Source of the DNA: Lachnospiraceae bacterium
GTDB taxonomy: Bacteria > Bacillota > Clostridia > Lachnospirales > Lachnospiraceae
Assembly: GCA_024680815.1 (NCBI GenBank)
Contig: JAILBQ010000063.1
Location: 1 to 53,975 of the forward strand
Direction: 5' to 3'
DNA: 53,975 bases
Shown: piece by piece, positions 1-53,975 of the stretch
How the letters are laid out: each line of letters begins with the position of its first letter
How positions within the stretch are numbered: the first letter of the stretch is position 1
Made by a program: the position numbers and the translations under genes
The notes under the pieces: generated by a model
Seen by the model: the letters and a program-made list of their open reading frames with translations, nothing else
Databases searched by the model: none
What the model was told of the DNA's origin: nothing

Positions 1-1
1 G

Positions 2-460
2 GAGTGTATGTTCGCCGGCAACGACGTGAGCACCAGGACTCTGCTCTCAACGGGGATCCGTCCCGATGTGCTGAAAGAAAAGAATCTTTCGGAGAGACAG
101 ATAAAGGTACATCTGGAAGCTTTCGAAAAACTGAAGGCAGAGGCGGAGGAAATAGAACGTTCGATCCGGCTGGGCAATTCAGATGAAATGATTCAGAATC
201 GTAAGCAGGAGCTTATGAGGGAAAAGATTGAACTGGATTCGAAAATCAAAAAGCTCCGGGAGAGGGTTTCGGAAATCAGCGACAACATCGAAACCGCTTC
301 GGATGCAAAAATTGTAGTGACCAATACGGCATTTTCGGGATGTATAATACAGGTGGATCAGCAGCAGATGGTTCTGGATGAGACGAAACGCAAGGTTGAA
401 TTTGCCATCAATCATTCGGCGGGAGGAAATCTTTCCATACGGCCTATTGTTGAGTGGTAG
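2..460 (+). CDS. FapA/DUF342 family protein, C-terminal part (gene truncated by window edge)
   Basis: The gene starts before the window. The frame enters at base 2 and about 152 codons remain before the TAG at 458-460. The visible part is a charged, heptad-like coiled coil of roughly 80 residues rich in E, K and R (for example ERSIRLGNSDEM, KLRERVSEI), followed by a short beta-rich tail (VVTNTAFSGCIIQV ... LSIRPIVEW). A long coiled coil followed by a small beta tail is how DUF342 (FapA-type) proteins end. The family is named after flagellar assembly, but it is common in bacteria without flagella, and no flagellar gene is in this window, so a flagellar role is not supported. The following genes are close and on the same strand, which suggests a shared transcript. 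Confidence 0.72.
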   Translation, partial: ECMFAGNDVSTRTLLSTGIRPDVLKEKNLSERQIKVHLEAFEKLKAEAEEIERSIRLGNSDEMIQNRKQELMREKIELDSKIKKLRERVSEISDNIETASDAKIVVTNTAFSGCIIQVDQQQMVLDETKRKVEFAINHSAGGNLSIRPIVEW

Positions 461-491
461 GATTAATGATGTTTTTTCGGAGTAATGATAA

Positions 492-638
492 ATGATAGAT
501 TTTGAGGAAGAGTTAAAAAAGTTTCATCCTTCGCCGGAAGTTGAGGAGGTGGAGGATATCATTCATGCTCATGACGCCTCTGACCTGATCGATGTTTTGC
601 TGTCAATGATGGAAACGGAGCAGGGAGAACACTATTAA
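492..638 (+). CDS. Small conserved-looking acidic protein, 48 aa, unknown function
   Basis: A 48-codon reading frame lies between the FapA-like gene and the zinc-ribbon/TPR gene. It starts at ATG 492, nine bases after a CGGAG ribosome site (478-482), and ends at TAA 636-638. That TAA overlaps the AAGGAG ribosome site of the next gene. The product starts MIDFEEELKKFHPSPEVEEVE and ends METEQGEHY. It is strongly acidic, probably helical and without cysteines, with no signal peptide or membrane segment. Position, ribosome site and tight packing argue that it is real. I do not recognise the family. It may be a partner of the flanking TPR protein, but that rests only on adjacency. Confidence 0.6.
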   Translation: MIDFEEELKKFHPSPEVEEVEDIIHAHDASDLIDVLLSMMETEQGEHY

Positions 639-649
639 GGAGCTGAAGC

Positions 650-2257
650 ATGAGGTGTTATAGCTGCGGCGCCACGCTGTCCGAGGATGATTTCTGCAAC
701 GCCTGCGGTGCGGATGTCAAATCCTATAAGCGAATCATACGTTTATCCAATTCCTGCTATAATGAAGGTCTTAAAAGGGCTAAGATCCGGGATCTTTCCG
801 GAGCTGTAAGCTCTCTTAAGGAGAGCCTTAAGTGCAATAAGACCAACATTGAAGCCAGAAACCTTTTGGGCCTTGTCTATTTTGAGATGGGGGAGGTAGT
901 TCTGGCTCTTTCGGAATGGATAATTTCAAAAAATTACCGGGCCAAAAATAATATTGCCGATGATTTCATGCAGGAGGTACAGGAAAATCCGGCAAAGCTT
1001 GAGATGCTCAATACCTCAATAAAGAAATATAACCAGGCTTTGGATTACTGTGCCCAGGGCAGCTATGATCTGGCGATTATACAGCTGAAAAGCGTGGTTT
1101 CCAAAAATCCGAAGCTTGTTCGGGGTTACCAGCTTCTGGGACTTCTCTATCTTCAGGGGGAGCAGTGGGAAAAGGCAAAAAAGGCCTTAAACAGAGCACT
1201 CAGGGTGGATGCGGGAAATCCCGAAACCCGTTATTATTTAAGCGAAGCGGAGCAGGCTTTAAACGAGCTTGCCGCCGTTCCGGCCGAAAACCGCATGAAA
1301 ACACGGGAAGAGGCTATTACCTATCAGAGCGGAAACGAGACGATAATTCAGCCGTTGAACACTCAGGAGCGATCCGGTTCGATTACGGTGCTCAATATCA
1401 TTATCGGGCTGGCTATCGGTGCCGCGATAATGTGGTTTCTCATTCTGCCCGCGAGAATCCAGTCTGCCCGTAAAGAGATTAATGAAGAGCTGCAGAATGT
1501 CTCGGATGAGCTGACATCCAAGTCCGCCGATCTTGAGGAAATGGACAAACGGCTGGAGGCTTTGCAGAATGAAAACAATGCGTCAAAAGAGGAGCTGGAA
1601 AGCTATACCGGTTCCAGCGGAATGATGAACAGCTTCGACGGTCTCTTTGATTCCGCTGCGCTTTATATCAATGATCCGGGAAACGCCAGGGAAGCGGCAA
1701 AGCTTCTTGAGGGAGTAAGCGAAAACGCATCCTCCAGGAAATCCTATCAGAATCTTTATTCCGTCATGTTTTCAAAAGTTGGCTCTGAGGCAGCCTCTGC
1801 CGCGCTGGATTCCGGAAAGCAGTGTTATAACACCGGAGACTATACCGGCGCCATTGTGGATCTGACCGAGGCTTTCGGGCTTAATTCCTCTTTGGACGAG
1901 GCGCTTTATTATCTTGCTCAAAGCTATCTGAAAAGCGGAGATGAAACAAAGGGCAGAGAGCTTTTGAATCAGCTGACGAATACATTTCCCGATTCGGAGT
2001 ATGCGGGTCGTGCAAAAGACTATCTGAGTACGGGAAATACCGATGAGACACCTGCCGAAACCGGACAGGAAGAAAATGATAACGGCGAAACGCAGGAACG
2101 AAAGAAAAAGACCGAAGAACAGACTGAAGCTGCGGCTGCCGTAGAACTTCCGGCAGTTCCCGCACCCGCCGCCACACCCACACCTGCACCGGTTACCCAG
2201 GCCCCGGCAGCAATAGATGAACTGCAGGCGGGAGCTGCACAGGAAGGGGTCTTTTAA
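650..2257 (+). CDS. Zinc-ribbon / TPR membrane protein
   Basis: A 535-residue protein starting at ATG 650 behind AAGGAG (637-642). It opens with a zinc ribbon (C3xxC6 and C16xxC19). Residues about 30-205 are TPR-like helical repeats (YNEGLKRAKIRDLSGAVSSL, LDYCAQGSYDLAIIQLKSVV, YLQGEQWEKAKKALNRALRV). One membrane helix lies at about 246-267 (ITVLNIIIGLAIGAAIMWFLIL), then a coiled coil at about 272-318. A second TPR set follows at about 375-455 (GKQCYNTGDYTGAIVDLTEAF), and the end is a Glu-rich then Pro/Ala-rich low-complexity tail. The N-terminal zinc ribbon should be cytoplasmic and the second TPR block outside, giving one TPR array on each side of the membrane. This looks like a scaffold that bridges the membrane. 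No enzymatic domain is visible and the role is unknown. Confidence 0.78.
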   Translation: MRCYSCGATLSEDDFCNACGADVKSYKRIIRLSNSCYNEGLKRAKIRDLSGAVSSLKESLKCNKTNIEARNLLGLVYFEMGEVVLALSEWIISKNYRAKNNIADDFMQEVQENPAKLEMLNTSIKKYNQALDYCAQGSYDLAIIQLKSVVSKNPKLVRGYQLLGLLYLQGEQWEKAKKALNRALRVDAGNPETRYYLSEAEQALNELAAVPAENRMKTREEAITYQSGNETIIQPLNTQERSGSITVLNIIIGLAIGAAIMWFLILPARIQSARKEINEELQNVSDELTSKSADLEEMDKRLEALQNENNASKEELESYTGSSGMMNSFDGLFDSAALYINDPGNAREAAKLLEGVSENASSRKSYQNLYSVMFSKVGSEAASAALDSGKQCYNTGDYTGAIVDLTEAFGLNSSLDEALYYLAQSYLKSGDETKGRELLNQLTNTFPDSEYAGRAKDYLSTGNTDETPAETGQEENDNGETQERKKKTEEQTEAAAAVELPAVPAPAATPTPAPVTQAPAAIDELQAGAAQEGVF

Positions 2258-2259
2258 TT

Positions 2260-3672
2260 GTGAAACCGGACTGGTCTTTCATGACAAGACGTCAGTACGG
2301 TCTTATGTTTTTGGGGCTTGTGGGAGTAACGGTTGCGATAACCTGGCTCTGGCACCGCTTCAAAAAAAGAAATACGGTTTTATTCGGAACCTTTCTTTTT
2401 TCTGTTGTTCTGAAGGGGCTTTACATCTGGTATACTCCGACCTATGCCAGACAGCATGATTTTTTTGATTTTACCAGCGGCCAGGGGCAGGCTGCATACA
2501 TAGAATGGTTTTATGATCATGTATCCCTGCCGGATTTTGATCCGCGAAAGATCTGGGGCTTTTTCCAGCCGCCCCTGCACCATATTCTGGCTGCAATGTG
2601 GCTGCGGCTTCAGACCCTTGCGGGAGTGTCCTATCTGACAGCGTGCGAGGGTATTCAGGTTCTGACGCTCCTCTACAGCGTGCTGTTTTCAATATATGCA
2701 CTTCTCCTGTTTCGCAGAAACGGGCTGAAGGGAAGAGGGCTTGAGCTTGCTTTCGCAGTAACTGCCCTGCATCCGATTTTTATATTGTTTGCCGGGTCGC
2801 TGAATAATGATACTCTGGTGGCGCTGTTTCTCCTGATGTCGATTTATTACGGCGTCACATGGGCTGAAAAACAGAATTATCCCGAGATTATCAAGCTTGC
2901 GCTTTCAGTGGGCTGCGGTATGATGACAAAGCTTTCGGAAATTCTCGCGGTGCCTGCCCTCGTTTTTCTCTTCCTTTGGGTATGGATAAAGGGCGGAAGG
3001 GAGAGATTCGGAAAGCTGCTTAAGCAATACCTTGTTTTCGGGGCAATATCGCTTCCCCTTGGATTGGCGTACCCGCTCAGAAACTTCTTCCGTTTTGGAG
3101 TTCCGCTTCAGTATACTCCTGAGGTGGGTGAACCTCTGCTGGGGTATTCATTGTGGGAACGGCTTTTTGACATTCGCACCGTGACACCGTTCGCAAGTAT
3201 GGTGAAAAACGGTAATGCTTTTGATGAGTATAATATCCCCCTGGCGATCATGAAGACATCGCTGACGGGTGAGTTTCCCTTTGCCTCAGCGAACGGCTAC
3301 ATGGTTCCTTTCGGGTGGATACTGCTCATAAGTGCGTCGATGCTTGCTCTGGTCTGTCTGTTTGCCACCTTTATGGTATCAGCCGGACGTACGGAGCTGA
3401 AGGACGGCCTCCTGAGGGGATATTACCTGACAGCATATGGAACGGCTGTTATTTTTATAATAAATCTTTGTTTCAAAATACCGAATTTCAGCTCCCAGGA
3501 TTTCCGGTATATTGCCCATGTGACGGCGTTGGAATCGCTGTATCTCGGGCTTCTTTATCAGAAATCGGAAAAAAGCGGGAACAGGAAGATAACCTGCGGC
3601 TTAATTACGGTGCTGGTTCTTGTTTTTACCGCAGCCTCTTCCATGGTTTATATGCTTTTGGGACTGCCATAG
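2260..3672 (+). CDS. Polytopic GT-C-like glycosyltransferase family membrane protein
   Basis: A 470-residue integral membrane protein starting at GTG 2260, two bases after the previous stop, with AGGAAGGGG just upstream. It has about ten hydrophobic helices spread over its length. After the first two helices there is a loop with RQHDFFDF and then a QPPLHH segment. This resembles the acidic loop and PPLYY-like motif of GT-C enzymes (ArnT/PMT/GT39 types), which take sugar from a polyprenyl-phosphate carrier and transfer it on the outer face of the membrane. HPIFILFAGSLNNDTLVALF also fits that superfamily. The acceptor and sugar cannot be read from sequence. It sits between a TPR scaffold and an SbcD-like gene, which gives little functional help. 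A generic polytopic membrane protein is the alternative. Confidence 0.66.
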   Translation: MKPDWSFMTRRQYGLMFLGLVGVTVAITWLWHRFKKRNTVLFGTFLFSVVLKGLYIWYTPTYARQHDFFDFTSGQGQAAYIEWFYDHVSLPDFDPRKIWGFFQPPLHHILAAMWLRLQTLAGVSYLTACEGIQVLTLLYSVLFSIYALLLFRRNGLKGRGLELAFAVTALHPIFILFAGSLNNDTLVALFLLMSIYYGVTWAEKQNYPEIIKLALSVGCGMMTKLSEILAVPALVFLFLWVWIKGGRERFGKLLKQYLVFGAISLPLGLAYPLRNFFRFGVPLQYTPEVGEPLLGYSLWERLFDIRTVTPFASMVKNGNAFDEYNIPLAIMKTSLTGEFPFASANGYMVPFGWILLISASMLALVCLFATFMVSAGRTELKDGLLRGYYLTAYGTAVIFIINLCFKIPNFSSQDFRYIAHVTALESLYLGLLYQKSEKSGNRKITCGLITVLVLVFTAASSMVYMLLGLP

Positions 3673-3687
3673 AAAGGACAGAGCCTT

Positions 3688-4476
3688 ATGAAGCTCATTC
3701 ATTGTGCGGATTCCTTTAAGGACTCCCGGGACAGTATTGTTTCAGGTAACGGGTGTATGGGAAAACAGAGCGGGAGGATTGTTACCTTTCTGCGGCTGGT
3801 TAAGTATGCTCTAAACACCTCTGTTAAGGCGCTCCTGATTATGGGCGATCTTTTTTGCCCGGAGGAAATGAATACGGAGCTTCAGGAAGTTCTTATGACC
3901 TGTATTGAAAAAAATCCTGAACTGGAGTTTTGTTTCTTAAGCGGCGAAGATGAGGCGGAGCCTCTTTCGGAACTGCTGCACGGAGAGCTGAAAAATGTAA
4001 AAGTTCTGGAAAAGGGAAATATTGTCCGTATGGATGAGAATCTCGTAATCACGGGAGCGGAAGGAGCAGAAGCCCTTTCCGAAACGGATGTAAATCTTGT
4101 TGCTGTGCGGGAAGAGGGAAAGCCGGAAATCTGGGCAGGGAAACATATTGATTACCTGGCCTTCTGTGACGGGTCATACCGGGAGCTTCGGCTGGAGAAG
4201 AGGGGATACATGGTTTCTCCCGGATATATTTTTTCGGGAGGGGAGAGCAAAAGCGGTTTTGTGGAGCTGGAGCTTTCCGATGGCGTTCTGAAACATCGTT
4301 ATGTACGTTTTTCTCCGGAAAGGGGCGTGCCGATTCTGGAGCAGGAAACCTTCAGGTATGACATTTCCCTTAAAGGGGAATTTACCAGACTCGTGATGGA
4401 CACAGATATTTCCGAGGATGATAAACAGGTGATTTTGGGTATGGGAGAGCGGGCCCTGACAGGAAGTGAGCCATGA
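3688..4476 (+). CDS. Degenerate SbcD-like calcineurin-type phosphoesterase (probable pseudoenzyme)
   Basis: A 262-residue protein with the layout of the SbcD/Mre11/YhaO metallophosphoesterases. The fold markers can be traced: IHCAD at the N terminus, LLIMGDLFCP where active enzymes have GDxFD, FLSGEDEA where they have GNHD, and YLAFCDGSYRELRLEKRGYMVSPGY where they have xLGHIHxP...YPGS. The Asp of the first motif and the GDLF are kept, but the DxH histidine, the GNHD Asn/His pair and the GHIH histidines are gone. Metal-dependent nuclease activity is therefore unlikely. It overlaps the following ATPase gene by four bases (ATGA), the same order as sbcD-sbcC and yhaO-yhaN. I infer a structural or regulatory subunit of that ATPase. 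Confidence 0.68.
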   Translation: MKLIHCADSFKDSRDSIVSGNGCMGKQSGRIVTFLRLVKYALNTSVKALLIMGDLFCPEEMNTELQEVLMTCIEKNPELEFCFLSGEDEAEPLSELLHGELKNVKVLEKGNIVRMDENLVITGAEGAEALSETDVNLVAVREEGKPEIWAGKHIDYLAFCDGSYRELRLEKRGYMVSPGYIFSGGESKSGFVELELSDGVLKHRYVRFSPERGVPILEQETFRYDISLKGEFTRLVMDTDISEDDKQVILGMGERALTGSEP

Positions 4477-5693
4477 AAATCATTTCGTGTTATATTGAAA
4501 ACTTCGGAAGACTCCATTCTGTCCGCTGTGAGCTGGAGAGCGGGCTTAATATGATGGATGCCGGGAACGGCTGGGGGAAAAGCACGTTTGCCGCATACCT
4601 CCGGGCCATGTTTTACGGACTTCCGCCCGGGATGAGCGGAACAGGTTATGATAAAAAAGACTTAAGGCGTAATTACAGGCCCTGGCAGGGCGGGAAGTTC
4701 GGCGGGAGGCTGTTGTTTGAGTATGACAGCCGCAAGCTTCAGGTGGAGCGCTTTTTCGGGGATTCGCCGGATGAGGACAGTTTTTCCCTGACAGACGCTG
4801 AAACGAAGGAGGAGATTACCGATTTCGAAAGCGAAATCGGATTGGAGCTTTTCGGAATTGACGCTGAAGGGTTTGAGCGAAGCGCATATATTCCTCAGAA
4901 CGAGCTGGAATTTACCGGGAACGATGCTATCGAGGACAGGCTGCTCGGACTCCTGGAAAATGACGGAAGCGGAAAAAACACTTACAGGAAAGCGCTGGAG
5001 CGTCTGGAAAGTGCCGAAAGAGCTCTTGATAGGGGAGACGGCCGGGGGAAAATTCCGGAGCTTAAGAAGAAGCTTTCCTTACTGGAGGATGAAATAAAGT
5101 CGGATGAGCGCAGACTCCGTGAGAAGGAGGCGCTTCTGAAAAGCGGCAACAGACTGAAGAGATTTCTTCAGGCAAGGCTTTATGAGGATGCGGAGAAGGA
5201 GAGGGAGAGACTTAAGGAGGTTATAGCAAAAAAACGCGGAGAAGCTGAGGCCGGGCGAGAGGGGATGAAAAAGGAAGAGGAACGCCTGCGCCAGCTTGAG
5301 CAGACCGTGCAATTCCTCCGGGAGGCAAGGGCGAAGCTTTCGGATGTATATATGAACCGCATGAGAACATATTTTGCAGCTTTTCTTATGGAGGTTACGG
5401 AGGAAACCGGAATTACCCTGGAAAATGATTTCAGTCTTAAAAAAACCGCCGCGGGTGAGGTGAGATCGATTCAAAGCTTAAGCTGCGGACTCCGGGATCT
5501 GGTACAGCTGTGCGCCCGCTTTGCTCTGGTTGATACACTTTATGAAAAAGAAAGACCCCCGATCATTCTGGATGATGTTATGACCAATCTGGATGACAGG
5601 AATTTTGAACGTATGATGCGCTGTGTTAAACGCCTCTCGGAAAAGGGGCAGGTAATTTATCTTACCTGCCATTCCAGCAGAGAGGTTCATTAA
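4473..5693 (+). CDS. Short SbcC/YhaN-like AAA/ABC-type ATPase
   Basis: A 406-residue ATPase. Walker A is GNGWGKST at 31-38, after the MKIISCYIENFGRL start typical of SbcC/RecF-like proteins. A Q-loop-like YIPQNELEF follows near residue 145. A short coiled coil rich in K/E/R runs from about 165 to 290. The ABC-type signature appears as LSCGLRD at 336-342, Walker B as IILDDVMTNLD at 364-374, and the protein ends with a LTCHS switch-like histidine. SbcC and YhaN are usually 900 residues or more with a CxxC zinc hook. Here the coiled coil is greatly shortened and has no CxxC hook. The start codon overlaps the stop of the degenerate SbcD-like gene, so the two are translationally coupled. DNA binding or repair is likely by family, but the nuclease partner appears dead. 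Confidence 0.78.
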   Translation: MKIISCYIENFGRLHSVRCELESGLNMMDAGNGWGKSTFAAYLRAMFYGLPPGMSGTGYDKKDLRRNYRPWQGGKFGGRLLFEYDSRKLQVERFFGDSPDEDSFSLTDAETKEEITDFESEIGLELFGIDAEGFERSAYIPQNELEFTGNDAIEDRLLGLLENDGSGKNTYRKALERLESAERALDRGDGRGKIPELKKKLSLLEDEIKSDERRLREKEALLKSGNRLKRFLQARLYEDAEKERERLKEVIAKKRGEAEAGREGMKKEEERLRQLEQTVQFLREARAKLSDVYMNRMRTYFAAFLMEVTEETGITLENDFSLKKTAAGEVRSIQSLSCGLRDLVQLCARFALVDTLYEKERPPIILDDVMTNLDDRNFERMMRCVKRLSEKGQVIYLTCHSSREVH

Positions 5694-5725
5694 CCTAATA
5701 TAATGAAAAGGAGAACAAAAGCAGC

Positions 5726-6451
5726 ATGGAGACAATGGACGATTTCAAACAGGAGCTGAACGATTCCTTTGAGAAGCTTGACGGAGGAGACATTATGTCC
5801 GGCAAGGTGGAAAACGAGGAGCAGGCTGAGGATCTGATGGCCTGGAACCGCTTGAAGGAAATGAAGGACAGCAAGGAGACACTCCGCGTTAAGATCGGCG
5901 GCATGGTGAACGGAGGCCTTATTGCGTATGTTGAGGATGTGCGCGGCTTTATTCCGGCCTCACAGATTGCCGAGGAGCATGTGGAAAACCTGGATGAGTA
6001 TCTGGGAAAAACACTGGATGTAAGGATTACAACGGTGGATATGGCAAGAAAAAGGCTGGTGCTTTCCGCCAGGGAAATTCTCCGGGAAAAGGCCAGAGAG
6101 GAAAGAAAAGAAAATCTTGCCAGGCTCAGGGTCGGCGATGTGAAGACCGGAAAGGTGGAATCCTTAAAGGAATATGGGGCATTTGTGGATCTGGGCGGCG
6201 GAATCACAGGTCTCCTTCATGTTTCCCAGATTGCGAATAAACGCCTTAAACACCCCGGCGAAGTTCTGAAGGAGGGGCAGGAGGTTGAAGTAAAGATTAC
6301 GAAAATTGAAGGTGAGAGGATTTCGCTTTCAATGAAGGTTCTGGAAGAGGCAGACGGAGAAAACACGGAGCGGGAAGAGAAGGTTGTGCTTCCCGAAAGC
6401 AAGCCTCTCACCAACTCCATGGCTGATTTTTTAAAGGGGATCAAACTTTAG
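5726..6451 (+). CDS. RNA-binding protein with two S1 domains
   Basis: A 241-residue protein with two OB-fold S1 domains. The first is about residues 52-120 (LRVKIGGMVNGGLIAYVEDVRGFIPASQI, RLVLSAREI) and the second about 131-205 (VGDVKTGKVESLKEYGAFVDLGGGITGLLHVSQI, RISLSMKVL). The N-terminal 45 residues are acidic and the tail ends SMADFLKGIKL. Ribosomal protein S1 proper has four to six such domains, so this is a short S1-like protein as found in many Clostridia, probably touching mRNA or the ribosome. AAAAGGAG lies about 13 bases before the ATG, a long spacing. A TATAAT at 5699-5704 might be a -10 box, but I see no good -35. Its last 21 bases overlap the end of the convergent DUF5721 gene. 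Confidence 0.84.
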   Translation: METMDDFKQELNDSFEKLDGGDIMSGKVENEEQAEDLMAWNRLKEMKDSKETLRVKIGGMVNGGLIAYVEDVRGFIPASQIAEEHVENLDEYLGKTLDVRITTVDMARKRLVLSAREILREKAREERKENLARLRVGDVKTGKVESLKEYGAFVDLGGGITGLLHVSQIANKRLKHPGEVLKEGQEVEVKITKIEGERISLSMKVLEEADGENTEREEKVVLPESKPLTNSMADFLKGIKL

Positions 6452-6907
6452 GCCGTTTTCCGTAAGGAATTTTTCTGTCATGGCATCCCATTCTTGTTCC
6501 GCGGCGCGATCTCCGGAAAAGACACGATAGTTCACTCCTGTGGTCAGGGTGCAAACATTTTCTTCATAAAGCACTTTAAGATGCAGGGCGGAAATCCCGG
6601 AAATGTCTGATTCAAAAGAAAGAGACGCCGGATCCCGGCTGAGGACAAGCTTCAGCGACAGGGGGGTCCGGCGTCCTTTTATTATATTCAGACAGAAGGG
6701 GCGAAGTTCTTTCCACAGCACATATTCCGCACCGGTCGGAACAAAGCTTTCATCACCGCGAAAAAAAGCTTCATTTATGTGACCGTCAATCGTAGTGGTG
6801 GTATACATTTTTATTACTGCGCTGTTGAGGAAGAAGGTATCGAACAACTCGTCCGTGAAAAGAGCCTTCATAAGGCTTTTGATATCGGTAATACGAAAAA
6901 GGGTCAA
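6431..6907 (-). CDS. DUF5721 family protein
   Basis: A 158-residue minus-strand protein starting with TTG (6907-6905) five bases after a perfect AGGAGG. The N terminus reads MTLFRITDIKSLMKALFTDELFDTFFL and continues with TTTTIDGHINEAFF, which I recognise as the DUF5721 pattern. It has no membrane segment or signal peptide, and its function is unknown. It is the last gene of argG-DUF1294-DUF5721. Its ribosome site is built into the stop codon region of the DUF1294 gene, so the two are probably translationally coupled. Its C-terminal codons overlap the 3' end of the opposite S1-protein gene by 21 bp. Confidence 0.75.
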   Translation of the reverse strand: MTLFRITDIKSLMKALFTDELFDTFFLNSAVIKMYTTTTIDGHINEAFFRGDESFVPTGAEYVLWKELRPFCLNIIKGRRTPLSLKLVLSRDPASLSFESDISGISALHLKVLYEENVCTLTTGVNYRVFSGDRAAEQEWDAMTEKFLTENGLKFDPL

Positions 6908-6912
6908 GGAAA

Positions 6913-6918
6913 CCTCCT
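6913..6918 (-). promoter_or_regulatory. Ribosome binding site that fixes a TTG start
   Basis: Read on the minus strand this is AGGAGG, five bases upstream of the TTG at 6907-6905. It begins inside the TAG stop of the DUF1294 gene (TAGGAGG). No ATG or GTG in the same frame is nearby, so TTG is the best start for the DUF5721 gene. Confidence 0.8.
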
Positions 6919-7213
6919 ACATGAAGGTGATATCAGGCAGATTAAACCAGAGGATAAGCAGGGCGGCGCTTTCCAGAATAAAAATAAGCGGCATCCCGAT
7001 CAGAAATTTCCAGTGCTTTGTCTTATGGTGAAAGACACGCATACCAACCATACAGCCGACGGATCCCCCGAAAACGGCAGCCATGAACAAAGTGACCTCG
7101 CTGATGCGCCAGGCATTTCTTTCCGCTTTATGCTTATCAACACCCATGAGGATAAACCCGAAAAGGTTTATCCCCACGGCATAAGAGATCAGAAGGATCA
7201 GAAGGATTTTCAT
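6917..7213 (-). CDS. DUF1294 family small membrane protein
   Basis: A 98-residue membrane protein with about three hydrophobic helices (ILLILLISYAVGINLFGFILMGV, VTLFMAAVFGGSVGCMVGM, WKFLIGMPLIFILESAALLILWF). Between the first two is the charged segment DKHKAERNAWRISE, and after the second comes RVFHHKTKHWKF. The DKxxAxxxxxRIxE...GGsxGxxxGMxxFxHKTxxxxF pattern is that of DUF1294, whose function is unknown. The start lies nine bases after the argG stop, and I see no convincing ribosome site, so translation probably depends on ribosomes finishing argG. No link to arginine metabolism is known to me. Confidence 0.82.
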   Translation of the reverse strand: MKILLILLISYAVGINLFGFILMGVDKHKAERNAWRISEVTLFMAAVFGGSVGCMVGMRVFHHKTKHWKFLIGMPLIFILESAALLILWFNLPDITFM

Positions 7214-7222
7214 TATGGCGTA

Positions 7223-8443
7223 CTATTTTTCTGCTTCGGCAAGCTTCATTGCGCGTACCTTTGAGGAGAGCCCGAAGAGAGTGATAAAGCCCTGAGCATC
7301 GTGATGGTCGTACAGATCGCCCGTTTTAAAGGAAGCAAGGCTTTCGTTATAAAGAGAATAGGGTGATTCTTCCCCGGCCTTGATGATGTTTCCTTTATAC
7401 AGCTTCATACGGACTTCTCCGGTCACATATTTCTGTGTGGAATCGACGAATGCGCAGATCGCTTCCCTGAGGGGAGTGAACCACTTGCCTTCGTATACGA
7501 GCTGGGCAAGCTCGTCCCCCAGATGCTTTTTCAGGCGCATGCATTCCCTGTCAAGAATCAGCTCCTCCAGCTGCTCATGAGCGGCGTAGAGGATTGTTCC
7601 TCCGGGAGTTTCATAGACGCCCCGGCTCTTCATTCCCACAACACGGTTTTCCACAATATCGACAATTCCGATACCGTGCTTTCCTCCGAGGGCGTTCAGC
7701 TCCCCGATGATTTCGGACACTTTAAGCTTACGTCCGTTTACGGATACCGGGATCCCTGCTTCAAAAGCGATCGTAACGTATTCGCCTTCCTCCGGAGCCT
7801 TCTCGGGAGAAACTCCCAGAACCAGCAGGTGGTCATAATTCGGTTCTTCAGACGGATCCTCGAGTTCAAGGCCTTCATGACTTATATGCCACAGATTGCG
7901 GTCACGGCTGTAGGAGCTGTCTGCGGAAAACGGGAGCTCGATACCGTGTTCCCTGCAATAGGCAATTTCGGACTCTCTGGAATCCATGGTCCATTTCGGA
8001 TCTCTCCATGCCGCAATAATTTTCAGGTCAGGAGCCAGTGCCTTGATTCCGAGCTCAAACCTTATCTGGTCGTTTCCTTTTCCGGTGGCACCGTGGCAGA
8101 TTGCCGCCGCCCCTTCCTTCCTGGCAATTTCCACCAGCTTTTTCGCAATCAGGGGACGCGCCATGGAGGTTCCCAGAAGATATTGATTTTCATAAACCGC
8201 ATGGGCTTTCACGCAGGGCATGACATATTCATCGCTGAATTCGTCCACAACATTTTCAATATAGAGCTTCGAGGCCCCGGAGGACTTTGCACGTTCCTCA
8301 AGCCCGTCCAGTTCCTGTCCCTGACCGACGTCAATACAGGCGCAGATTACCTCGTAATCATAGTTTTCCTTTAACCATGGAATGATTGCCGTGGTATCCA
8401 GCCCGCCCGAATACGCCAGCACTACCTTTTCTTTTTCTGCCAT
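7223..8443 (-). CDS. argG: Argininosuccinate synthase
   Basis: ArgG joins citrulline and aspartate using ATP to give argininosuccinate, the next-to-last step of arginine synthesis. The 406-residue protein begins [25 protein letters not shown], with the SGGLDT pyrophosphate-binding loop of the N-type ATP pyrophosphatases. The conserved [15 protein letters not shown] and [19 protein letters not shown] stretches follow. I chose ATG 8443 because GGGGAGG lies six to seven bases upstream and family members start here. The ATG at 8518 in the same frame falls inside the likely -10 box. Transcription diverges from argC across a region with an ArgR-like operator, so repression by arginine is likely. 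DUF1294 and DUF5721 genes follow in the same operon. Confidence 0.97.
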
Positions 8444-8513
8444 GTGAGCCTCCCCGGGATCTGTAAAGAATATCCCTGAAATCTGATTTTTTAACAGTTT
8501 AACGTTTTGAAAC

Positions 8514-8542
8514 ATCATAACTCATATTAAATTCTTTGACAA
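8514..8542 (-). promoter_or_regulatory. Promoter of argG
   Basis: On the minus strand TTGTCA (8542-8537) and TATGAT (8519-8514) are separated by 17 bp. The start point would be near 8507, giving a 5' leader of about 64 nt before ATG 8443. Confidence 0.7.
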
Positions 8543-8603
8543 GAGGGATTTCAAAAAATATTCATTCCGCAGGTCCGGTAAAATCAACATTTTTAAAAAA
8601 GTT

Positions 8604-8641
8604 ATTGCATAAAATACATTTTAGATGTATATTTATGCAAT
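8604..8641. promoter_or_regulatory. ArgR-type operator (pair of ARG boxes) in the argG/argC divergent region
   Basis: The 38 bp form a near-perfect dyad: ATTGCATAAAATACAT on the left and ATGTATATTTATGCAAT on the right. Each half is itself an ARG-box-like palindrome. The right one (TGTATATTTATGCA, 8626-8639) fits TGNATWWWWATNCA exactly, and the left one (TGCATAAAATACA, 8606-8618) is one base short. ArgR hexamers bind such box pairs with arginine as corepressor. The site lies about 30 bp upstream of the argC -35 and about 60 bp from the argG -35, so one site could control both directions. No argR gene is in the window. The rest of 8444-8740 holds only the two promoters and the argC ribosome site. 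Confidence 0.72.
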
Positions 8642-8670
8642 CTGGAACAGCGGTATGCGGATAACTGTGC

Positions 8671-8699
8671 TTGTATTTAATCAAAGGAACGATTACAAT
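8671..8699 (+). promoter_or_regulatory. Promoter of the argC operon
   Basis: TTGTAT (8671-8676) and TACAAT (8694-8699) are spaced by 17 bp, about 40 bp ahead of argC and directly downstream of the ARG boxes. Confidence 0.6.
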
Positions 8700-8740
8700 A
8701 GGAACGTTTCGCTGAGTCAAAGAAGAAAAAAGGAGAGAGT

Positions 8741-9781
8741 ATGATTCGGGCAGGAATTATCGGAGCGACAGGTTATGCCGGAAATGAGCTGGTTCGCCTT
8801 ATCATGGGACATCCCGAAACGGAGCTTGCATTCCTGGCATCAAAAACCTATGAAGGGGAGCATTACGCTTCGATCTACAGGAATTTTACCGAAATAGTGG
8901 AGCTTGACTGCGTATACGGTGAGCTGCCGGAGCTGGTAAAAAAGGCGGATGTGATTTTTACCGCCACGCCTCAGGGATTTCTTGCGGGATGCTTAAATGC
9001 CGGGCTGTTGAAGGAGTGTATATTCATAGATCTGAGTGCCGACTACAGGTTAAAGGATCCGGCCGTATATGAAAAATGGTACGGTATTTCCCATAAATCG
9101 CCGGAGCTTCTTCCGGAGGCGGTTTACGGTCTTACGGAGATAAACCGGGATAAGATTAAGAAAACACGTCTGGTGGCCAATCCGGGGTGCTACACGACCT
9201 GTTCCATTCTGACGGCATATCCTCTTGTGAAGGATAAGCTTATAGATCCGTCAACGCTGATTATAAACGCTATGAGCGGTGTTTCCGGAGCGGGAAGGGG
9301 GGCAAAAACCGCCAATCTTTTCTGCGAGGTCAACGAAAATGCGAAGGCCTACGGAGTCACAACCCACCGGCATACGCCCGAAATAGAGGAGCAGCTTGGA
9401 ATTGCTTTCGGAGGTGAGGTCAGGGTGAACTTCACGCCCCATCTTATTCCGATAAACAGAGGAATCCTGGTGACGGCAACCGCGGATCTCACGGAAGGAG
9501 CCGGTGAGAAGGAAATCCGGGAAGCATATGAAAAGTATTACGGAGAGGAGTTTTTCATCCGCCTTCCCGAACCGGGAACATGCCCTGAAAGCAGGTATGT
9601 TGAGGGCAGTAATTTCACGGATATTTCCTTTAAAACAGATGAACGGACAAATCGGGTCGTGCTTATGGGAACCCTGGATAATCTGGTGAAGGGTGCTGCC
9701 GGGCAGGCCGTGCAGAATATGAACCTTGTGTTCGGACTTGATGAGAGGACGGGGCTTACCGGGCTCCCGATGGTGCCATGA
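8741..9781 (+). CDS. argC: N-acetyl-gamma-glutamyl-phosphate reductase
   Basis: ArgC reduces N-acetylglutamyl phosphate to the semialdehyde with NADPH. The 346-residue protein starts MIRAGIIGATGYAGNELVRLI, the GxxGxxG dinucleotide-binding motif. It carries the catalytic cysteine in VANPGCYTTCSILTAYPL and the HRHTPEIEEQL stretch, and ends with GTLDNLVKGAAGQAVQNMNL, all standard for ArgC type 1. An AAAGGAGAG ribosome site precedes ATG 8741. The stop overlaps the next start (ATGA, 9778-9781). It is the first gene of argC-GNAT-argJ-argB-argD, driven from the ArgR-type control region. Confidence 0.97.
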   Translation: MIRAGIIGATGYAGNELVRLIMGHPETELAFLASKTYEGEHYASIYRNFTEIVELDCVYGELPELVKKADVIFTATPQGFLAGCLNAGLLKECIFIDLSADYRLKDPAVYEKWYGISHKSPELLPEAVYGLTEINRDKIKKTRLVANPGCYTTCSILTAYPLVKDKLIDPSTLIINAMSGVSGAGRGAKTANLFCEVNENAKAYGVTTHRHTPEIEEQLGIAFGGEVRVNFTPHLIPINRGILVTATADLTEGAGEKEIREAYEKYYGEEFFIRLPEPGTCPESRYVEGSNFTDISFKTDERTNRVVLMGTLDNLVKGAAGQAVQNMNLVFGLDERTGLTGLPMVP

Positions 9782-10224
9782 AGATACGAAGCATGACCTT
9801 TGACGACTACGACAAGGTGTTTTCACTATGGAAGAGTATCAGGGGCTTTTCCATGAGAAGCCTGGACGACAGCGCAGAGGGAGTAAAAAGATTTCTGGAA
9901 AGAAACCCCGGCACCTCGGTTGTGGCGGAAGAAGAGGGCAGTATAGTGGGGGCGATTCTATGCGGACATGACGGCAGGAGAGCCACATTTTATCATGTCT
10001 GCGTCCATCCGGATTACAGAAGAAGGGGAATAGGAAAGGCCATGTCGGTGGCGGCTTTGCGTGCACTTAAGGAAGAGGGGGTCAACAAGGTTTCACTGGT
10101 GGCATTTACCGAAAACGATACGGGGAACGCTTTCTGGAGCGGCATAGGCTGGACACGGCGGGCTGACCTTAATTATTATGATTTTACATTGAATTCCGAT
10201 AATGTGGAAGTTGTAAACAGGTAA
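9778..10224 (+). CDS. GNAT family N-acetyltransferase inside the arginine operon
   Basis: A 148-residue GNAT protein. It has the acetyl-CoA pyrophosphate-binding motif A (YHVCVHPDYRRRGIGKAMSVAALRAL, with the RRxGxG/A core near residue 83) and the C-terminal NxxGNAFWSGIGWTRR segment. It overlaps argC by four bases and sits ahead of argJ, so it is part of the arginine operon. The overall pattern is that of small single-domain GNATs such as YpeA. Context suggests an acetyl-group role in or near the pathway, perhaps topping up N-acetylglutamate, but that is inference. It could equally acetylate an unrelated substrate. Confidence 0.85.
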   Translation: MKIRSMTFDDYDKVFSLWKSIRGFSMRSLDDSAEGVKRFLERNPGTSVVAEEEGSIVGAILCGHDGRRATFYHVCVHPDYRRRGIGKAMSVAALRALKEEGVNKVSLVAFTENDTGNAFWSGIGWTRRADLNYYDFTLNSDNVEVVNR

Positions 10225-10261
10225 AAGCCCGGAGATGAATGCGGACGGAAGGAGGTTTTCG

Positions 10262-11485
10262 ATGAAGGTATTCGAAGGCGGCGTTACAGCGGCGAAAGGT
10301 TTCAAGGCCGCGGGAGTTCCGGCAGGGATAAAATATCAGAACAGGAAAGATATGGCATTATTGGTATCCACTGTTCCGGCAAAAGCGGCGGGAACCTTTA
10401 CCTCTAATGTGGTTAAGGCTGCTCCTGTGCTCTGGGACAGGGAAATAGTCGAAGGCAGCGGGATGGCCAGGGCGATAGTGGTCAACTCGGGTATAGCCAA
10501 TGCCTGTACCGGGGAAGAGGGAAAAAGAATCTGCGAAGAAACCGCAGAGGCGGCGGCCGGGCTTCTGAAGCTTTCCGGGAAGGAGGTGCTTGTTGCTTCC
10601 ACCGGAGTGATCGGAATGCAGATAGATATTGAACGGATAAGGGAAGGGCTTAAGCTTCTGGCAGGAGCTCTCGGAGATACACCCGAAAAGGGGACAGAGG
10701 CTGCCGAGGCTATAATGACTACGGATACGAAGTCCAAGCAGGCTGCCGTAACCCTGGAAATCGGAGGTAAAAGCGTTACAATCGGAGGCATGTGCAAAGG
10801 CTCGGGAATGATTCATCCGAATATGTGTACAATGCTTGCGTTTGTGACCACTGATTGCGATATCTCGCCCGGGCTTCTTAAGAAAGCCGCGAGAGAGAGT
10901 ATAGAGGATACCTTCAATATGATTTCCGTGGACGGAGATACTTCCACTAACGATACCTTTCTGATCCTTGCAAACGGTGAGGCGAAAAATCCGGTTATTA
11001 CTGAAGAAAACGACGATTACAGAATGTTTTTAAATGCCCTCAGGCTGGTAAACGAGACCCTTGCGAAAAAGATGGCGGGAGACGGAGAGGGCGCCACAGC
11101 TCTGGTGGAGTCCAGGGTGACGGGGGCCGCGAGCAAGGCAGACGCAAGGGCTCTGGCGAAATCGGTCATTACTTCTTCGCTTACCAAAGCGGCGATTTTC
11201 GGTCACGACGCGAACTGGGGGAGGATTCTCTGCGCTCTCGGCTATGCGGGAGTGGATTTTGATCCTGACGCCCTGGAATTATGGATTGAAAGTGAGGCGG
11301 GGAAGCTTCTCCTTTTCGAAAAGGGAAGAGCGGCTGACTACAGCGAGGAAGAAGCGGGAAAAATTCTTTCCTCCCGTGAGGTAAAGATTATTTCCGTGCT
11401 TCACGAGGGAGAGGCGGAGGCCACAGCCTGGGGCTGTGATTTGACATACGATTATGTGAAAATCAATGCGGATTACCGGTCATGA
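10262..11485 (+). CDS. argJ: Glutamate N-acetyltransferase / amino-acid acetyltransferase (bifunctional ArgJ type)
   Basis: ArgJ moves the acetyl group from N-acetylornithine to glutamate. Some members also make N-acetylglutamate from acetyl-CoA. I chose ATG 10262 because AAGGAGG lies six bases upstream; an in-frame ATG at 10235 has no such site. The product is 407 residues, normal for ArgJ. It contains the self-cleavage region GMCKGSGMIHPNMCTMLAF. Most ArgJ proteins read NMATML there and cut before the Thr. Here the residue before the nucleophile Thr190 is Cys189. VVNSGIANACTG, TGVIGMQ, DTSTNDT and the C-terminal ADYRS also match the family. The gene lies between the GNAT gene and argB. Confidence 0.96.
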   Translation: MKVFEGGVTAAKGFKAAGVPAGIKYQNRKDMALLVSTVPAKAAGTFTSNVVKAAPVLWDREIVEGSGMARAIVVNSGIANACTGEEGKRICEETAEAAAGLLKLSGKEVLVASTGVIGMQIDIERIREGLKLLAGALGDTPEKGTEAAEAIMTTDTKSKQAAVTLEIGGKSVTIGGMCKGSGMIHPNMCTMLAFVTTDCDISPGLLKKAARESIEDTFNMISVDGDTSTNDTFLILANGEAKNPVITEENDDYRMFLNALRLVNETLAKKMAGDGEGATALVESRVTGAASKADARALAKSVITSSLTKAAIFGHDANWGRILCALGYAGVDFDPDALELWIESEAGKLLLFEKGRAADYSEEEAGKILSSREVKIISVLHEGEAEATAWGCDLTYDYVKINADYRS

Positions 11486-11505
11486 CGGATTAGAAAGGCA
11501 GTAAA

Positions 11506-12393
11506 ATGGGTATTAATGAATTTGACGAAGCAAGGAGAAAGGCGGAGGTGCTGATTGAGGCCCTGCCCTATATACAGAAGTTTAACCGGCGGATCATTGT
11601 GGTGAAATACGGCGGTTCGGCCATGAAGAGCGAGGAGCTTAAAGACAGCGTCATAAAGGATGTGACCCTTTTAAAGCTTGTGGGTTTTAAACCGATAATT
11701 GTCCACGGCGGAGGAAACGAAATCAGCCGATGGGTCGGGAAGGTCGGTATGGAGCCTTCCTTTGTCTCCGGTCTTCGGGTTACCGATGAAGACACCATGG
11801 AGATAGCGGAGATGGTGTTATCCAGGGTAAATAAAAGCCTGGTGGGGCTTGTGGAGCAGCTGGGAGTCCGGGCAATAGGAGTTTCCGGAAAGGACGGAAG
11901 GCTTATCCGCGTTAAAAAGAAATATGTGGAGGGACAGGACATAGGTTTTGTAGGGGAGATTACAAAGGTTGAACCGCAGATACTCCTGGATCTTCTGGAG
12001 AAGGATTTTCTTCCCATTGTGGCGCCCATAGGAATGGACGAAAATTTTGATACCTACAACATAAACGCCGACGATGCGGCCTGTGCCATAGCAAAGGCTG
12101 TGGGAGCTGAAAAACTTGCGTTTTTAACGGATGTTGAGGGGCTTTACAGGGACTTTAGCGATAAGTCCACATTTATTACAAGAATTACGGTGGATGACGC
12201 GGAAAAGCTGCTTTCCGAGGGAATGATAGGGGGCGGAATGCTGCCCAAGCTATCGGGCTGCACCGATGCAGTACGGGGAGGAGTGCGCAATGTCCATATT
12301 CTGGACGGAAGGCAGCCCCACTGCCTGCTCCTGGAAGTTTTCACGGACAGAGGCGTAGGAACGATGATAGTTAAGGATGCGTCGGAGCTCTGA
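11506..12393 (+). CDS. argB: N-acetylglutamate kinase
   Basis: ArgB phosphorylates N-acetylglutamate and is often the point of arginine feedback. The 295-residue protein shows the amino-acid-kinase motifs VVKYGGSAM near residue 32, [11 protein letters not shown] near residue 65, the [13 protein letters not shown] stretch, [28 protein letters not shown] near residue 185, and the C-terminal [18 protein letters not shown]. An N-terminal helix of about 20 residues ([22 protein letters not shown]) precedes the kinase fold. This helix is characteristic of arginine-sensitive hexameric forms, so feedback inhibition is plausible. The gap after argJ is 20 bases. Confidence 0.97.
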
Positions 12394-12413
12394 GCTCCGG
12401 GACAGGAGAAAAG

Positions 12414-13601
12414 ATGAATACTGAAGAAATTATCAAACGCGGGGAACAGTCGTTTCTTCATACATATAATCGTTATCCCATAGTTCTGGATCATGGGGAA
12501 GGGGTATATCTCTATGACACGGATGGTAAACGCTATCTGGATTTCGGGGCGGGGATTGCGGTTTTTGCTCTGGGATACGGCAACCGGGAATATAACGAAG
12601 CGCTTAAGGCGCAGACTGACAGGCTGATTCATACCTCCAATCTTTTTTATAACGCTCCGGCGGCGGAGGCGGCGGAAAAGATTACGGCACTTTCAGGCAT
12701 GGATCGGGTTTTTTTCACCAACAGCGGAACCGAGGCTGTTGAGGGCGCGATAAAGACGGCAAGGAAATATGCCTATACCAGGGACCGGAATACGGATCAT
12801 GAAATCATTGCCATGGAGCATTCCTTTCACGGACGCAGCTACGGTGCTCTTTCGGTGACCGGTAACGCGCATTACCGGGAGCCCTTCGGCCCGGGCATAG
12901 GGAAAATACGTTTTGCGGAGTTTAATAATTTTGAAAGCGTAAAACAACTTGTAAATGAAAAAACCTGCGCGGTTATACTGGAAACAGTACAGGGAGAAGG
13001 GGGTATCCATCCTGCGGACCGGTCCTTCTTACATTCCGTCCGTGCTCTCTGTGATGAAAGAGATATTTTGCTCATCCTGGATGAAATCCAGTGCGGTATG
13101 GGACGTACCGGTTCAATGTTTGCCTTTGAGGATTACGGCATAAGACCTGACGTGCTCACCCTGGCCAAGGCACTGGGCTGCGGGGTTCCGGTGGGAGCCT
13201 TCCTTATGAGTGAGAGGGTGGCGGAGCGTTCCATGATTCCGGGCGACCACGGTTCTACCTATGGAGGAAATCCTCTGGCAGGCGCGGCGGTGGTGGAGGT
13301 TCTCCGGCAGTTTGACGAGCGGAAAATTGTTGAACATGTCCGGGCGCTTACACCGGTACTGGAGGAGAGCCTTGACGCTTTGAAGGAGCGGCACGATTGC
13401 GTGAAGGAACGCAGAGGAGCAGGCTTTATGCAGGCTCTGGAGCTTGACCGTCCTGCGGGAGAAGTCGTAAAGGCGGCACAGAAGGAGGGACTCATAGTCC
13501 TGACAGCGGGAGAAAAAATACTTCGTCTGGTTCCGCCTCTTGTTATTGAAAAAAAAGATATAGAAGAAATGAGCGGTATTCTTGACAAAGTACTGGGATA
13601 A
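12414..13601 (+). CDS. argD: Acetylornithine aminotransferase
   Basis: ArgD transfers an amino group from glutamate to N-acetylglutamate semialdehyde using pyridoxal phosphate. The 395-residue class-III aminotransferase has FFTNSGTEAVEGAIKTAR for cofactor phosphate binding, EHSFHGRSYGALSVTG, the cofactor-ring Asp in ILDEIQCGMGRTG (D223), and the Schiff-base lysine in LTLAKALGCGVPVGAF (K252). CAGGAG lies six bases before ATG 12414. It is the last gene of the argC cluster. The next 90 bases contain a T-rich stretch without a clear hairpin, then the comEA promoter. Confidence 0.97.
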   Translation: MNTEEIIKRGEQSFLHTYNRYPIVLDHGEGVYLYDTDGKRYLDFGAGIAVFALGYGNREYNEALKAQTDRLIHTSNLFYNAPAAEAAEKITALSGMDRVFFTNSGTEAVEGAIKTARKYAYTRDRNTDHEIIAMEHSFHGRSYGALSVTGNAHYREPFGPGIGKIRFAEFNNFESVKQLVNEKTCAVILETVQGEGGIHPADRSFLHSVRALCDERDILLILDEIQCGMGRTGSMFAFEDYGIRPDVLTLAKALGCGVPVGAFLMSERVAERSMIPGDHGSTYGGNPLAGAAVVEVLRQFDERKIVEHVRALTPVLEESLDALKERHDCVKERRGAGFMQALELDRPAGEVVKAAQKEGLIVLTAGEKILRLVPPLVIEKKDIEEMSGILDKVLG

Positions 13602-13619
13602 TTTTTATAAATTTTTTTA

Positions 13620-13648
13620 TTGCATTTACGGGAATGCGAGTGTAAAAT
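13620..13648 (+). promoter_or_regulatory. Promoter of the comEA operon
   Basis: TTGCAT (13620-13625) and TAAAAT (13643-13648) have a 17-bp spacer, about 40 bp ahead of the comEA ATG at 13690. This separates the competence-type operon from the arginine operon. Confidence 0.6.
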
Positions 13649-13689
13649 AGGTATACTTGATTGACGGGGCGCCTGGATTCGGAGGCGCT

Positions 13690-14370
13690 ATGAAAAAAAT
13701 AAAAGAGTTTTTTTTATTTCCCGCAGTCCTGTTTTTTCCTATGGTTACGTTTCTCTTCCTGACAGGCTGCGCTCAAAGGAGCGACATCACGCTCGATCTC
13801 ATGGAAGAAGCAGACACGGAAGAAACAGACGCGGATATTTCCGGACAGGCTATGGAAGTCCGGGAGGGAGAATTTGCGGGTAAGTCCGGTGAACCGGACG
13901 CTGACAGCTCTGAAGAGGAGCCGCTTTTTGTGTATGTTCACGGAGCTGTGGCACATCCCGGTGTTTATACGCTTAAGCCCGGTTCCCGTGTTTTTGAGGC
14001 GGTTGAAGCCGCCGGAGGAGCCACCGGAGAGCTTCCTGTGGCCGGACTCAATCAGGCCGCGAAGCTTGCGGATGGTCAGGAGATTTATCTTCCCACTCAG
14101 GAAGAGATTCAGGAGGGTAAGACAGCAGGCTTTTTTATCACTCAGGGAACCGGAGGCGCGGAAGGCTCCGGGGGAGGCGGCCTTGTGAATATCAACACCG
14201 CTTCGAGGGATGAGCTTATGAGCTTAAACGGAATCGGAGAGAGCAGGGCGGGAGATATTATTGATTACCGCGAGAAAAACGGCGGCTTTAAAACAATTGA
14301 GGAGATAAAGAACGTCCCCGGAATAAAGGAAGGGATGTTTTCAAAAATAAAGGATGAAATTACGGTATAG
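13690..14370 (+). CDS. comEA: ComEA-like DNA-binding lipoprotein (SLBB + helix-hairpin-helix)
   Basis: ComEA binds incoming double-stranded DNA at the cell surface during natural transformation. I start it at ATG 13690, four to five bases after GGAGG. The 226-residue product begins with a lipoprotein signal peptide ending LTGC (Cys27), whereas classical ComEA uses an N-terminal membrane helix. An acidic linker (about 35-77) is followed by an SLBB domain (78-137, LFVYVHGAVAHPGVYTLKPGSRV) and a Gly-rich hinge. The end is a ComEA-type double helix-hairpin-helix (165-226, VNINTASRDELMSLNGIGESRAGDIIDYR ... IKNVPGIKEGMF). comEC lies four genes downstream in the same operon, which supports the DNA-uptake reading. 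Confidence 0.88.
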   Translation: MKKIKEFFLFPAVLFFPMVTFLFLTGCAQRSDITLDLMEEADTEETDADISGQAMEVREGEFAGKSGEPDADSSEEEPLFVYVHGAVAHPGVYTLKPGSRVFEAVEAAGGATGELPVAGLNQAAKLADGQEIYLPTQEEIQEGKTAGFFITQGTGGAEGSGGGGLVNINTASRDELMSLNGIGESRAGDIIDYREKNGGFKTIEEIKNVPGIKEGMFSKIKDEITV

Positions 14371-14382
14371 ACGGTAGATATT

Positions 14383-15072
14383 ATGAGCAGAGTTCTGGTT
14401 GTGGACGATGAAAAAAACATAGTCAAGGGAATCATGTTTTCCCTGAAACAGGACGGCATGCAGGTTGACGCGGCCTATGACGGGGAAGAGGCACTGAATT
14501 TTGCTAGAGAGAATGAATATGACATAATCCTTCTGGATGTTATGCTTCCCAAGCTTTCCGGCTTCGAGGTCTGCCAGCAGATACGTGAATTTTCCGATGT
14601 TCCGGTTATGATGCTTACGGCCAAGGGGGATGATATGGATAAGATCCTGGGCCTTGAGTACGGTGCGGATGATTATATTACAAAGCCTTTCAATATTTTG
14701 GAAGTTAAAGCGCGTATTAAAGCGATCATGCGCAGATATTCAAAAAATTCTTCCAGAGAGGCAAAACAACCTCAGGTCATTGAAACAGGCATGCTTAAGC
14801 TTGATCTGGAGGGGAGACGGGCGTATATTGCCGGGCGGGAGATTAATCTTACCGCCAGAGAATTTGATGTTCTGGAGCTCTTAGCCACTCATCCCGGGAA
14901 GGTATACAGCCGGGAGGAGCTCCTCAATCTTATATGGGGAAAAGATTACCCCGGAGATGAGAGAACCGTGGATGTACATATAAGGAGGCTCAGGGAAAAG
15001 ATAGAGGAGTCTCCCAGCAATCCCAGATATGTTCACACAAAGTGGGGCGTCGGATATTATTTTCAGGTCTGA
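14383..15072 (+). CDS. OmpR/PhoB-family response regulator
   Basis: A 229-residue response regulator. The receiver domain (about 1-118) has the acidic pocket VVDDE, the phospho-acceptor Asp52 in IILLDVMLP, the switch threonine in MMLTAKG and the lysine in DDYITKPF. The winged-helix DNA-binding domain (about 130-228) ends in DVHIRRLREKIEESPSNPRYVHTKWGVGYYF, typical of OmpR/PhoB. The gap after comEA is 12 bases, and the stop shares one base with the kinase start (TGATG), so regulator and kinase are coupled. A regulator of the surrounding competence or envelope genes is the natural guess, but no target site is identified. Confidence 0.94.
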   Translation: MSRVLVVDDEKNIVKGIMFSLKQDGMQVDAAYDGEEALNFARENEYDIILLDVMLPKLSGFEVCQQIREFSDVPVMMLTAKGDDMDKILGLEYGADDYITKPFNILEVKARIKAIMRRYSKNSSREAKQPQVIETGMLKLDLEGRRAYIAGREINLTAREFDVLELLATHPGKVYSREELLNLIWGKDYPGDERTVDVHIRRLREKIEESPSNPRYVHTKWGVGYYFQV

Positions 15073-16532
15073 TGAAAACATTACTATCCAGGATTCTTAA
15101 AAATTCCAGGCCGTTTCGCAGCCTGAAATTCCGTATCTTTATACTGATGATGCTCATCGGCGTGATTCCCAGCGTGGTCACCTGCGCGTGCATTCTGTTA
15201 AACTATGAAAACCAGACAATTTTTGAAAAAACGGTAGATGCAACGAATCAGGGCAGGGCGCTGTCCAATCATCTGACCGAAATCGCGTTTCTTAACAATG
15301 TCGGAGAGGAAGCTCTCAGCGAGCTCTCCGCTCTTTCCGACTATCTGTCCGGAAGAATTATGGTGATCGATTCCGACCTCCGGGTTCTGTCGGATACCTA
15401 TTCCCTCTCTCTGGGAAAAACGGTTATTTCCAGAGAGGTCGTGGACTGTTTTCTCACGGGGCAGAGCAATTCCAGCCATAACAAAAAAGAAGGCTATATC
15501 GAGCTTACCATACCGATTACGGGAATCGATTCCTCCGAGGCGGAAGGAGTCATGCTGATAAGTATTTCCACGGAGCCCATCAGGGACAGCGTGGAGACAC
15601 TTCGCAGAAAGTCCTGGATTTTTGTGGTCACGGTATCGATATTCGTATTTGTCATTTCACTGACTCTTTCCCAACTCCTTCTTCGACCCTTCGTTCGAAT
15701 GACAAAGGCTATAAGTTCCATCCGTGAAGGCTTTGACAACGAGGCCATCACAATACCCGACTATACGGAAACAGAGGCTCTTACGGATGCGTTTAACGAC
15801 CTGATGAGCAGGATGAAGAAGCTGGATGATTCCAGAGAGGAATTTGTTTCCAATGTTTCCCATGAACTCAAGACCCCCCTGGCTTCGATGAAGGTTCTTT
15901 CCGATTCTCTCCGCGAGGGCGGGGATATTCCCGTGGAGGTTTATCGGGAATTCATGGACGATATTGCGGAGGAGGTGGATCGGGAAAATCAGATCATAAC
16001 CGACCTGCTTTCTCTGGTAAAGATGGACCGCACATCGGAGAATGCGCTTAATATTGATATGTATGACATAAACGAAATAATTGAAAGGATATTAAAGACC
16101 TTAAGACCGATCGCGGAAAAGGAAAACGTGGAGCTGATTTTTGAGAGCATGAGGAGTGTCAGTGCGGAGGTGGATGAAACCAAGTTTTCTCTGGCTATAA
16201 TGAATTTTGTGGAAAATGCGATAAAATACAACAAATCCGGCGGATATGTACGTGTTTCACTGGATGCGGATCACCAGTTTTTCGCGGTTACGGTGGAGGA
16301 TTCCGGAATCGGAATTCCCGAAGAGGCCCAGCAGCATATTTTTGAGAGATTTTACAGGGTGGACAAATCCCATTCCCGGGAGATCGGGGGTACGGGGCTC
16401 GGTCTTTCAATAGCCAGAAGTGCCGTACTGATGCACCGCGGGGCGGTTAAAGTGACGAGCGTCGAGGGCGAAGGAACCACGTTTACAATCCGTATTCCGC
16501 TGAAATATCTGACACAGGCGCCAAAAGCATGA
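15072..16532 (+). CDS. Membrane sensor histidine kinase
   Basis: I start this at ATG 15072, overlapping the regulator stop. An in-frame GTG at 15042 lies inside the regulator and is less likely. The 486-residue kinase has a membrane helix at about 21-44, an extracellular sensor of about 135 residues, a second helix at about 182-204 and a HAMP linker. The HisKA box is SNVSHELKTPLASM (His264). The HATPase_c domain carries NFVENAIKYN (N box), VEDSGIGIP (G1) and GGTGLGLSIARS (G2). The architecture is that of the PhoR/ResE/WalK group. The sensor region has no domain I can name. It is the cognate kinase of the preceding regulator. Confidence 0.95.
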   Translation: MKTLLSRILKNSRPFRSLKFRIFILMMLIGVIPSVVTCACILLNYENQTIFEKTVDATNQGRALSNHLTEIAFLNNVGEEALSELSALSDYLSGRIMVIDSDLRVLSDTYSLSLGKTVISREVVDCFLTGQSNSSHNKKEGYIELTIPITGIDSSEAEGVMLISISTEPIRDSVETLRRKSWIFVVTVSIFVFVISLTLSQLLLRPFVRMTKAISSIREGFDNEAITIPDYTETEALTDAFNDLMSRMKKLDDSREEFVSNVSHELKTPLASMKVLSDSLREGGDIPVEVYREFMDDIAEEVDRENQIITDLLSLVKMDRTSENALNIDMYDINEIIERILKTLRPIAEKENVELIFESMRSVSAEVDETKFSLAIMNFVENAIKYNKSGGYVRVSLDADHQFFAVTVEDSGIGIPEEAQQHIFERFYRVDKSHSREIGGTGLGLSIARSAVLMHRGAVKVTSVEGEGTTFTIRIPLKYLTQAPKA

Positions 16533-17500
16533 CGGAAAGGATTAGAATGAGTCAGCATCATAATACCGGACAAAACCTTAAAGTATTGATCGCGCTTCTT
16601 CTCATTCTGTGTCTGACCGGCTGCGCCAAAAGGACTGAAGGAGGGGAAACGGATACTGGTAAGGGCTTTGTGACCTGGTATCTGAATACCCAGGGAGATG
16701 CCCTGAGTGCCGTACGGGTTCGGGATATCCGGGAGGTTACGGTAGATACTGCGCTGGAGCTTCTTTCCGAGGCTCCGGGAAGCCGGAGCGACGCGGCGGG
16801 TGTACAGGTTTTGCTTGGCAATATAACAAAGGTGAAGGATTATTCCTTAAGTCACGGACGCCTTACATTGGACTTTACGACAGACTATTCCAACCTTACG
16901 GGGCCGCTGGAGGTATTGTTTCGTGCCTCGGTGGTTCAGACCCTGTGTCAGGTCCCGGAGGTGGAGCTGGTGCTTTTTACTGTGGGCGGCGCGCCTTTAA
17001 TGGATTCCAATGAAAAAGAAGTCGGGCTTATGGGCAGGGATACCTTTATTGAGAACACCGGAACTGAGTTCAACTCCTATGAAAAAACCACTCTGACTCT
17101 GTATTTTGCCAATGAAAAGGGTACGGATTTAAGAAAGGTGGAAACCGTGGAAATACATAATACCAATATTCCGCTGGAACGGCTTGTCATGCAGGAGCTT
17201 ATAAAAGGACCGGAACAGCCCGGAGTTTTTCCGACACTTCCGCCGGAAACAAAATTAAACAGCATTTCCGTAAAGGACAAAATCTGCTATGTAAGTCTGG
17301 ATTCACTGGCTTCCGACAGCCCTTCCAATGTTTCCGAAGAGGTGGAGCTGTTTTCAGTTGTAAACTCCCTGACCGAGCTCCCCGGAATCAATCGGGTACA
17401 GCTTTCGATTAACGGCGATTCGGACAGGATGCTGCGGCAGAACATGGATCTTTCCGTTATCTACGAAAAAAATACCGAGCTCATAGAAGACAGCGAATAA
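16529..17500 (+). CDS. GerMN-domain lipoprotein
   Basis: A 323-residue lipoprotein whose start overlaps the kinase stop (ATGA); an alternative ATG lies at 16547. The signal peptide (LKVLIALLLILCLTGC) ends in a lipobox with Cys32. Two GerMN-type repeats follow. The first is about residues 48-145 (VTWYLNTQGDALSAVRVRDI ... LSHGRLTLDFTTDYSNLTGPLEVLFRASVVQTL ... VELVLFTVGGAPL). The second is about 180-315 (TTLTLYFANEKGTDLRKVE ... LERLVMQELIKGPEQPG ... VSLDSLASDSPSNVSEEVELFSVVNSLTELPGINRVQLSING). GerMN domains occur in spore germination proteins and in lipoproteins next to two-component systems. Placement directly after the kinase suggests it modulates signalling at the cell surface. Confidence 0.88.
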   Translation: MTERIRMSQHHNTGQNLKVLIALLLILCLTGCAKRTEGGETDTGKGFVTWYLNTQGDALSAVRVRDIREVTVDTALELLSEAPGSRSDAAGVQVLLGNITKVKDYSLSHGRLTLDFTTDYSNLTGPLEVLFRASVVQTLCQVPEVELVLFTVGGAPLMDSNEKEVGLMGRDTFIENTGTEFNSYEKTTLTLYFANEKGTDLRKVETVEIHNTNIPLERLVMQELIKGPEQPGVFPTLPPETKLNSISVKDKICYVSLDSLASDSPSNVSEEVELFSVVNSLTELPGINRVQLSINGDSDRMLRQNMDLSVIYEKNTELIEDSE

Positions 17501-17512
17501 CCGGCAGGACAA

Positions 17513-17518
17513 AGGAGG
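17513..17518 (+). promoter_or_regulatory. Ribosome binding site pointing to an ATA start for comEC
   Basis: AGGAGG at 17513-17518 is followed by six bases and then the codon ATA (17525-17527), the ideal distance for a start. The first standard start in frame, GTG 17540, is 21 bases from this site and has no better one. Confidence 0.6.
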
Positions 17519-17524
17519 GATAAT

Positions 17525-19798
17525 ATAAAAAGACCGCTTGTGCTTTTTGCGGCGCTGTTTCTCCTGGCAGTGTTTATTCTGGATAAAATCCGTCCTCCGG
17601 AACTCTATTCCGACGAAACGGACGAAGGAGAAACGATAAGCGTCATCGGTACTGTTTCAGACAGATACCTTAAAAACAATTCACAAATTCTGGAAATTCA
17701 AAATGCCGTTATTTCAACGGAGCTTCAGAAAACACAGAAAAACAGAGAAAAACACGGTGTCCTTTGCTATCTCGCAGAGAATACCGGGGAGCTCCCAAGG
17801 ATCGGAAGTGATGTTGTCATACGGGGAAAAAAGGGCCTGTTTCAGGCCGCCCGTAATCCCGGGCAGTTTGATTACCGGATGTATGAAGCGATCCGGGGCA
17901 TGGACTATTGTCTCTTCCGGGCGGAAATAATCCGTAAGGACACTTCCTTCAGACCGTTCGCTGAACTGGGCACTCGCCTTAAGGAGCGTATGGGGGCGAT
18001 TTTTGAAAAATATGCGGATGAGGAGGACGCCGGAATTTTAAAGGCCATGACTTTGGGAGACCGCGGAAGCCTTGATCCGGAAATAAGAGAGCTGTACCGC
18101 CGGGCCGGAATTGCCCATGTGCTGAGTATAAGCGGACTTCATATTTCGCTTTTGGGATACGGATTATTTAAGCTCCTTAAACGGATCGGAGCGAAAAAGG
18201 GTGTTTCGGCCCTTATCGGGGTGATCCTCATGGCCTGTTATTGTATGATAACGGGAAACGCGGTATCCACGGTACGCGCGGCAGGGATGTTTGCTCTTTG
18301 TGCTATCGCGGACGGGATCGGGCGAACCTATGACCTTTTGAGCGCGCTCTCTCTTACTTTAATTCTGATGCTCCTCGCCCGCCCGCTCCTTATTCATGAT
18401 TCCGGCTTTCTGCTTTCCTTTACGGCCGTACTGGGCATAGGACTGGGAGATACGATATTTAAGGAGGGGCTGGGGATAGTCTCCGAAAAACCTTTGACCG
18501 AGAAGTTTTTATCCGGCCTGAGAGCAAATCTGTCCGTTAATCTTATGACCTTTCCGGTGACGGTTTTCTTCTTTTTTCAGTTTTCTCTGTTGTCACCCGT
18601 TCTGAACATGATTCTTGTTCCGTTTATGGGTGTGCTTCTTTTGTCATCTTTTTCTCTGGCCCTTACGGGGCTTATAATTCCGGCGGCAGCATTTATTCCG
18701 GCGGCGTTATGTCATTTTATTCTCATACTTTATGAAGGGGGTTGCAGAATATGCGAAAGCATTCCGGGAACAATACTGACAGCGGGAAAACCTCGGGTAT
18801 TACAGCTTGTTATCTATTACATTATGTTTGCGGTTCTTTTGTTTTCGGGAAAGAAAATATCGGAAAAGCCTGCCGCGGAAGATTTTATCGGAAAATTAAA
18901 AAAGACCGCGTATATCATTGCCGTCACGGTCCTTCCGGGGATTCTCCTTTTTCGGGGCGGGAGCGGGCTGGAAATAACCGCATTGGATATAGGACAGGGT
19001 GACTGCATTTATATAAAGACCCCGGAGAACCTTACAATGCTTATTGACTGCGGAAGCTCATCGGAAAGTTCGATTGCCCGCTACAGGGTGGTTCCCTTTC
19101 TTCGCTCCAGAGGAGTTAAGGATATTGATTTTTGTATTGTGACACATACCGACGCGGATCATATCAACGGATTTGAGGAGCTTTTTTCCATGAAAAAAGG
19201 AGAGGGGGTGGAAGTGCGTTGTCTGCTTATGCCCTCAGTCGGAGATCCGGATGACACGTACGTAAGACTGGAGGAAGAAGCCGGAAAAGCCGGATGTCAG
19301 ATAGGTTATCTATGCGCGGGGGAGACGATTTCCTGCGGGAAGACGGAGTTTCGCTGTCTGCATCCCGTTCATGGCTTCTGTTCGGAAAACAAAAATACGG
19401 AATCAGTTGTGATGGAAATGACTATGGGAGATTTTTCGGCGGTATTTACCGGAGATGTTCAGGAGGAAGGAGAAGCGGCGGCCGCCGCTGCACTTTCCGG
19501 AAGCTGTACATTACTGAAGGTGGCTCATCACGGTTCGAAAAATTCCTCGACCGGGGAGTTCCTTTCCCGGGCCTCTCCGAAGCTGGCCTTTATTTCCTGC
19601 GGAAGGAAAAACCGGTACGGACATCCCCATGCCGAGGCGCTGGAGAGGATAGAACGCTATACGGAAAATATCTTTATTACAGCGGAATGCGGAGCGGTTA
19701 CGCTGAATACCAAAGACGGGCGTACCATTCGTGTTTCAGGATTTATCTCATCTGCCGGAAAAGCAGAGGGCCGCAAAATACGCGGCAGGAAGGAGTAA
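17525..19798 (+). CDS. comEC: ComEC/Rec2-type DNA internalisation channel protein
   Basis: ComEC forms the membrane channel through which single-stranded DNA enters during transformation. The protein of about 757 residues has an N-terminal helix, a DUF4131-like OB region, and a polytopic Competence domain (AHVLSISGLHISLLGYGLFKLL; about 180-430). A C-terminal metallo-beta-lactamase domain (about 480-745) has LDIGQGDCIYIKTP, the metal motif HTDADH at 541-546, FTGDVQEEGE and VAHHGSKNSST. I place the start at ATA 17525. AGGAGG sits six bases upstream, and reading from there gives MKRPLVLFAALFLLAVF, an N terminus like other ComEC proteins. The conventional alternative is GTG 17540. The downstream surface-protein gene follows after one base. 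Confidence 0.93.
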   Translation: MKRPLVLFAALFLLAVFILDKIRPPELYSDETDEGETISVIGTVSDRYLKNNSQILEIQNAVISTELQKTQKNREKHGVLCYLAENTGELPRIGSDVVIRGKKGLFQAARNPGQFDYRMYEAIRGMDYCLFRAEIIRKDTSFRPFAELGTRLKERMGAIFEKYADEEDAGILKAMTLGDRGSLDPEIRELYRRAGIAHVLSISGLHISLLGYGLFKLLKRIGAKKGVSALIGVILMACYCMITGNAVSTVRAAGMFALCAIADGIGRTYDLLSALSLTLILMLLARPLLIHDSGFLLSFTAVLGIGLGDTIFKEGLGIVSEKPLTEKFLSGLRANLSVNLMTFPVTVFFFFQFSLLSPVLNMILVPFMGVLLLSSFSLALTGLIIPAAAFIPAALCHFILILYEGGCRICESIPGTILTAGKPRVLQLVIYYIMFAVLLFSGKKISEKPAAEDFIGKLKKTAYIIAVTVLPGILLFRGGSGLEITALDIGQGDCIYIKTPENLTMLIDCGSSSESSIARYRVVPFLRSRGVKDIDFCIVTHTDADHINGFEELFSMKKGEGVEVRCLLMPSVGDPDDTYVRLEEEAGKAGCQIGYLCAGETISCGKTEFRCLHPVHGFCSENKNTESVVMEMTMGDFSAVFTGDVQEEGEAAAAAALSGSCTLLKVAHHGSKNSSTGEFLSRASPKLAFISCGRKNRYGHPHAEALERIERYTENIFITAECGAVTLNTKDGRTIRVSGFISSAGKAEGRKIRGRKE

Positions 19799-19799
19799 A

Positions 19800-22403
19800 A
19801 TGAAGTATATATACAAAAAAGGGAAACTTATTTTTATGATTCTGATGGCTGTCATGCTGGTGTTTACCCGGGGAGGCACTTTTACACAGCTATCTCTCTA
19901 CGCCGGGGAGGCAGCAGAAGAAGAGGATAAAGAGAACGGGAATGAAAGCGAAGAGGAGAAGCAGGATACCGGGGAAAGCGAAGAAGAACTTCCGGCGGAG
20001 GAAGAGGAAACGGCGGAAATACCGGAGGAGGATAAGCTGCAGGAAGAGACGAAACGGGGAAATGAAAGTCAAGCCGGGTTGGATATACCGGTTGAAGAAA
20101 CCGAAGCGCCTGAAGTGACAATTGAACAGGCCGGAGATCAGAGCCCGACATTAACATTAAATTGCACGGAACACAGAAAAACAGGCAGGTGGGTCGACTA
20201 TTACATATGTACACTTACCGCAAAATCCAATTCGGGAAAACCGATAAAATGGATTCAATACGGCAGAAGCGGAAAGCAGGAGGAATGGCCCGGCGGGAGC
20301 AGTGTAACCTTCAACCATAAGGAAAACGGAACCAAGATAATTACGGTGACGGATGAAGCCGGAAATTCCAGTTCCGTCAATCTTGTTTATGATAATGTCG
20401 ACTGGTTCTCACCCGTTATCACTTCGGCAAAATTTGTTTATGACGGAGAAAAGGTGAACGGGAAGACAAAAGCCGGACATATTCTGATAGAAAGTGCTTA
20501 CGATGATCAGTTCGGAATGGCCGAAAAACCCTACTCAATAACTACTGACAGGGAGTTGGCCATCAAATATGCATACGAGCCTTTTCATGATTTTTCCAAA
20601 ATACCTCCCTGGAAATCCGAAGGAACATTTGAGATTACAAAAAACGGAAACTATTATCTTCTGGCACTGGATGACGGAGGAAGTGTAGGGTACAGGGAAA
20701 TAGTGGTATCGGAATTTGATTTTGACGGGCCGGGAGTATCCGTTAAGGGAAATGCCGACGAAGTCAACGGCTGCACAAAATCCGAGGAAGTGGTCGTTTC
20801 AGCCTATGATTCCGGAGCGGGAATTGTCGGAAACGCTTTTTCCTTTGACGGCGGCAAAAGCTGGACTGATAAAAAAAGTATCATCATAACGAACAATCAG
20901 CCCGTCAATGTTGTGGTTAAGGACGGACTGGAAAACAGAACCGAATACCGATATGAATCGAAACGGAAATTTGACAACGAAGGTCCGGAGATTAATGATT
21001 TCAGTGAAGTCTCTCCCGTGGAATATAAGGGAAAGGTCGGGCTGGTTATAGTGGATGTCAATGCGGAGGATAAGGGTTCTCAGGTGAGCGAAAACGGCTA
21101 TTCTTTCGATGGCGGCGGGAGCTGGCAGTCTTCGCATGTCTGTGAACTGAAAAAGAACGGAACATACATCGTTAAGGTTCGGGACTGGCTTGGAAATGAG
21201 ACTGTAGCCAGAGAAATCAGAATAGATAATATTGATGAGACCCCGCCCGTTATTTCCGGCCTGGAGCAGGAGTTTACAAACAGTGCCGGCGGCTTCGGTA
21301 AAAGCAGACTTGTTACCGTACATGCCCACGATGTTCATTCGGTTATCAGCGGAAACGCGTTTTCGTTTGACGGGGGCGAAACCTGGCAGGAATCACCGCT
21401 TTTTTCGGCGCGCAAAAACGGAAAACTCCGGGTTAAAGTTCGTGATATGTTCGGGAATACCGCTTCGGATGAAATAACGGTGACCGGAATTGATGAGACC
21501 GGGCCGGAGATAAATATAACGGGACTGCCGGACAAGTCGGTTACCGATCCGGTAAAACTTACAATTTCCGTTTCTGATACGGAATCCGGGGTTGAGTCAT
21601 TGTGGTATAAAAACAATACCGTTAATGTACCATCGATTCTTAAACGCTTTGACCTGTCAAACAACGGCGGCGGAGTTGTAAGCGGAAGTGCGGAGGCATC
21701 CATTGCGGTGAACGGAGAATATACGTTTATCTCCTATGACGCTTTGGGAAATATGTCCGAGAAGATCGTTACGATTGACCAGATTAAAAAGAAATCCTCG
21801 GATTCCTCCTCGTCAAAAAAGAAGAAGGGAGGGACGGGGGGAAACGGGAGTTCCCCGGGAGACGACCAGAAAACCATTGTCCTTCCGCCTTCCACCGGAG
21901 GCAGCGGGGAAAACGGCGGGGTAATATCAAAATCTTCTTCCTCCCCGCAGGGAAACCGCGAACTGGATGCCGGAACCGTGAAAATAAAGGGAACCATTTC
22001 CGAGGATGCTCCGGATCCGGGGGCCGCAACCGGTTCGGGCGGGAAAAACCGGGAAAAGGACGGAGGAGATCTTTTCACGGAGGATGAAAGCGAATTGGCA
22101 CAAGAGACTGATGAACCGGTGTTTTCCGAGGAGGAAGAGACTCCGGAGACGGAATATGAGGAGGAACCTTATATGGAGACTGAAGAACACGAAGTGCAGG
22201 AGAATCTTTCAAAGGCGCCGGTGGGGGCCGAACAGCTTATCGCTTCGGTTCAGGAGGAGGAAGAAGAGGGAGGTATCGGTGTTGTTCTGGCCGCAGCGGG
22301 AGCGGTTTTGCTCCTGTCCGGAGCTGTTGTTTTTCTGCTGCTGAAAAGAGGTATAATAAGTACTGAATTTTTAAAGAATTTCGGAGAAATGAAGGAACGA
22401 TAA
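19800..22403 (+). CDS. Membrane-anchored surface protein with 87-residue Ig-like repeats
   Basis: An 867-residue exported protein starting at ATG 19800, behind AGGAG. A signal peptide (KLIFMILMAVMLVF, cleavage near YAG) leads to a very acidic stretch (about 40-110). A beta-rich body follows. Its SFDGG(K/G/E)(S/T)W motif recurs at residues 348, 435 and 522, exactly 87 residues apart, each followed by KNG...VKVRD or an equivalent and by a Gly-Asn turn. These look like three tandem Ig-like/fibronectin-like modules. Next come a Ser/Lys/Gly-rich linker (about 660-730), a second acidic region, a membrane helix near the end (GIGVVLAAAGAVLLLSGAVVFLLL) and a basic cytoplasmic tail. It has no LPxTG motif. 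An adhesin or envelope structural role is inferred. It follows comEC after one base. Confidence 0.8.
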   Translation: MKYIYKKGKLIFMILMAVMLVFTRGGTFTQLSLYAGEAAEEEDKENGNESEEEKQDTGESEEELPAEEEETAEIPEEDKLQEETKRGNESQAGLDIPVEETEAPEVTIEQAGDQSPTLTLNCTEHRKTGRWVDYYICTLTAKSNSGKPIKWIQYGRSGKQEEWPGGSSVTFNHKENGTKIITVTDEAGNSSSVNLVYDNVDWFSPVITSAKFVYDGEKVNGKTKAGHILIESAYDDQFGMAEKPYSITTDRELAIKYAYEPFHDFSKIPPWKSEGTFEITKNGNYYLLALDDGGSVGYREIVVSEFDFDGPGVSVKGNADEVNGCTKSEEVVVSAYDSGAGIVGNAFSFDGGKSWTDKKSIIITNNQPVNVVVKDGLENRTEYRYESKRKFDNEGPEINDFSEVSPVEYKGKVGLVIVDVNAEDKGSQVSENGYSFDGGGSWQSSHVCELKKNGTYIVKVRDWLGNETVAREIRIDNIDETPPVISGLEQEFTNSAGGFGKSRLVTVHAHDVHSVISGNAFSFDGGETWQESPLFSARKNGKLRVKVRDMFGNTASDEITVTGIDETGPEINITGLPDKSVTDPVKLTISVSDTESGVESLWYKNNTVNVPSILKRFDLSNNGGGVVSGSAEASIAVNGEYTFISYDALGNMSEKIVTIDQIKKKSSDSSSSKKKKGGTGGNGSSPGDDQKTIVLPPSTGGSGENGGVISKSSSSPQGNRELDAGTVKIKGTISEDAPDPGAATGSGGKNREKDGGDLFTEDESELAQETDEPVFSEEEETPETEYEEEPYMETEEHEVQENLSKAPVGAEQLIASVQEEEEEGGIGVVLAAAGAVLLLSGAVVFLLLKRGIISTEFLKNFGEMKER

Positions 22404-22430
22404 AAATCAAGTGAATTTCTGAACGCAATG

Positions 22431-22439
22431 TGATAAGAT
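22431..22439 (+). promoter_or_regulatory. Extended -10 box close to the holA start codon
   Basis: TGATAAGAT is an extended -10 (TGnTAAGAT) ending seven bases before the GTG at 22447. No clear -35 is present at 16-18 bp. If used, transcription would begin at or next to the start codon, giving a leaderless holA mRNA. Confidence 0.4.
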
Positions 22440-22504
22440 AGGCTCTGTGAAACAAATCAGTCTCGATATTAAAACAGGAGAATTTCACAGAGTCTATCTT
22501 TTTT
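22435..22504 (+). terminator. Terminator-like 18-bp hairpin spanning the holA start codon
   Basis: AAGATAGGCTCTGTGAAA (22435-22452) is the inverted complement of TTTCACAGAGTCTATCTT (22483-22500) at 17 of 18 positions, and the exception is a G-U pair. The loop is 30 nt. A run of six T (22499-22504) directly follows the stem, as in an intrinsic terminator. The holA GTG (22447-22449) lies inside the left arm. A transcript coming from the upstream operon would form the whole hairpin. A transcript starting near 22446 would lack most of the left arm. Confidence 0.6.
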
Positions 22505-23433
22505 ACGGGAAAGAGGTCTATCTTAAGGAGCAGTACCGTTCTCTTCTGCTGAAGAGTGTGGTCAGTCCCTCTGATACGATGAACTATACCTGCTTTTCGG
22601 GAAAGGATACAGATGCGGAAGAGCTTGTGGAGCTTGCCGGAACCCTTCCGTTTTTTTCCGAGCGGCGGATGATACTGGTACAGGATTCCGGTTTTTTTAA
22701 AAATACCGCGGATGACAGACTGGTAGATTATGTGCGCAATCCTTCCCCTGACACGGTATTGCTTTTCGATGAGACGGAGGTGGATAAGAGAAGCCGTATG
22801 TTCAAAGCGGTTTCGGCCTCCGGCTACGCCGCGGATTTTTCCTCCCCCGACGAGAAGACATTAAAGCAGTGGATTGCAAAACGCTTTGCCGCGGATAATA
22901 AAAAGATCCGGGAAAGTACGGCGGAATTTCTTATGGAGCGTTCCGGGACAGATATGGAAACGCTTTTTAATGAAATCGAAAAGCTGATTTCCTACACGGG
23001 AGAGCGCGGGGAGGTTACGTGTGAGGACATAAAAGCAATTTCGTCCGTGCAGATGACCGATTCCGTGTTTGAGATGCTTGACGCGATCATAGCCCATGAC
23101 AGGATTACCGCCATGAAGCGCTATGATGAGCTTCTGTTTTTAAAAGAACCCCCCATGAAGATTCTGATTCTTCTGGGGAGACAGTTTTCCGCTCTGAAAC
23201 AGGCAAAGAAAATGAAGGCAGAGGGGATGAACCGGGACGAGGTGGCCTCCGCGCTTTCTCTGAAGCCCTTTGTGGCGGGAAAATATCTGAAGCGCGCGGA
23301 AAACCTGTCTTTTTCATGGCTTAAGAACGCCGGAGAGCTTTGCAGAAAAACGGAATCGGATATAAAAAACGGCAGAATTTCCGATAAGCTGGGTGTGGAG
23401 CTCCTGATAGTAAAATATGCGGCAGAGAGGTAA
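22447..23433 (+). CDS. holA: DNA polymerase III subunit delta
   Basis: HolA is the clamp-loader subunit that opens the sliding clamp. The 328-residue protein begins MKQISLDIKTGEFHRVYLFYGKEVYLKEQY, the family's N terminus with its xVYLFYGxExYL signature. It continues with the GTLPFFSERRMILVQDSGFF strand, a central LMERSGTDMETLFNEIEKLISY helix pair and the C-terminal clamp-loader helical domain (ILLGRQFSALKQAKKMKAEGMN ... KPFVAGKYLKRA). The start is GTG 22447 with no ribosome site upstream. It lies in a terminator-like hairpin and seven bases after an extended -10 box. A four-base gap leads to a small gene of unknown role. Confidence 0.93.
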   Translation: MKQISLDIKTGEFHRVYLFYGKEVYLKEQYRSLLLKSVVSPSDTMNYTCFSGKDTDAEELVELAGTLPFFSERRMILVQDSGFFKNTADDRLVDYVRNPSPDTVLLFDETEVDKRSRMFKAVSASGYAADFSSPDEKTLKQWIAKRFAADNKKIRESTAEFLMERSGTDMETLFNEIEKLISYTGERGEVTCEDIKAISSVQMTDSVFEMLDAIIAHDRITAMKRYDELLFLKEPPMKILILLGRQFSALKQAKKMKAEGMNRDEVASALSLKPFVAGKYLKRAENLSFSWLKNAGELCRKTESDIKNGRISDKLGVELLIVKYAAER

Positions 23434-23437
23434 AAAA

Positions 23438-23893
23438 ATGATACCGGAAGCGAATGAACTGTACAAAGACAGATACGGAAACCTGATCCGGGTGATTTCA
23501 CCTGCATCGGATATAACAAGCGGCGAAAGAACCGTGGTTTTTTGCGACATATATGATGCCGCCCGGGTATATACGGCGGCGTTGAAGGATTTTCAGGCAC
23601 TGTATCTGAAAACCCAGCGTCCGGACGACATTTCCCCGGAGCAGCCGGAGATTCAGGACAGCCAGGGGGCGGGAGTGCCGGAAGAGCTTCTTAAGTTTCT
23701 GGACGCTGAAACTTTTGAAGAAAAGCTGGAGATCTTTCACGGTATGAGAGGAATTGCGGATGACGCGCTTATCGATGCCGTGGCCGTGAGTCTTGATACA
23801 GAGATTGCCGCGGGTGCGCTGGAGGACCGGTTTGAAAAGCTGGAAGAGCATTTAAAGACGCTGAAAAAGTATGAATGCAACAGGTTGAGATAA
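23438..23893 (+). CDS. Uncharacterised 151-aa protein, N terminus DUF1653-like
   Basis: I start it at ATG 23438 because GAGAGG lies about eight bases upstream; an in-frame ATG at 23417 is inside holA. Residues about 8-55 (ANELYKDRYGNLIRVISPASDITSGERTVVFCDIYDAARVYTAALKDFQALY) follow the spacing of DUF1653 domains (YxHFKGxxYxVLxxAxHxETxExLVVYxxLY). I offer that as weak similarity only. The rest (about 70-151) is predicted helical, ending in a charged coiled-coil-like stretch (LEDRFEKLEEHLKTLKKYECNRLR). It has no signal peptide or membrane helix. Placement after holA suggests co-transcription, not a shared function. Confidence 0.66.
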   Translation: MIPEANELYKDRYGNLIRVISPASDITSGERTVVFCDIYDAARVYTAALKDFQALYLKTQRPDDISPEQPEIQDSQGAGVPEELLKFLDAETFEEKLEIFHGMRGIADDALIDAVAVSLDTEIAAGALEDRFEKLEEHLKTLKKYECNRLR

Positions 23894-23926
23894 AATACCG
23901 GGACTGAGGCTGAGAAGAAACATCTA

Positions 23927-23955
23927 TTTACAACGCAAAAGAGAGAAATTATAAT
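23927..23955 (+). promoter_or_regulatory. Promoter of glyA
   Basis: TTTACA (23927-23932) and a perfect TATAAT (23950-23955) are separated by 17 bp, about 30 bp before the glyA ATG. Confidence 0.75.
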
Positions 23956-23986
23956 CATATAAGCTGATAAAGAGAGGAGAGTATTA

Positions 23987-25225
23987 ATGTATTCAATGGA
24001 GGAATTAAAAAAGACGGATCCCGAAATCGCGGCGGCCATCGAGGCTGAACAGCAGAGGCAGAATGATCATATTGAACTCATCGCCTCGGAAAACTGGGTC
24101 AGCAAGGCCGTGATGGCCGCTATGGGAAGTGTGCTTACAAATAAATATGCCGAAGGATATCCGGGGCATCGTTATTATGGCGGCTGCGAATGTGTAGACG
24201 TTGTGGAGGAGCTTGCCCGGGAACGCGCGAAGAAATTATTCGGATGCTGCTATGCCAATGTTCAGCCCCATTCCGGAGCGCAGGCAAATATGGCGGTTTT
24301 CTTTGCTCTGATGAAACCGGGCGACACGTTTATGGGTATGAATCTGGATCATGGTGGACATCTCTCCCACGGTTCGCCGGTGAATTTTTCCGGCTCATAT
24401 TTCAACTGTGTTCCGTACGGAGTGGATAAAAACGGTTTTATTGATTATGATGAGGTGCGTTCCATTGCACTTAAGTGCCATCCCAGGCTCATAGTTGCCG
24501 GAGCCAGCGCATATGCAAGACGCATAGATTTTAAGAAGTTCCGGGAAATCGCTGACGAGGCGGGGGCATATCTTATGGTGGATATGGCGCATATCGCCGG
24601 GCTTGTTGCGGGCGGGATGCATGAAAGCCCCATAGGGATCGCCGATGTTGTGACCACCACCACCCATAAAACCCTGCGCGGGCCGCGAGGGGGCCTTATT
24701 CTCGCAACCGAAGAGGCGGCGGATAAGTTCAAGCTTAACAAGGCTATTTTTCCGGGAACGCAGGGCGGGCCGCTGATGCACGTAATAGCCGGGAAAGCAG
24801 TCTGCTTTAAGGAAGCTCTTCAGCCCTCGTTTAAAGAGTATGCGAAAAATATCGTGGAAAACGCGGCGGCTCTCGCTGATAATCTGATAAAGAGAGGTTT
24901 GTCCATTGTTTCGGGAGGAACCGACAATCATCTTATGCTTTTAAATCTGGTTCCTCAGGGGCTTACAGGCAAGGAAGTGGAAAGTCTGCTGGATGAGGCC
25001 CATATAACGGCCAATAAAAACACTATTCCCGGAGACCCTCAGAAGCCCTTTGTGACAAGCGGTATCCGTCTGGGGACCCCGGCGGTGACTACCCGGGGCT
25101 TTGGCAGGGAAGATATGGACAGGGTCGCAGAGGCGATTTCCCTTGTGGTGCTTAAGGGTAAGGACGGAGTCGGTGAAGCACGTGCGATTGTAAAAACGCT
25201 GACAGACCGTTACCCGCTGGAGTGA
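23987..25225 (+). CDS. glyA: Serine hydroxymethyltransferase
   Basis: GlyA interconverts serine and glycine while loading one carbon onto tetrahydrofolate. The 412-residue protein shows [21 protein letters not shown] and [21 protein letters not shown], which bind substrate and cofactor. It has [12 protein letters not shown], and the cofactor lysine in [14 protein letters not shown] (Lys228). The end matches the family ([15 protein letters not shown]). GAGAGGAGAG precedes ATG 23987. It has its own promoter and is followed by a clear terminator, so it appears to be a single-gene unit. It supplies the folate cycle that the dihydrofolate reductase at 37773 also serves. Confidence 0.98.
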
Positions 25226-25257
25226 TGGTTTCTGCGTGAGAATTAAGTTCCTTCGTG

Positions 25258-25294
25258 TTACTCAGCGGGGATTTCCTGCTGAGTAATCTTTTCG
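25258..25294 (+). terminator. Intrinsic terminator after glyA
   Basis: A perfect 9-bp stem, TTACTCAGC (25258-25266) with GCTGAGTAA (25278-25286), is followed by TCTTTTC. Confidence 0.82.
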
Positions 25295-25295
25295 T

Positions 25296-25348
25296 AGGAT
25301 TAAAATAAGCATCAGATGCCTCGAAAAAACCCAGGATTAAAATAAGCA
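25296..25348 (+). repeat. Direct repeat of 16 bp ahead of the ABC transporter operon
   Basis: AGGATTAAAATAAGCA occurs at 25296-25311 and again at 25333-25348, starting 37 bp apart. Each copy contains TAAAAT, a possible -10, and the second ends five bases before ATG 25354. The spacing of about 3.5 helical turns does not place the copies on exactly the same face. They could be a duplicated promoter/leader segment or two operator copies. I see no good -35 for either. Confidence 0.6.
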
Positions 25349-25353
25349 GGACT

Positions 25354-26070
25354 ATGGCGGAAGAAAAAACAGTTATACGCGTAAAGAATCTGTATAAGAT
25401 TTTCAGCCTTGGGAAAGAAAAGGTTAAGGCTTTAAACGGTGTGGATCTGGAGATAAAAAAGGGAGAATTTGTAGCTATCTGCGGAACCTCCGGCTCCGGG
25501 AAATCGACGCTTCTGAATATGCTTTCCGGTCTGGAAAAGCCCACGAAAGGGGAAATTGTCGTTGCCGGAACCCATATTGAGCATATGAGTGAAAACGAAC
25601 TGGTTCGTTTCAGGCGGGAGCATGTCGGCTTTATTTTTCAGGCGTATAATCTGATCAAGTCCATGGACGCGGTGGAAAATGTTGCGCTTCCCTTGATATT
25701 CAGGGGTGTGCGACGTGAGAAACGTAACCGCATGGCTAAAGAAATGCTGAAGGCGCTGGGAGTTGAAAAGATTTCCGGACATATGCCGTCTGAAATGTCC
25801 GGCGGACAGCAGCAGCGCGTCGGTATCGCCCGGGCCCTTGTTATCCATCCTGAGATCATTTTTGCGGATGAGCCCACGGGAAATCTGGATTCGGCAACGG
25901 CAAAGGATGTGCTGGAGCTGATGCAGCGGATAGTTCATGAGGAAAAGCAGACTCTTGTCATGGTGACCCATGACGGATATCTTGCCTCTTTTGCGGATCG
26001 CATAGTCCGTATCAGTGACGGCAGGATAGTTAAGAGTATTAAAGTGGAAAATGAAAAGGAATGGGAATAG
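25354..26070 (+). CDS. ABC transporter ATP-binding protein, MacB/LolD/FtsE type
   Basis: A 238-residue ATPase with Walker [10 protein letters not shown] at 44-52, Q loop [10 protein letters not shown], signature [15 protein letters not shown] (148-162), Walker [14 protein letters not shown] (168-179) and the H loop [10 protein letters not shown]. The EPTGNLDS sequence and overall length are those of the MacB/LolD/SalX group, which power FtsX-like permeases that act mechanically or export peptides. The permease is two genes downstream, with an exported accessory protein between them. The weak ribosome site GCAGGACT and a 16-bp direct repeat lie just upstream. Confidence 0.94.
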
Positions 26071-27581
26071 TGAAACGTTTCCGGATTATGTTGATTCTGG
26101 CGCTGATGCTTTTTCTGGTGCCGTTTATATATAAAGCTCCGTACGTTGTAATGGTGGATCCCGAGAACGAAGATGAGAGCAGTACCTCGGACAATTCATC
26201 CGAGAGTCATGATGAATACAGTTCTGCAACTTCCACCAGCGCCTTTATCCTTCCCGCGGCAACATGGGTTACTCCGGAGTGCGTTCATGGGCAGCCTGCG
26301 CTGGTTGTTCTGCCGTTGATGAATATGTTTAAATATGACGTGAAGGATGTGGTGGTAACACCCGTTCTTTCCGCGAAAACAGGTGAATTTCCTTTTGAAA
26401 TCGACGCGACCGGGTTTACCCAGAAAATAGATTATCTGGTTGGGGAAGATAAAATACCAAACAGGAACGAACGGGCTCAGAACTGTGTCTGGCTGTTTCG
26501 AACCCGTGAGGACGTAAAAACCGGATACTATAAAATAGACTATAATATAACCTATACCAATCCGGCCTGCGTAATCGAAAGCTGTACGGTCTCCACCTAT
26601 GTTAAAACCATAGGACTGCCGGAAAACGGTACAACGGACGGAGTGGATGAAAACAGGAAAATATCCACACCGCGTCTTATGGTAAAGGGTTTTTATACCG
26701 AACCCGCCGAAGTCTACGCGGGTGAAGATTTCATGCTTCATCTGACCGTTGAAAATACCTCAAGGGACACTCCGGTTTCAAATATTGCGCTGGAGCTTAC
26801 GGGGATTGTCGCGGGAACTACTGAAGCCAGCTCCTACGCGGCCTTTCTTCCCTCTTCCGGGTCGGACAGCGTCTTTATAGACAAAATTTCTCCCGGGGGC
26901 GAGTATGAGGTCGTAATGGAGTTCAATGCCAAGGCGGATCTTCAGCAGAAGCCCTACACGATGAATATTGCCATGAAATACGAGGATGCCCAGGCAAATC
27001 CGTATGAGGGCAGCGGCAGCGTATCCATTCCCATACGTCAGTACGCAAAATATGACACAAGTAATATTGACGTTGAGCCGGCTGAAATCGAGGTCGGTGA
27101 GAACGCTGATATCATGTTCAGCGTATATAATACCGGGAAAACGCAGCTTTACAATGTTTCGGTCAGTATAAATGACGCTTCGCTGGAGGAGGCTTTTACG
27201 TATCTGGGTTCTCTTGCGCCCGGGGCTACGGGTAACGTGGACCTCCTGGTAAACGCTGTGGCGCCGTCGGAAGGGGACGGTACGGTTCAGTGCTATATTT
27301 CCTATGAGGATGAGAACGGTAATGTTACCACCGGCAGCAAGGATTTTACGCTTTTTGTGACCGAGGCGGTTCCGGAGGATTACGGAGAGACAGAGCCTTT
27401 GGAAGAAACGGAAGAACGGCCGAAATGGTTTATTCCGGTACTTACAGCTGTCGGGGTTGTGGTCATTCTGGTGGTAATTATCGGAATAATAGTTGCGAAG
27501 AAGAAAAAAAAGCGGCGTCAGGAGGAGCTTGCGGCAATTGAAGAGGAGGAAGCGGCGCTGGAGGAAGACCTGGGCAGATGA
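26070..27581 (+). CDS. Exported CARDB-like protein anchored by a C-terminal helix (ABC accessory subunit)
   Basis: I start it at GTG 26070, nine bases after AAGGA and overlapping the ATPase stop by one base. ATG 26061 is the alternative but is only one base from that site. The protein of about 503 residues has a signal peptide (RFRIMLILALMLFLVPFIY), a Ser-rich linker, and a beta-rich exterior of at least three Ig-like modules. Two of these resemble CARDB/COG1361 repeats (LMVKGFYTEPAEVYAGEDFMLHLTVENTSRDTPVSNIALELTG; IDVEPAEIEVGENADIMFSVYNTGKTQLYNVSVSI). A membrane helix (WFIPVLTAVGVVVILVVIIGIIVAKKKKKRR) and an acidic cytoplasmic tail end it. Sandwiched between ATPase and permease, it probably serves as the extracellular adaptor, the place taken by MacA in Gram-negatives, although the fold is different. 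Confidence 0.83.
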   Translation: MKRFRIMLILALMLFLVPFIYKAPYVVMVDPENEDESSTSDNSSESHDEYSSATSTSAFILPAATWVTPECVHGQPALVVLPLMNMFKYDVKDVVVTPVLSAKTGEFPFEIDATGFTQKIDYLVGEDKIPNRNERAQNCVWLFRTREDVKTGYYKIDYNITYTNPACVIESCTVSTYVKTIGLPENGTTDGVDENRKISTPRLMVKGFYTEPAEVYAGEDFMLHLTVENTSRDTPVSNIALELTGIVAGTTEASSYAAFLPSSGSDSVFIDKISPGGEYEVVMEFNAKADLQQKPYTMNIAMKYEDAQANPYEGSGSVSIPIRQYAKYDTSNIDVEPAEIEVGENADIMFSVYNTGKTQLYNVSVSINDASLEEAFTYLGSLAPGATGNVDLLVNAVAPSEGDGTVQCYISYEDENGNVTTGSKDFTLFVTEAVPEDYGETEPLEETEERPKWFIPVLTAVGVVVILVVIIGIIVAKKKKKRRQEELAAIEEEEAALEEDLGR

Positions 27582-28978
27582 GGATTTCGGATCTTTTTTC
27601 CATGAGCTTTGCGTCCCTGCGCAGAAGGAAGCTCCGTTCGGTTCTCACTATTCTCGGGGTTGTCATCGGCATTGCGTCTATTGTGATCATGATATCCCTG
27701 GGACTGGGAATGTCCCAGCAGGCCATGGAACAGATTGATCAGTACGGGGGAATAAAAACCGTAACCATAACCGAGGGAAACAGCAGCGATTCCGCTTCGG
27801 ACAGAAAAGCCGTGGAATACAAGCTGGATGACGAGCTGGTGGAACGGATTGAGAAGATGGATCATGTGGAAACCGTTTCACCGGTACTGCTGTTTGACTG
27901 TGTGATAAAAGACGGGAGATATACCTACCGCGGCTGGGGATGTCAGGCATACCGTCTGGACGCGCTTAAGAATATGGGCTGGGAGTTTGACGAGGGAGGC
28001 TGGCCGAAGGAAGGCGACGAACTGAAATTTGTTTACGGAAATCTCTATCAGATCAGGTTTTACACTGATTCGGGGAATGACGGATACTGGGATACCGGGA
28101 TAATGCCGGATGTCGATGCCATGAAGGACTCCCTCTTTATGATCTTTGATACCGAGGCATACGAAAGCTATAACTCCAAAAACAATGAAAAGGAGCTGCC
28201 GATGGTTATCGAAGAGGAAAGCGGGGGAGCTGACGGAGAGGCTGACGTAAAGAGCACTTCTCCTCCCAAGCGCTACATGATTCCAACAGCCGGAGTGCTC
28301 TTCGGAAACCATGGGGATGAGGATTACTGGCGTGATTACACCGGCGGAGTTTATTGCGATATAGAGCCTCTTCTGAAATTGCTTAAGCGTGAATTCAAAG
28401 GAAAAGTTATTCCGGGACAGCCGACGAGAAAAAACGGTTCGGCATTTCGGAAAATATATTATGACGAAATTTACGTTAAGATGGACGATTATAATTACGT
28501 GAAGGATTTTCAGAAGGAGATTCAGGATCTGGGATATAATACAAGCAGCAATACCGAATGGATTGAGGAAACCCAGGAGCAGGCCCGTTCCATGCAGGCC
28601 ATGCTGGGGGGGATAGGAGCTATTTCCCTTCTGGTGGCAGCCATAGGGATTGCCAATACGATGATGATGTCAATTTATGAACGTACAAAGGAAATAGGCA
28701 TTTTCAAGGTGCTCGGTTGTGACCTGAAGGATATCGGTGCCCAGTTTTTGATTGAGGCGGCGCTTATCGGACTGATCGGCGGAGTGCTGGGTAATGTATT
28801 AAGTATTATAGCCATGATTGTGATTAACACGGTTACAGAGGCAAAAACTTCACTGATTCCGGTGTGGCTGGCTCTGGTTGGGCTTTTGTTTGCGGTTCTT
28901 ATTGGAACTGTTTCGGGCTTTTTTCCTGCGCGGCGCGCCATGCGCTTAAGCGCTTTAAATGCTTTAAGAAACGAATAG
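27578..28978 (+). CDS. MacB/FtsX-type ABC transporter permease
   Basis: A 466-residue permease starting at ATG 27578, overlapping the previous stop (ATGA). It has a first helix in SLRRRKLRSVLTILGVVIGIASIVIMISLGLGM, then a large extracellular domain (about residues 45-335, including Tyr- and Trp-rich stretches). Three C-terminal helices follow (GGIGAISLLVAAIGIANTMMMSIYERTKEIGIFKVLGC, FLIEAALIGLIGGVLGNVLSIIAMIVI, LVGLLFAVLIGTVSGFFPARRAMRLSALNALRNE). This four-helix plan and the ERTxEIGxxKxLG and FPARRAxxLxPxxAL motifs define the MacB/LolC family. Such permeases usually transmit force to an outside partner or expel peptides. Substrate unknown. Confidence 0.93.
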   Translation: MRISDLFSMSFASLRRRKLRSVLTILGVVIGIASIVIMISLGLGMSQQAMEQIDQYGGIKTVTITEGNSSDSASDRKAVEYKLDDELVERIEKMDHVETVSPVLLFDCVIKDGRYTYRGWGCQAYRLDALKNMGWEFDEGGWPKEGDELKFVYGNLYQIRFYTDSGNDGYWDTGIMPDVDAMKDSLFMIFDTEAYESYNSKNNEKELPMVIEEESGGADGEADVKSTSPPKRYMIPTAGVLFGNHGDEDYWRDYTGGVYCDIEPLLKLLKREFKGKVIPGQPTRKNGSAFRKIYYDEIYVKMDDYNYVKDFQKEIQDLGYNTSSNTEWIEETQEQARSMQAMLGGIGAISLLVAAIGIANTMMMSIYERTKEIGIFKVLGCDLKDIGAQFLIEAALIGLIGGVLGNVLSIIAMIVINTVTEAKTSLIPVWLALVGLLFAVLIGTVSGFFPARRAMRLSALNALRNE

Positions 28979-28987
28979 GCGTTAAAT

Positions 28988-30361
28988 ATGGTTTTCAGTT
29001 CTCTCAATTTTATTTTCCGGTTTATGCCGGTGTTTTTCCTGCTTTACTTCATCGTTCCCTTTCGGGCAAAGAACTGTGTGCTGTTCTTAGGGAGCATAGT
29101 ATTTTATGCCTTCGGGGAGCCGAAGTATGTGCTGCTGGTTTTGTTTTCCATAGTGGTAAATTATTTTATGGCTCTGCTTATGGACCGCCTCGCTCCACGG
29201 AGTCCGGGGAGGCGGTTTGTGCTTTTTCTTGCCTGCCTCTATGATGTCGGGGTGCTGGTTCTGTTTAAGTATACGGGCTTTATAATGGAAAACGTCAATG
29301 CTGTGGCGGGAACGGATTTTCCTGTGCCGCATATTGCCCTTCCGCTGGGCATAAGCTTTTATACCTTCCAGATTATGTCCTACGTGATCGATGTCTACAG
29401 GCGGACCTGCCCTCCGGAGAGGAATATTCTGGATCTGGGAACCTATCTTGTGATGTTTCCGCAGCTTATCGCCGGACCGATTGTGGTCTATACCGATGTT
29501 GCCGAACGTCTTAAGGAGCGTCATATAAATCTTTCTTCGGTTGAGAACGGGCTTAAGCTTTTTACCATCGGGCTCGGGGAAAAGGTGATTTTCGCCAATA
29601 CGCTGGGAAATATATGGAGCGCCTGCAAGGAAGCGGGTTATGAATCCCTTTCCACTCCTTTTGCCTGGCTGGGTATACTGGCTTATTCACTTCAGCTGTA
29701 TTACGATTTCGGCGGTTATTCGCTCATGGCTATAGGTCTGGGGCAGATGCTGGGGTTTTCGTTTCCGCAGAATTTCCGATATCCGTATTCGGCGTATTCC
29801 GTCACGGATTTCTGGCATCGCTGGCATATTTCACTGACTTCCTGGTTCAGGGAATATGTCTATATTCCATTGGGCGGAAACCGGAGAGGAGTTTTCAGAA
29901 CATATATTAATATGCTTATTGTATGGCTTATTACCGGTTTCTGGCATGGCGCGGCCTGGAATTTTGTGGCCTGGGGGCTTTACTATTTTGTTCTGCTTTC
30001 CCTCGAGAGGGCGTTTCTCCACAGATTTTTCTCGAAACACAGGATTGTGGGAAGATTCTGCACACTTATAGCCGTAATGTGCGGCTGGGTGCTTTTCGAT
30101 GCCGGATCACTGAGTGATGCCATGGTCTATCTTTCCAGAATGTTTACGATTCACGGCGGAACGGATTTTCTTCCCAGCCTGCAAACCTACTGGATTTTTC
30201 TTGTGCCCGCCTGTATACTGTCGTTTCCGGTGGCGGAAGGCTTTTACAGAAAATTCAAAAAGAGCCCGGTATGCCTTGTCCTGCTTTTTGCGATTTTCTG
30301 GCTGAGTGTTGTACTTTTGGTTGATGCGGTTTATAATCCGTTCTTATATTTCAGATTCTGA
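28988..30361 (+). CDS. MBOAT-family membrane O-acyltransferase (AlgI/DltB/PatA-like)
   Basis: A 457-residue polytopic protein. It has the MBOAT hallmarks: LVMFPQLIAGPIVVYTDV, YYDFGGYSLMAIGLGQMLGFSFPQNFRYPYSAYSVTDFWHRWHISLTSWFREYVYIPLGGNR, and the catalytic histidine in ITGFWHGAAWNFVAWG (His320). Such proteins pass acyl groups from a cytoplasmic donor across the membrane to extracellular polysaccharide or teichoic acid. The next gene encodes an SGNH hydrolase-like protein, the usual partner that finishes the transfer outside. No dltA or dltC is present here, so polysaccharide O-acetylation is more likely than D-alanylation. The gap after the permease is nine bases, so it may share the ABC operon. 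Confidence 0.93.
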   Translation: MVFSSLNFIFRFMPVFFLLYFIVPFRAKNCVLFLGSIVFYAFGEPKYVLLVLFSIVVNYFMALLMDRLAPRSPGRRFVLFLACLYDVGVLVLFKYTGFIMENVNAVAGTDFPVPHIALPLGISFYTFQIMSYVIDVYRRTCPPERNILDLGTYLVMFPQLIAGPIVVYTDVAERLKERHINLSSVENGLKLFTIGLGEKVIFANTLGNIWSACKEAGYESLSTPFAWLGILAYSLQLYYDFGGYSLMAIGLGQMLGFSFPQNFRYPYSAYSVTDFWHRWHISLTSWFREYVYIPLGGNRRGVFRTYINMLIVWLITGFWHGAAWNFVAWGLYYFVLLSLERAFLHRFFSKHRIVGRFCTLIAVMCGWVLFDAGSLSDAMVYLSRMFTIHGGTDFLPSLQTYWIFLVPACILSFPVAEGFYRKFKKSPVCLVLLFAIFWLSVVLLVDAVYNPFLYFRF

Positions 30362-30373
30362 TTTGGAGGGTAG

Positions 30374-31636
30374 ATGAAAAAGCTGTTCAGAAAATGTCCC
30401 TATACCGTGGCGGTGATAGTTACGGGACTCATCCTTGCGGTATACGGGCTGCTCCTGAATTTTCATATTGTGCCGCCTCTCAGCCAGGGGATTGAACCGG
30501 AGGAGGCGGGCACGGTTGCCGTTGCCAGTGCAATTCATGAGCTTAAAGCGTTTTTTTCGCCTAAGCCGGAAATTACGGTGGCGGATCACTTTGTGCCCCC
30601 GGAGGGAGAAATTCCATCTTCGATAACGGTTTCCGGCGGGACATCTTCCGGACCGCAAAGCGGCAGCGTTTCTTCCGGGAAAGCTTCGAAAGAAGGCGAT
30701 GATTCCGGAAAGTCTTTGACGGAGAAGGAGGACGGGGACGAAGAGACCGGTGAGGAAGAGGGAGAAGAGAATACCGGGGAAGAGAATGAGAAGACTGAGG
30801 AGAATACAAACGAACCGGTGTCGACGGAGGACGGTTCTTACAGCGGTTATGGCCCGTTTACGGAAGTGGATGACAGTTATTTCGGGCCGGATGCCCTTTT
30901 TATCGGAGATTCCAGGGTTGTGGGCTTTGGGATGTATTCCGGCTTTCCGGTAACCACTTACGCCAAAACAGGGTACGCAATACACAGTGTTTTCGACAAA
31001 CCGGTTTTGAAAACCCCGCTGGGTTCCTTCACCCTTCCGGAGCTTATGGCCGCTGAGCCCGGAAAATATAAAAAGATATATATCAAGTTTGGTCTGAATG
31101 AGATGGGCTGGGGGAACGGAGGACTCTTTGAACAGGCATATTATAACGTTATTGATATGCTGAAGTATTACCAGCAGGATGCGGTAATCTATGTTATGAG
31201 CATACTTCCGGTTACTGCGAAGAAGGACGCGGATTCTTCGGTTTTCAGCAACGCCAATATAAACGCCCGCAATGAGGTTATACGTACGGTCGCGGAAAAC
31301 GAGCACGTATGTTATCTGAATATTAACGGGGTTTATACCGACGAAGAGGGTAATATGCCATCGGATTTTGCCTCTGACGGAATCCACCTCAAAGCGGCTG
31401 CAATGGAGCCGTGGAAAGATTATTTAAGGACTCATGCCATTATGACTGAGGCTATTAAGGCGGCGCAGGAAGAAGCGGAAAGGGCGGAGGAGACTGAGGA
31501 AAATCCGGAGGTTACTGAGGCGCCGGCGGAGTCAGCTGAAGAAATTCCGGAAGGTGCGGAAGTGCCGGCTGAAAACGGAGAGCCTCCGGCGGAGGAAAAT
31601 ACCGGAATGACCGAAGAGGTACAGGAACAGAACTGA
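30374..31636 (+). CDS. Membrane-anchored SGNH/GDSL-type acyltransferase or esterase
   Basis: A 420-residue protein with an N-terminal membrane anchor (YTVAVIVTGLILAVYGLLL) and an acidic, low-complexity linker (about 85-160). Its extracellular SGNH domain has block I FIGDSRVVGFG with the nucleophile Ser180, a GLNEMGW block with Asn242, and block V SDGIHLKAAAM with Asp335 and His338. The catalytic triad is therefore complete. A second Glu/Pro/Ala-rich tail closes the protein. Together with the preceding MBOAT protein it makes the standard two-part machine that O-acetylates exported glycans. The acidic tails may act as spacers through the cell wall. It ends 14 bases before the convergent degV stop, and I see no terminator between them. 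Confidence 0.88.
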   Translation: MKKLFRKCPYTVAVIVTGLILAVYGLLLNFHIVPPLSQGIEPEEAGTVAVASAIHELKAFFSPKPEITVADHFVPPEGEIPSSITVSGGTSSGPQSGSVSSGKASKEGDDSGKSLTEKEDGDEETGEEEGEENTGEENEKTEENTNEPVSTEDGSYSGYGPFTEVDDSYFGPDALFIGDSRVVGFGMYSGFPVTTYAKTGYAIHSVFDKPVLKTPLGSFTLPELMAAEPGKYKKIYIKFGLNEMGWGNGGLFEQAYYNVIDMLKYYQQDAVIYVMSILPVTAKKDADSSVFSNANINARNEVIRTVAENEHVCYLNINGVYTDEEGNMPSDFASDGIHLKAAAMEPWKDYLRTHAIMTEAIKAAQEEAERAEETEENPEVTEAPAESAEEIPEGAEVPAENGEPPAEENTGMTEEVQEQN

Positions 31637-31650
31637 GGAACTTCCCCTGA

Positions 31651-32538
31651 TCAGCCGGGCTGCATGCCTTCAGGCAGAATTTTCGTACAGGCTGCGGCAA
31701 GAGAACCAGGGCCGATGTGGCAGGCGATGGAGAGTGAGAGGGGATCTACGTGGACGGAATGCCCGGGAAACGCTTCCTGCAGCTCTTCCGCAAACTGTCT
31801 GGCGGCCTCGTCGTTATGTGTATGAGCTACCTGGAGCCAGACTGTCGGATGAGCTTCATCGATACCTCCGAAGCGTTTTTCGACATCGCTTTTGATAGCA
31901 CTTATTATGATACTTTTAGCTTGTTTGAGGCCACGGCATTTTGAAAACGAATCCAGCTTTTCTCCCTGGATCTGAAGTATGGGTTTTAAATTGAGAATTT
32001 CGGCAAAGGCGGCTGCGGCGGGGGTGACTCTCCCGCCTTTTTTCAGATATTTCAAAGTGTCGACCATTATATAAATGGAGGAATCAAACCTGGTTTTTTC
32101 AAGAATTGCCTTGATCTCTTTGGCGCTTTTCCCGTTCTCAGCCATTTGCTTCGCGTCCAGAACCGACTGACGCTGGGTGACTGAGATCCTCTGGTTGTTT
32201 ACGACCTGAACCTTTCCGTCGTACTCCCCGGAAAACAGGAGAGCGTTTTCGCAGGTGCTGGACAGCCCGCTGGACATGGGAATATAGACCACCTCGTCGT
32301 GATCTGAAAGGAGGGAATCCCAGTATTCCATCATCGTGCCCGGAGTGGGCTGCGATGTGTGGACGTCCTCGTCCTTTTCCAGTCTCTGGTAGAAATCCTC
32401 CTGAGTAAGGCTGATGCCCTCAAGATATTCCTGCCCGTCTATGGTGAAAGGCATAGGAATGACGCTGACGCCGAGAGAGTCCGCCTCATCCTTTGTAATT
32501 CCGCTGTTGCTGTCGGTCAGTATCGCGATCTTTGCCAT
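31651..32538 (-). CDS. DegV family fatty-acid-binding protein
   Basis: A 295-residue DegV protein. I start it at ATG 32538 (MAKIAILTDSNSGITKDEADSLGVSVIPMPFTIDG), the family's normal N terminus. AAAGGAG is about 12 bases upstream. Upstream in-frame ATG codons would place the start before the promoter. Other DegV features are EDVHTSQPTPGTMMEYWDSLL, YIPMSSGLSSTCENALL, VDTLKYLKKGGRVTPAAAAFAEILNLKPIL and the C-terminal HIGPGSLAAACTK. DegV proteins hold a fatty acid and, as FakB, present it to the fatty-acid kinase FakA. No fakA is in this window. Confidence 0.94.
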   Translation of the reverse strand: MAKIAILTDSNSGITKDEADSLGVSVIPMPFTIDGQEYLEGISLTQEDFYQRLEKDEDVHTSQPTPGTMMEYWDSLLSDHDEVVYIPMSSGLSSTCENALLFSGEYDGKVQVVNNQRISVTQRQSVLDAKQMAENGKSAKEIKAILEKTRFDSSIYIMVDTLKYLKKGGRVTPAAAAFAEILNLKPILQIQGEKLDSFSKCRGLKQAKSIIISAIKSDVEKRFGGIDEAHPTVWLQVAHTHNDEAARQFAEELQEAFPGHSVHVDPLSLSIACHIGPGSLAAACTKILPEGMQPG

Positions 32539-32571
32539 GCTCTTCAGGCCGCTCCTTTTTAAGGTGATTCG

Positions 32572-32599
32572 ATGATACCATAACCGATGTAGTTGTAAA
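32572..32599 (-). promoter_or_regulatory. Promoter of degV
   Basis: On the minus strand TTTACA (32599-32594), a 16-bp spacer and TATCAT (32577-32572) preceded by TGG make an extended -10 promoter, about 35 bp ahead of the degV ATG. Confidence 0.62.
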
Positions 32600-32720
32600 A
32601 ACTCTGTGACGAAAGGGAAAAAAACCGGTTTGTATTGTGGAAAATGATGTCGGAAAATTGCGACAATATATATTACCAAAATATAAATTTAAAAAATTTA
32701 AAATATTTTTGAAAAAAGTG

Positions 32721-32749
32721 TTGACAATTTAAAACCTGTCGCTTATAAT
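32721..32749 (+). promoter_or_regulatory. Perfect-consensus sigma-A promoter with AT-rich upstream element
   Basis: TTGACA (32721-32726), exactly 17 bp, then TATAAT (32744-32749). The 40 bases before it are almost pure A/T (runs of AAATTTAAA), like an UP element. It is the strongest promoter I see in the window, and no protein gene follows for about 440 bases. Bases 32600-32720 hold nothing else I can name. Confidence 0.88.
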
Positions 32750-32756
32750 ACAGACA

Positions 32757-33140
32757 TAGCAGACGAGGAAAGAAAATAAAGCAAGGTGGAAGAACTTAAG
32801 AAGAAGTTCTGAAAAGGTTCCGAACGAAATTTCGCAGAAAGTGAGGTACAAGCCACCGGACAGTTTATTTTAATTCCTTTTTCCCAATCTCCGGCGGTGC
32901 CGGGATTGTTCGAACTAAATGCTATCAGACAACTTCAGATCCTGCACAAATGACATCACAGATGATACCGGGGCACGATTGGAGAATCAGATCCCTCTCG
33001 AAGAAGGGATGAAGGCCCGACAGGAAAGCGGTCATGGATGGTGTCGATAAGGAGGGACGGTCCAATGGGAACTGTAATTGCTTCAGAGGACTGACAAGGG
33101 CATTGACGGAGGTTTATCGTCGATGCCCTTGTTCTGTTCT
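32757..33140 (+). ncRNA. Unidentified structured non-coding RNA, about 384 nt
   Basis: The stretch runs from the predicted start of a perfect promoter to a strong hairpin terminator and has no long reading frame. Internal pairing is extensive. A closing helix GGTGG (32785-32789)/CCACC (32853-32857) encloses a 7-bp hairpin (32791-32797/32804-32810) and CGAAATTTCG (32825-32834). A GC-rich hairpin lies at 32885-32908. Helix ATTGGA (32978-32983)/TCCAAT (33061-33066) encloses ATCCCT/AGGGAT (32991-32996/33005-33010) and CGACA/TGTCG (33018-33022/33042-33046). It lacks the RNase P GAGGAAAGTCC core, the tmRNA ends, the T-box GGTGG-ACCGCG element and the SRP apical motif. An AAGGAGGG (33049-33056) stands eight bases before an ATG with a nine-codon frame. 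The class and role are unknown; raiA RNA and other clostridial large RNAs should be compared. Confidence 0.7.
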
Positions 33141-33142
33141 AT
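33094..33142 (+). terminator. Intrinsic terminator of the non-coding RNA
   Basis: The 15-bp stem runs from ACAAGGGCAT (33094-33103) plus TGACG to CGTCG plus ATGCCCTTGT (33123-33132), with one T-G wobble and a nine-base loop. It is followed by the T-rich TCTGTTCTAT. The T tract is interrupted, so some read-through into the SPFH operon is possible. Confidence 0.75.
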
Positions 33143-33154
33143 CGCAGTGATTTG

Positions 33155-33163
33155 TGGTATGAT
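33155..33163 (+). promoter_or_regulatory. Extended -10 promoter of the SPFH operon
   Basis: TGGTATGAT is an extended -10 (TGnTATGAT) about 36 bp before ATG 33199. No good -35 is seen, as is common for extended -10 promoters. Confidence 0.5.
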
Positions 33164-33198
33164 GTTCACAAATATTTATCATGAAATCGGAGGTTGAG

Positions 33199-34104
33199 AT
33201 GATTTTTGTTGTTCTGGTATTTATTATTCTTATGTTTCTGATTTTCTGCATCCGTATTGTGCCCCAGGCTTCCGCCTATGTGATTGAACGTCTGGGAATC
33301 TATCACGCGACCTGGAGCGCCGGACTGCATTTTAAGATTCCTATAATTGACCGTATTTCCAGAAAAGTACTGTTAAAGGAGCAGGTGGCGGATTTTGCCC
33401 CCCAGCCGGTTATCACCAAGGATAATGTGACGATGATGATCGATTCGATAATTTATTTCAGGGTCTTAAACCCGCAGCTTTATGCCTACGGTGTTGAGAA
33501 TCCCATTATGGCTATGGAAAACCTGACAGCCACCACACTCCGGAACATTATAGGCGACATGGAGCTGGATTCCACACTGACCTCCCGTGAACGGATCAAC
33601 GCTTCCATGCTCCAGACCATAGATGAGGCCACGGATCCCTGGGGAATCAAGGTGACAAGGGTTGAGCTTAAAAACATCATGCCGCCTGCCGCGATTAAGG
33701 ACGCGATGGAAAAGCAGATGAAGGCTGAGCGGGAGAAACGTGCCGCCATCCTTACGGCAGAGGGAGAAAAGCAGTCGATGATCCTTGAGGCGGAGGGCAA
33801 AAAGGAATCAGCGGTTTTAAATGCCGAGGCAGCCAAACAGGCTACGATTCTCGCGGCGGAAGCACAGAAGGAAAAGGAAATCAGAGAGGCCGAGGGACGG
33901 GCTCAGGCAATATTAAGTATTCAGCAGGCCACAGCTGACGGTATCAGAATGATACGGGAGGCGGGAGCGGATGAGGCTGTAATAAAGCTCAAGAGTCTGG
34001 AGGCTTTCACCGCCGCCGCAAACGGTCAGGCAACCAAGATCATTATTCCTTCGGAAATCCAGGGACTGGCAGGGCTCGTGGAATCGATAAAAGAGGTAAA
34101 ATGA
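33199..34104 (+). CDS. SPFH/stomatin-like membrane protein
   Basis: I choose ATG 33199 because CGGAGG sits six to seven bases upstream; the in-frame ATG 33181 lies before that site. The 301-residue protein has an N-terminal membrane helix (MIFVVLVFIILMFLIF). The SPFH/Band-7 domain follows (about 25-200: IVPQASAYVIERLGIYHATWSAGLHFKIPIIDRI, VDSPFH-like YFRVLNPQLYAYGVENPIMAMENLTATTLRNIIGDMELDSTLTSR, GIKVTRVELKNIMPPA). A long Ala/Glu-rich coiled coil comes next (about 180-260), then IIIPSEIQGLAGLVESIKE. This is the slipin/QmcA pattern. Such proteins oligomerise at the inner membrane and organise lipid domains or proteases. No NfeD-type partner gene is adjacent. Confidence 0.94.
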   Translation: MIFVVLVFIILMFLIFCIRIVPQASAYVIERLGIYHATWSAGLHFKIPIIDRISRKVLLKEQVADFAPQPVITKDNVTMMIDSIIYFRVLNPQLYAYGVENPIMAMENLTATTLRNIIGDMELDSTLTSRERINASMLQTIDEATDPWGIKVTRVELKNIMPPAAIKDAMEKQMKAEREKRAAILTAEGEKQSMILEAEGKKESAVLNAEAAKQATILAAEAQKEKEIREAEGRAQAILSIQQATADGIRMIREAGADEAVIKLKSLEAFTAAANGQATKIIIPSEIQGLAGLVESIKEVK

Positions 34105-34739
34105 AGACAGACGGTATTATTTTGGATATAGACGGAACAATCTGGGATTCGACGGAAATTGTGGCTGGAGCCTGGAATCGGGCAATGCGGGAATTCGGAC
34201 TGCCGGAAATAGTTACGGCCGAAAAGCTTAAAGGACTGTTCGGAAAGCCGATGAATATAATTGCTCAAATTCTTCTGCCCGATCTTGAAGAGGAAACCCG
34301 GGACGAGCTCATGCGGAAATGCTGCGTTTACGAGCATGAAGCACTCATGGCCGATCCCTGCAGGATAGCCTTTCCCGGAGTCGTGGAAAGTATCCGTCTT
34401 TTAAGCGAAAAGATTCCGGTTTATATAGTCAGCAACTGCCAGAAGGGATATATTGAGCTGGTGATGGAAAAAACGGGGATTACGGACTGCATAACGGATC
34501 ACGAATGCTACGGGGAAACTCTTAAGGGAAAGGCGGAGAATATCCGCCTGCTTTCGGAACGGAATAATATTGAGTATCCGGTTTATGTCGGCGATACCGA
34601 CGGAGACCGGGAGGCCTGCGAGGAGGCGGGAGTGAGGTTTATCCATGCAGCCTATGGCTTTGGGAGGGCGGAGCGTGCTGATGCGCGCATTTCGAGCTTT
34701 TGTGAGCTCGTCCCTCTGACTCTTGAGGGAGAAGTATGA
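34101..34739 (+). CDS. HAD-superfamily phosphatase (phosphoglycolate phosphatase-like)
   Basis: A 212-residue HAD protein starting at ATG 34101, overlapping the SPFH stop (ATGA). Motif I is ILDIDGTIWD (nucleophile Asp9, acid/base Asp11), motif II YIVSNCQ, motif III the lysine in TLKGKAENIRLL, and motif IV VGDTDGDREACEEAG. A helical cap (about 15-85) places it in subfamily I with phosphoglycolate phosphatase and beta-phosphoglucomutase. All catalytic residues are present, but the substrate cannot be told from sequence. It overlaps the following methyltransferase gene by four bases. Confidence 0.9.
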   Translation: MKTDGIILDIDGTIWDSTEIVAGAWNRAMREFGLPEIVTAEKLKGLFGKPMNIIAQILLPDLEEETRDELMRKCCVYEHEALMADPCRIAFPGVVESIRLLSEKIPVYIVSNCQKGYIELVMEKTGITDCITDHECYGETLKGKAENIRLLSERNNIEYPVYVGDTDGDREACEEAGVRFIHAAYGFGRAERADARISSFCELVPLTLEGEV

Positions 34740-36097
34740 GGAAGCCGGGAGAAGAGCTTCCGCCGGTTTACGTTGATCGGATGAGGCAGCTTCTGGGGCC
34801 GGAGACACCGGCTTTTTTTCATGCTCTTGAGGAGGAGCCGGTAAGGGGTCTTCGTGTCAACCGGCTTAAGGAACATGAAGGGTTTTCAATGGAAACGGGG
34901 TTTTCCCTGGAGAAGGTTCCCTGGTGTCCGGACGGATACTATTATCGAAAGGAGGAGGAACCCGGAAAGAATCCTCTGCATGAGGCCGGTGCCTACTATA
35001 TTCAGGAGCCCAGTGCAATGGCTCCGGTCATGTTTCTTTCACCGCAGCCGTTTGAGCGGGTACTGGATCTTTGTGCCGCGCCGGGAGGAAAAAGCACACA
35101 GATTGCGGAGAGAATGGCGGGGACGGGCGTGTTAATTGCAAATGAGCCGGTACCTGAACGAGCCAGAACAGTAGTGGAAAACATGGAACGTATGGGAATC
35201 CGGAACTTTGCCGTCACATCGGAAATGCCGGAAAGACTGGCGCTTTTTTTCCCGGAATGGTTCGACCGCATACTTGTTGATGCACCCTGTTCCGGTGAGG
35301 GAATGTTTCGGAAAAATCCCGCGGCAGTGACTGAGTGGAGCCCGGAAATTGTCGGATTCTGCGCAGAGCGGCAAAGACGGATTCTTGATTCGGCGGCGCA
35401 AATGCTTTCTCCGGGCGGCAGGCTTGTATATTCAACCTGTACCTTTTCCCCGGAGGAGGATGAAGAAAACGCGGCCCGGTTTTTGGAGAATAATCCTTCC
35501 ATGCGTCCGGTGGAGCCGGATGCGAAAGCTTTTCCGGTGAAGGAATGCGGCGGAATGCTTTCCGGCTGTGCCGGCTGCCTGAAGCTGTTTCCCCACAGAG
35601 TCAGGGGAGAGGGACATTTTGTGGCTGTTTTTGAAAAAACGGGAAATGCCCCGGCTTCAGCAGAACCGCATGCAGAAGAGAAAAGCCCGGGACCCGGAGA
35701 AAGATTATTATTTGAAAAATTCTGCCGGGATGCACTTTGGAGACGTTTTGACGGAGAAAAACTGATCCTGCACGGAACGGAGCTTTTTATGACGGGAGGC
35801 GGTTTTCCCTCCTTAAAGGGACTCCGGGTTCTGCGTCAGGGACTGCACCTGGGGACCTTCAAAAAAAACCGGTTCGAACCCTCGCACGCCCTGGCTCACT
35901 TTCTTGCGCCGGCAGAGGCGGTTCGGCGAATGGAGCTTGATGCAGGGGAAGCGGTGAAGTGGATTCACGGAGAAGCCCTTCCGTTCGGGGGAGAGCGGGG
36001 CTGGAGCCTTGTCTGCGTTGAGGGATTCGGCCTCGGATGGGGAAAATGCGACGGCCGGCTCATGAAAAACCACTATCCCAAAGGGTTGCGCCGATGA
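34736..36097 (+). CDS. RsmF-like 16S rRNA m5C methyltransferase (RsmB/NOP family)
   Basis: A 453-residue enzyme starting at ATG 34736 inside the HAD stop. The SAM site is VLDLCAAPGGKSTQIAERM, the catalytic pair is VDAPCSGEGMFRKNP and VYSTCTFSPEEDEENAARFL, and YIQEPSAMAPV precedes them. These are the NOP2/Sun motifs with both active-site cysteines. The C-terminal part (about 330-450: FEPSHALAHFLAP ... GWSLVCVEGFGLGWGKCDGRLMKNHYPKGLRR) is the PUA-like RNA-binding end typical of RsmF/YebU. It methylates cytosine in small-subunit rRNA by family. The exact position is not predictable here. A promoter for the next gene starts at its stop codon. Confidence 0.93.
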   Translation: MRKPGEELPPVYVDRMRQLLGPETPAFFHALEEEPVRGLRVNRLKEHEGFSMETGFSLEKVPWCPDGYYYRKEEEPGKNPLHEAGAYYIQEPSAMAPVMFLSPQPFERVLDLCAAPGGKSTQIAERMAGTGVLIANEPVPERARTVVENMERMGIRNFAVTSEMPERLALFFPEWFDRILVDAPCSGEGMFRKNPAAVTEWSPEIVGFCAERQRRILDSAAQMLSPGGRLVYSTCTFSPEEDEENAARFLENNPSMRPVEPDAKAFPVKECGGMLSGCAGCLKLFPHRVRGEGHFVAVFEKTGNAPASAEPHAEEKSPGPGERLLFEKFCRDALWRRFDGEKLILHGTELFMTGGGFPSLKGLRVLRQGLHLGTFKKNRFEPSHALAHFLAPAEAVRRMELDAGEAVKWIHGEALPFGGERGWSLVCVEGFGLGWGKCDGRLMKNHYPKGLRR

Positions 36098-36126
36098 TTG
36101 TAAATTTTTTGGAAAAGTGTTAAAAT
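36098..36126 (+). promoter_or_regulatory. Promoter of the beta-CASP nuclease operon
   Basis: TTGTAA (36098-36103), a 17-bp spacer and TAAAAT (36121-36126) lie directly after the methyltransferase stop and 39 bp before ATG 36166. Confidence 0.62.
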
Positions 36127-36165
36127 TATTACGGGTGTGTGCAATCGTGGAGGGGCCGTAAAAGA

Positions 36166-37773
36166 ATGAAACTTACCTTTGTGGGTGCTGCGCATGAGGT
36201 TACCGGCAGCTGCCATTATATCGATGCCTGCAATAAGCGGATGCTCGTGGATTACGGCATGGAACAGGGACGGGATCTGTATGAAAACGTTCCTATACCG
36301 GTTTCCGCGGCGGAAATTGATTATGTGTTTTTAACCCATGCTCATATTGACCATTCCGGACTTCTTCCGATGCTGTTCGCAAAGGGGTTCAGGGGGCGGA
36401 TTTTTGCTACGGACGCAACGGTTGGTCTTTCGTCCATAATGCTCCGGGACAGTGCACATATCCAGATGTTTGAAGCGGAATGGCGAAACCGCAAGGCAAA
36501 GCGTTCCAGCAGCGTGGAGCCCTATGAGCCGCTTTACAGAATGGAGGACGCGGACGGGGCGATTTCCCTTCTTTCCCCGGTGCACTATGGGGAAGTTTTG
36601 GAGGTTTCCGAGGGGATCAGCGTCCGTTTTACGGATGTGGGGCATCTTCTCGGGTCGGCTTCGGTGGAATTATGGCTGACTGAAGAGGGACAGACCAAAA
36701 AAATCGTTTTTTCGGGCGATATAGGTAATTCCGACCAGCCTCTCTTAAAGGATCCCACACCGGTTGAAGAGGCCGATTATGTTCTGGTGGAGTCGACTTA
36801 CGGTGACAGACTTCACAGTGCCGAGAAGGTCGATTATGTCGCGGAACTGGCAAAGGTATTAAACCGTACCTTCGCGAGAGGAGGCAATGTGGTGATCCCC
36901 GCTTTCGCTGTGGGGCGCACGCAGGAGCTTTTGTATTTCCTCCGGAAAATCAAGCACGATGGCCTTGTGGAATATAAGGATTTTCAGGTTTATGTGGATT
37001 CTCCGCTGGCGGTGGACGCCACCGGTGTTTTTACCAAAAACAATCTGCAGTGCTATGACGGGGAGGCTATGGAGCTGATTCGCCAGGGTATTGACCCGTT
37101 GGATTTTGACGGTCTGAATCTGGCTATCACCCAGGAAGAGTCCCGCGCCATTAATGAGGACGACGAGCCCAAGGTTATCATATCGGCTTCCGGAATGTGT
37201 GAGGCAGGGCGGATTCGTCATCACTTAAAGCATAACCTGTGGCGGAGCGAGAGTACGGTTCTTTTTGTGGGCTATCAGGCTGAAGGAACTCTGGGGCGTT
37301 CGCTTGTTGAGGGAGCTTCGGAAGTACGGATTTTCGGCGAATCGGTGGAGGTTCGTTCCGAAATAGATACCGTGAAGGGAATGAGCGGTCATGCCGATCA
37401 GGCGGGTCTCCTAAAGTGGATGGGAGGATTTTCGAAGAAAAAGCCGGAAAAAGTCTTTGTGGTGCATGGCGAAGGCGAGATTACTGATCACTTTGCCGAC
37501 CTCCTTAAGGAGAAGCTGGGGCTTGAAGCCTGTGCTCCCTTCAGCGGAAGTGTTTTCGATCTTCTGAAAAACGAGTTTGTATATGTGGCAGCTCCCGTGG
37601 CGGCGGAAGGGCGGAAAGGCGCTCTTCGCCGTATCAGCACCGTTTTCGAAAAACTTATTGCGGCGGGAGAAAGACTGCTTGCCGTTATCCGCAAAAACGA
37701 GCACGGAGCAAACAAGGATCTTGCGAAATTTACTTCACAGATCAATTCGCTTTGCGACAAGTGGGATAAATAA
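36166..37773 (+). CDS. Metallo-beta-lactamase / beta-CASP RNA-processing nuclease (CPSF/Ysh1-like)
   Basis: I start it at ATG 36166 behind GGAGGGG; an in-frame GTG at 36139 precedes that site. The 535-residue protein begins MKLTFVGAAHEVTGSCHYI. It has the metal-binding motif HAHIDH (58-63, in THAHIDHSG), VGHLLGSASVELWL, FSGDIGN and ESTYGDR, then the beta-CASP insert and VIISASGMCEAGRIRHHL, VGYQAEGTLGRSL and GMSGHADQAGLLKWM. This is the set found in eukaryotic CPSF73-like and bacterial RNase J-related proteins, so an RNA endo- or exonuclease is likely. The last ~60 residues (ALRRISTVFEKLIAAGERLLAVI) form an extra helical tail. It shares one base with the start of the DHFR gene. Confidence 0.93.
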   Translation: MKLTFVGAAHEVTGSCHYIDACNKRMLVDYGMEQGRDLYENVPIPVSAAEIDYVFLTHAHIDHSGLLPMLFAKGFRGRIFATDATVGLSSIMLRDSAHIQMFEAEWRNRKAKRSSSVEPYEPLYRMEDADGAISLLSPVHYGEVLEVSEGISVRFTDVGHLLGSASVELWLTEEGQTKKIVFSGDIGNSDQPLLKDPTPVEEADYVLVESTYGDRLHSAEKVDYVAELAKVLNRTFARGGNVVIPAFAVGRTQELLYFLRKIKHDGLVEYKDFQVYVDSPLAVDATGVFTKNNLQCYDGEAMELIRQGIDPLDFDGLNLAITQEESRAINEDDEPKVIISASGMCEAGRIRHHLKHNLWRSESTVLFVGYQAEGTLGRSLVEGASEVRIFGESVEVRSEIDTVKGMSGHADQAGLLKWMGGFSKKKPEKVFVVHGEGEITDHFADLLKEKLGLEACAPFSGSVFDLLKNEFVYVAAPVAAEGRKGALRRISTVFEKLIAAGERLLAVIRKNEHGANKDLAKFTSQINSLCDKWDK

Positions 37774-38258
37774 TGAAGCTTATAGCTGCAGTGGACCGCA
37801 ATTGGGGAATCGGATATAAAAATGATCTGCTTGTAAGAATTCCCGCTGATCAGAAGTTTTTTCGAAGGGAAACCACGGGGAAGACCATAGTGATGGGCAG
37901 GAAAACCCTGGAAAGCTTTCCCGGAGGAAGGCCCCTGCCGGAGCGGCGCAATATCGTCATGACCCGCAATACCTCTTTCCGGGCAGAGGGGGCGGAAGTG
38001 TTTCATGACCTTGATTCGCTTCTTGAGCGCCTGAAAACCTTTCCCGGTGAAGATGTATATATTATCGGAGGGGCTTCGGTTTACCGGCAGTTTGAACCTT
38101 TGTGCGATACGGCCCTGATAACCATGATCGACAGGGTTTTTGAAGCGGATACTTTTTTTCCCGTGCTCCGGGAAGAGGACGGCTGGAAGCTGGCGGAGGA
38201 AAGCGAAGAGCAGACCTGCTTTGACTTGATATATTTCTTTCGGAAGTATGTGCGATAG
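37773..38258 (+). CDS. folA: Dihydrofolate reductase
   Basis: FolA reduces dihydrofolate with NADPH to keep the one-carbon pool active. The 161-residue protein starts MKLIAAVDRNWGIGYKNDLLVRIPADQKFFRR (family pattern WxIGxxGxLxWxIPxDxxxF), then GKTIVMGRKTLESFPGGRPLPERRNIVMTR for NADPH binding and VYIIGGASVYRQF. The position that is normally Trp before the IPxD block is Arg here (LLVRIPAD), and the usual Gly-Lys/Asp-Leu loop reads KNDLL; such changes occur in diverged DHFRs. The ATG overlaps the nuclease stop by one base with no strong ribosome site, so translation is coupled. No thymidylate synthase gene is adjacent. Confidence 0.94.
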   Translation: MKLIAAVDRNWGIGYKNDLLVRIPADQKFFRRETTGKTIVMGRKTLESFPGGRPLPERRNIVMTRNTSFRAEGAEVFHDLDSLLERLKTFPGEDVYIIGGASVYRQFEPLCDTALITMIDRVFEADTFFPVLREEDGWKLAEESEEQTCFDLIYFFRKYVR

Positions 38259-39347
38259 ATGAAAAAATTGTTTGAAAAATTCGTAGGTTTTATGGAGCGG
38301 GAAATCGCCGCGGAGGGAGAGACAAAGAGCACTGCCGTGCTTATACGGTATCTTTGCCTTGATCTCTTTATTTACGGTATTGTAGCGGGAATTTCCCGTT
38401 TCGTTATCGGTGATCCGGCTCCGGGCTTATCTCAGATCGGCTTTGCCGTTGTCGCGGCCATTGTTTTTTACATGACTTATCGTGATTGCATCGATCAGGC
38501 TCTGATGATGCTCTATATCTGTTTTGCCGCCATTGCTCTCTGGGGGACTCTCCTGTACCATTGGGAATACGGTTATCAGAATTTTCTCTACATCATTATT
38601 CTTATCCTGTTTTTTAACAATACCTATTCGATGAAGTGCAAGGTGCTTGTTTCCTTAGGCATCGCAGTTGTGCTTGCCTTTTTTGCAGCTTTCAGCTTTG
38701 CTTCGACAGACAGGCGGGATCCCGGACCTGTGACCTTCTGGCTGAATCTCGTAGCGTTTGTGAGCCTGGTTATGATTGTAGGTATTGCCTATTCCAGAAA
38801 GTCGGTGGAGTCTGAGTACAAGCTTTATCAGTATAATAAAAAGCTTCAGAAAATGGCGGGATCCGATCCGCTTACCGGTCTGATGAACCGGCGGAACATC
38901 ATGGAAGTGATGTACGATCTGGAAAAACGGTACAAGCAGAAGCAGCTATCCCTTTCCTTTGCGATTGCGGACATTGATTTCTTTAAAAAGGTAAACGATA
39001 CCTACGGGCATGACGCGGGAGACTTTGTTTTAAAGGAAATTGCCAGATTGCTTGAAGAGTTTATGGAGGCAAAAGGCTACGCGTCCAGATGGGGAGGAGA
39101 AGAGTTCCTGCTTGTATTCCGCGGTTTTGGCGGAGAAAACGCCGATGATGTTTTCAGGCTTCTGGATGACTTCCGGGGGAAGCTGTCAAAGCATGTGTTT
39201 GTCTTTAAAGAGATGGAGATAACGCTGACCATGACCTTCGGACTCGAGGAGTTTTCCATATCCCAGGGGATTGAGGGTACGATTAAAAACGCCGATGAGA
39301 AACTCTATCTCGGAAAGGAACACGGGAGAAACCAGGTAGTTTACTGA
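38259..39347 (+). CDS. Membrane-bound diguanylate cyclase (GGDEF domain)
   Basis: A 362-residue protein starting at ATG 38259, directly after the folA stop. Five or six hydrophobic helices fill residues about 28-180, forming a small integral sensor with no domain I can name. A GGDEF domain follows (about 195-360): AGSDPLTGLMNRR, IADIDFFKKVNDTYGHDAGDFVLKEIA, the active loop RWGGEEFLLVF with the allowed E variant, and NADEKLYLGKEHGRNQVV. It should make cyclic di-GMP. The inhibitory RxxD site five residues before the loop is missing (the region reads EAKGYASRW), so product inhibition through that site is unlikely. No EAL or HD-GYP gene is in the window. Confidence 0.93.
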   Translation: MKKLFEKFVGFMEREIAAEGETKSTAVLIRYLCLDLFIYGIVAGISRFVIGDPAPGLSQIGFAVVAAIVFYMTYRDCIDQALMMLYICFAAIALWGTLLYHWEYGYQNFLYIIILILFFNNTYSMKCKVLVSLGIAVVLAFFAAFSFASTDRRDPGPVTFWLNLVAFVSLVMIVGIAYSRKSVESEYKLYQYNKKLQKMAGSDPLTGLMNRRNIMEVMYDLEKRYKQKQLSLSFAIADIDFFKKVNDTYGHDAGDFVLKEIARLLEEFMEAKGYASRWGGEEFLLVFRGFGGENADDVFRLLDDFRGKLSKHVFVFKEMEITLTMTFGLEEFSISQGIEGTIKNADEKLYLGKEHGRNQVVY

Positions 39348-39354
39348 GGGGGAC

Positions 39355-41124
39355 ATGGAAAGATCCTACGACAATTTATCGGCTAAAGAGGTTTTTCAGA
39401 CTTTGGGGGCGTGCGTGAAGGGATTTCGGCTCGCCTCTGTTTTAACGCCTGTTTTTATGATTCTTGAGGTGATCATGGAAATGATAATTCCCATGCTGAT
39501 GGCCTCCATAATAGATGAGGGCGTCAGTGTGGGAAATATGAATCATATATATACCACCGGATTTAAAATGATCGCTGCCGCGCTTTTCGGGCTTTTTGCC
39601 GGCGTGATGGGAGGCCGCTTCGGAGCACTGGCTTCCACCGGCCTTGCGAGAAATCTTCGCCGGGACATGTATGCGAATATCCAGACCTTCAGCTTTTCAA
39701 ATATTGATCGGTTTTCATCCTCGGGGCTTGTGACAAGACTTACCACGGACGTCACAAATGTTCAGAACGCGTATCAGATGATTTTAAGGATGTTTATGAG
39801 GGCCCCGGCCTCTCTTGTCAGCGCGGTTTTCATGTCTCTTCTCATAAGTCCGAAACTGGCTTCCATATATATAGTCGCCGTTTTTTTTCTGGGCGGCTTT
39901 CTTGTTTTCGTCATGCGCCGTGTCACGGGGTATTTCCGGCAGGTGTTTGAAAAATATGATGAACTTAACGAGAGCGTGGAGGAGAATGTTTCGGCGATAA
40001 GGGTTGTGAAGGCTTTTGTCAGAGGCGGTTTTGAAAATGCGCGCTTTTCAAAGGCAGCGGAGAATATTTACCGGCTGTTTGTCAGGGCCGAGACAATGCT
40101 TATAACAAATATGCCCGTGATGCAGTTTACGGTCTACGCCTGTATCCTTTCCATAAGCTATTTCGGCGCCCGCCTCATCGTTTCGGATGAACTCAGCACC
40201 GGACAGCTGATGAGTCTCCTGGCCTATTGTATGAACATTCTTGTGAGCCTTATGATGCTCTCAATTATTTTTGTTATGGTTTCCATGTCGGCTGCATCAG
40301 CCAGAAGAATTACGGAGGTCTTAAGGGAAAAACCGGATATTGCCGAGCCGGAACGGCCTGTCACGGAGGTGAAGGACGGAGCGGTTGAGTTTCGGAACGT
40401 TTCCTTCAGCTATGGCGGAAACAGTGAAAAAGCGGTATTAAAAAATATTGATATTTCAATCCGGTCAGGAGAAACCGTGGGGATAGTCGGCGGTACGGGC
40501 AGCGGAAAGACGAGTCTGGTGAACCTTATTTCCAGGCTTTACGATGTGAACAGCGGGGAGCTCCTTGTGGGGGGCGTGAATGTCAGGGAATATTCTCTGG
40601 AAACCTTAAGAAACTCTGTGGCGGTTGTACTTCAGAAAAATGAAATTTTCAGCGGATCGATTCTGGAAAACCTCCGCTGGGGGAAGGAAGACGCCACGAT
40701 GGAGGAAGTACGATCCGCGGCTAAAGCAGCCTGCGCGGACGAGTTTATAGAACGGATGGAAGAAGGATATGATACGTGGATCGAGCAGGGAGGGAGCAAC
40801 ATTTCCGGCGGACAGAAGCAGCGGCTGTGTATTTCCAGGGCTCTGCTGAAGTCTCCGCGGATACTTATTCTGGATGATTCCACCTCGGCTGTGGATACGG
40901 CTACTGACGCGAAAATCCGCGCGGCCTTCCGGGAATATATACCCGAGGTGACAAAGCTTATAATTGCCCAGAGAATTTCCAGCGTTAAGGACGCGGACCG
41001 GATTCTGGTTCTGGATCAGGGAAGGGTCAGCGGCTTTGATACACATGAGGCACTGATGGAAAGCAACGGGATTTACCGCGATGTTTATGAATCCCAGAAC
41101 GGCAACGGAGACTTCGACGAGTAG
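39355..41124 (+). CDS. ABC exporter half-transporter with degenerate ATP site
   Basis: A 589-residue protein with six membrane helices (about 20-310) and a nucleotide-binding domain (about 345-585). Walker A is GGTGSGKTS and the signature NISGGQKQRLCISRALL. Walker B, LILDDSTSAVD, has Asp instead of the catalytic Glu. The H loop reads LIIAQRISSV, with Gln in place of His. Its own ATP site is therefore hydrolysis-poor, as in the weak half of heterodimeric exporters such as TM287/288 or BmrCD. The catalytic partner follows nine bases downstream. Drug or lipid export is typical of the family, but the substrate is unknown. Confidence 0.94.
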   Translation: MERSYDNLSAKEVFQTLGACVKGFRLASVLTPVFMILEVIMEMIIPMLMASIIDEGVSVGNMNHIYTTGFKMIAAALFGLFAGVMGGRFGALASTGLARNLRRDMYANIQTFSFSNIDRFSSSGLVTRLTTDVTNVQNAYQMILRMFMRAPASLVSAVFMSLLISPKLASIYIVAVFFLGGFLVFVMRRVTGYFRQVFEKYDELNESVEENVSAIRVVKAFVRGGFENARFSKAAENIYRLFVRAETMLITNMPVMQFTVYACILSISYFGARLIVSDELSTGQLMSLLAYCMNILVSLMMLSIIFVMVSMSAASARRITEVLREKPDIAEPERPVTEVKDGAVEFRNVSFSYGGNSEKAVLKNIDISIRSGETVGIVGGTGSGKTSLVNLISRLYDVNSGELLVGGVNVREYSLETLRNSVAVVLQKNEIFSGSILENLRWGKEDATMEEVRSAAKAACADEFIERMEEGYDTWIEQGGSNISGGQKQRLCISRALLKSPRILILDDSTSAVDTATDAKIRAAFREYIPEVTKLIIAQRISSVKDADRILVLDQGRVSGFDTHEALMESNGIYRDVYESQNGNGDFDE

Positions 41125-41133
41125 GAGATATTA

Positions 41134-43056
41134 ATGGCGGAAAAAGTCAGAGTATTAAGAGGCCCCGGTGCAGGAAGGATGCAGGGAAAAGGGCGTAGGG
41201 TAAAGGAACCCGGAAAGCTGTTCCGGCGGCTTATGTCACGGGTATTTGCCACCTACGGCCTTCATATCGTCGTTGTTTTTTTCTGCATCGTGATTGGCGT
41301 GCTCGCCAATGTCCAGGGGACACTTTTTACCAGACTGCTTATAGATGATTACATCCTTCCGATGCTGAAGGATGCCGGACACGACTTCTCTCAGCTGCTT
41401 TCGGCTATGGCGCGGGTTGCGGTGCTGTATCTTGTTGGAGTTATGTCAACCTATATTTATCAGCGTCTGATGGTTCGTGTCAGCCAGGGGACAATGCTCT
41501 CCCTGCGCAAAGAGCTGTTTCAGAAAATGCAGGAACTTCCGGTGCGCTATTTTGATACACATGCCCACGGGGATATTATGTCCGTTTATACCAACGACAT
41601 CGATGCCCTGAGGCAGATGCTCTCCCAGGCCATGCCCCAGGCCGTTAACAGTGCGATAACCATTGTGTGCGTTTTTTGCAGCATGCTCTTTTTAAGCGTG
41701 CCGCTTTCGCTGCTTACGCTTGCGATGGTGGGTGTCATGCTGTTTTTTAGCGGCAGACTGTCCGGAAAGGCGGGAACCTTTTTTGCTTCCCAGCAGAAGA
41801 ATCTCGGAAGCCTGAACGGCTATATAGAAGAGATGATGAGCGGGCAGAAGGTGGTTAAGGTTTTCTGTCACGAGTCGCAGGCTATAGAGGAGTTTAACAA
41901 AAAAAACGACGAGCTTTTTGAAAGCGCGGATAATGCAAACAAGTTTGCCAATATCGTAATGCCCGTCAATGCCCAGCTCGGTAACGTCAGTTATGTTTTA
42001 TGCGCAATAGCGGGAGGACTGCTTGCGCTCTCCGGACGTACGGGAATGACACTGGGGCGGCTGGCTTCTTTCTTAAGTTTTAACAAAAGCTTCAACATGC
42101 CGATTAATCAGGTCAGCATGCAGATCAATTCCGTGGTTATGGCTCTGGCGGGAGCTGAAAGAATTTTCGCCATGCTGGATGAAAAGGCGGAGGAGGATGA
42201 AGGATATGTGACCCTTGTCAATATCCGGGAAAAGGACGGAGAACTCCGGGAAACCGCGGAGCACACCGGTGTCTGGGCCTGGAAACATTTTCATCAGGCA
42301 GAGGGCAGAACGGAATATGTCAGTCTTGCGGGTAAAGTGGATTTTCTGGGAGTGGATTTCGGCTACACACCGGATCACATGGTGCTGCATGATATAGTGA
42401 TTCATGCCCGCCCGGGTCAGAAAATTGCCTTTGTGGGCTCCACAGGCGCCGGAAAGACCACGATAACCAACCTGATCAACCGATTTTATGACATTGCGGA
42501 CGGAAAGATCCGCTATGACGATATTAATATCAATAAAATCAAAAAGGGAGATCTGCGGCGTTCACTGGGAATGGTACTTCAGGACACCCATCTTTTTACG
42601 GGGACCATAAGAGATAACATACGTTACGGGAAACTTGATGCCACTGATGAGGAGGTGGAGGCGGCGGCGAAGCTGGTTAACGCGGATGACTTTATCCGTC
42701 GTCTTCCCGAAGGATATGATACGTTTCTGACTCATGACGGGACGGCTTTGTCCCAGGGGCAAAGGCAGCTTCTGGCCATTGCCCGGGCGGCGGTGGCAGA
42801 TCCTCTGGTGCTGATACTCGATGAGGCCACGAGCTCCATTGACACAAGAACCGAAAGGATTGTTCAGGAGGGAATGGATTCACTGATGAAGGGGCGTACC
42901 ACCTTTGTGATAGCCCACCGCCTTTCCACAGTAAGAAACAGCGATTGCATCCTTGTGATGGAGAACGGGCGGATTATCGAGAGGGGAACCCACGAGGAAC
43001 TGATAGAGCAAAAACACAGGTATTACGAGCTCTATACCGGAAAGAAGATTTCCTGA
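41134..43056 (+). CDS. ABC exporter half-transporter with intact catalytic site
   Basis: A 640-residue partner of the preceding exporter. A basic N-terminal tail of about 35 residues precedes six helices and a nucleotide-binding domain (about 400-640). Walker A is GSTGAGKTT, Walker B LILDEATSSID with the catalytic Glu, and the H loop VIAHRLSTV with its His. Its signature is LSQGQ rather than LSGGQ. That signature faces the partner's degenerate Walker A/B, so all the changes fall in one of the two ATP sites. An insertion of about 50 residues (EGYVTLVNIREKDG ... AEGRTEYV) separates the membrane part from the NBD. It is common in exporters of this type from Clostridia. The gene ends 77 bases before the DUF5717 operon. 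Confidence 0.94.
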   Translation: MAEKVRVLRGPGAGRMQGKGRRVKEPGKLFRRLMSRVFATYGLHIVVVFFCIVIGVLANVQGTLFTRLLIDDYILPMLKDAGHDFSQLLSAMARVAVLYLVGVMSTYIYQRLMVRVSQGTMLSLRKELFQKMQELPVRYFDTHAHGDIMSVYTNDIDALRQMLSQAMPQAVNSAITIVCVFCSMLFLSVPLSLLTLAMVGVMLFFSGRLSGKAGTFFASQQKNLGSLNGYIEEMMSGQKVVKVFCHESQAIEEFNKKNDELFESADNANKFANIVMPVNAQLGNVSYVLCAIAGGLLALSGRTGMTLGRLASFLSFNKSFNMPINQVSMQINSVVMALAGAERIFAMLDEKAEEDEGYVTLVNIREKDGELRETAEHTGVWAWKHFHQAEGRTEYVSLAGKVDFLGVDFGYTPDHMVLHDIVIHARPGQKIAFVGSTGAGKTTITNLINRFYDIADGKIRYDDININKIKKGDLRRSLGMVLQDTHLFTGTIRDNIRYGKLDATDEEVEAAAKLVNADDFIRRLPEGYDTFLTHDGTALSQGQRQLLAIARAAVADPLVLILDEATSSIDTRTERIVQEGMDSLMKGRTTFVIAHRLSTVRNSDCILVMENGRIIERGTHEELIEQKHRYYELYTGKKIS

Positions 43057-43093
43057 GATTACCGGGGGCAGTTTTCCGTGTTGTCCTCTTTCG

Positions 43094-43123
43094 TTGCGCC
43101 GTAAGGGTTTTCTGGTGTATAAT
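43094..43123 (+). promoter_or_regulatory. Promoter of the DUF5717/DUF5716 operon, next to the start codon
   Basis: TTGCGC (43094-43099), an 18-bp spacer and a perfect TATAAT (43118-43123). The -10 ends only ten bases before ATG 43134, so the transcript should start about three or four bases ahead of the codon. Confidence 0.66.
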
Positions 43124-43133
43124 ATAACCAACT

Positions 43134-46100
43134 ATGCGCAGTCATATTGAAAAATTAATAAATGGTACGTTCGAATATGAGAGCGGCCATCTTGTGTTTT
43201 CGGAAAAAAGCATAGAAATGGAGTTTGTCGAAGGTGAAGTCCCCTCCGGCTCTTTTGGCATACTCTCTTCCGGCGATGAGGAGCTGGAGGGTTATATCGG
43301 CACCACGTCCTTAAGGATGAAGCTGGGCATTGACAGATTTTCCGGCAGGGAAACTATTGTCCATTATACCTTTGACCCCACCGGACTGGAAAGCGGAGAT
43401 ACCATCAAGGGCGAAATCAATGTGGTTTCCAACAGGGGAGAATATAACCTGCCCTTCACGGCCACCCTTGTAAGAACGAGGATAGAGTCTTCCGTCGGAA
43501 CCATCCGGAATCTCTTTCATTTCGCAAACCTTGCCCACACTGATTTTGATGAGGCAAGCCGGATTTTTTATTCCGAAAAGATGCAGGAATGCTTTGTTGA
43601 TTCCGATCAGCGTTTTGCCGGGATATATAAAGCCCTGTCTGTCCATCCGGGAAACGTGGATAACGTCGAGCAGTTTCTGATTGCGATTCATAAAAAAGAT
43701 CCCGTCACCTTCGTTTGTCTCAATGAAAAATTTACTCTGAAGAACTTCTCTTCTTCTTCGGATACGGAAGGAAGCTTTGAAATTCTGAAATCAGGCTGGG
43801 GCTATGTTGACATCCGCGTTTATTCGGATTCTGATTTCGTCCGCCCGGAGAAGGAGAGACTGGGCAATACGGATTTTCTGGGGAACAGGGCAGTGCTGAA
43901 GTTTTCCCTCGATCCCGAATGTATCCACTCCGGGGTGAATCTTGCGAAAATAACACTGGAAAGCAATTACTGCAGAACAGAGTGTTTTGTGAATGTTTCC
44001 ACAAGAGTGCATAATGCGGATCTGAAACGGAGAAACACCCAGATAAAGAAAGCATATTATGCCGCCATGAATCTGTTCCTGCGTTACCGCATGCATAAGA
44101 TAAACGCAACGCAATGGATGCATCAGGGGCTTAAGCTTGCGGAGGAGGCACTCTGGACGGAAGAGACAGAAATCCGTTTCAGGCTCTATCGTATCCAGAT
44201 GCTTATAGCCGGCGGCAGGAAAGCGGAAGCCGAGTCGGAGCTCGGCCTGATATCGGAGCAATACAGAGAAGCCGGACTTTCGGAGGAGCTGAATGCCTAT
44301 CTGATTTATCTTAAAGCTCTCCTTAAGAGAGACAATGCCTATACGTCTGCCGGGGCGGAGATCGTGCGCCGGATGTATGAGAGAAGACGGGATTCCGACT
44401 GGCTCCTTATAATCCTGATTTATACGGACGCGGATCTGGAGAGGATGCCGGTCAGAAAGCTTTCGCTGCTGGAAGAACATCCGGGAAAAGCAGGTTCCAA
44501 CCCTCTGATTCTGCTTGAAGCGCTGGAGGTAATGCTGAAAAATCCGGATGCTCTGCGCACCCTGGGGTCATTCGAGCTCCGGTGTGTCAGGTTTGGAATA
44601 AAAAACGGCCTTCTTAACCGGGCGATCATCGAGCGGGTGACTTATCTGGGGAGCCAGATGCGTGAATACTCGCCCCTTCTTCATCGGATTTTGTGCGGAA
44701 TATACAGAGTTTCTCCTTCCGACGGGCTCATCACCTCGATCTGTTCACAGCTTATACGGGGCGGAAGAACAGATCTTTCGGCTTTCGGCTGGTATACCCT
44801 GGCTATTGAGAGAGGCATAAAAATCACAAGGCTTTATGAACACTACATGTATTCCGTGCCTGAGGGGACGGGAACGCTGCTTCCCCGGGGGGTTCTGCTG
44901 TATTTCGGAATGGGCGGGGAACTGCAGGATTCATACATGGCGTTTTTCTACGCGAATATGTTAAGGCATGCCTCTGAGGTACGGGACCTGATAGTCGAAT
45001 ATGAGAGCAATCTTTTCCGGTTTGCCATTTCAGCAGCCGAACGGGGATTTATTGATGAGAATATGAGCGTGGTCTATTCCTATACCGCGAAGTATGAGCG
45101 AGGTGAGGAAAAAGAGAAGTTTTTTGAGGCTTTGGCCCCGCTTATGTTTATTCATCACATCCGTGTTGAACTGAAGGAACCTTCGATTCTTATTGTTGTG
45201 GAGGAAAAGTTCACACATGAGCGGCAGGCTCTGTTTGACGGGAAGGATGCCTACGTTCCCATTTACGGGGGCTCCTATATGCTTTTTATCGAGACGAGGG
45301 GCGGTGAACGCTACGCGCTCGAAGACAAAGCGGTGGACAGGCAGCTCCTTAAGGGGCAGGAATTCATGGAAGCCTTTGCATATATAAAGGAAGAGGACGG
45401 TATAGGGGCTTCATATTACCGATGTGCGGGGGGACATCATTTTATAGCTGTTAACGAGAATAATGCAGTCAGCGTCAGACGCCTTATTGATTCGGAAGAG
45501 ATTGTGCCCGGATACAGAAGCGACCTTCTGATGGAACTTATGGAGTTTGAGTATTCCATGGATCATGTGGAGGAGCTGGATAAGCTTCTGGAGCGCCTGG
45601 ATCCGGGGGTATTAAGCGGAGCCTGCCGTGCTGACATGGTCCGCTTCATGGTGATACGTGGAATGATTTCACGTGCGTATGAGATTATTCTGCGTTACGG
45701 AGCCGAAAAGGTAGGCTTCAAAATTCTTGCCAGGCTTTTGAGCCACCTTATCAGTGCCGGAAACGGGGAGCGGGAAGAAACGCTGCTGACACTGGCGTAT
45801 ATTACCTTTCGGGGCGGAAAATATGATGAGGTCATGCTTCAGTATCTTGCCGAATATTTTGAGGGAACACTCCGGCAGATGCGTCCGATATGGAAGGCGG
45901 CCGTAAACTTCGGAGTTGTTCCGGTACGGCTGGAGGAAAGGCTTTTATCGCAGATGCTCTATTCCAGAACCTTTGTGGGGGAAAAGGACGAGATATTCTT
46001 AAGCTATCTGAAGCGGGGAATAGACAGCGATATAGTTATGGCTTATCTTTCCTATAACGCTTATGAATATATGATTCACGGAGCCGTGACGAATCCCGGC

Positions 46101-46706
46101 AACTTTGAAAAAATTATAGAGCTTTATTATGACGGGGAGAAGCTCAATGATTATATGCTTCTTTCCGCCGTGATATTCTATTCCGGGGAACCGTCCATAC
46201 CGGAATCCGCCATGAGCGCGCTTATAGATATTTCACGGGGGATGATCGCCCGGGGGATTGTATTGGAGGCATTCAGGCGGTTTAAGGACGAGATTCCCCT
46301 TATGGCGCTGCTTTCTCCGAGGGTTTATGTGGAATACAAAACCAATCCTTCAAGCAGGGTGGTGATCCATTTCCTTTTAAGCGGATATGACGGGGCGCCC
46401 GGTGATTACATCATTGAAGATATGAAAAATCTCTTCGGCGGTATATATTCAAGACGGTTCAATATGTTTTACGGGGAGGAGCTGCAGTACTATATCACTG
46501 AGGAGCTCGGGGGAAAATCCACGCTTACAGCCAGCAATTCCCTTGTTATTGAGGATCAGGGCAGAAAGCATTCCGACAGCAAATACGGGATGATAAACGA
46601 TATGCTGATCTGCACCTCCATGATGGATGATAAAAGTCTTATGGCGCTGGTGGAGCTTTATCTGAAGAAGAATGCCGCGGCAGACGGACTGTTTGAATTG
46701 GAGTGA
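43134..46706 (+). CDS. DUF5717 family giant protein, beta-domains plus helical solenoid
   Basis: A 1190-residue cytoplasmic-looking protein with no signal peptide or membrane helix. Residues about 1-120 and 180-290 are beta-rich modules (SGHLVFSEKSIEMEFVEGEVPSGSFGILSSGDEELEGYI; FTLKNFSSSSDTEGSFEILKSGWGYVDIRVYSDSDF). These look like Ig-type sandwiches and are followed by a very long helical repeat region (about 300-1130, TPR-like: KLAEEALWTEETEIRFRLYRIQML ...). A short beta insertion lies near 690-800 (IRVELKEPSILIVVEEKF). I recognise the pattern as DUF5717, function unknown. It leads an operon with an Hsp70-like protein, a TPR protein and a coiled-coil membrane protein. A large scaffold or client-binding platform is inferred. 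It has no ribosome site and is probably read from a near-leaderless transcript. Confidence 0.82.
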   Translation: MRSHIEKLINGTFEYESGHLVFSEKSIEMEFVEGEVPSGSFGILSSGDEELEGYIGTTSLRMKLGIDRFSGRETIVHYTFDPTGLESGDTIKGEINVVSNRGEYNLPFTATLVRTRIESSVGTIRNLFHFANLAHTDFDEASRIFYSEKMQECFVDSDQRFAGIYKALSVHPGNVDNVEQFLIAIHKKDPVTFVCLNEKFTLKNFSSSSDTEGSFEILKSGWGYVDIRVYSDSDFVRPEKERLGNTDFLGNRAVLKFSLDPECIHSGVNLAKITLESNYCRTECFVNVSTRVHNADLKRRNTQIKKAYYAAMNLFLRYRMHKINATQWMHQGLKLAEEALWTEETEIRFRLYRIQMLIAGGRKAEAESELGLISEQYREAGLSEELNAYLIYLKALLKRDNAYTSAGAEIVRRMYERRRDSDWLLIILIYTDADLERMPVRKLSLLEEHPGKAGSNPLILLEALEVMLKNPDALRTLGSFELRCVRFGIKNGLLNRAIIERVTYLGSQMREYSPLLHRILCGIYRVSPSDGLITSICSQLIRGGRTDLSAFGWYTLAIERGIKITRLYEHYMYSVPEGTGTLLPRGVLLYFGMGGELQDSYMAFFYANMLRHASEVRDLIVEYESNLFRFAISAAERGFIDENMSVVYSYTAKYERGEEKEKFFEALAPLMFIHHIRVELKEPSILIVVEEKFTHERQALFDGKDAYVPIYGGSYMLFIETRGGERYALEDKAVDRQLLKGQEFMEAFAYIKEEDGIGASYYRCAGGHHFIAVNENNAVSVRRLIDSEEIVPGYRSDLLMELMEFEYSMDHVEELDKLLERLDPGVLSGACRADMVRFMVIRGMISRAYEIILRYGAEKVGFKILARLLSHLISAGNGEREETLLTLAYITFRGGKYDEVMLQYLAEYFEGTLRQMRPIWKAAVNFGVVPVRLEERLLSQMLYSRTFVGEKDEIFLSYLKRGIDSDIVMAYLSYNAYEYMIHGAVTNPGNFEKIIELYYDGEKLNDYMLLSAVIFYSGEPSIPESAMSALIDISRGMIARGIVLEAFRRFKDEIPLMALLSPRVYVEYKTNPSSRVVIHFLLSGYDGAPGDYIIEDMKNLFGGIYSRRFNMFYGEELQYYITEELGGKSTLTASNSLVIEDQGRKHSDSKYGMINDMLICTSMMDDKSLMALVELYLKKNAAADGLFELE

Positions 46707-46710
46707 CGGG

Positions 46711-48093
46711 ATGATACGGGAGGAAGAGGACTTTCGCGAAATACCGGAGGACGGAATAATCATCGGACTGGATCTGAACGATGATCTTACATTTGTCTCT
46801 TTTTGCGGCAGGAGAAATACGGAGGTAACGACTCTATCTGCGTCGGATGACGAGGAGCGTTTCGGCATACCTACCTGTATCGGCTATGACCGGCAGGAGG
46901 ACAGGTATGTGTTTGGTGCCGTAGCCGCGGAGGGCGAACCGCCCCGGATTGAAAAATATACAAACCTTCTTTCGGCGGTTCTCACAGAGGATGAGGATGA
47001 GGACGAAGAGGAAGAGATTGAATATCTGGACGAGGGAGATGAGGAGGAAGATGCCGGGGTTATAGCTGAAAGCGAACCGGAAGATACAAATACCGAAAGC
47101 ACTGCCGCGTCCGACAGGCTAAGCAGGTTTGTAACCCATGTGGTGGGGCTTGCCTCCGCCGTCGGAGGAGGGGCTCCGGGAGCGGTTTTTATCGCGCTTG
47201 ACCACCTTGACCGGGGGATCATTTCAAGACTGGATGAGGTGTTTAAAAAGCTTCGGGAGGAAATCCCTCTGGTCCGGTATGTGTCCAGACAGGAATGTTT
47301 TTTTTACTATACATTAAATCAGCCTGTCGAGCTATGGCGGCAGTCGGTATTGCTTATTCATTATTCCGACCGGGAATTTCTTACAGACCGGCTCTCCATA
47401 AACAGGAATTCCTCCCCCCAGGTCGTACGGATCGAGGAAAAGTACTTTCCCGAAATGCTTCCTTTCGATACGGATGATCCGGAAAAAATGGATCTGCGTC
47501 TCGTAAGCCTTCTGGAGAAAGAAGGAATGGGAAAGGTTACGATCCATTCCGACAGCATTTCCAGTGTTTATCTCTCGGGAGCATATATGGAATCGGACTG
47601 GAAACGGGGGACGCTGAAATATCTCTGTTCCGGAAGACGGGTTTTTCAGGGGCTGAATCTTTATACAAAGGGAGCCTGCTACGCGGCAAGGGAAGCTGTT
47701 GACGAAGGTTTCATCAGCAGAAATTATCTGCTTGTAAGCACCGATACACTTAAGTATAATATCGGACTGCGCATGATAAGCGACGGTGCGGAAATCATTG
47801 AAAACCTGGTGGATGCCGGTGAAAACTGGTATGAGGTATCCGCTTCAAAGGAGGTTTATCTCGGGGCGGACAGGGAGATAGTACTTGTGCTTAAGGATAT
47901 GGGCGGAGAGGGAGAGAGAAACGTTCTTTTAAGGCTGGATGGTTTTCCGGAGCGTCCGCCAAGGGCGATGCGTATCCGGCTGGAGCTTTATATGAAGAGC
48001 GCCAGGATTCTTGTGGCCCGGATTCAGGATGTGGGCTTTGGTGAAATCTTTCTTTCCAGCGGTATGCAGCTGCGGGAAGAGATTGGAGTCTGA
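46711..48093 (+). CDS. DUF5716 family Hsp70/actin-like protein
   Basis: I start it at ATG 46711, seven bases after GGAG, four bases past the DUF5717 stop. The 460-residue protein has an actin-fold ATPase outline. A phosphate-1-like loop is at 18-26 (IGLDLNDDL, where Hsp70 has IGIDLGTTN), followed by TFVSF. The phosphate-2-like strand is VLLIHYSDREF (213-223) and the adenosine loop is VYLSGAYMES (286-295). A GACYAAREA helix at 321-329 is like the GAAxQA helix of Hsp70. A very acidic insert spans about 93-115. The C-terminal 110 residues (SDGAEIIENLVDAGENW ... GFPERPPRAMRIRLELYMKSARILVARIQDVGFGE) resemble the beta substrate-binding domain of Hsp70. It looks like a diverged Hsp70 whose loops may bind ATP weakly or not at all. 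It lies between DUF5717 and TPR genes. Confidence 0.82.
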   Translation: MIREEEDFREIPEDGIIIGLDLNDDLTFVSFCGRRNTEVTTLSASDDEERFGIPTCIGYDRQEDRYVFGAVAAEGEPPRIEKYTNLLSAVLTEDEDEDEEEEIEYLDEGDEEEDAGVIAESEPEDTNTESTAASDRLSRFVTHVVGLASAVGGGAPGAVFIALDHLDRGIISRLDEVFKKLREEIPLVRYVSRQECFFYYTLNQPVELWRQSVLLIHYSDREFLTDRLSINRNSSPQVVRIEEKYFPEMLPFDTDDPEKMDLRLVSLLEKEGMGKVTIHSDSISSVYLSGAYMESDWKRGTLKYLCSGRRVFQGLNLYTKGACYAAREAVDEGFISRNYLLVSTDTLKYNIGLRMISDGAEIIENLVDAGENWYEVSASKEVYLGADREIVLVLKDMGGEGERNVLLRLDGFPERPPRAMRIRLELYMKSARILVARIQDVGFGEIFLSSGMQLREEIGV

Positions 48094-48095
48094 AT

Positions 48096-48929
48096 ATGGT
48101 CTATGCGCCTGTGGGAAAACGGGCAAAGGTTCCGTATTATATGGAAAGCGCGGGGATCAATCTGTTTTCGATTGAGGAGCTTGGCTATTACCTCTACGAA
48201 AGTGTTTTTCTCCTGGACCGTTCTCTGATGAAAAGCGAGCTGGTTCGTTTTATAGAGCGGGAACTGGAGCTTCCGGTGCTGGCGGATATGCTGAATCATA
48301 TTCTTCTTGTGGAAGGGTCGCTGTCCAGTTTTGTCGTATGCATTCTGCGGTATCTGAATTATTGCTCGGAGGCGCAGCTTGCGATTGTGGAAAAATCGCT
48401 TTCTGAGGGATACGCGGAAGGCAATATGCATCGAAGGCGGATCCGGGGCGACAAGCATGTCAAGGCGGGAAGATATCTGGATGCTATCAGGGAATATACC
48501 TTTGCCGAATCGGCCCTGACGGATGAGGTTCCCGTTGAGGAAACGGCCAGACTGTATCACAATATGGGCGTAGCCTACGCGAGGATGTTTCTGTTTGAGC
48601 AGGCTGCCGATTATTTTAAACGCTCCTGCGATCTAAGCTATAATCAGAAAGCGTATACTTCCTATCTTTCCGCAAAACGAATGGTCATGACACCGGGAGA
48701 CTATCTGGAATTTGTCCGTTCCGAGCATGCCGATCCGGAGCTGATCAACGCTATAGAAGCGAAGCTCAATTCTTCCATTACCGCCCTCAAGGACCGGGGA
48801 GATTACCGTCTGTATATGCGGCTGAAGAGGAAAAAACATGAGGGTGATATCGCGGGCTACCGTGAAGATATGAGAGCTCTTCTGTCTTCCTTTGAAAATG
48901 ATTACAGAAAGAACATGGGTAACCTGTGA
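48096..48929 (+). CDS. TPR protein of the DUF5717/DUF5716 operon
   Basis: A 277-residue soluble protein, starting at ATG 48096 two bases after the Hsp70-like stop, with GGAG seven bases upstream. The N-terminal ~110 residues are helical without a clear family (SAGINLFSIEELGYYLYESVFLLDRSLM). At about 125-200 there are two TPR-like helix pairs (RGDKHVKAGRYLDAIREYTFAESAL, ARLYHNMGVAYARMFLFEQAADYFKRSCDLSYNQKAY). The tail is basic and helical. TPR proteins commonly bind Hsp70 tails or scaffold partners, so a cochaperone-like role with the preceding gene is a reasonable guess. The stop overlaps the next start by four bases (GTGA). Confidence 0.8.
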   Translation: MVYAPVGKRAKVPYYMESAGINLFSIEELGYYLYESVFLLDRSLMKSELVRFIERELELPVLADMLNHILLVEGSLSSFVVCILRYLNYCSEAQLAIVEKSLSEGYAEGNMHRRRIRGDKHVKAGRYLDAIREYTFAESALTDEVPVEETARLYHNMGVAYARMFLFEQAADYFKRSCDLSYNQKAYTSYLSAKRMVMTPGDYLEFVRSEHADPELINAIEAKLNSSITALKDRGDYRLYMRLKRKKHEGDIAGYREDMRALLSSFENDYRKNMGNL

Positions 48930-50098
48930 AAATTTTCGATTGGTTTCGGGATAAATTCAAACGGAGAAAACTTAATGAGGAGGATGACGATTATTCTCCG
49001 ATAAGCCGTTCCAGCGTGGATATCAGAATTCCTGAGGAGCGTGAACATTATGTGCGCTCCTGCTGTGAACAGATGATAGAAGCCGGGGAACAGATAGAGC
49101 GGGCCACCATGGAATACCGGCTCGTTACGGATTATCTGACGGATATCGAAGAACTGGACAAAACACCCTATGAGACAAAGGCCGAGGCTATTGCCATCGC
49201 GGAATCGATAGTCAGACTGGAGCAGCAGACCGCTTCTTCTTCAAAAACCGTGGGACGCATCGCCGAAGAGGAGTACCAGCTTCTGGACCGCTATGCCGAC
49301 GATGTGCCGGGTGAAATCGAAAAGATGAAGGAAAACGAAGAGTACAAGGCTCTGGTTCGGGGGGATCTTCGTACGCTGGAAAGCGAAAAGGCAGTCACGA
49401 ATTACCGTAGAAATGAAATGCTCGCCGGTGTGAAAAATATGAAAAACATGGCCGGCATAACCGTTACAGCCCTGGTGGCGGCAATTCTTCTGCTGACGGT
49501 TCTTCAGTTTTCATTTTCCATAGACTCCACTGCCGGATATGTGGCTTCCGGAGCTATTGCCGCGGTGGCGCTGACCGTTGAATTCATGTCTTTCCGCCGC
49601 TTCAGCGCGGAGCGGAAAAAGGCTGAGCGCTACTTAAACCGGGTCATTGTCAAGCAGAACAGTATGAAGGTGAGGTATGTCAACGTGACAAATCTCCTGG
49701 AATACGAATATTCGAAATACAGGGTCAATAATTCCGATGAACTTAAATATTTCTGGGATCTCTACATTGAGGAGAAAAAGGCCAGGGATTTTCTGGAACG
49801 GGCCGGGGACGAGCTGGAAATAAGCAAACGGGAACTGGTTAACGCATTAAGAAAGGTGCGCCTGCGGGATCCGGCGGTCTGGGCGAACCAGTGTCGGGCC
49901 CTGACGGATGCCCGGGAGATGGTGGAGATACGTCATGATCTGAGACTGAGAAGAGAGGCCCTCAGGGATCAGATCGAATACAACACGGGTATAAGAGACG
50001 AAGCGAAAAATGAGATCAACATTCTCGTAAAACGCTATCCCGAATATGCCAGGGAAATTCTGGGAATCGTTTCAGCCTATGGGGAAAAGCCGGTGTGA
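48926..50098 (+). CDS. Two-helix membrane protein with long coiled coils (operon membrane anchor)
   Basis: A 390-residue protein starting at GTG 48926 inside the TPR gene's stop. Charged coiled-coil helices flank a hairpin of two membrane segments, about 175-197 (AGITVTALVAAILLLTVLQFSF) and 202-222 (AGYVASGAIAAVALTVEFMSF). The loop between them is very short. With basic residues on both outer edges, both coiled-coil arms (1-170 and 225-390) should face the cytoplasm. This topology recalls membrane-tethered scaffold proteins. I recognise no family. It is the last gene of the operon and probably ties the Hsp70-like, TPR and DUF5717 proteins to the membrane. That is inference from gene order. 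Confidence 0.8.
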   Translation: MKIFDWFRDKFKRRKLNEEDDDYSPISRSSVDIRIPEEREHYVRSCCEQMIEAGEQIERATMEYRLVTDYLTDIEELDKTPYETKAEAIAIAESIVRLEQQTASSSKTVGRIAEEEYQLLDRYADDVPGEIEKMKENEEYKALVRGDLRTLESEKAVTNYRRNEMLAGVKNMKNMAGITVTALVAAILLLTVLQFSFSIDSTAGYVASGAIAAVALTVEFMSFRRFSAERKKAERYLNRVIVKQNSMKVRYVNVTNLLEYEYSKYRVNNSDELKYFWDLYIEEKKARDFLERAGDELEISKRELVNALRKVRLRDPAVWANQCRALTDAREMVEIRHDLRLRREALRDQIEYNTGIRDEAKNEINILVKRYPEYAREILGIVSAYGEKPV

Positions 50099-50115
50099 GG
50101 CGGGAAGCGGCTTTC

Positions 50116-50144
50116 TTGCGGAACACGGGCTTCTGTGGTATAGT
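50116..50144 (+). promoter_or_regulatory. Promoter of purB-purA
   Basis: TTGCGG (50116-50121), a 17-bp spacer and TATAGT (50139-50144) preceded by TGG, an extended -10. The leader before ATG 50202 is about 50 nt. I see no purine riboswitch or PurR-box-like dyad in it. Confidence 0.66.
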
Positions 50145-50201
50145 AAACGTCGAGTGTTTTTAAGGGGTTCATTCGGATTATAAGAAAAGGAAGAGCGTCA
50201 C

Positions 50202-51638
50202 ATGGGTGATACCGGTCAGTATATAAGCCCTCTTTCCGAGCGGTATGCCAGCAGGGAAATGCAGCATATCTTTTCGGAGGACATGAAGTTTACCACCTGG
50301 AGAAAACTCTGGATCGCCCTTGCGGAGGCGGAGAAGGAGCTGGGGCTTCCTATAACCGACGAACAGATCGAAGAGCTTAAGAGCCACCGGGACGATATCA
50401 ACTATGAGACGGCCAGGGAACGGGAAAAAAAGGTCCGCCATGATGTGATGAGCCATGTCTATGCTTACGGAGTACAGTGCCCGAAAGCTGCGGGAATCAT
50501 CCACCTCGGAGCCACCTCCTGCTACGTGGGGGACAACACGGATATAATTGTGATGCGGGAAGGCCTCCGGCTTGTAAAGAAAAAGCTGGTTAACATAATA
50601 TTTAATCTTTCCGGATTTGCCCGGAAATTTAAGGGCCTCCCGGTTCTGGCATTCACGCATTTTCAGCCCGCACAGCCCACCACCCTCGGAAAACGTGCAA
50701 CCCTGTGGCTGCAGGATTTTATGATGGATCTTGAGGATCTGGACTATGTACTCGGAAGTCTTAAACTCTTAGGCTCAAAGGGAACCACGGGCACACAGGC
50801 TTCTTTCAGGGAGCTTTTTCACGGAGACAACGCCCTTATAGACCGGCTTGATCCGATGATCGCCGAAAAAATGGGTTTCGATGAGTGTTATCCGGTTTCC
50901 GGTCAGACCTATTCGCGGAAAGTGGATCTCAGGGTTTTAAACGTGCTGTCGGGAATCGCGGTTTCTGCTCACAAAATGTCCAACGATATCCGCCTTCTCC
51001 AGCATTTAAAAGAGGTGGAGGAACCCTTTGAAAAGGAGCAGATCGGTTCCTCGGCCATGGCATACAAAAGAAATCCGATGCGTTCGGAGCGTATTGCCGC
51101 TCTTTCCCGCTATGTGATTATAGATGAGCTCAACCCCGCGGTGACCGGTGCGGTCCAATGGTTTGAACGCACTCTGGACGACTCGGCAAATAAGAGGCTG
51201 TCCGTTGCGGAGGCTTTTCTGGCAACTGACGGTATTCTGAATCTGGTGCTCAACGTTTCAGACGGTCTGGTTGTTTATCCCAGGGTCATCGAGAAGCATC
51301 TGAGGGAGGAGCTGCCCTTCATGGCTACGGAAAACATTATGATGAGAGCCGTGGAGAAGGGCGGAAACCGTCAGGAGCTGCACGAGCGCATCAGGCAGCT
51401 GTCCATGGAGGCCGGAAGAAGGGTTAAGGAAGAGGGAGAGGATAATGATCTGCTGGAACGCATTGCGGCTGATCCTCTTTTCGATGTTTCGCTTAAGGAG
51501 CTTCAGGAGAATCTGAAGCCGGAGCTATATACTGGACGGGCCGAATATCAGACGGAGCGGTTCCTCGAAGAACAGGTTGAACCCCTGCTGGAAAAATACA
51601 GGGAGCTGCTTGGGCTGAAAAGCGAGTTAAGCGTCTGA
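50202..51638 (+). CDS. purB: Adenylosuccinate lyase
   Basis: PurB removes fumarate at two purine steps, from SAICAR and from adenylosuccinate. The 478-residue protein shows the fumarase-superfamily pattern: RHDVMSHVYAYGVQCPKAAGIIHLGATSCYVGDNTD, LAFTHFQPAQPTTLGKRATLWLQDFMMD, GTTGTQASF and the signature loop GSSAMAYKRNPMRSERIAALSRYV, which holds the catalytic serine. The length fits the clostridial form with its extended C terminus. AAAAGGAAGAG precedes ATG 50202. purA follows after 29 bases, so the two steps from IMP to AMP are co-transcribed. Confidence 0.97.
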   Translation: MGDTGQYISPLSERYASREMQHIFSEDMKFTTWRKLWIALAEAEKELGLPITDEQIEELKSHRDDINYETAREREKKVRHDVMSHVYAYGVQCPKAAGIIHLGATSCYVGDNTDIIVMREGLRLVKKKLVNIIFNLSGFARKFKGLPVLAFTHFQPAQPTTLGKRATLWLQDFMMDLEDLDYVLGSLKLLGSKGTTGTQASFRELFHGDNALIDRLDPMIAEKMGFDECYPVSGQTYSRKVDLRVLNVLSGIAVSAHKMSNDIRLLQHLKEVEEPFEKEQIGSSAMAYKRNPMRSERIAALSRYVIIDELNPAVTGAVQWFERTLDDSANKRLSVAEAFLATDGILNLVLNVSDGLVVYPRVIEKHLREELPFMATENIMMRAVEKGGNRQELHERIRQLSMEAGRRVKEEGEDNDLLERIAADPLFDVSLKELQENLKPELYTGRAEYQTERFLEEQVEPLLEKYRELLGLKSELSV

Positions 51639-51641
51639 AAA

Positions 51642-51655
51642 GTGCCGGCCGGCAC
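51642..51655. repeat. Perfect 14-bp palindrome between purB and purA
   Basis: GTGCCGGCCGGCAC reads identically on both strands. It lies three bases after the purB stop and just before the purA ribosome site (GGAAAGGAAA). In RNA it can fold as GTGCC-GGCC-GGCAC. It is not followed by a T run, so it is not a terminator. Confidence 0.65.
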
Positions 51656-51667
51656 GGAAAGGAAACA

Positions 51668-52960
51668 ATGGTTAAAGCAATAGTCGGAGCAAACTGGGGT
51701 GACGAAGGAAAGGGCAAGGTGACAGACACACTGGCCGCCGATGCCGATGTGGTGGTGCGTTTTCAGGGAGGCGCCAACGCGGGTCACACCATTAAGAACG
51801 AATACGGAAAATTCGCTCTTCATACCTGCCCCTCGGGCGTGTTCAGCAAAGGGGTGGTCAATGTTATCGGAAACGGTGTTGCGCTGAATATACCCATCCT
51901 GATGAAGGAGCTTGAGGAAATTGTATCCCGCGGCGTACCGATGCCGGATATCAGGATTTCCGACCGTGTACAGATTGTCATGCCCTATCATATCCTGTTT
52001 GACGAATGCGAAGAGGAGCGGCTTAAGGGAGCCGCCTTCGGTTCGACCAAATCCGGGATCGCGCCTTTTTATTCCGATAAATACGCAAAAATCGGGATTC
52101 AGGTCAGCGAGCTTTTTGACGAACATTACCTGAAGGATAAGCTCTATAATATCTGCGCCCTGAAAAATCCGATGCTTCAGCATCTCTATCACCGGGAACC
52201 CTTAAATCCCGACGCTCTGTTTTTAACCTGCATGCAATACAGGGAGATGGTAAAGCCGTATATTACGGATACCGCGGCTTTTCTTTCGGAAGCCATCAAG
52301 GAGGGAAAGACTATTCTCTTAGAGGGGCAGCTGGGCACCATGAAGGATCCGGATCACGGGATTTATCCCATGGTTACTTCATCCTCCACACTTGCGGCCT
52401 ACGGGGCTATCGGCGCGGGTATACCCCCCTATGAAATCACTCAGATTATCGCGGTTTCCAAGGCCTATTCCTCGGCGGTGGGAGCCGGGGCCTTTGTGAG
52501 CGAGATTCTTGATGAGGAAGAGGCGGAGGAACTTCGAAGACGGGGCGGTGACGGAGGAGAATACGGGGCGACCACCGGCAGACCCAGACGGGTGGGATGG
52601 TATGACTGCGTGGCCTCCCGCTACGGCTGCGCCCTTCAGGGTGCCACTGATGTGGCCTTTACGGTTCTCGATGTGCTGGGGTATCTTGATGAGATTCCCG
52701 TCTGTGTCGGTTATGAGGTGGATGGTGAAATAACAAGGGATTTTCCCACGACAAGGCGGCTCGAACGGGCAAAACCGGTTTTTGAGCGCCTTCCGGGGTG
52801 GAAAAGCGATATACGCGGGATACGTTCCTATGAGGAGCTGCCCGCTAATTGCAGGGGCTATATCGAGTTCATTGAGGGACAGCTGGGATATCCTATAACC
52901 TATGTCTCCAACGGACCGGACAGAAAAGCTATGATATACAGAAAGGACAGGGTAAAATGA
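51668..52960 (+). CDS. purA: Adenylosuccinate synthetase
   Basis: PurA makes adenylosuccinate from IMP and aspartate with GTP. The 430-residue protein starts MVKAIVGANWGDEGKGKVTD, with the catalytic Asp and P-loop of the family. It continues with VVRFQGGANAGHTI, the His41-type catalytic block. LLEGQLGTMKDPDHGIYPMVTSSSTLAAYGAIGAG differs from the usual LFEGAQGxxLDxDxGTYPxVTSS mainly in the GQLGTMKDPDHGIYP loop. GEYGATTGRPRRVGWYD and the C-terminal ELPANCRGYIEFIE complete the set. The next gene's ribosome site begins immediately after its stop. Confidence 0.97.
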   Translation: MVKAIVGANWGDEGKGKVTDTLAADADVVVRFQGGANAGHTIKNEYGKFALHTCPSGVFSKGVVNVIGNGVALNIPILMKELEEIVSRGVPMPDIRISDRVQIVMPYHILFDECEEERLKGAAFGSTKSGIAPFYSDKYAKIGIQVSELFDEHYLKDKLYNICALKNPMLQHLYHREPLNPDALFLTCMQYREMVKPYITDTAAFLSEAIKEGKTILLEGQLGTMKDPDHGIYPMVTSSSTLAAYGAIGAGIPPYEITQIIAVSKAYSSAVGAGAFVSEILDEEEAEELRRRGGDGGEYGATTGRPRRVGWYDCVASRYGCALQGATDVAFTVLDVLGYLDEIPVCVGYEVDGEITRDFPTTRRLERAKPVFERLPGWKSDIRGIRSYEELPANCRGYIEFIEGQLGYPITYVSNGPDRKAMIYRKDRVK

Positions 52961-52974
52961 AAACTGGAGGATTT

Positions 52975-53975
52975 ATGAAAAAATTCTGGGTACTGCTGCT
53001 GTTGTGTCTCCTGGCGATATCTCTCATCGCCTGCGGAAAGAAGAAAAAGAAAGATAAGAAAGAAAAGGTTGAGCGGCTGGAAGAAGAGGAGCCCATGGAG
53101 ATCGTGGTGGAGCCTGAGGAAGCAGAGGTGGAACCCGAGTCCGAGGCTCCCGTGGAGGAGGATGTGCCCGATGTTGCTCCTGACGGGATGTATGCAAGTG
53201 AGCTGACCGGAGAGTGGATTTCTACGGATATTCAGGATCAGCGGCCTATTGCGGTCATGGTGGACGATGAGAAAAAGGCTTTGCCCCATTACGGAATTTC
53301 CACCTCGGATATCCTTTACGAGATGGTTAACTCCACACAGAACGAGGGCGTGACCAGATTTATGGTCATGGTAAAGGACTGGGGAGCAATCCAGCAGCTG
53401 GGCTCGATTCGAAGCACAAGACCCACCAACCTGCAGATTTTCCCGGAATGGAATGCGGTGCTTTGTCACGACGGAGGCCCTTTCTGGAACGATAATTTCT
53501 ACAAGAACGTATTTGTGGAGCGCTTCAGCGGAACCTTCTCCCGCGTGGACAACGGGAAGCCCAGGGAATTTACGGAGTACATTCTTCCCGGCGATCTGGA
53601 CAAGAATTTCAATAATTCAGGATTTTCGCGTACCTATAATGAGTACTACAACGGAGGACCGCACTTTATTTTTGCCTCCCGCAACAATCCCAACACTCTG
53701 GAGCAGTATTCGGATTCGGTGGAATGCAAGAAAATCTCTCTTCCTTTCCATCATAACAATCCCTGGCTGGAATATGATGAGAGCGAGGGCGTTTATAAGT
53801 ATTTCCAGTATGGTCAGGCGGAAGTGGATGCCGGAAACGGAAACAAGCAGATTGCGTTTAAGAATCTTTTCCTGCAGAACGCCCGGCTTGAACAGCTCGA
53901 CGACCACGGCTATATGATGTACTATCCTTCGGAAACGAACCGTGACGGTATTTATATCACAAACGGCCGCGCGGT
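52975..53975 (+). CDS. DUF3048 family lipoprotein (runs off the window end)
   Basis: I start it at ATG 52975 because GGAGG is four to five bases upstream; ATG 52957, in the same frame, overlaps the purA stop. About 333 codons are visible. The signal peptide MKKFWVLLLLCLLAISLIAC ends in a lipobox (Cys20), followed by a Lys run and a Glu-rich linker to about residue 65. The YerB-like DUF3048 body then starts (DQRPIAVMVDDEKKALPHYGISTSDILYEM, VTRFMVMVKDWGAIQQLGSIRSTRP, FWNDNFYKNVFVERFSG). These proteins sit on the outer face of the membrane. Their function is unknown. The frame is open to the last base. Confidence 0.9.
   Translation, partial: MKKFWVLLLLCLLAISLIACGKKKKKDKKEKVERLEEEEPMEIVVEPEEAEVEPESEAPVEEDVPDVAPDGMYASELTGEWISTDIQDQRPIAVMVDDEKKALPHYGISTSDILYEMVNSTQNEGVTRFMVMVKDWGAIQQLGSIRSTRPTNLQIFPEWNAVLCHDGGPFWNDNFYKNVFVERFSGTFSRVDNGKPREFTEYILPGDLDKNFNNSGFSRTYNEYYNGGPHFIFASRNNPNTLEQYSDSVECKKISLPFHHNNPWLEYDESEGVYKYFQYGQAEVDAGNGNKQIAFKNLFLQNARLEQLDDHGYMMYYPSETNRDGIYITNGRA

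What the first reader, a model, noticed from the sequence alone, without database searches (positions are those of the whole stretch)
32721..33142. Strong, isolated gene for an unidentified structured RNA of about 384 nt
A perfect TTGACA-17-TATAAT promoter with an AT-rich upstream element drives a stretch with no long reading frame, ending in a 15-bp terminator. At least five local helices and one long-range pairing (ATTGGA/TCCAAT) are visible. I could not match it to RNase P, tmRNA, SRP, 6S or T-box landmarks. A promoter this strong suggests an abundant RNA. It may be a known clostridial large RNA that I cannot recall, or a new class.
Basis: partly seen in the sequence, partly recalled or inferred. 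Interest (0 to 1): 0.8.

Follow-up and report, generated by a model that had tools for sequence, protein, structure and literature searches.

The report
Clostridial RNA with ribosome-docking repeats
This is a stand-alone RNA gene with a very strong promoter, one member of a large and apparently undescribed family in gut and rumen Clostridia, built around copies of an unusually strong ribosome-binding-like sequence and ending in a tiny open reading frame that runs into the terminator; what it does is not yet shown.

Summary
Window 32721-33133 has a perfect sigma-70-type promoter, no long ORF and a strong terminator; nothing in Rfam 15 matches. Relatives show a broad RNA family: its 44-nt unit is found in 184 of 299 genomes of the taxonomic family at E<=0.05, 145 at E<=1e-3, and in other clostridial families. 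The window has two copies (32841-32862, divergent, without start codon; 33049-33070 with AUG); relatives have up to six detected copies spaced about 56 nt. The unit is predicted to pair strongly with the 16S rRNA 3' end. The last copy opens a 9-codon ORF (33065-33094) whose stop overlaps the terminator stem, as in most relatives tested. One domain (32969-33019) has strong covariation. Neighbour orientation is near random, so it is not a leader. Best guess: a trans-acting RNA that docks 30S subunits. Rivals: protein sponge, micropeptide mRNA. A CsrA sponge is disfavoured. No expression data were available.

The parts
32684..32720 (+). A/T-rich stretch just upstream of the promoter (possible UP element)
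   Evidence: sequence
32721..32749 (+). promoter TTGACA-17-TATAAT
   Evidence: 12 of 12 matches; a TTGACA promoter lies upstream of the motif in 19 of 29 genus loci scanned
32756..33140 (+). presumed transcript, about 385 nt
   Evidence: inferred from promoter and terminator; start and end not mapped
32841..32862 (+). motif copy 1, without start codon (divergent: GAGGUACAAGCCACC)
   Evidence: genus alignment; listed as first copy of L052
32969..33019 (+). structured domain: outer helix around a hairpin (32991-33010) with a single purine bulge
   Evidence: pair counts on 17 selected sequences; architecture scan
33049..33070 (+). motif copy 2, AUG type (AAGGAGGGACGGUCCAAUGGGA)
   Evidence: model R1 hit at 33046-33080, E 9.1e-6
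33065..33094 (+). micro-ORF, MGTVIASED, stop
   Evidence: stop position relative to the terminator stem
33093..33133 (+). intrinsic terminator stem-loop

Best explanation
A stand-alone, trans-acting RNA whose working parts are one to several docking sites for the 30S ribosomal subunit. Each site is an extended Shine-Dalgarno (GAGGU and, in AUG-type copies, also GUCCA) complementary to the 3' end of 16S rRNA. Some copies carry a start codon and a very short ORF, others none. Shown here: the gene family, the repeats and their spacing, the predicted complementarity, the ORF/terminator overlap and the structured domain. Inferred: that 30S subunits bind, that the RNA is abundant, and that it thereby sequesters or senses free 30S subunits, as 6S RNA does for RNA polymerase. 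The last micro-ORF would bring a ribosome onto the terminator stem and may act on the RNA's 3' end.
For: Predicted duplex with a clostridial 16S 3' tail: mean -18.2 kcal/mol over 106 units, -19.5 and -18.9 for the two window copies, against -5.2 to -12.3 for six gene starts of the window. In W=U copies the part beyond GAGGU pairs better than shuffled (60 better, 13 worse, of 82). Copy spacing: median 56 nt, 41 of 53 within 50-60, close to the roughly 54 nt of mRNA covered by a 30S subunit (recalled, Huttenhofer and Noller 1994; only its reference entry seen). A start codon follows in 63 of 106 units (the searches were seeded with this type). The ORF stop ends 0-9 nt into the terminator stem in 37 of 46 segments, against 2 and 1 in the other frames. 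The array of L124 is predicted no more structured than shuffles. Neighbour orientation is near random, so the RNA acts in trans. The motif is hardly found outside the RNA locus in the genus.
Against: No expression, binding or phenotype data. The A-Y between the two pairing blocks is conserved although unpaired, which a plain Shine-Dalgarno would not need. In W=A copies the part beyond GAGGU does not improve pairing (8 better, 11 worse, of 24). 43 of 106 units lack ATG. The footprint length is recalled.
Confidence: 0.42

Rival explanations
1. A sponge for an RNA-binding protein, CsrB-like in logic: the repeats titrate a protein that recognises GAGGUAYRGWCC. The protein is probably not CsrA.
For: A short, almost invariant linear motif repeated in one RNA at regular spacing, with weak predicted structure in the one array folded (L124), is what a protein sponge looks like. 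It would explain the conserved A-Y and the start-less copies.
Against: RNA and CsrA do not co-occur: 68 both, 77 RNA only, 85 CsrA only, 69 neither, of 299, Fisher p 0.17 (RNA at E<=1e-3). The own assembly has no CsrA hit, though it is 92.9% complete and the same-genus genome G079 has one. Many core motifs (AAGAGGUA) lack the GGA of CsrA sites. Few motif matches outside the RNA locus, so no obvious mRNA regulon. It leaves the start codon and the stop/terminator overlap unexplained.
Confidence: 0.27
2. A dual-function or messenger RNA for a micropeptide: the final 5-11-codon ORF makes a functional peptide and the rest is its 5' region.
For: The ORF sits at the same place before the terminator in most members. 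In five other clostridial families 11 of 12 loci read have a MLDIKSEQK-like ORF with ATG or GTG start, three different stop codons and in-frame insertions at its N-terminus.
Against: In the window's genus there is no sign of purifying selection on the peptide: 60 pairs, differences by codon position 78, 113, 92; 29 synonymous and 180 non-synonymous codon differences. The peptides differ between clades, and many motif copies have no ORF.
Confidence: 0.17
3. A base-pairing small RNA that uses the G-rich motif to pair with C-rich targets (another RNA or mRNA).
For: Linear conserved motif in a stand-alone RNA gene.
Against: The best complement known to me is 16S rRNA itself. No target search was made.
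Confidence: 0.1
4. A cis-acting leader or attenuator in which translation of the micro-ORF controls read-through into the next gene.
For: The stop codon overlaps the terminator stem, as in translation-controlled attenuators.
Against: Of 94 loci examined, 86 had a downstream ORF called: 48 on the same strand, 38 on the opposite strand.
Confidence: 0.03

Closest known systems
CsrB/RsmZ-type sponge RNAs
   Same: Stand-alone RNA with repeated short motifs that look like ribosome-binding sites (recalled)
   Different: The motif is longer and often lacks GGA; no co-occurrence with CsrA; a micro-ORF ends in the terminator
6S RNA (RF00013)
   Same: In logic only: a stand-alone RNA thought to mimic the substrate of a central machine (here the ribosome)
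   Different: No RF00013 match at the locus; the assembly has its own 6S-like match elsewhere, G000:C117:13178-13387, 41.8 bits against a gathering score of 46.4
Dual-function RNAs such as RNAIII or SR1 (recalled)
   Same: Regulatory RNA that also holds a small ORF
   Different: ORF of 5-11 codons, peptide not conserved within the genus, ORF ends in the terminator
Large clostridial RNAs of Rfam (raiA/ModT, ROOL, OLE, GOLLD)
   Same: Intergenic RNA genes of hundreds of nt, found in Clostridia (recalled; search listing)
   Different: No Rfam match at gathering score in the window and only chance-level matches in permissive mode at the locus; little overall fold conservation
Tandem mini-ORF or minigene RNAs (recalled)
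   Same: Very short ORFs behind strong Shine-Dalgarno sequences
   Different: A UAA at the same place also follows start-less copies, so the mini-ORFs of arrays are not proven

Membership tests
Any Rfam 15 family | covariance-model match at gathering score over the RNA | tested here: not met
   0 matches in the window; best permissive match at the locus E 0.29, far below its gathering score; none over the RNA in 15 relatives' loci at gathering score; in 20 further loci in permissive mode, 9 matches, only a tRNA above its gathering score
tmRNA | tRNA-like domain and tag ORF; RF00023 or ARAGORN match | tested here: not met
   ARAGORN finds none in the window; no Rfam match at the locus. The assembly as a whole has no RF00023 match over cut-off (best 21.1 against 47 bits), so a tmRNA elsewhere was not located
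6S RNA | RF00013 match | tested here: not met
   none at the locus; a sub-threshold 6S-like match elsewhere
RNase P RNA, SRP RNA | Rfam match at the locus | tested here: not met
   I did not look for these genes elsewhere in the assembly
CsrA sponge RNA | co-occurrence with CsrA | tested here: not met
   68 both, 77 RNA only, 85 CsrA only, 69 neither; no CsrA hit in the own assembly
CsrA sponge RNA | binding by CsrA | not testable with these tools
   needs biochemistry
Leader or attenuator | conserved co-directional downstream gene | tested here: not met
   48 same strand, 38 opposite, 8 not called, of 94
Ribosome-docking RNA (proposed) | complementarity to the 16S rRNA 3' end well beyond ordinary gene starts | tested here: inconclusive
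   strong predicted pairing, but a recalled 16S tail, six gene starts and a crude shuffle
Ribosome-docking RNA (proposed) | 30S binding in vitro or in vivo | not testable with these tools
   needs toeprint or ribosome profiling
Micropeptide gene | purifying selection on the peptide | tested here: inconclusive
   absent in the genus, suggestive in other families

The most novel reading that the evidence does not exclude
Clostridia make a dedicated RNA that holds one or several 30S subunits on decoy start sites, spaced in arrays at about one subunit footprint, with minimal ORFs and a final ORF that lets ribosome traffic act on the terminator: a translational counterpart of 6S RNA and a new class of ribosome-regulating RNA.
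Probability: 0.35. Interest if true: 0.92.

Novelty: categorically new. Interest (0 to 1): 0.75.

Why it matters
The RNA's unit is found in 183 of 298 sampled genera of one bacterial family at E<=0.05 and no Rfam model matches it, so it would be a widespread undescribed RNA family of common gut and rumen bacteria. If the repeats bind 30S subunits, bacteria would be shown to control ribosome availability with an RNA decoy, and the motif gives an immediate handle for testing that (mutate GAGGU, vary copy number). If it is instead a protein sponge, it points to an unknown RNA-binding regulator.

Tried and rejected
Rfam at gathering and permissive thresholds gave nothing convincing at the RNA. BLAST of the RNA against the phage and plasmid collections found nothing; one exact-motif scan of viral contigs found nothing. 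Two weak BLAST matches in the family (L004, L005) and L010 and L012 looked like chance matches in genes by eye. I dropped nine loci from the later counts: L070, L094, L105 and L116 (other phyla), and L110, L142, L053, L136 and L140 (no sign of the RNA gene by eye); the lists are in the scripts (one search dropped six of them). I first read 'AUG GGA NNN stop' as proof of mini-ORFs and then dropped it: start-less copies also have an in-frame stop within three codons in 20 of 29 cases, AUG copies in 54 of 119. A CsrA sponge was tested and not supported. The ATTGGA/TCCAAT pair is not conserved. RNAalifold on the 15-sequence MAFFT alignment found almost nothing but the terminator; the domain 32969-33019 appeared only after inspecting its variable stem, and by energy alone it is not exceptional in the window (z -0.64, 47 of 200 shuffles as good). 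A search for that architecture gave a hit in 21 of 26 loci (a few in another register) and none in 5; the 17 rows of A3 were chosen because they show the domain. Peptide conservation in the genus was tested and not found. Ten literature searches ran. None listed a description of this RNA, but only open-access papers are held and supplements could not be opened.

Full report
CHECK. The region is as described. The promoter TTGACA-17-TATAAT at 32721-32749 matches 12 of 12. No ORF of 60 codons or more lies on the + strand inside the transcript. The terminator at 33093-33133 folds far better than shuffles (z -7.1); the whole transcript has z -3.55. In its assembly the RNA has no other match than itself and a 22-nt stretch. 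The divergent upstream gene is a DegV gene (PF02645), the downstream gene an SPFH/Band 7 gene (PF01145). Rfam 15 gives nothing at gathering score in the window, and in permissive mode only chance-level matches at the locus.

RELATIVES. BLAST alone finds almost nothing: 3 of 299 family genomes, one being the own genome and two chance matches. A genus search gave weak matches; reading them showed shared blocks around GAGGTACRG in L006, L007, L008, L009, L011 and L014. The pattern GAGGKACRGTCCRATGGGA is in 40 of 48 genus genomes at up to 2 mismatches, with some doubtful 2-mismatch hits. It occurs exactly in 55 stretches of the genome collection, most titled Lachnospiraceae or genera of that family; four are in plainly unrelated organisms. 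A sequence-only model of the 44-nt unit, from 106 units, hits 184 of 299 family genomes at E<=0.05, 145 of them at E<=1e-3. In a class-wide sample it hits 24 of 291 at E<=0.01, 18 of them outside the family; about 3 chance hits are expected. Of seven such loci outside the family that I read, six (L181-L184, L186, L189) are clearly the same kind of gene and one (L187) is unclear.

ANATOMY. (1) Promoter: TTGACA with a -10 hexamer upstream of the motif in 19 of 29 genus loci; some of the other loci are cut by contig ends. (2) The motif GAGGUAYRGWCCA in a start type (mostly W=U, then AUG) and a start-less type (often W=A with CCR or CCA): of 106 units 63 have ATG, 59 of these with W=T. The searches were seeded with the start type. 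(3) Arrays: 22 loci hold chains of two to six detected copies; 53 spacings, median 56, IQR 53-57, 41 within 50-60, with single outliers near twice 56. In one search no locus had strong hits on both strands. (4) A last short ORF before the terminator. In 46 distinct segments starting at a start-type motif, the frame-0 stop ends 0-9 nt into the detected terminator stem in 37, against 2 and 1 for the other frames; the sequences are related, so these are not independent, and a few segments are not final copies. In other clostridial families 11 of 12 loci read have a MLDIKSEQK-like ORF whose stop (9 TGA, 1 TAA, 1 TAG) lies in the terminator stem, the other arm changing with it. These loci were gathered by that ORF or by R1; 10 of the 11 genomes are R1 hits, and one (G493) is not. 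(5) In the window's genus, a domain of an outer helix around a hairpin with a single 3' purine bulge: on 17 selected sequences 89.7% of cells pair (38-57% in slid controls), 8 of 13 pairs have double changes, and the covariation score is 0.337 against 0.037-0.117 slid and 0 of 500 shuffles. The rows were chosen because they show the domain, but MAFFT, not the structure, aligned them.

WHAT IT IS NOT. Not a leader: of 94 loci the downstream ORF is co-directional in 48, opposite in 38 and not called in 8. Not 6S: the locus has no match, and a 6S-like match lies elsewhere. Nothing marks it as tmRNA, though the assembly shows no tmRNA over cut-off at all. Not a CsrA sponge by co-occurrence: 68 both, 77 RNA only, 85 CsrA only, 69 neither, Fisher p 0.17. 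The own assembly has no CsrA hit, the same-genus genome G079 has one. The motif is not a general mRNA operator: GGAGGTAYRGWCCR has 46 exact matches in 48 genus genomes against 12 for the reversed control. Six matches away from the RNA locus were read: by eye five lie in coding-looking sequence and one (L225) at the start of a gene, which is what the control rate allows.

MECHANISM. Each copy can pair with the 16S 3' end: mean -18.2 kcal/mol over 106 units, -19.5 and -18.9 for the window's two copies, against -5.2 to -12.3 for six gene starts of the window. In W=U copies the part beyond GAGGU adds to pairing (60 better, 13 worse than shuffled, of 82); in W=A copies it does not (8 better, 11 worse, of 24). 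The L124 array is predicted no more structured than shuffles (z -0.36). The spacing is close to the mRNA length a 30S subunit covers (about 54 nt, recalled from Huttenhofer and Noller 1994; only its reference entry was seen). I therefore commit to 30S docking as the likeliest working part (0.42), with sequestration or sensing of free 30S subunits as the inferred purpose. A protein sponge (0.27) would explain the whole motif as well. A micropeptide (0.17) is not supported in this genus but is suggestive elsewhere.

NOVELTY. No Rfam family matches, and ten literature searches listed no description. Only open-access text was searchable and supplements could not be opened, so parts of the family may sit unnamed in published candidate lists such as the 3161 intergenic candidates of Fremin and Bhatt 2021 (PMC8040213, passages only). 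Papers seen as passages: PMC5171806, PMC8040213, PMC3650055, PMC8443254; all others as search listings only.

Noticed in passing
G000:C117:13178-13387 (L200): A 6S-like RNA match (RF00013, 41.8 bits, gathering 46.4), probably this genome's 6S RNA.
   Followed up: no
G000 whole assembly: No tmRNA match over cut-off (best 21.1 of 47 bits); the assembly is 92.9% complete, so this may be a gap.
   Followed up: no
L065, L081, L101, L106, L128, L130, L135: A sub-type by eye: motif near the 5' end, then in several an ORF with ...QYE.G.A, CAAUAUGAGAGUGGUA-like sequence and a later CACUCAUAUUGAA-like sequence that could pair with it.
   Followed up: no
L078, L097, L147, L123 and L068, L104, L119: The final ORF reads MKLLEIH, VKLLEIHW or VRLKEIH just before the terminator, another clade-specific micro-peptide.
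   Followed up: partly
L008, L014, L069, L078, L097, L123 and others: A second recurring linear element, about UUUAYAUAGAUGA, between the motif copies and the last ORF; seen by eye only.
   Followed up: no
window 28988-31636: MBOAT acyltransferase gene followed by a GDSL-lipase-domain gene, an arrangement known from polysaccharide O-acetylation (recalled).
   Followed up: no
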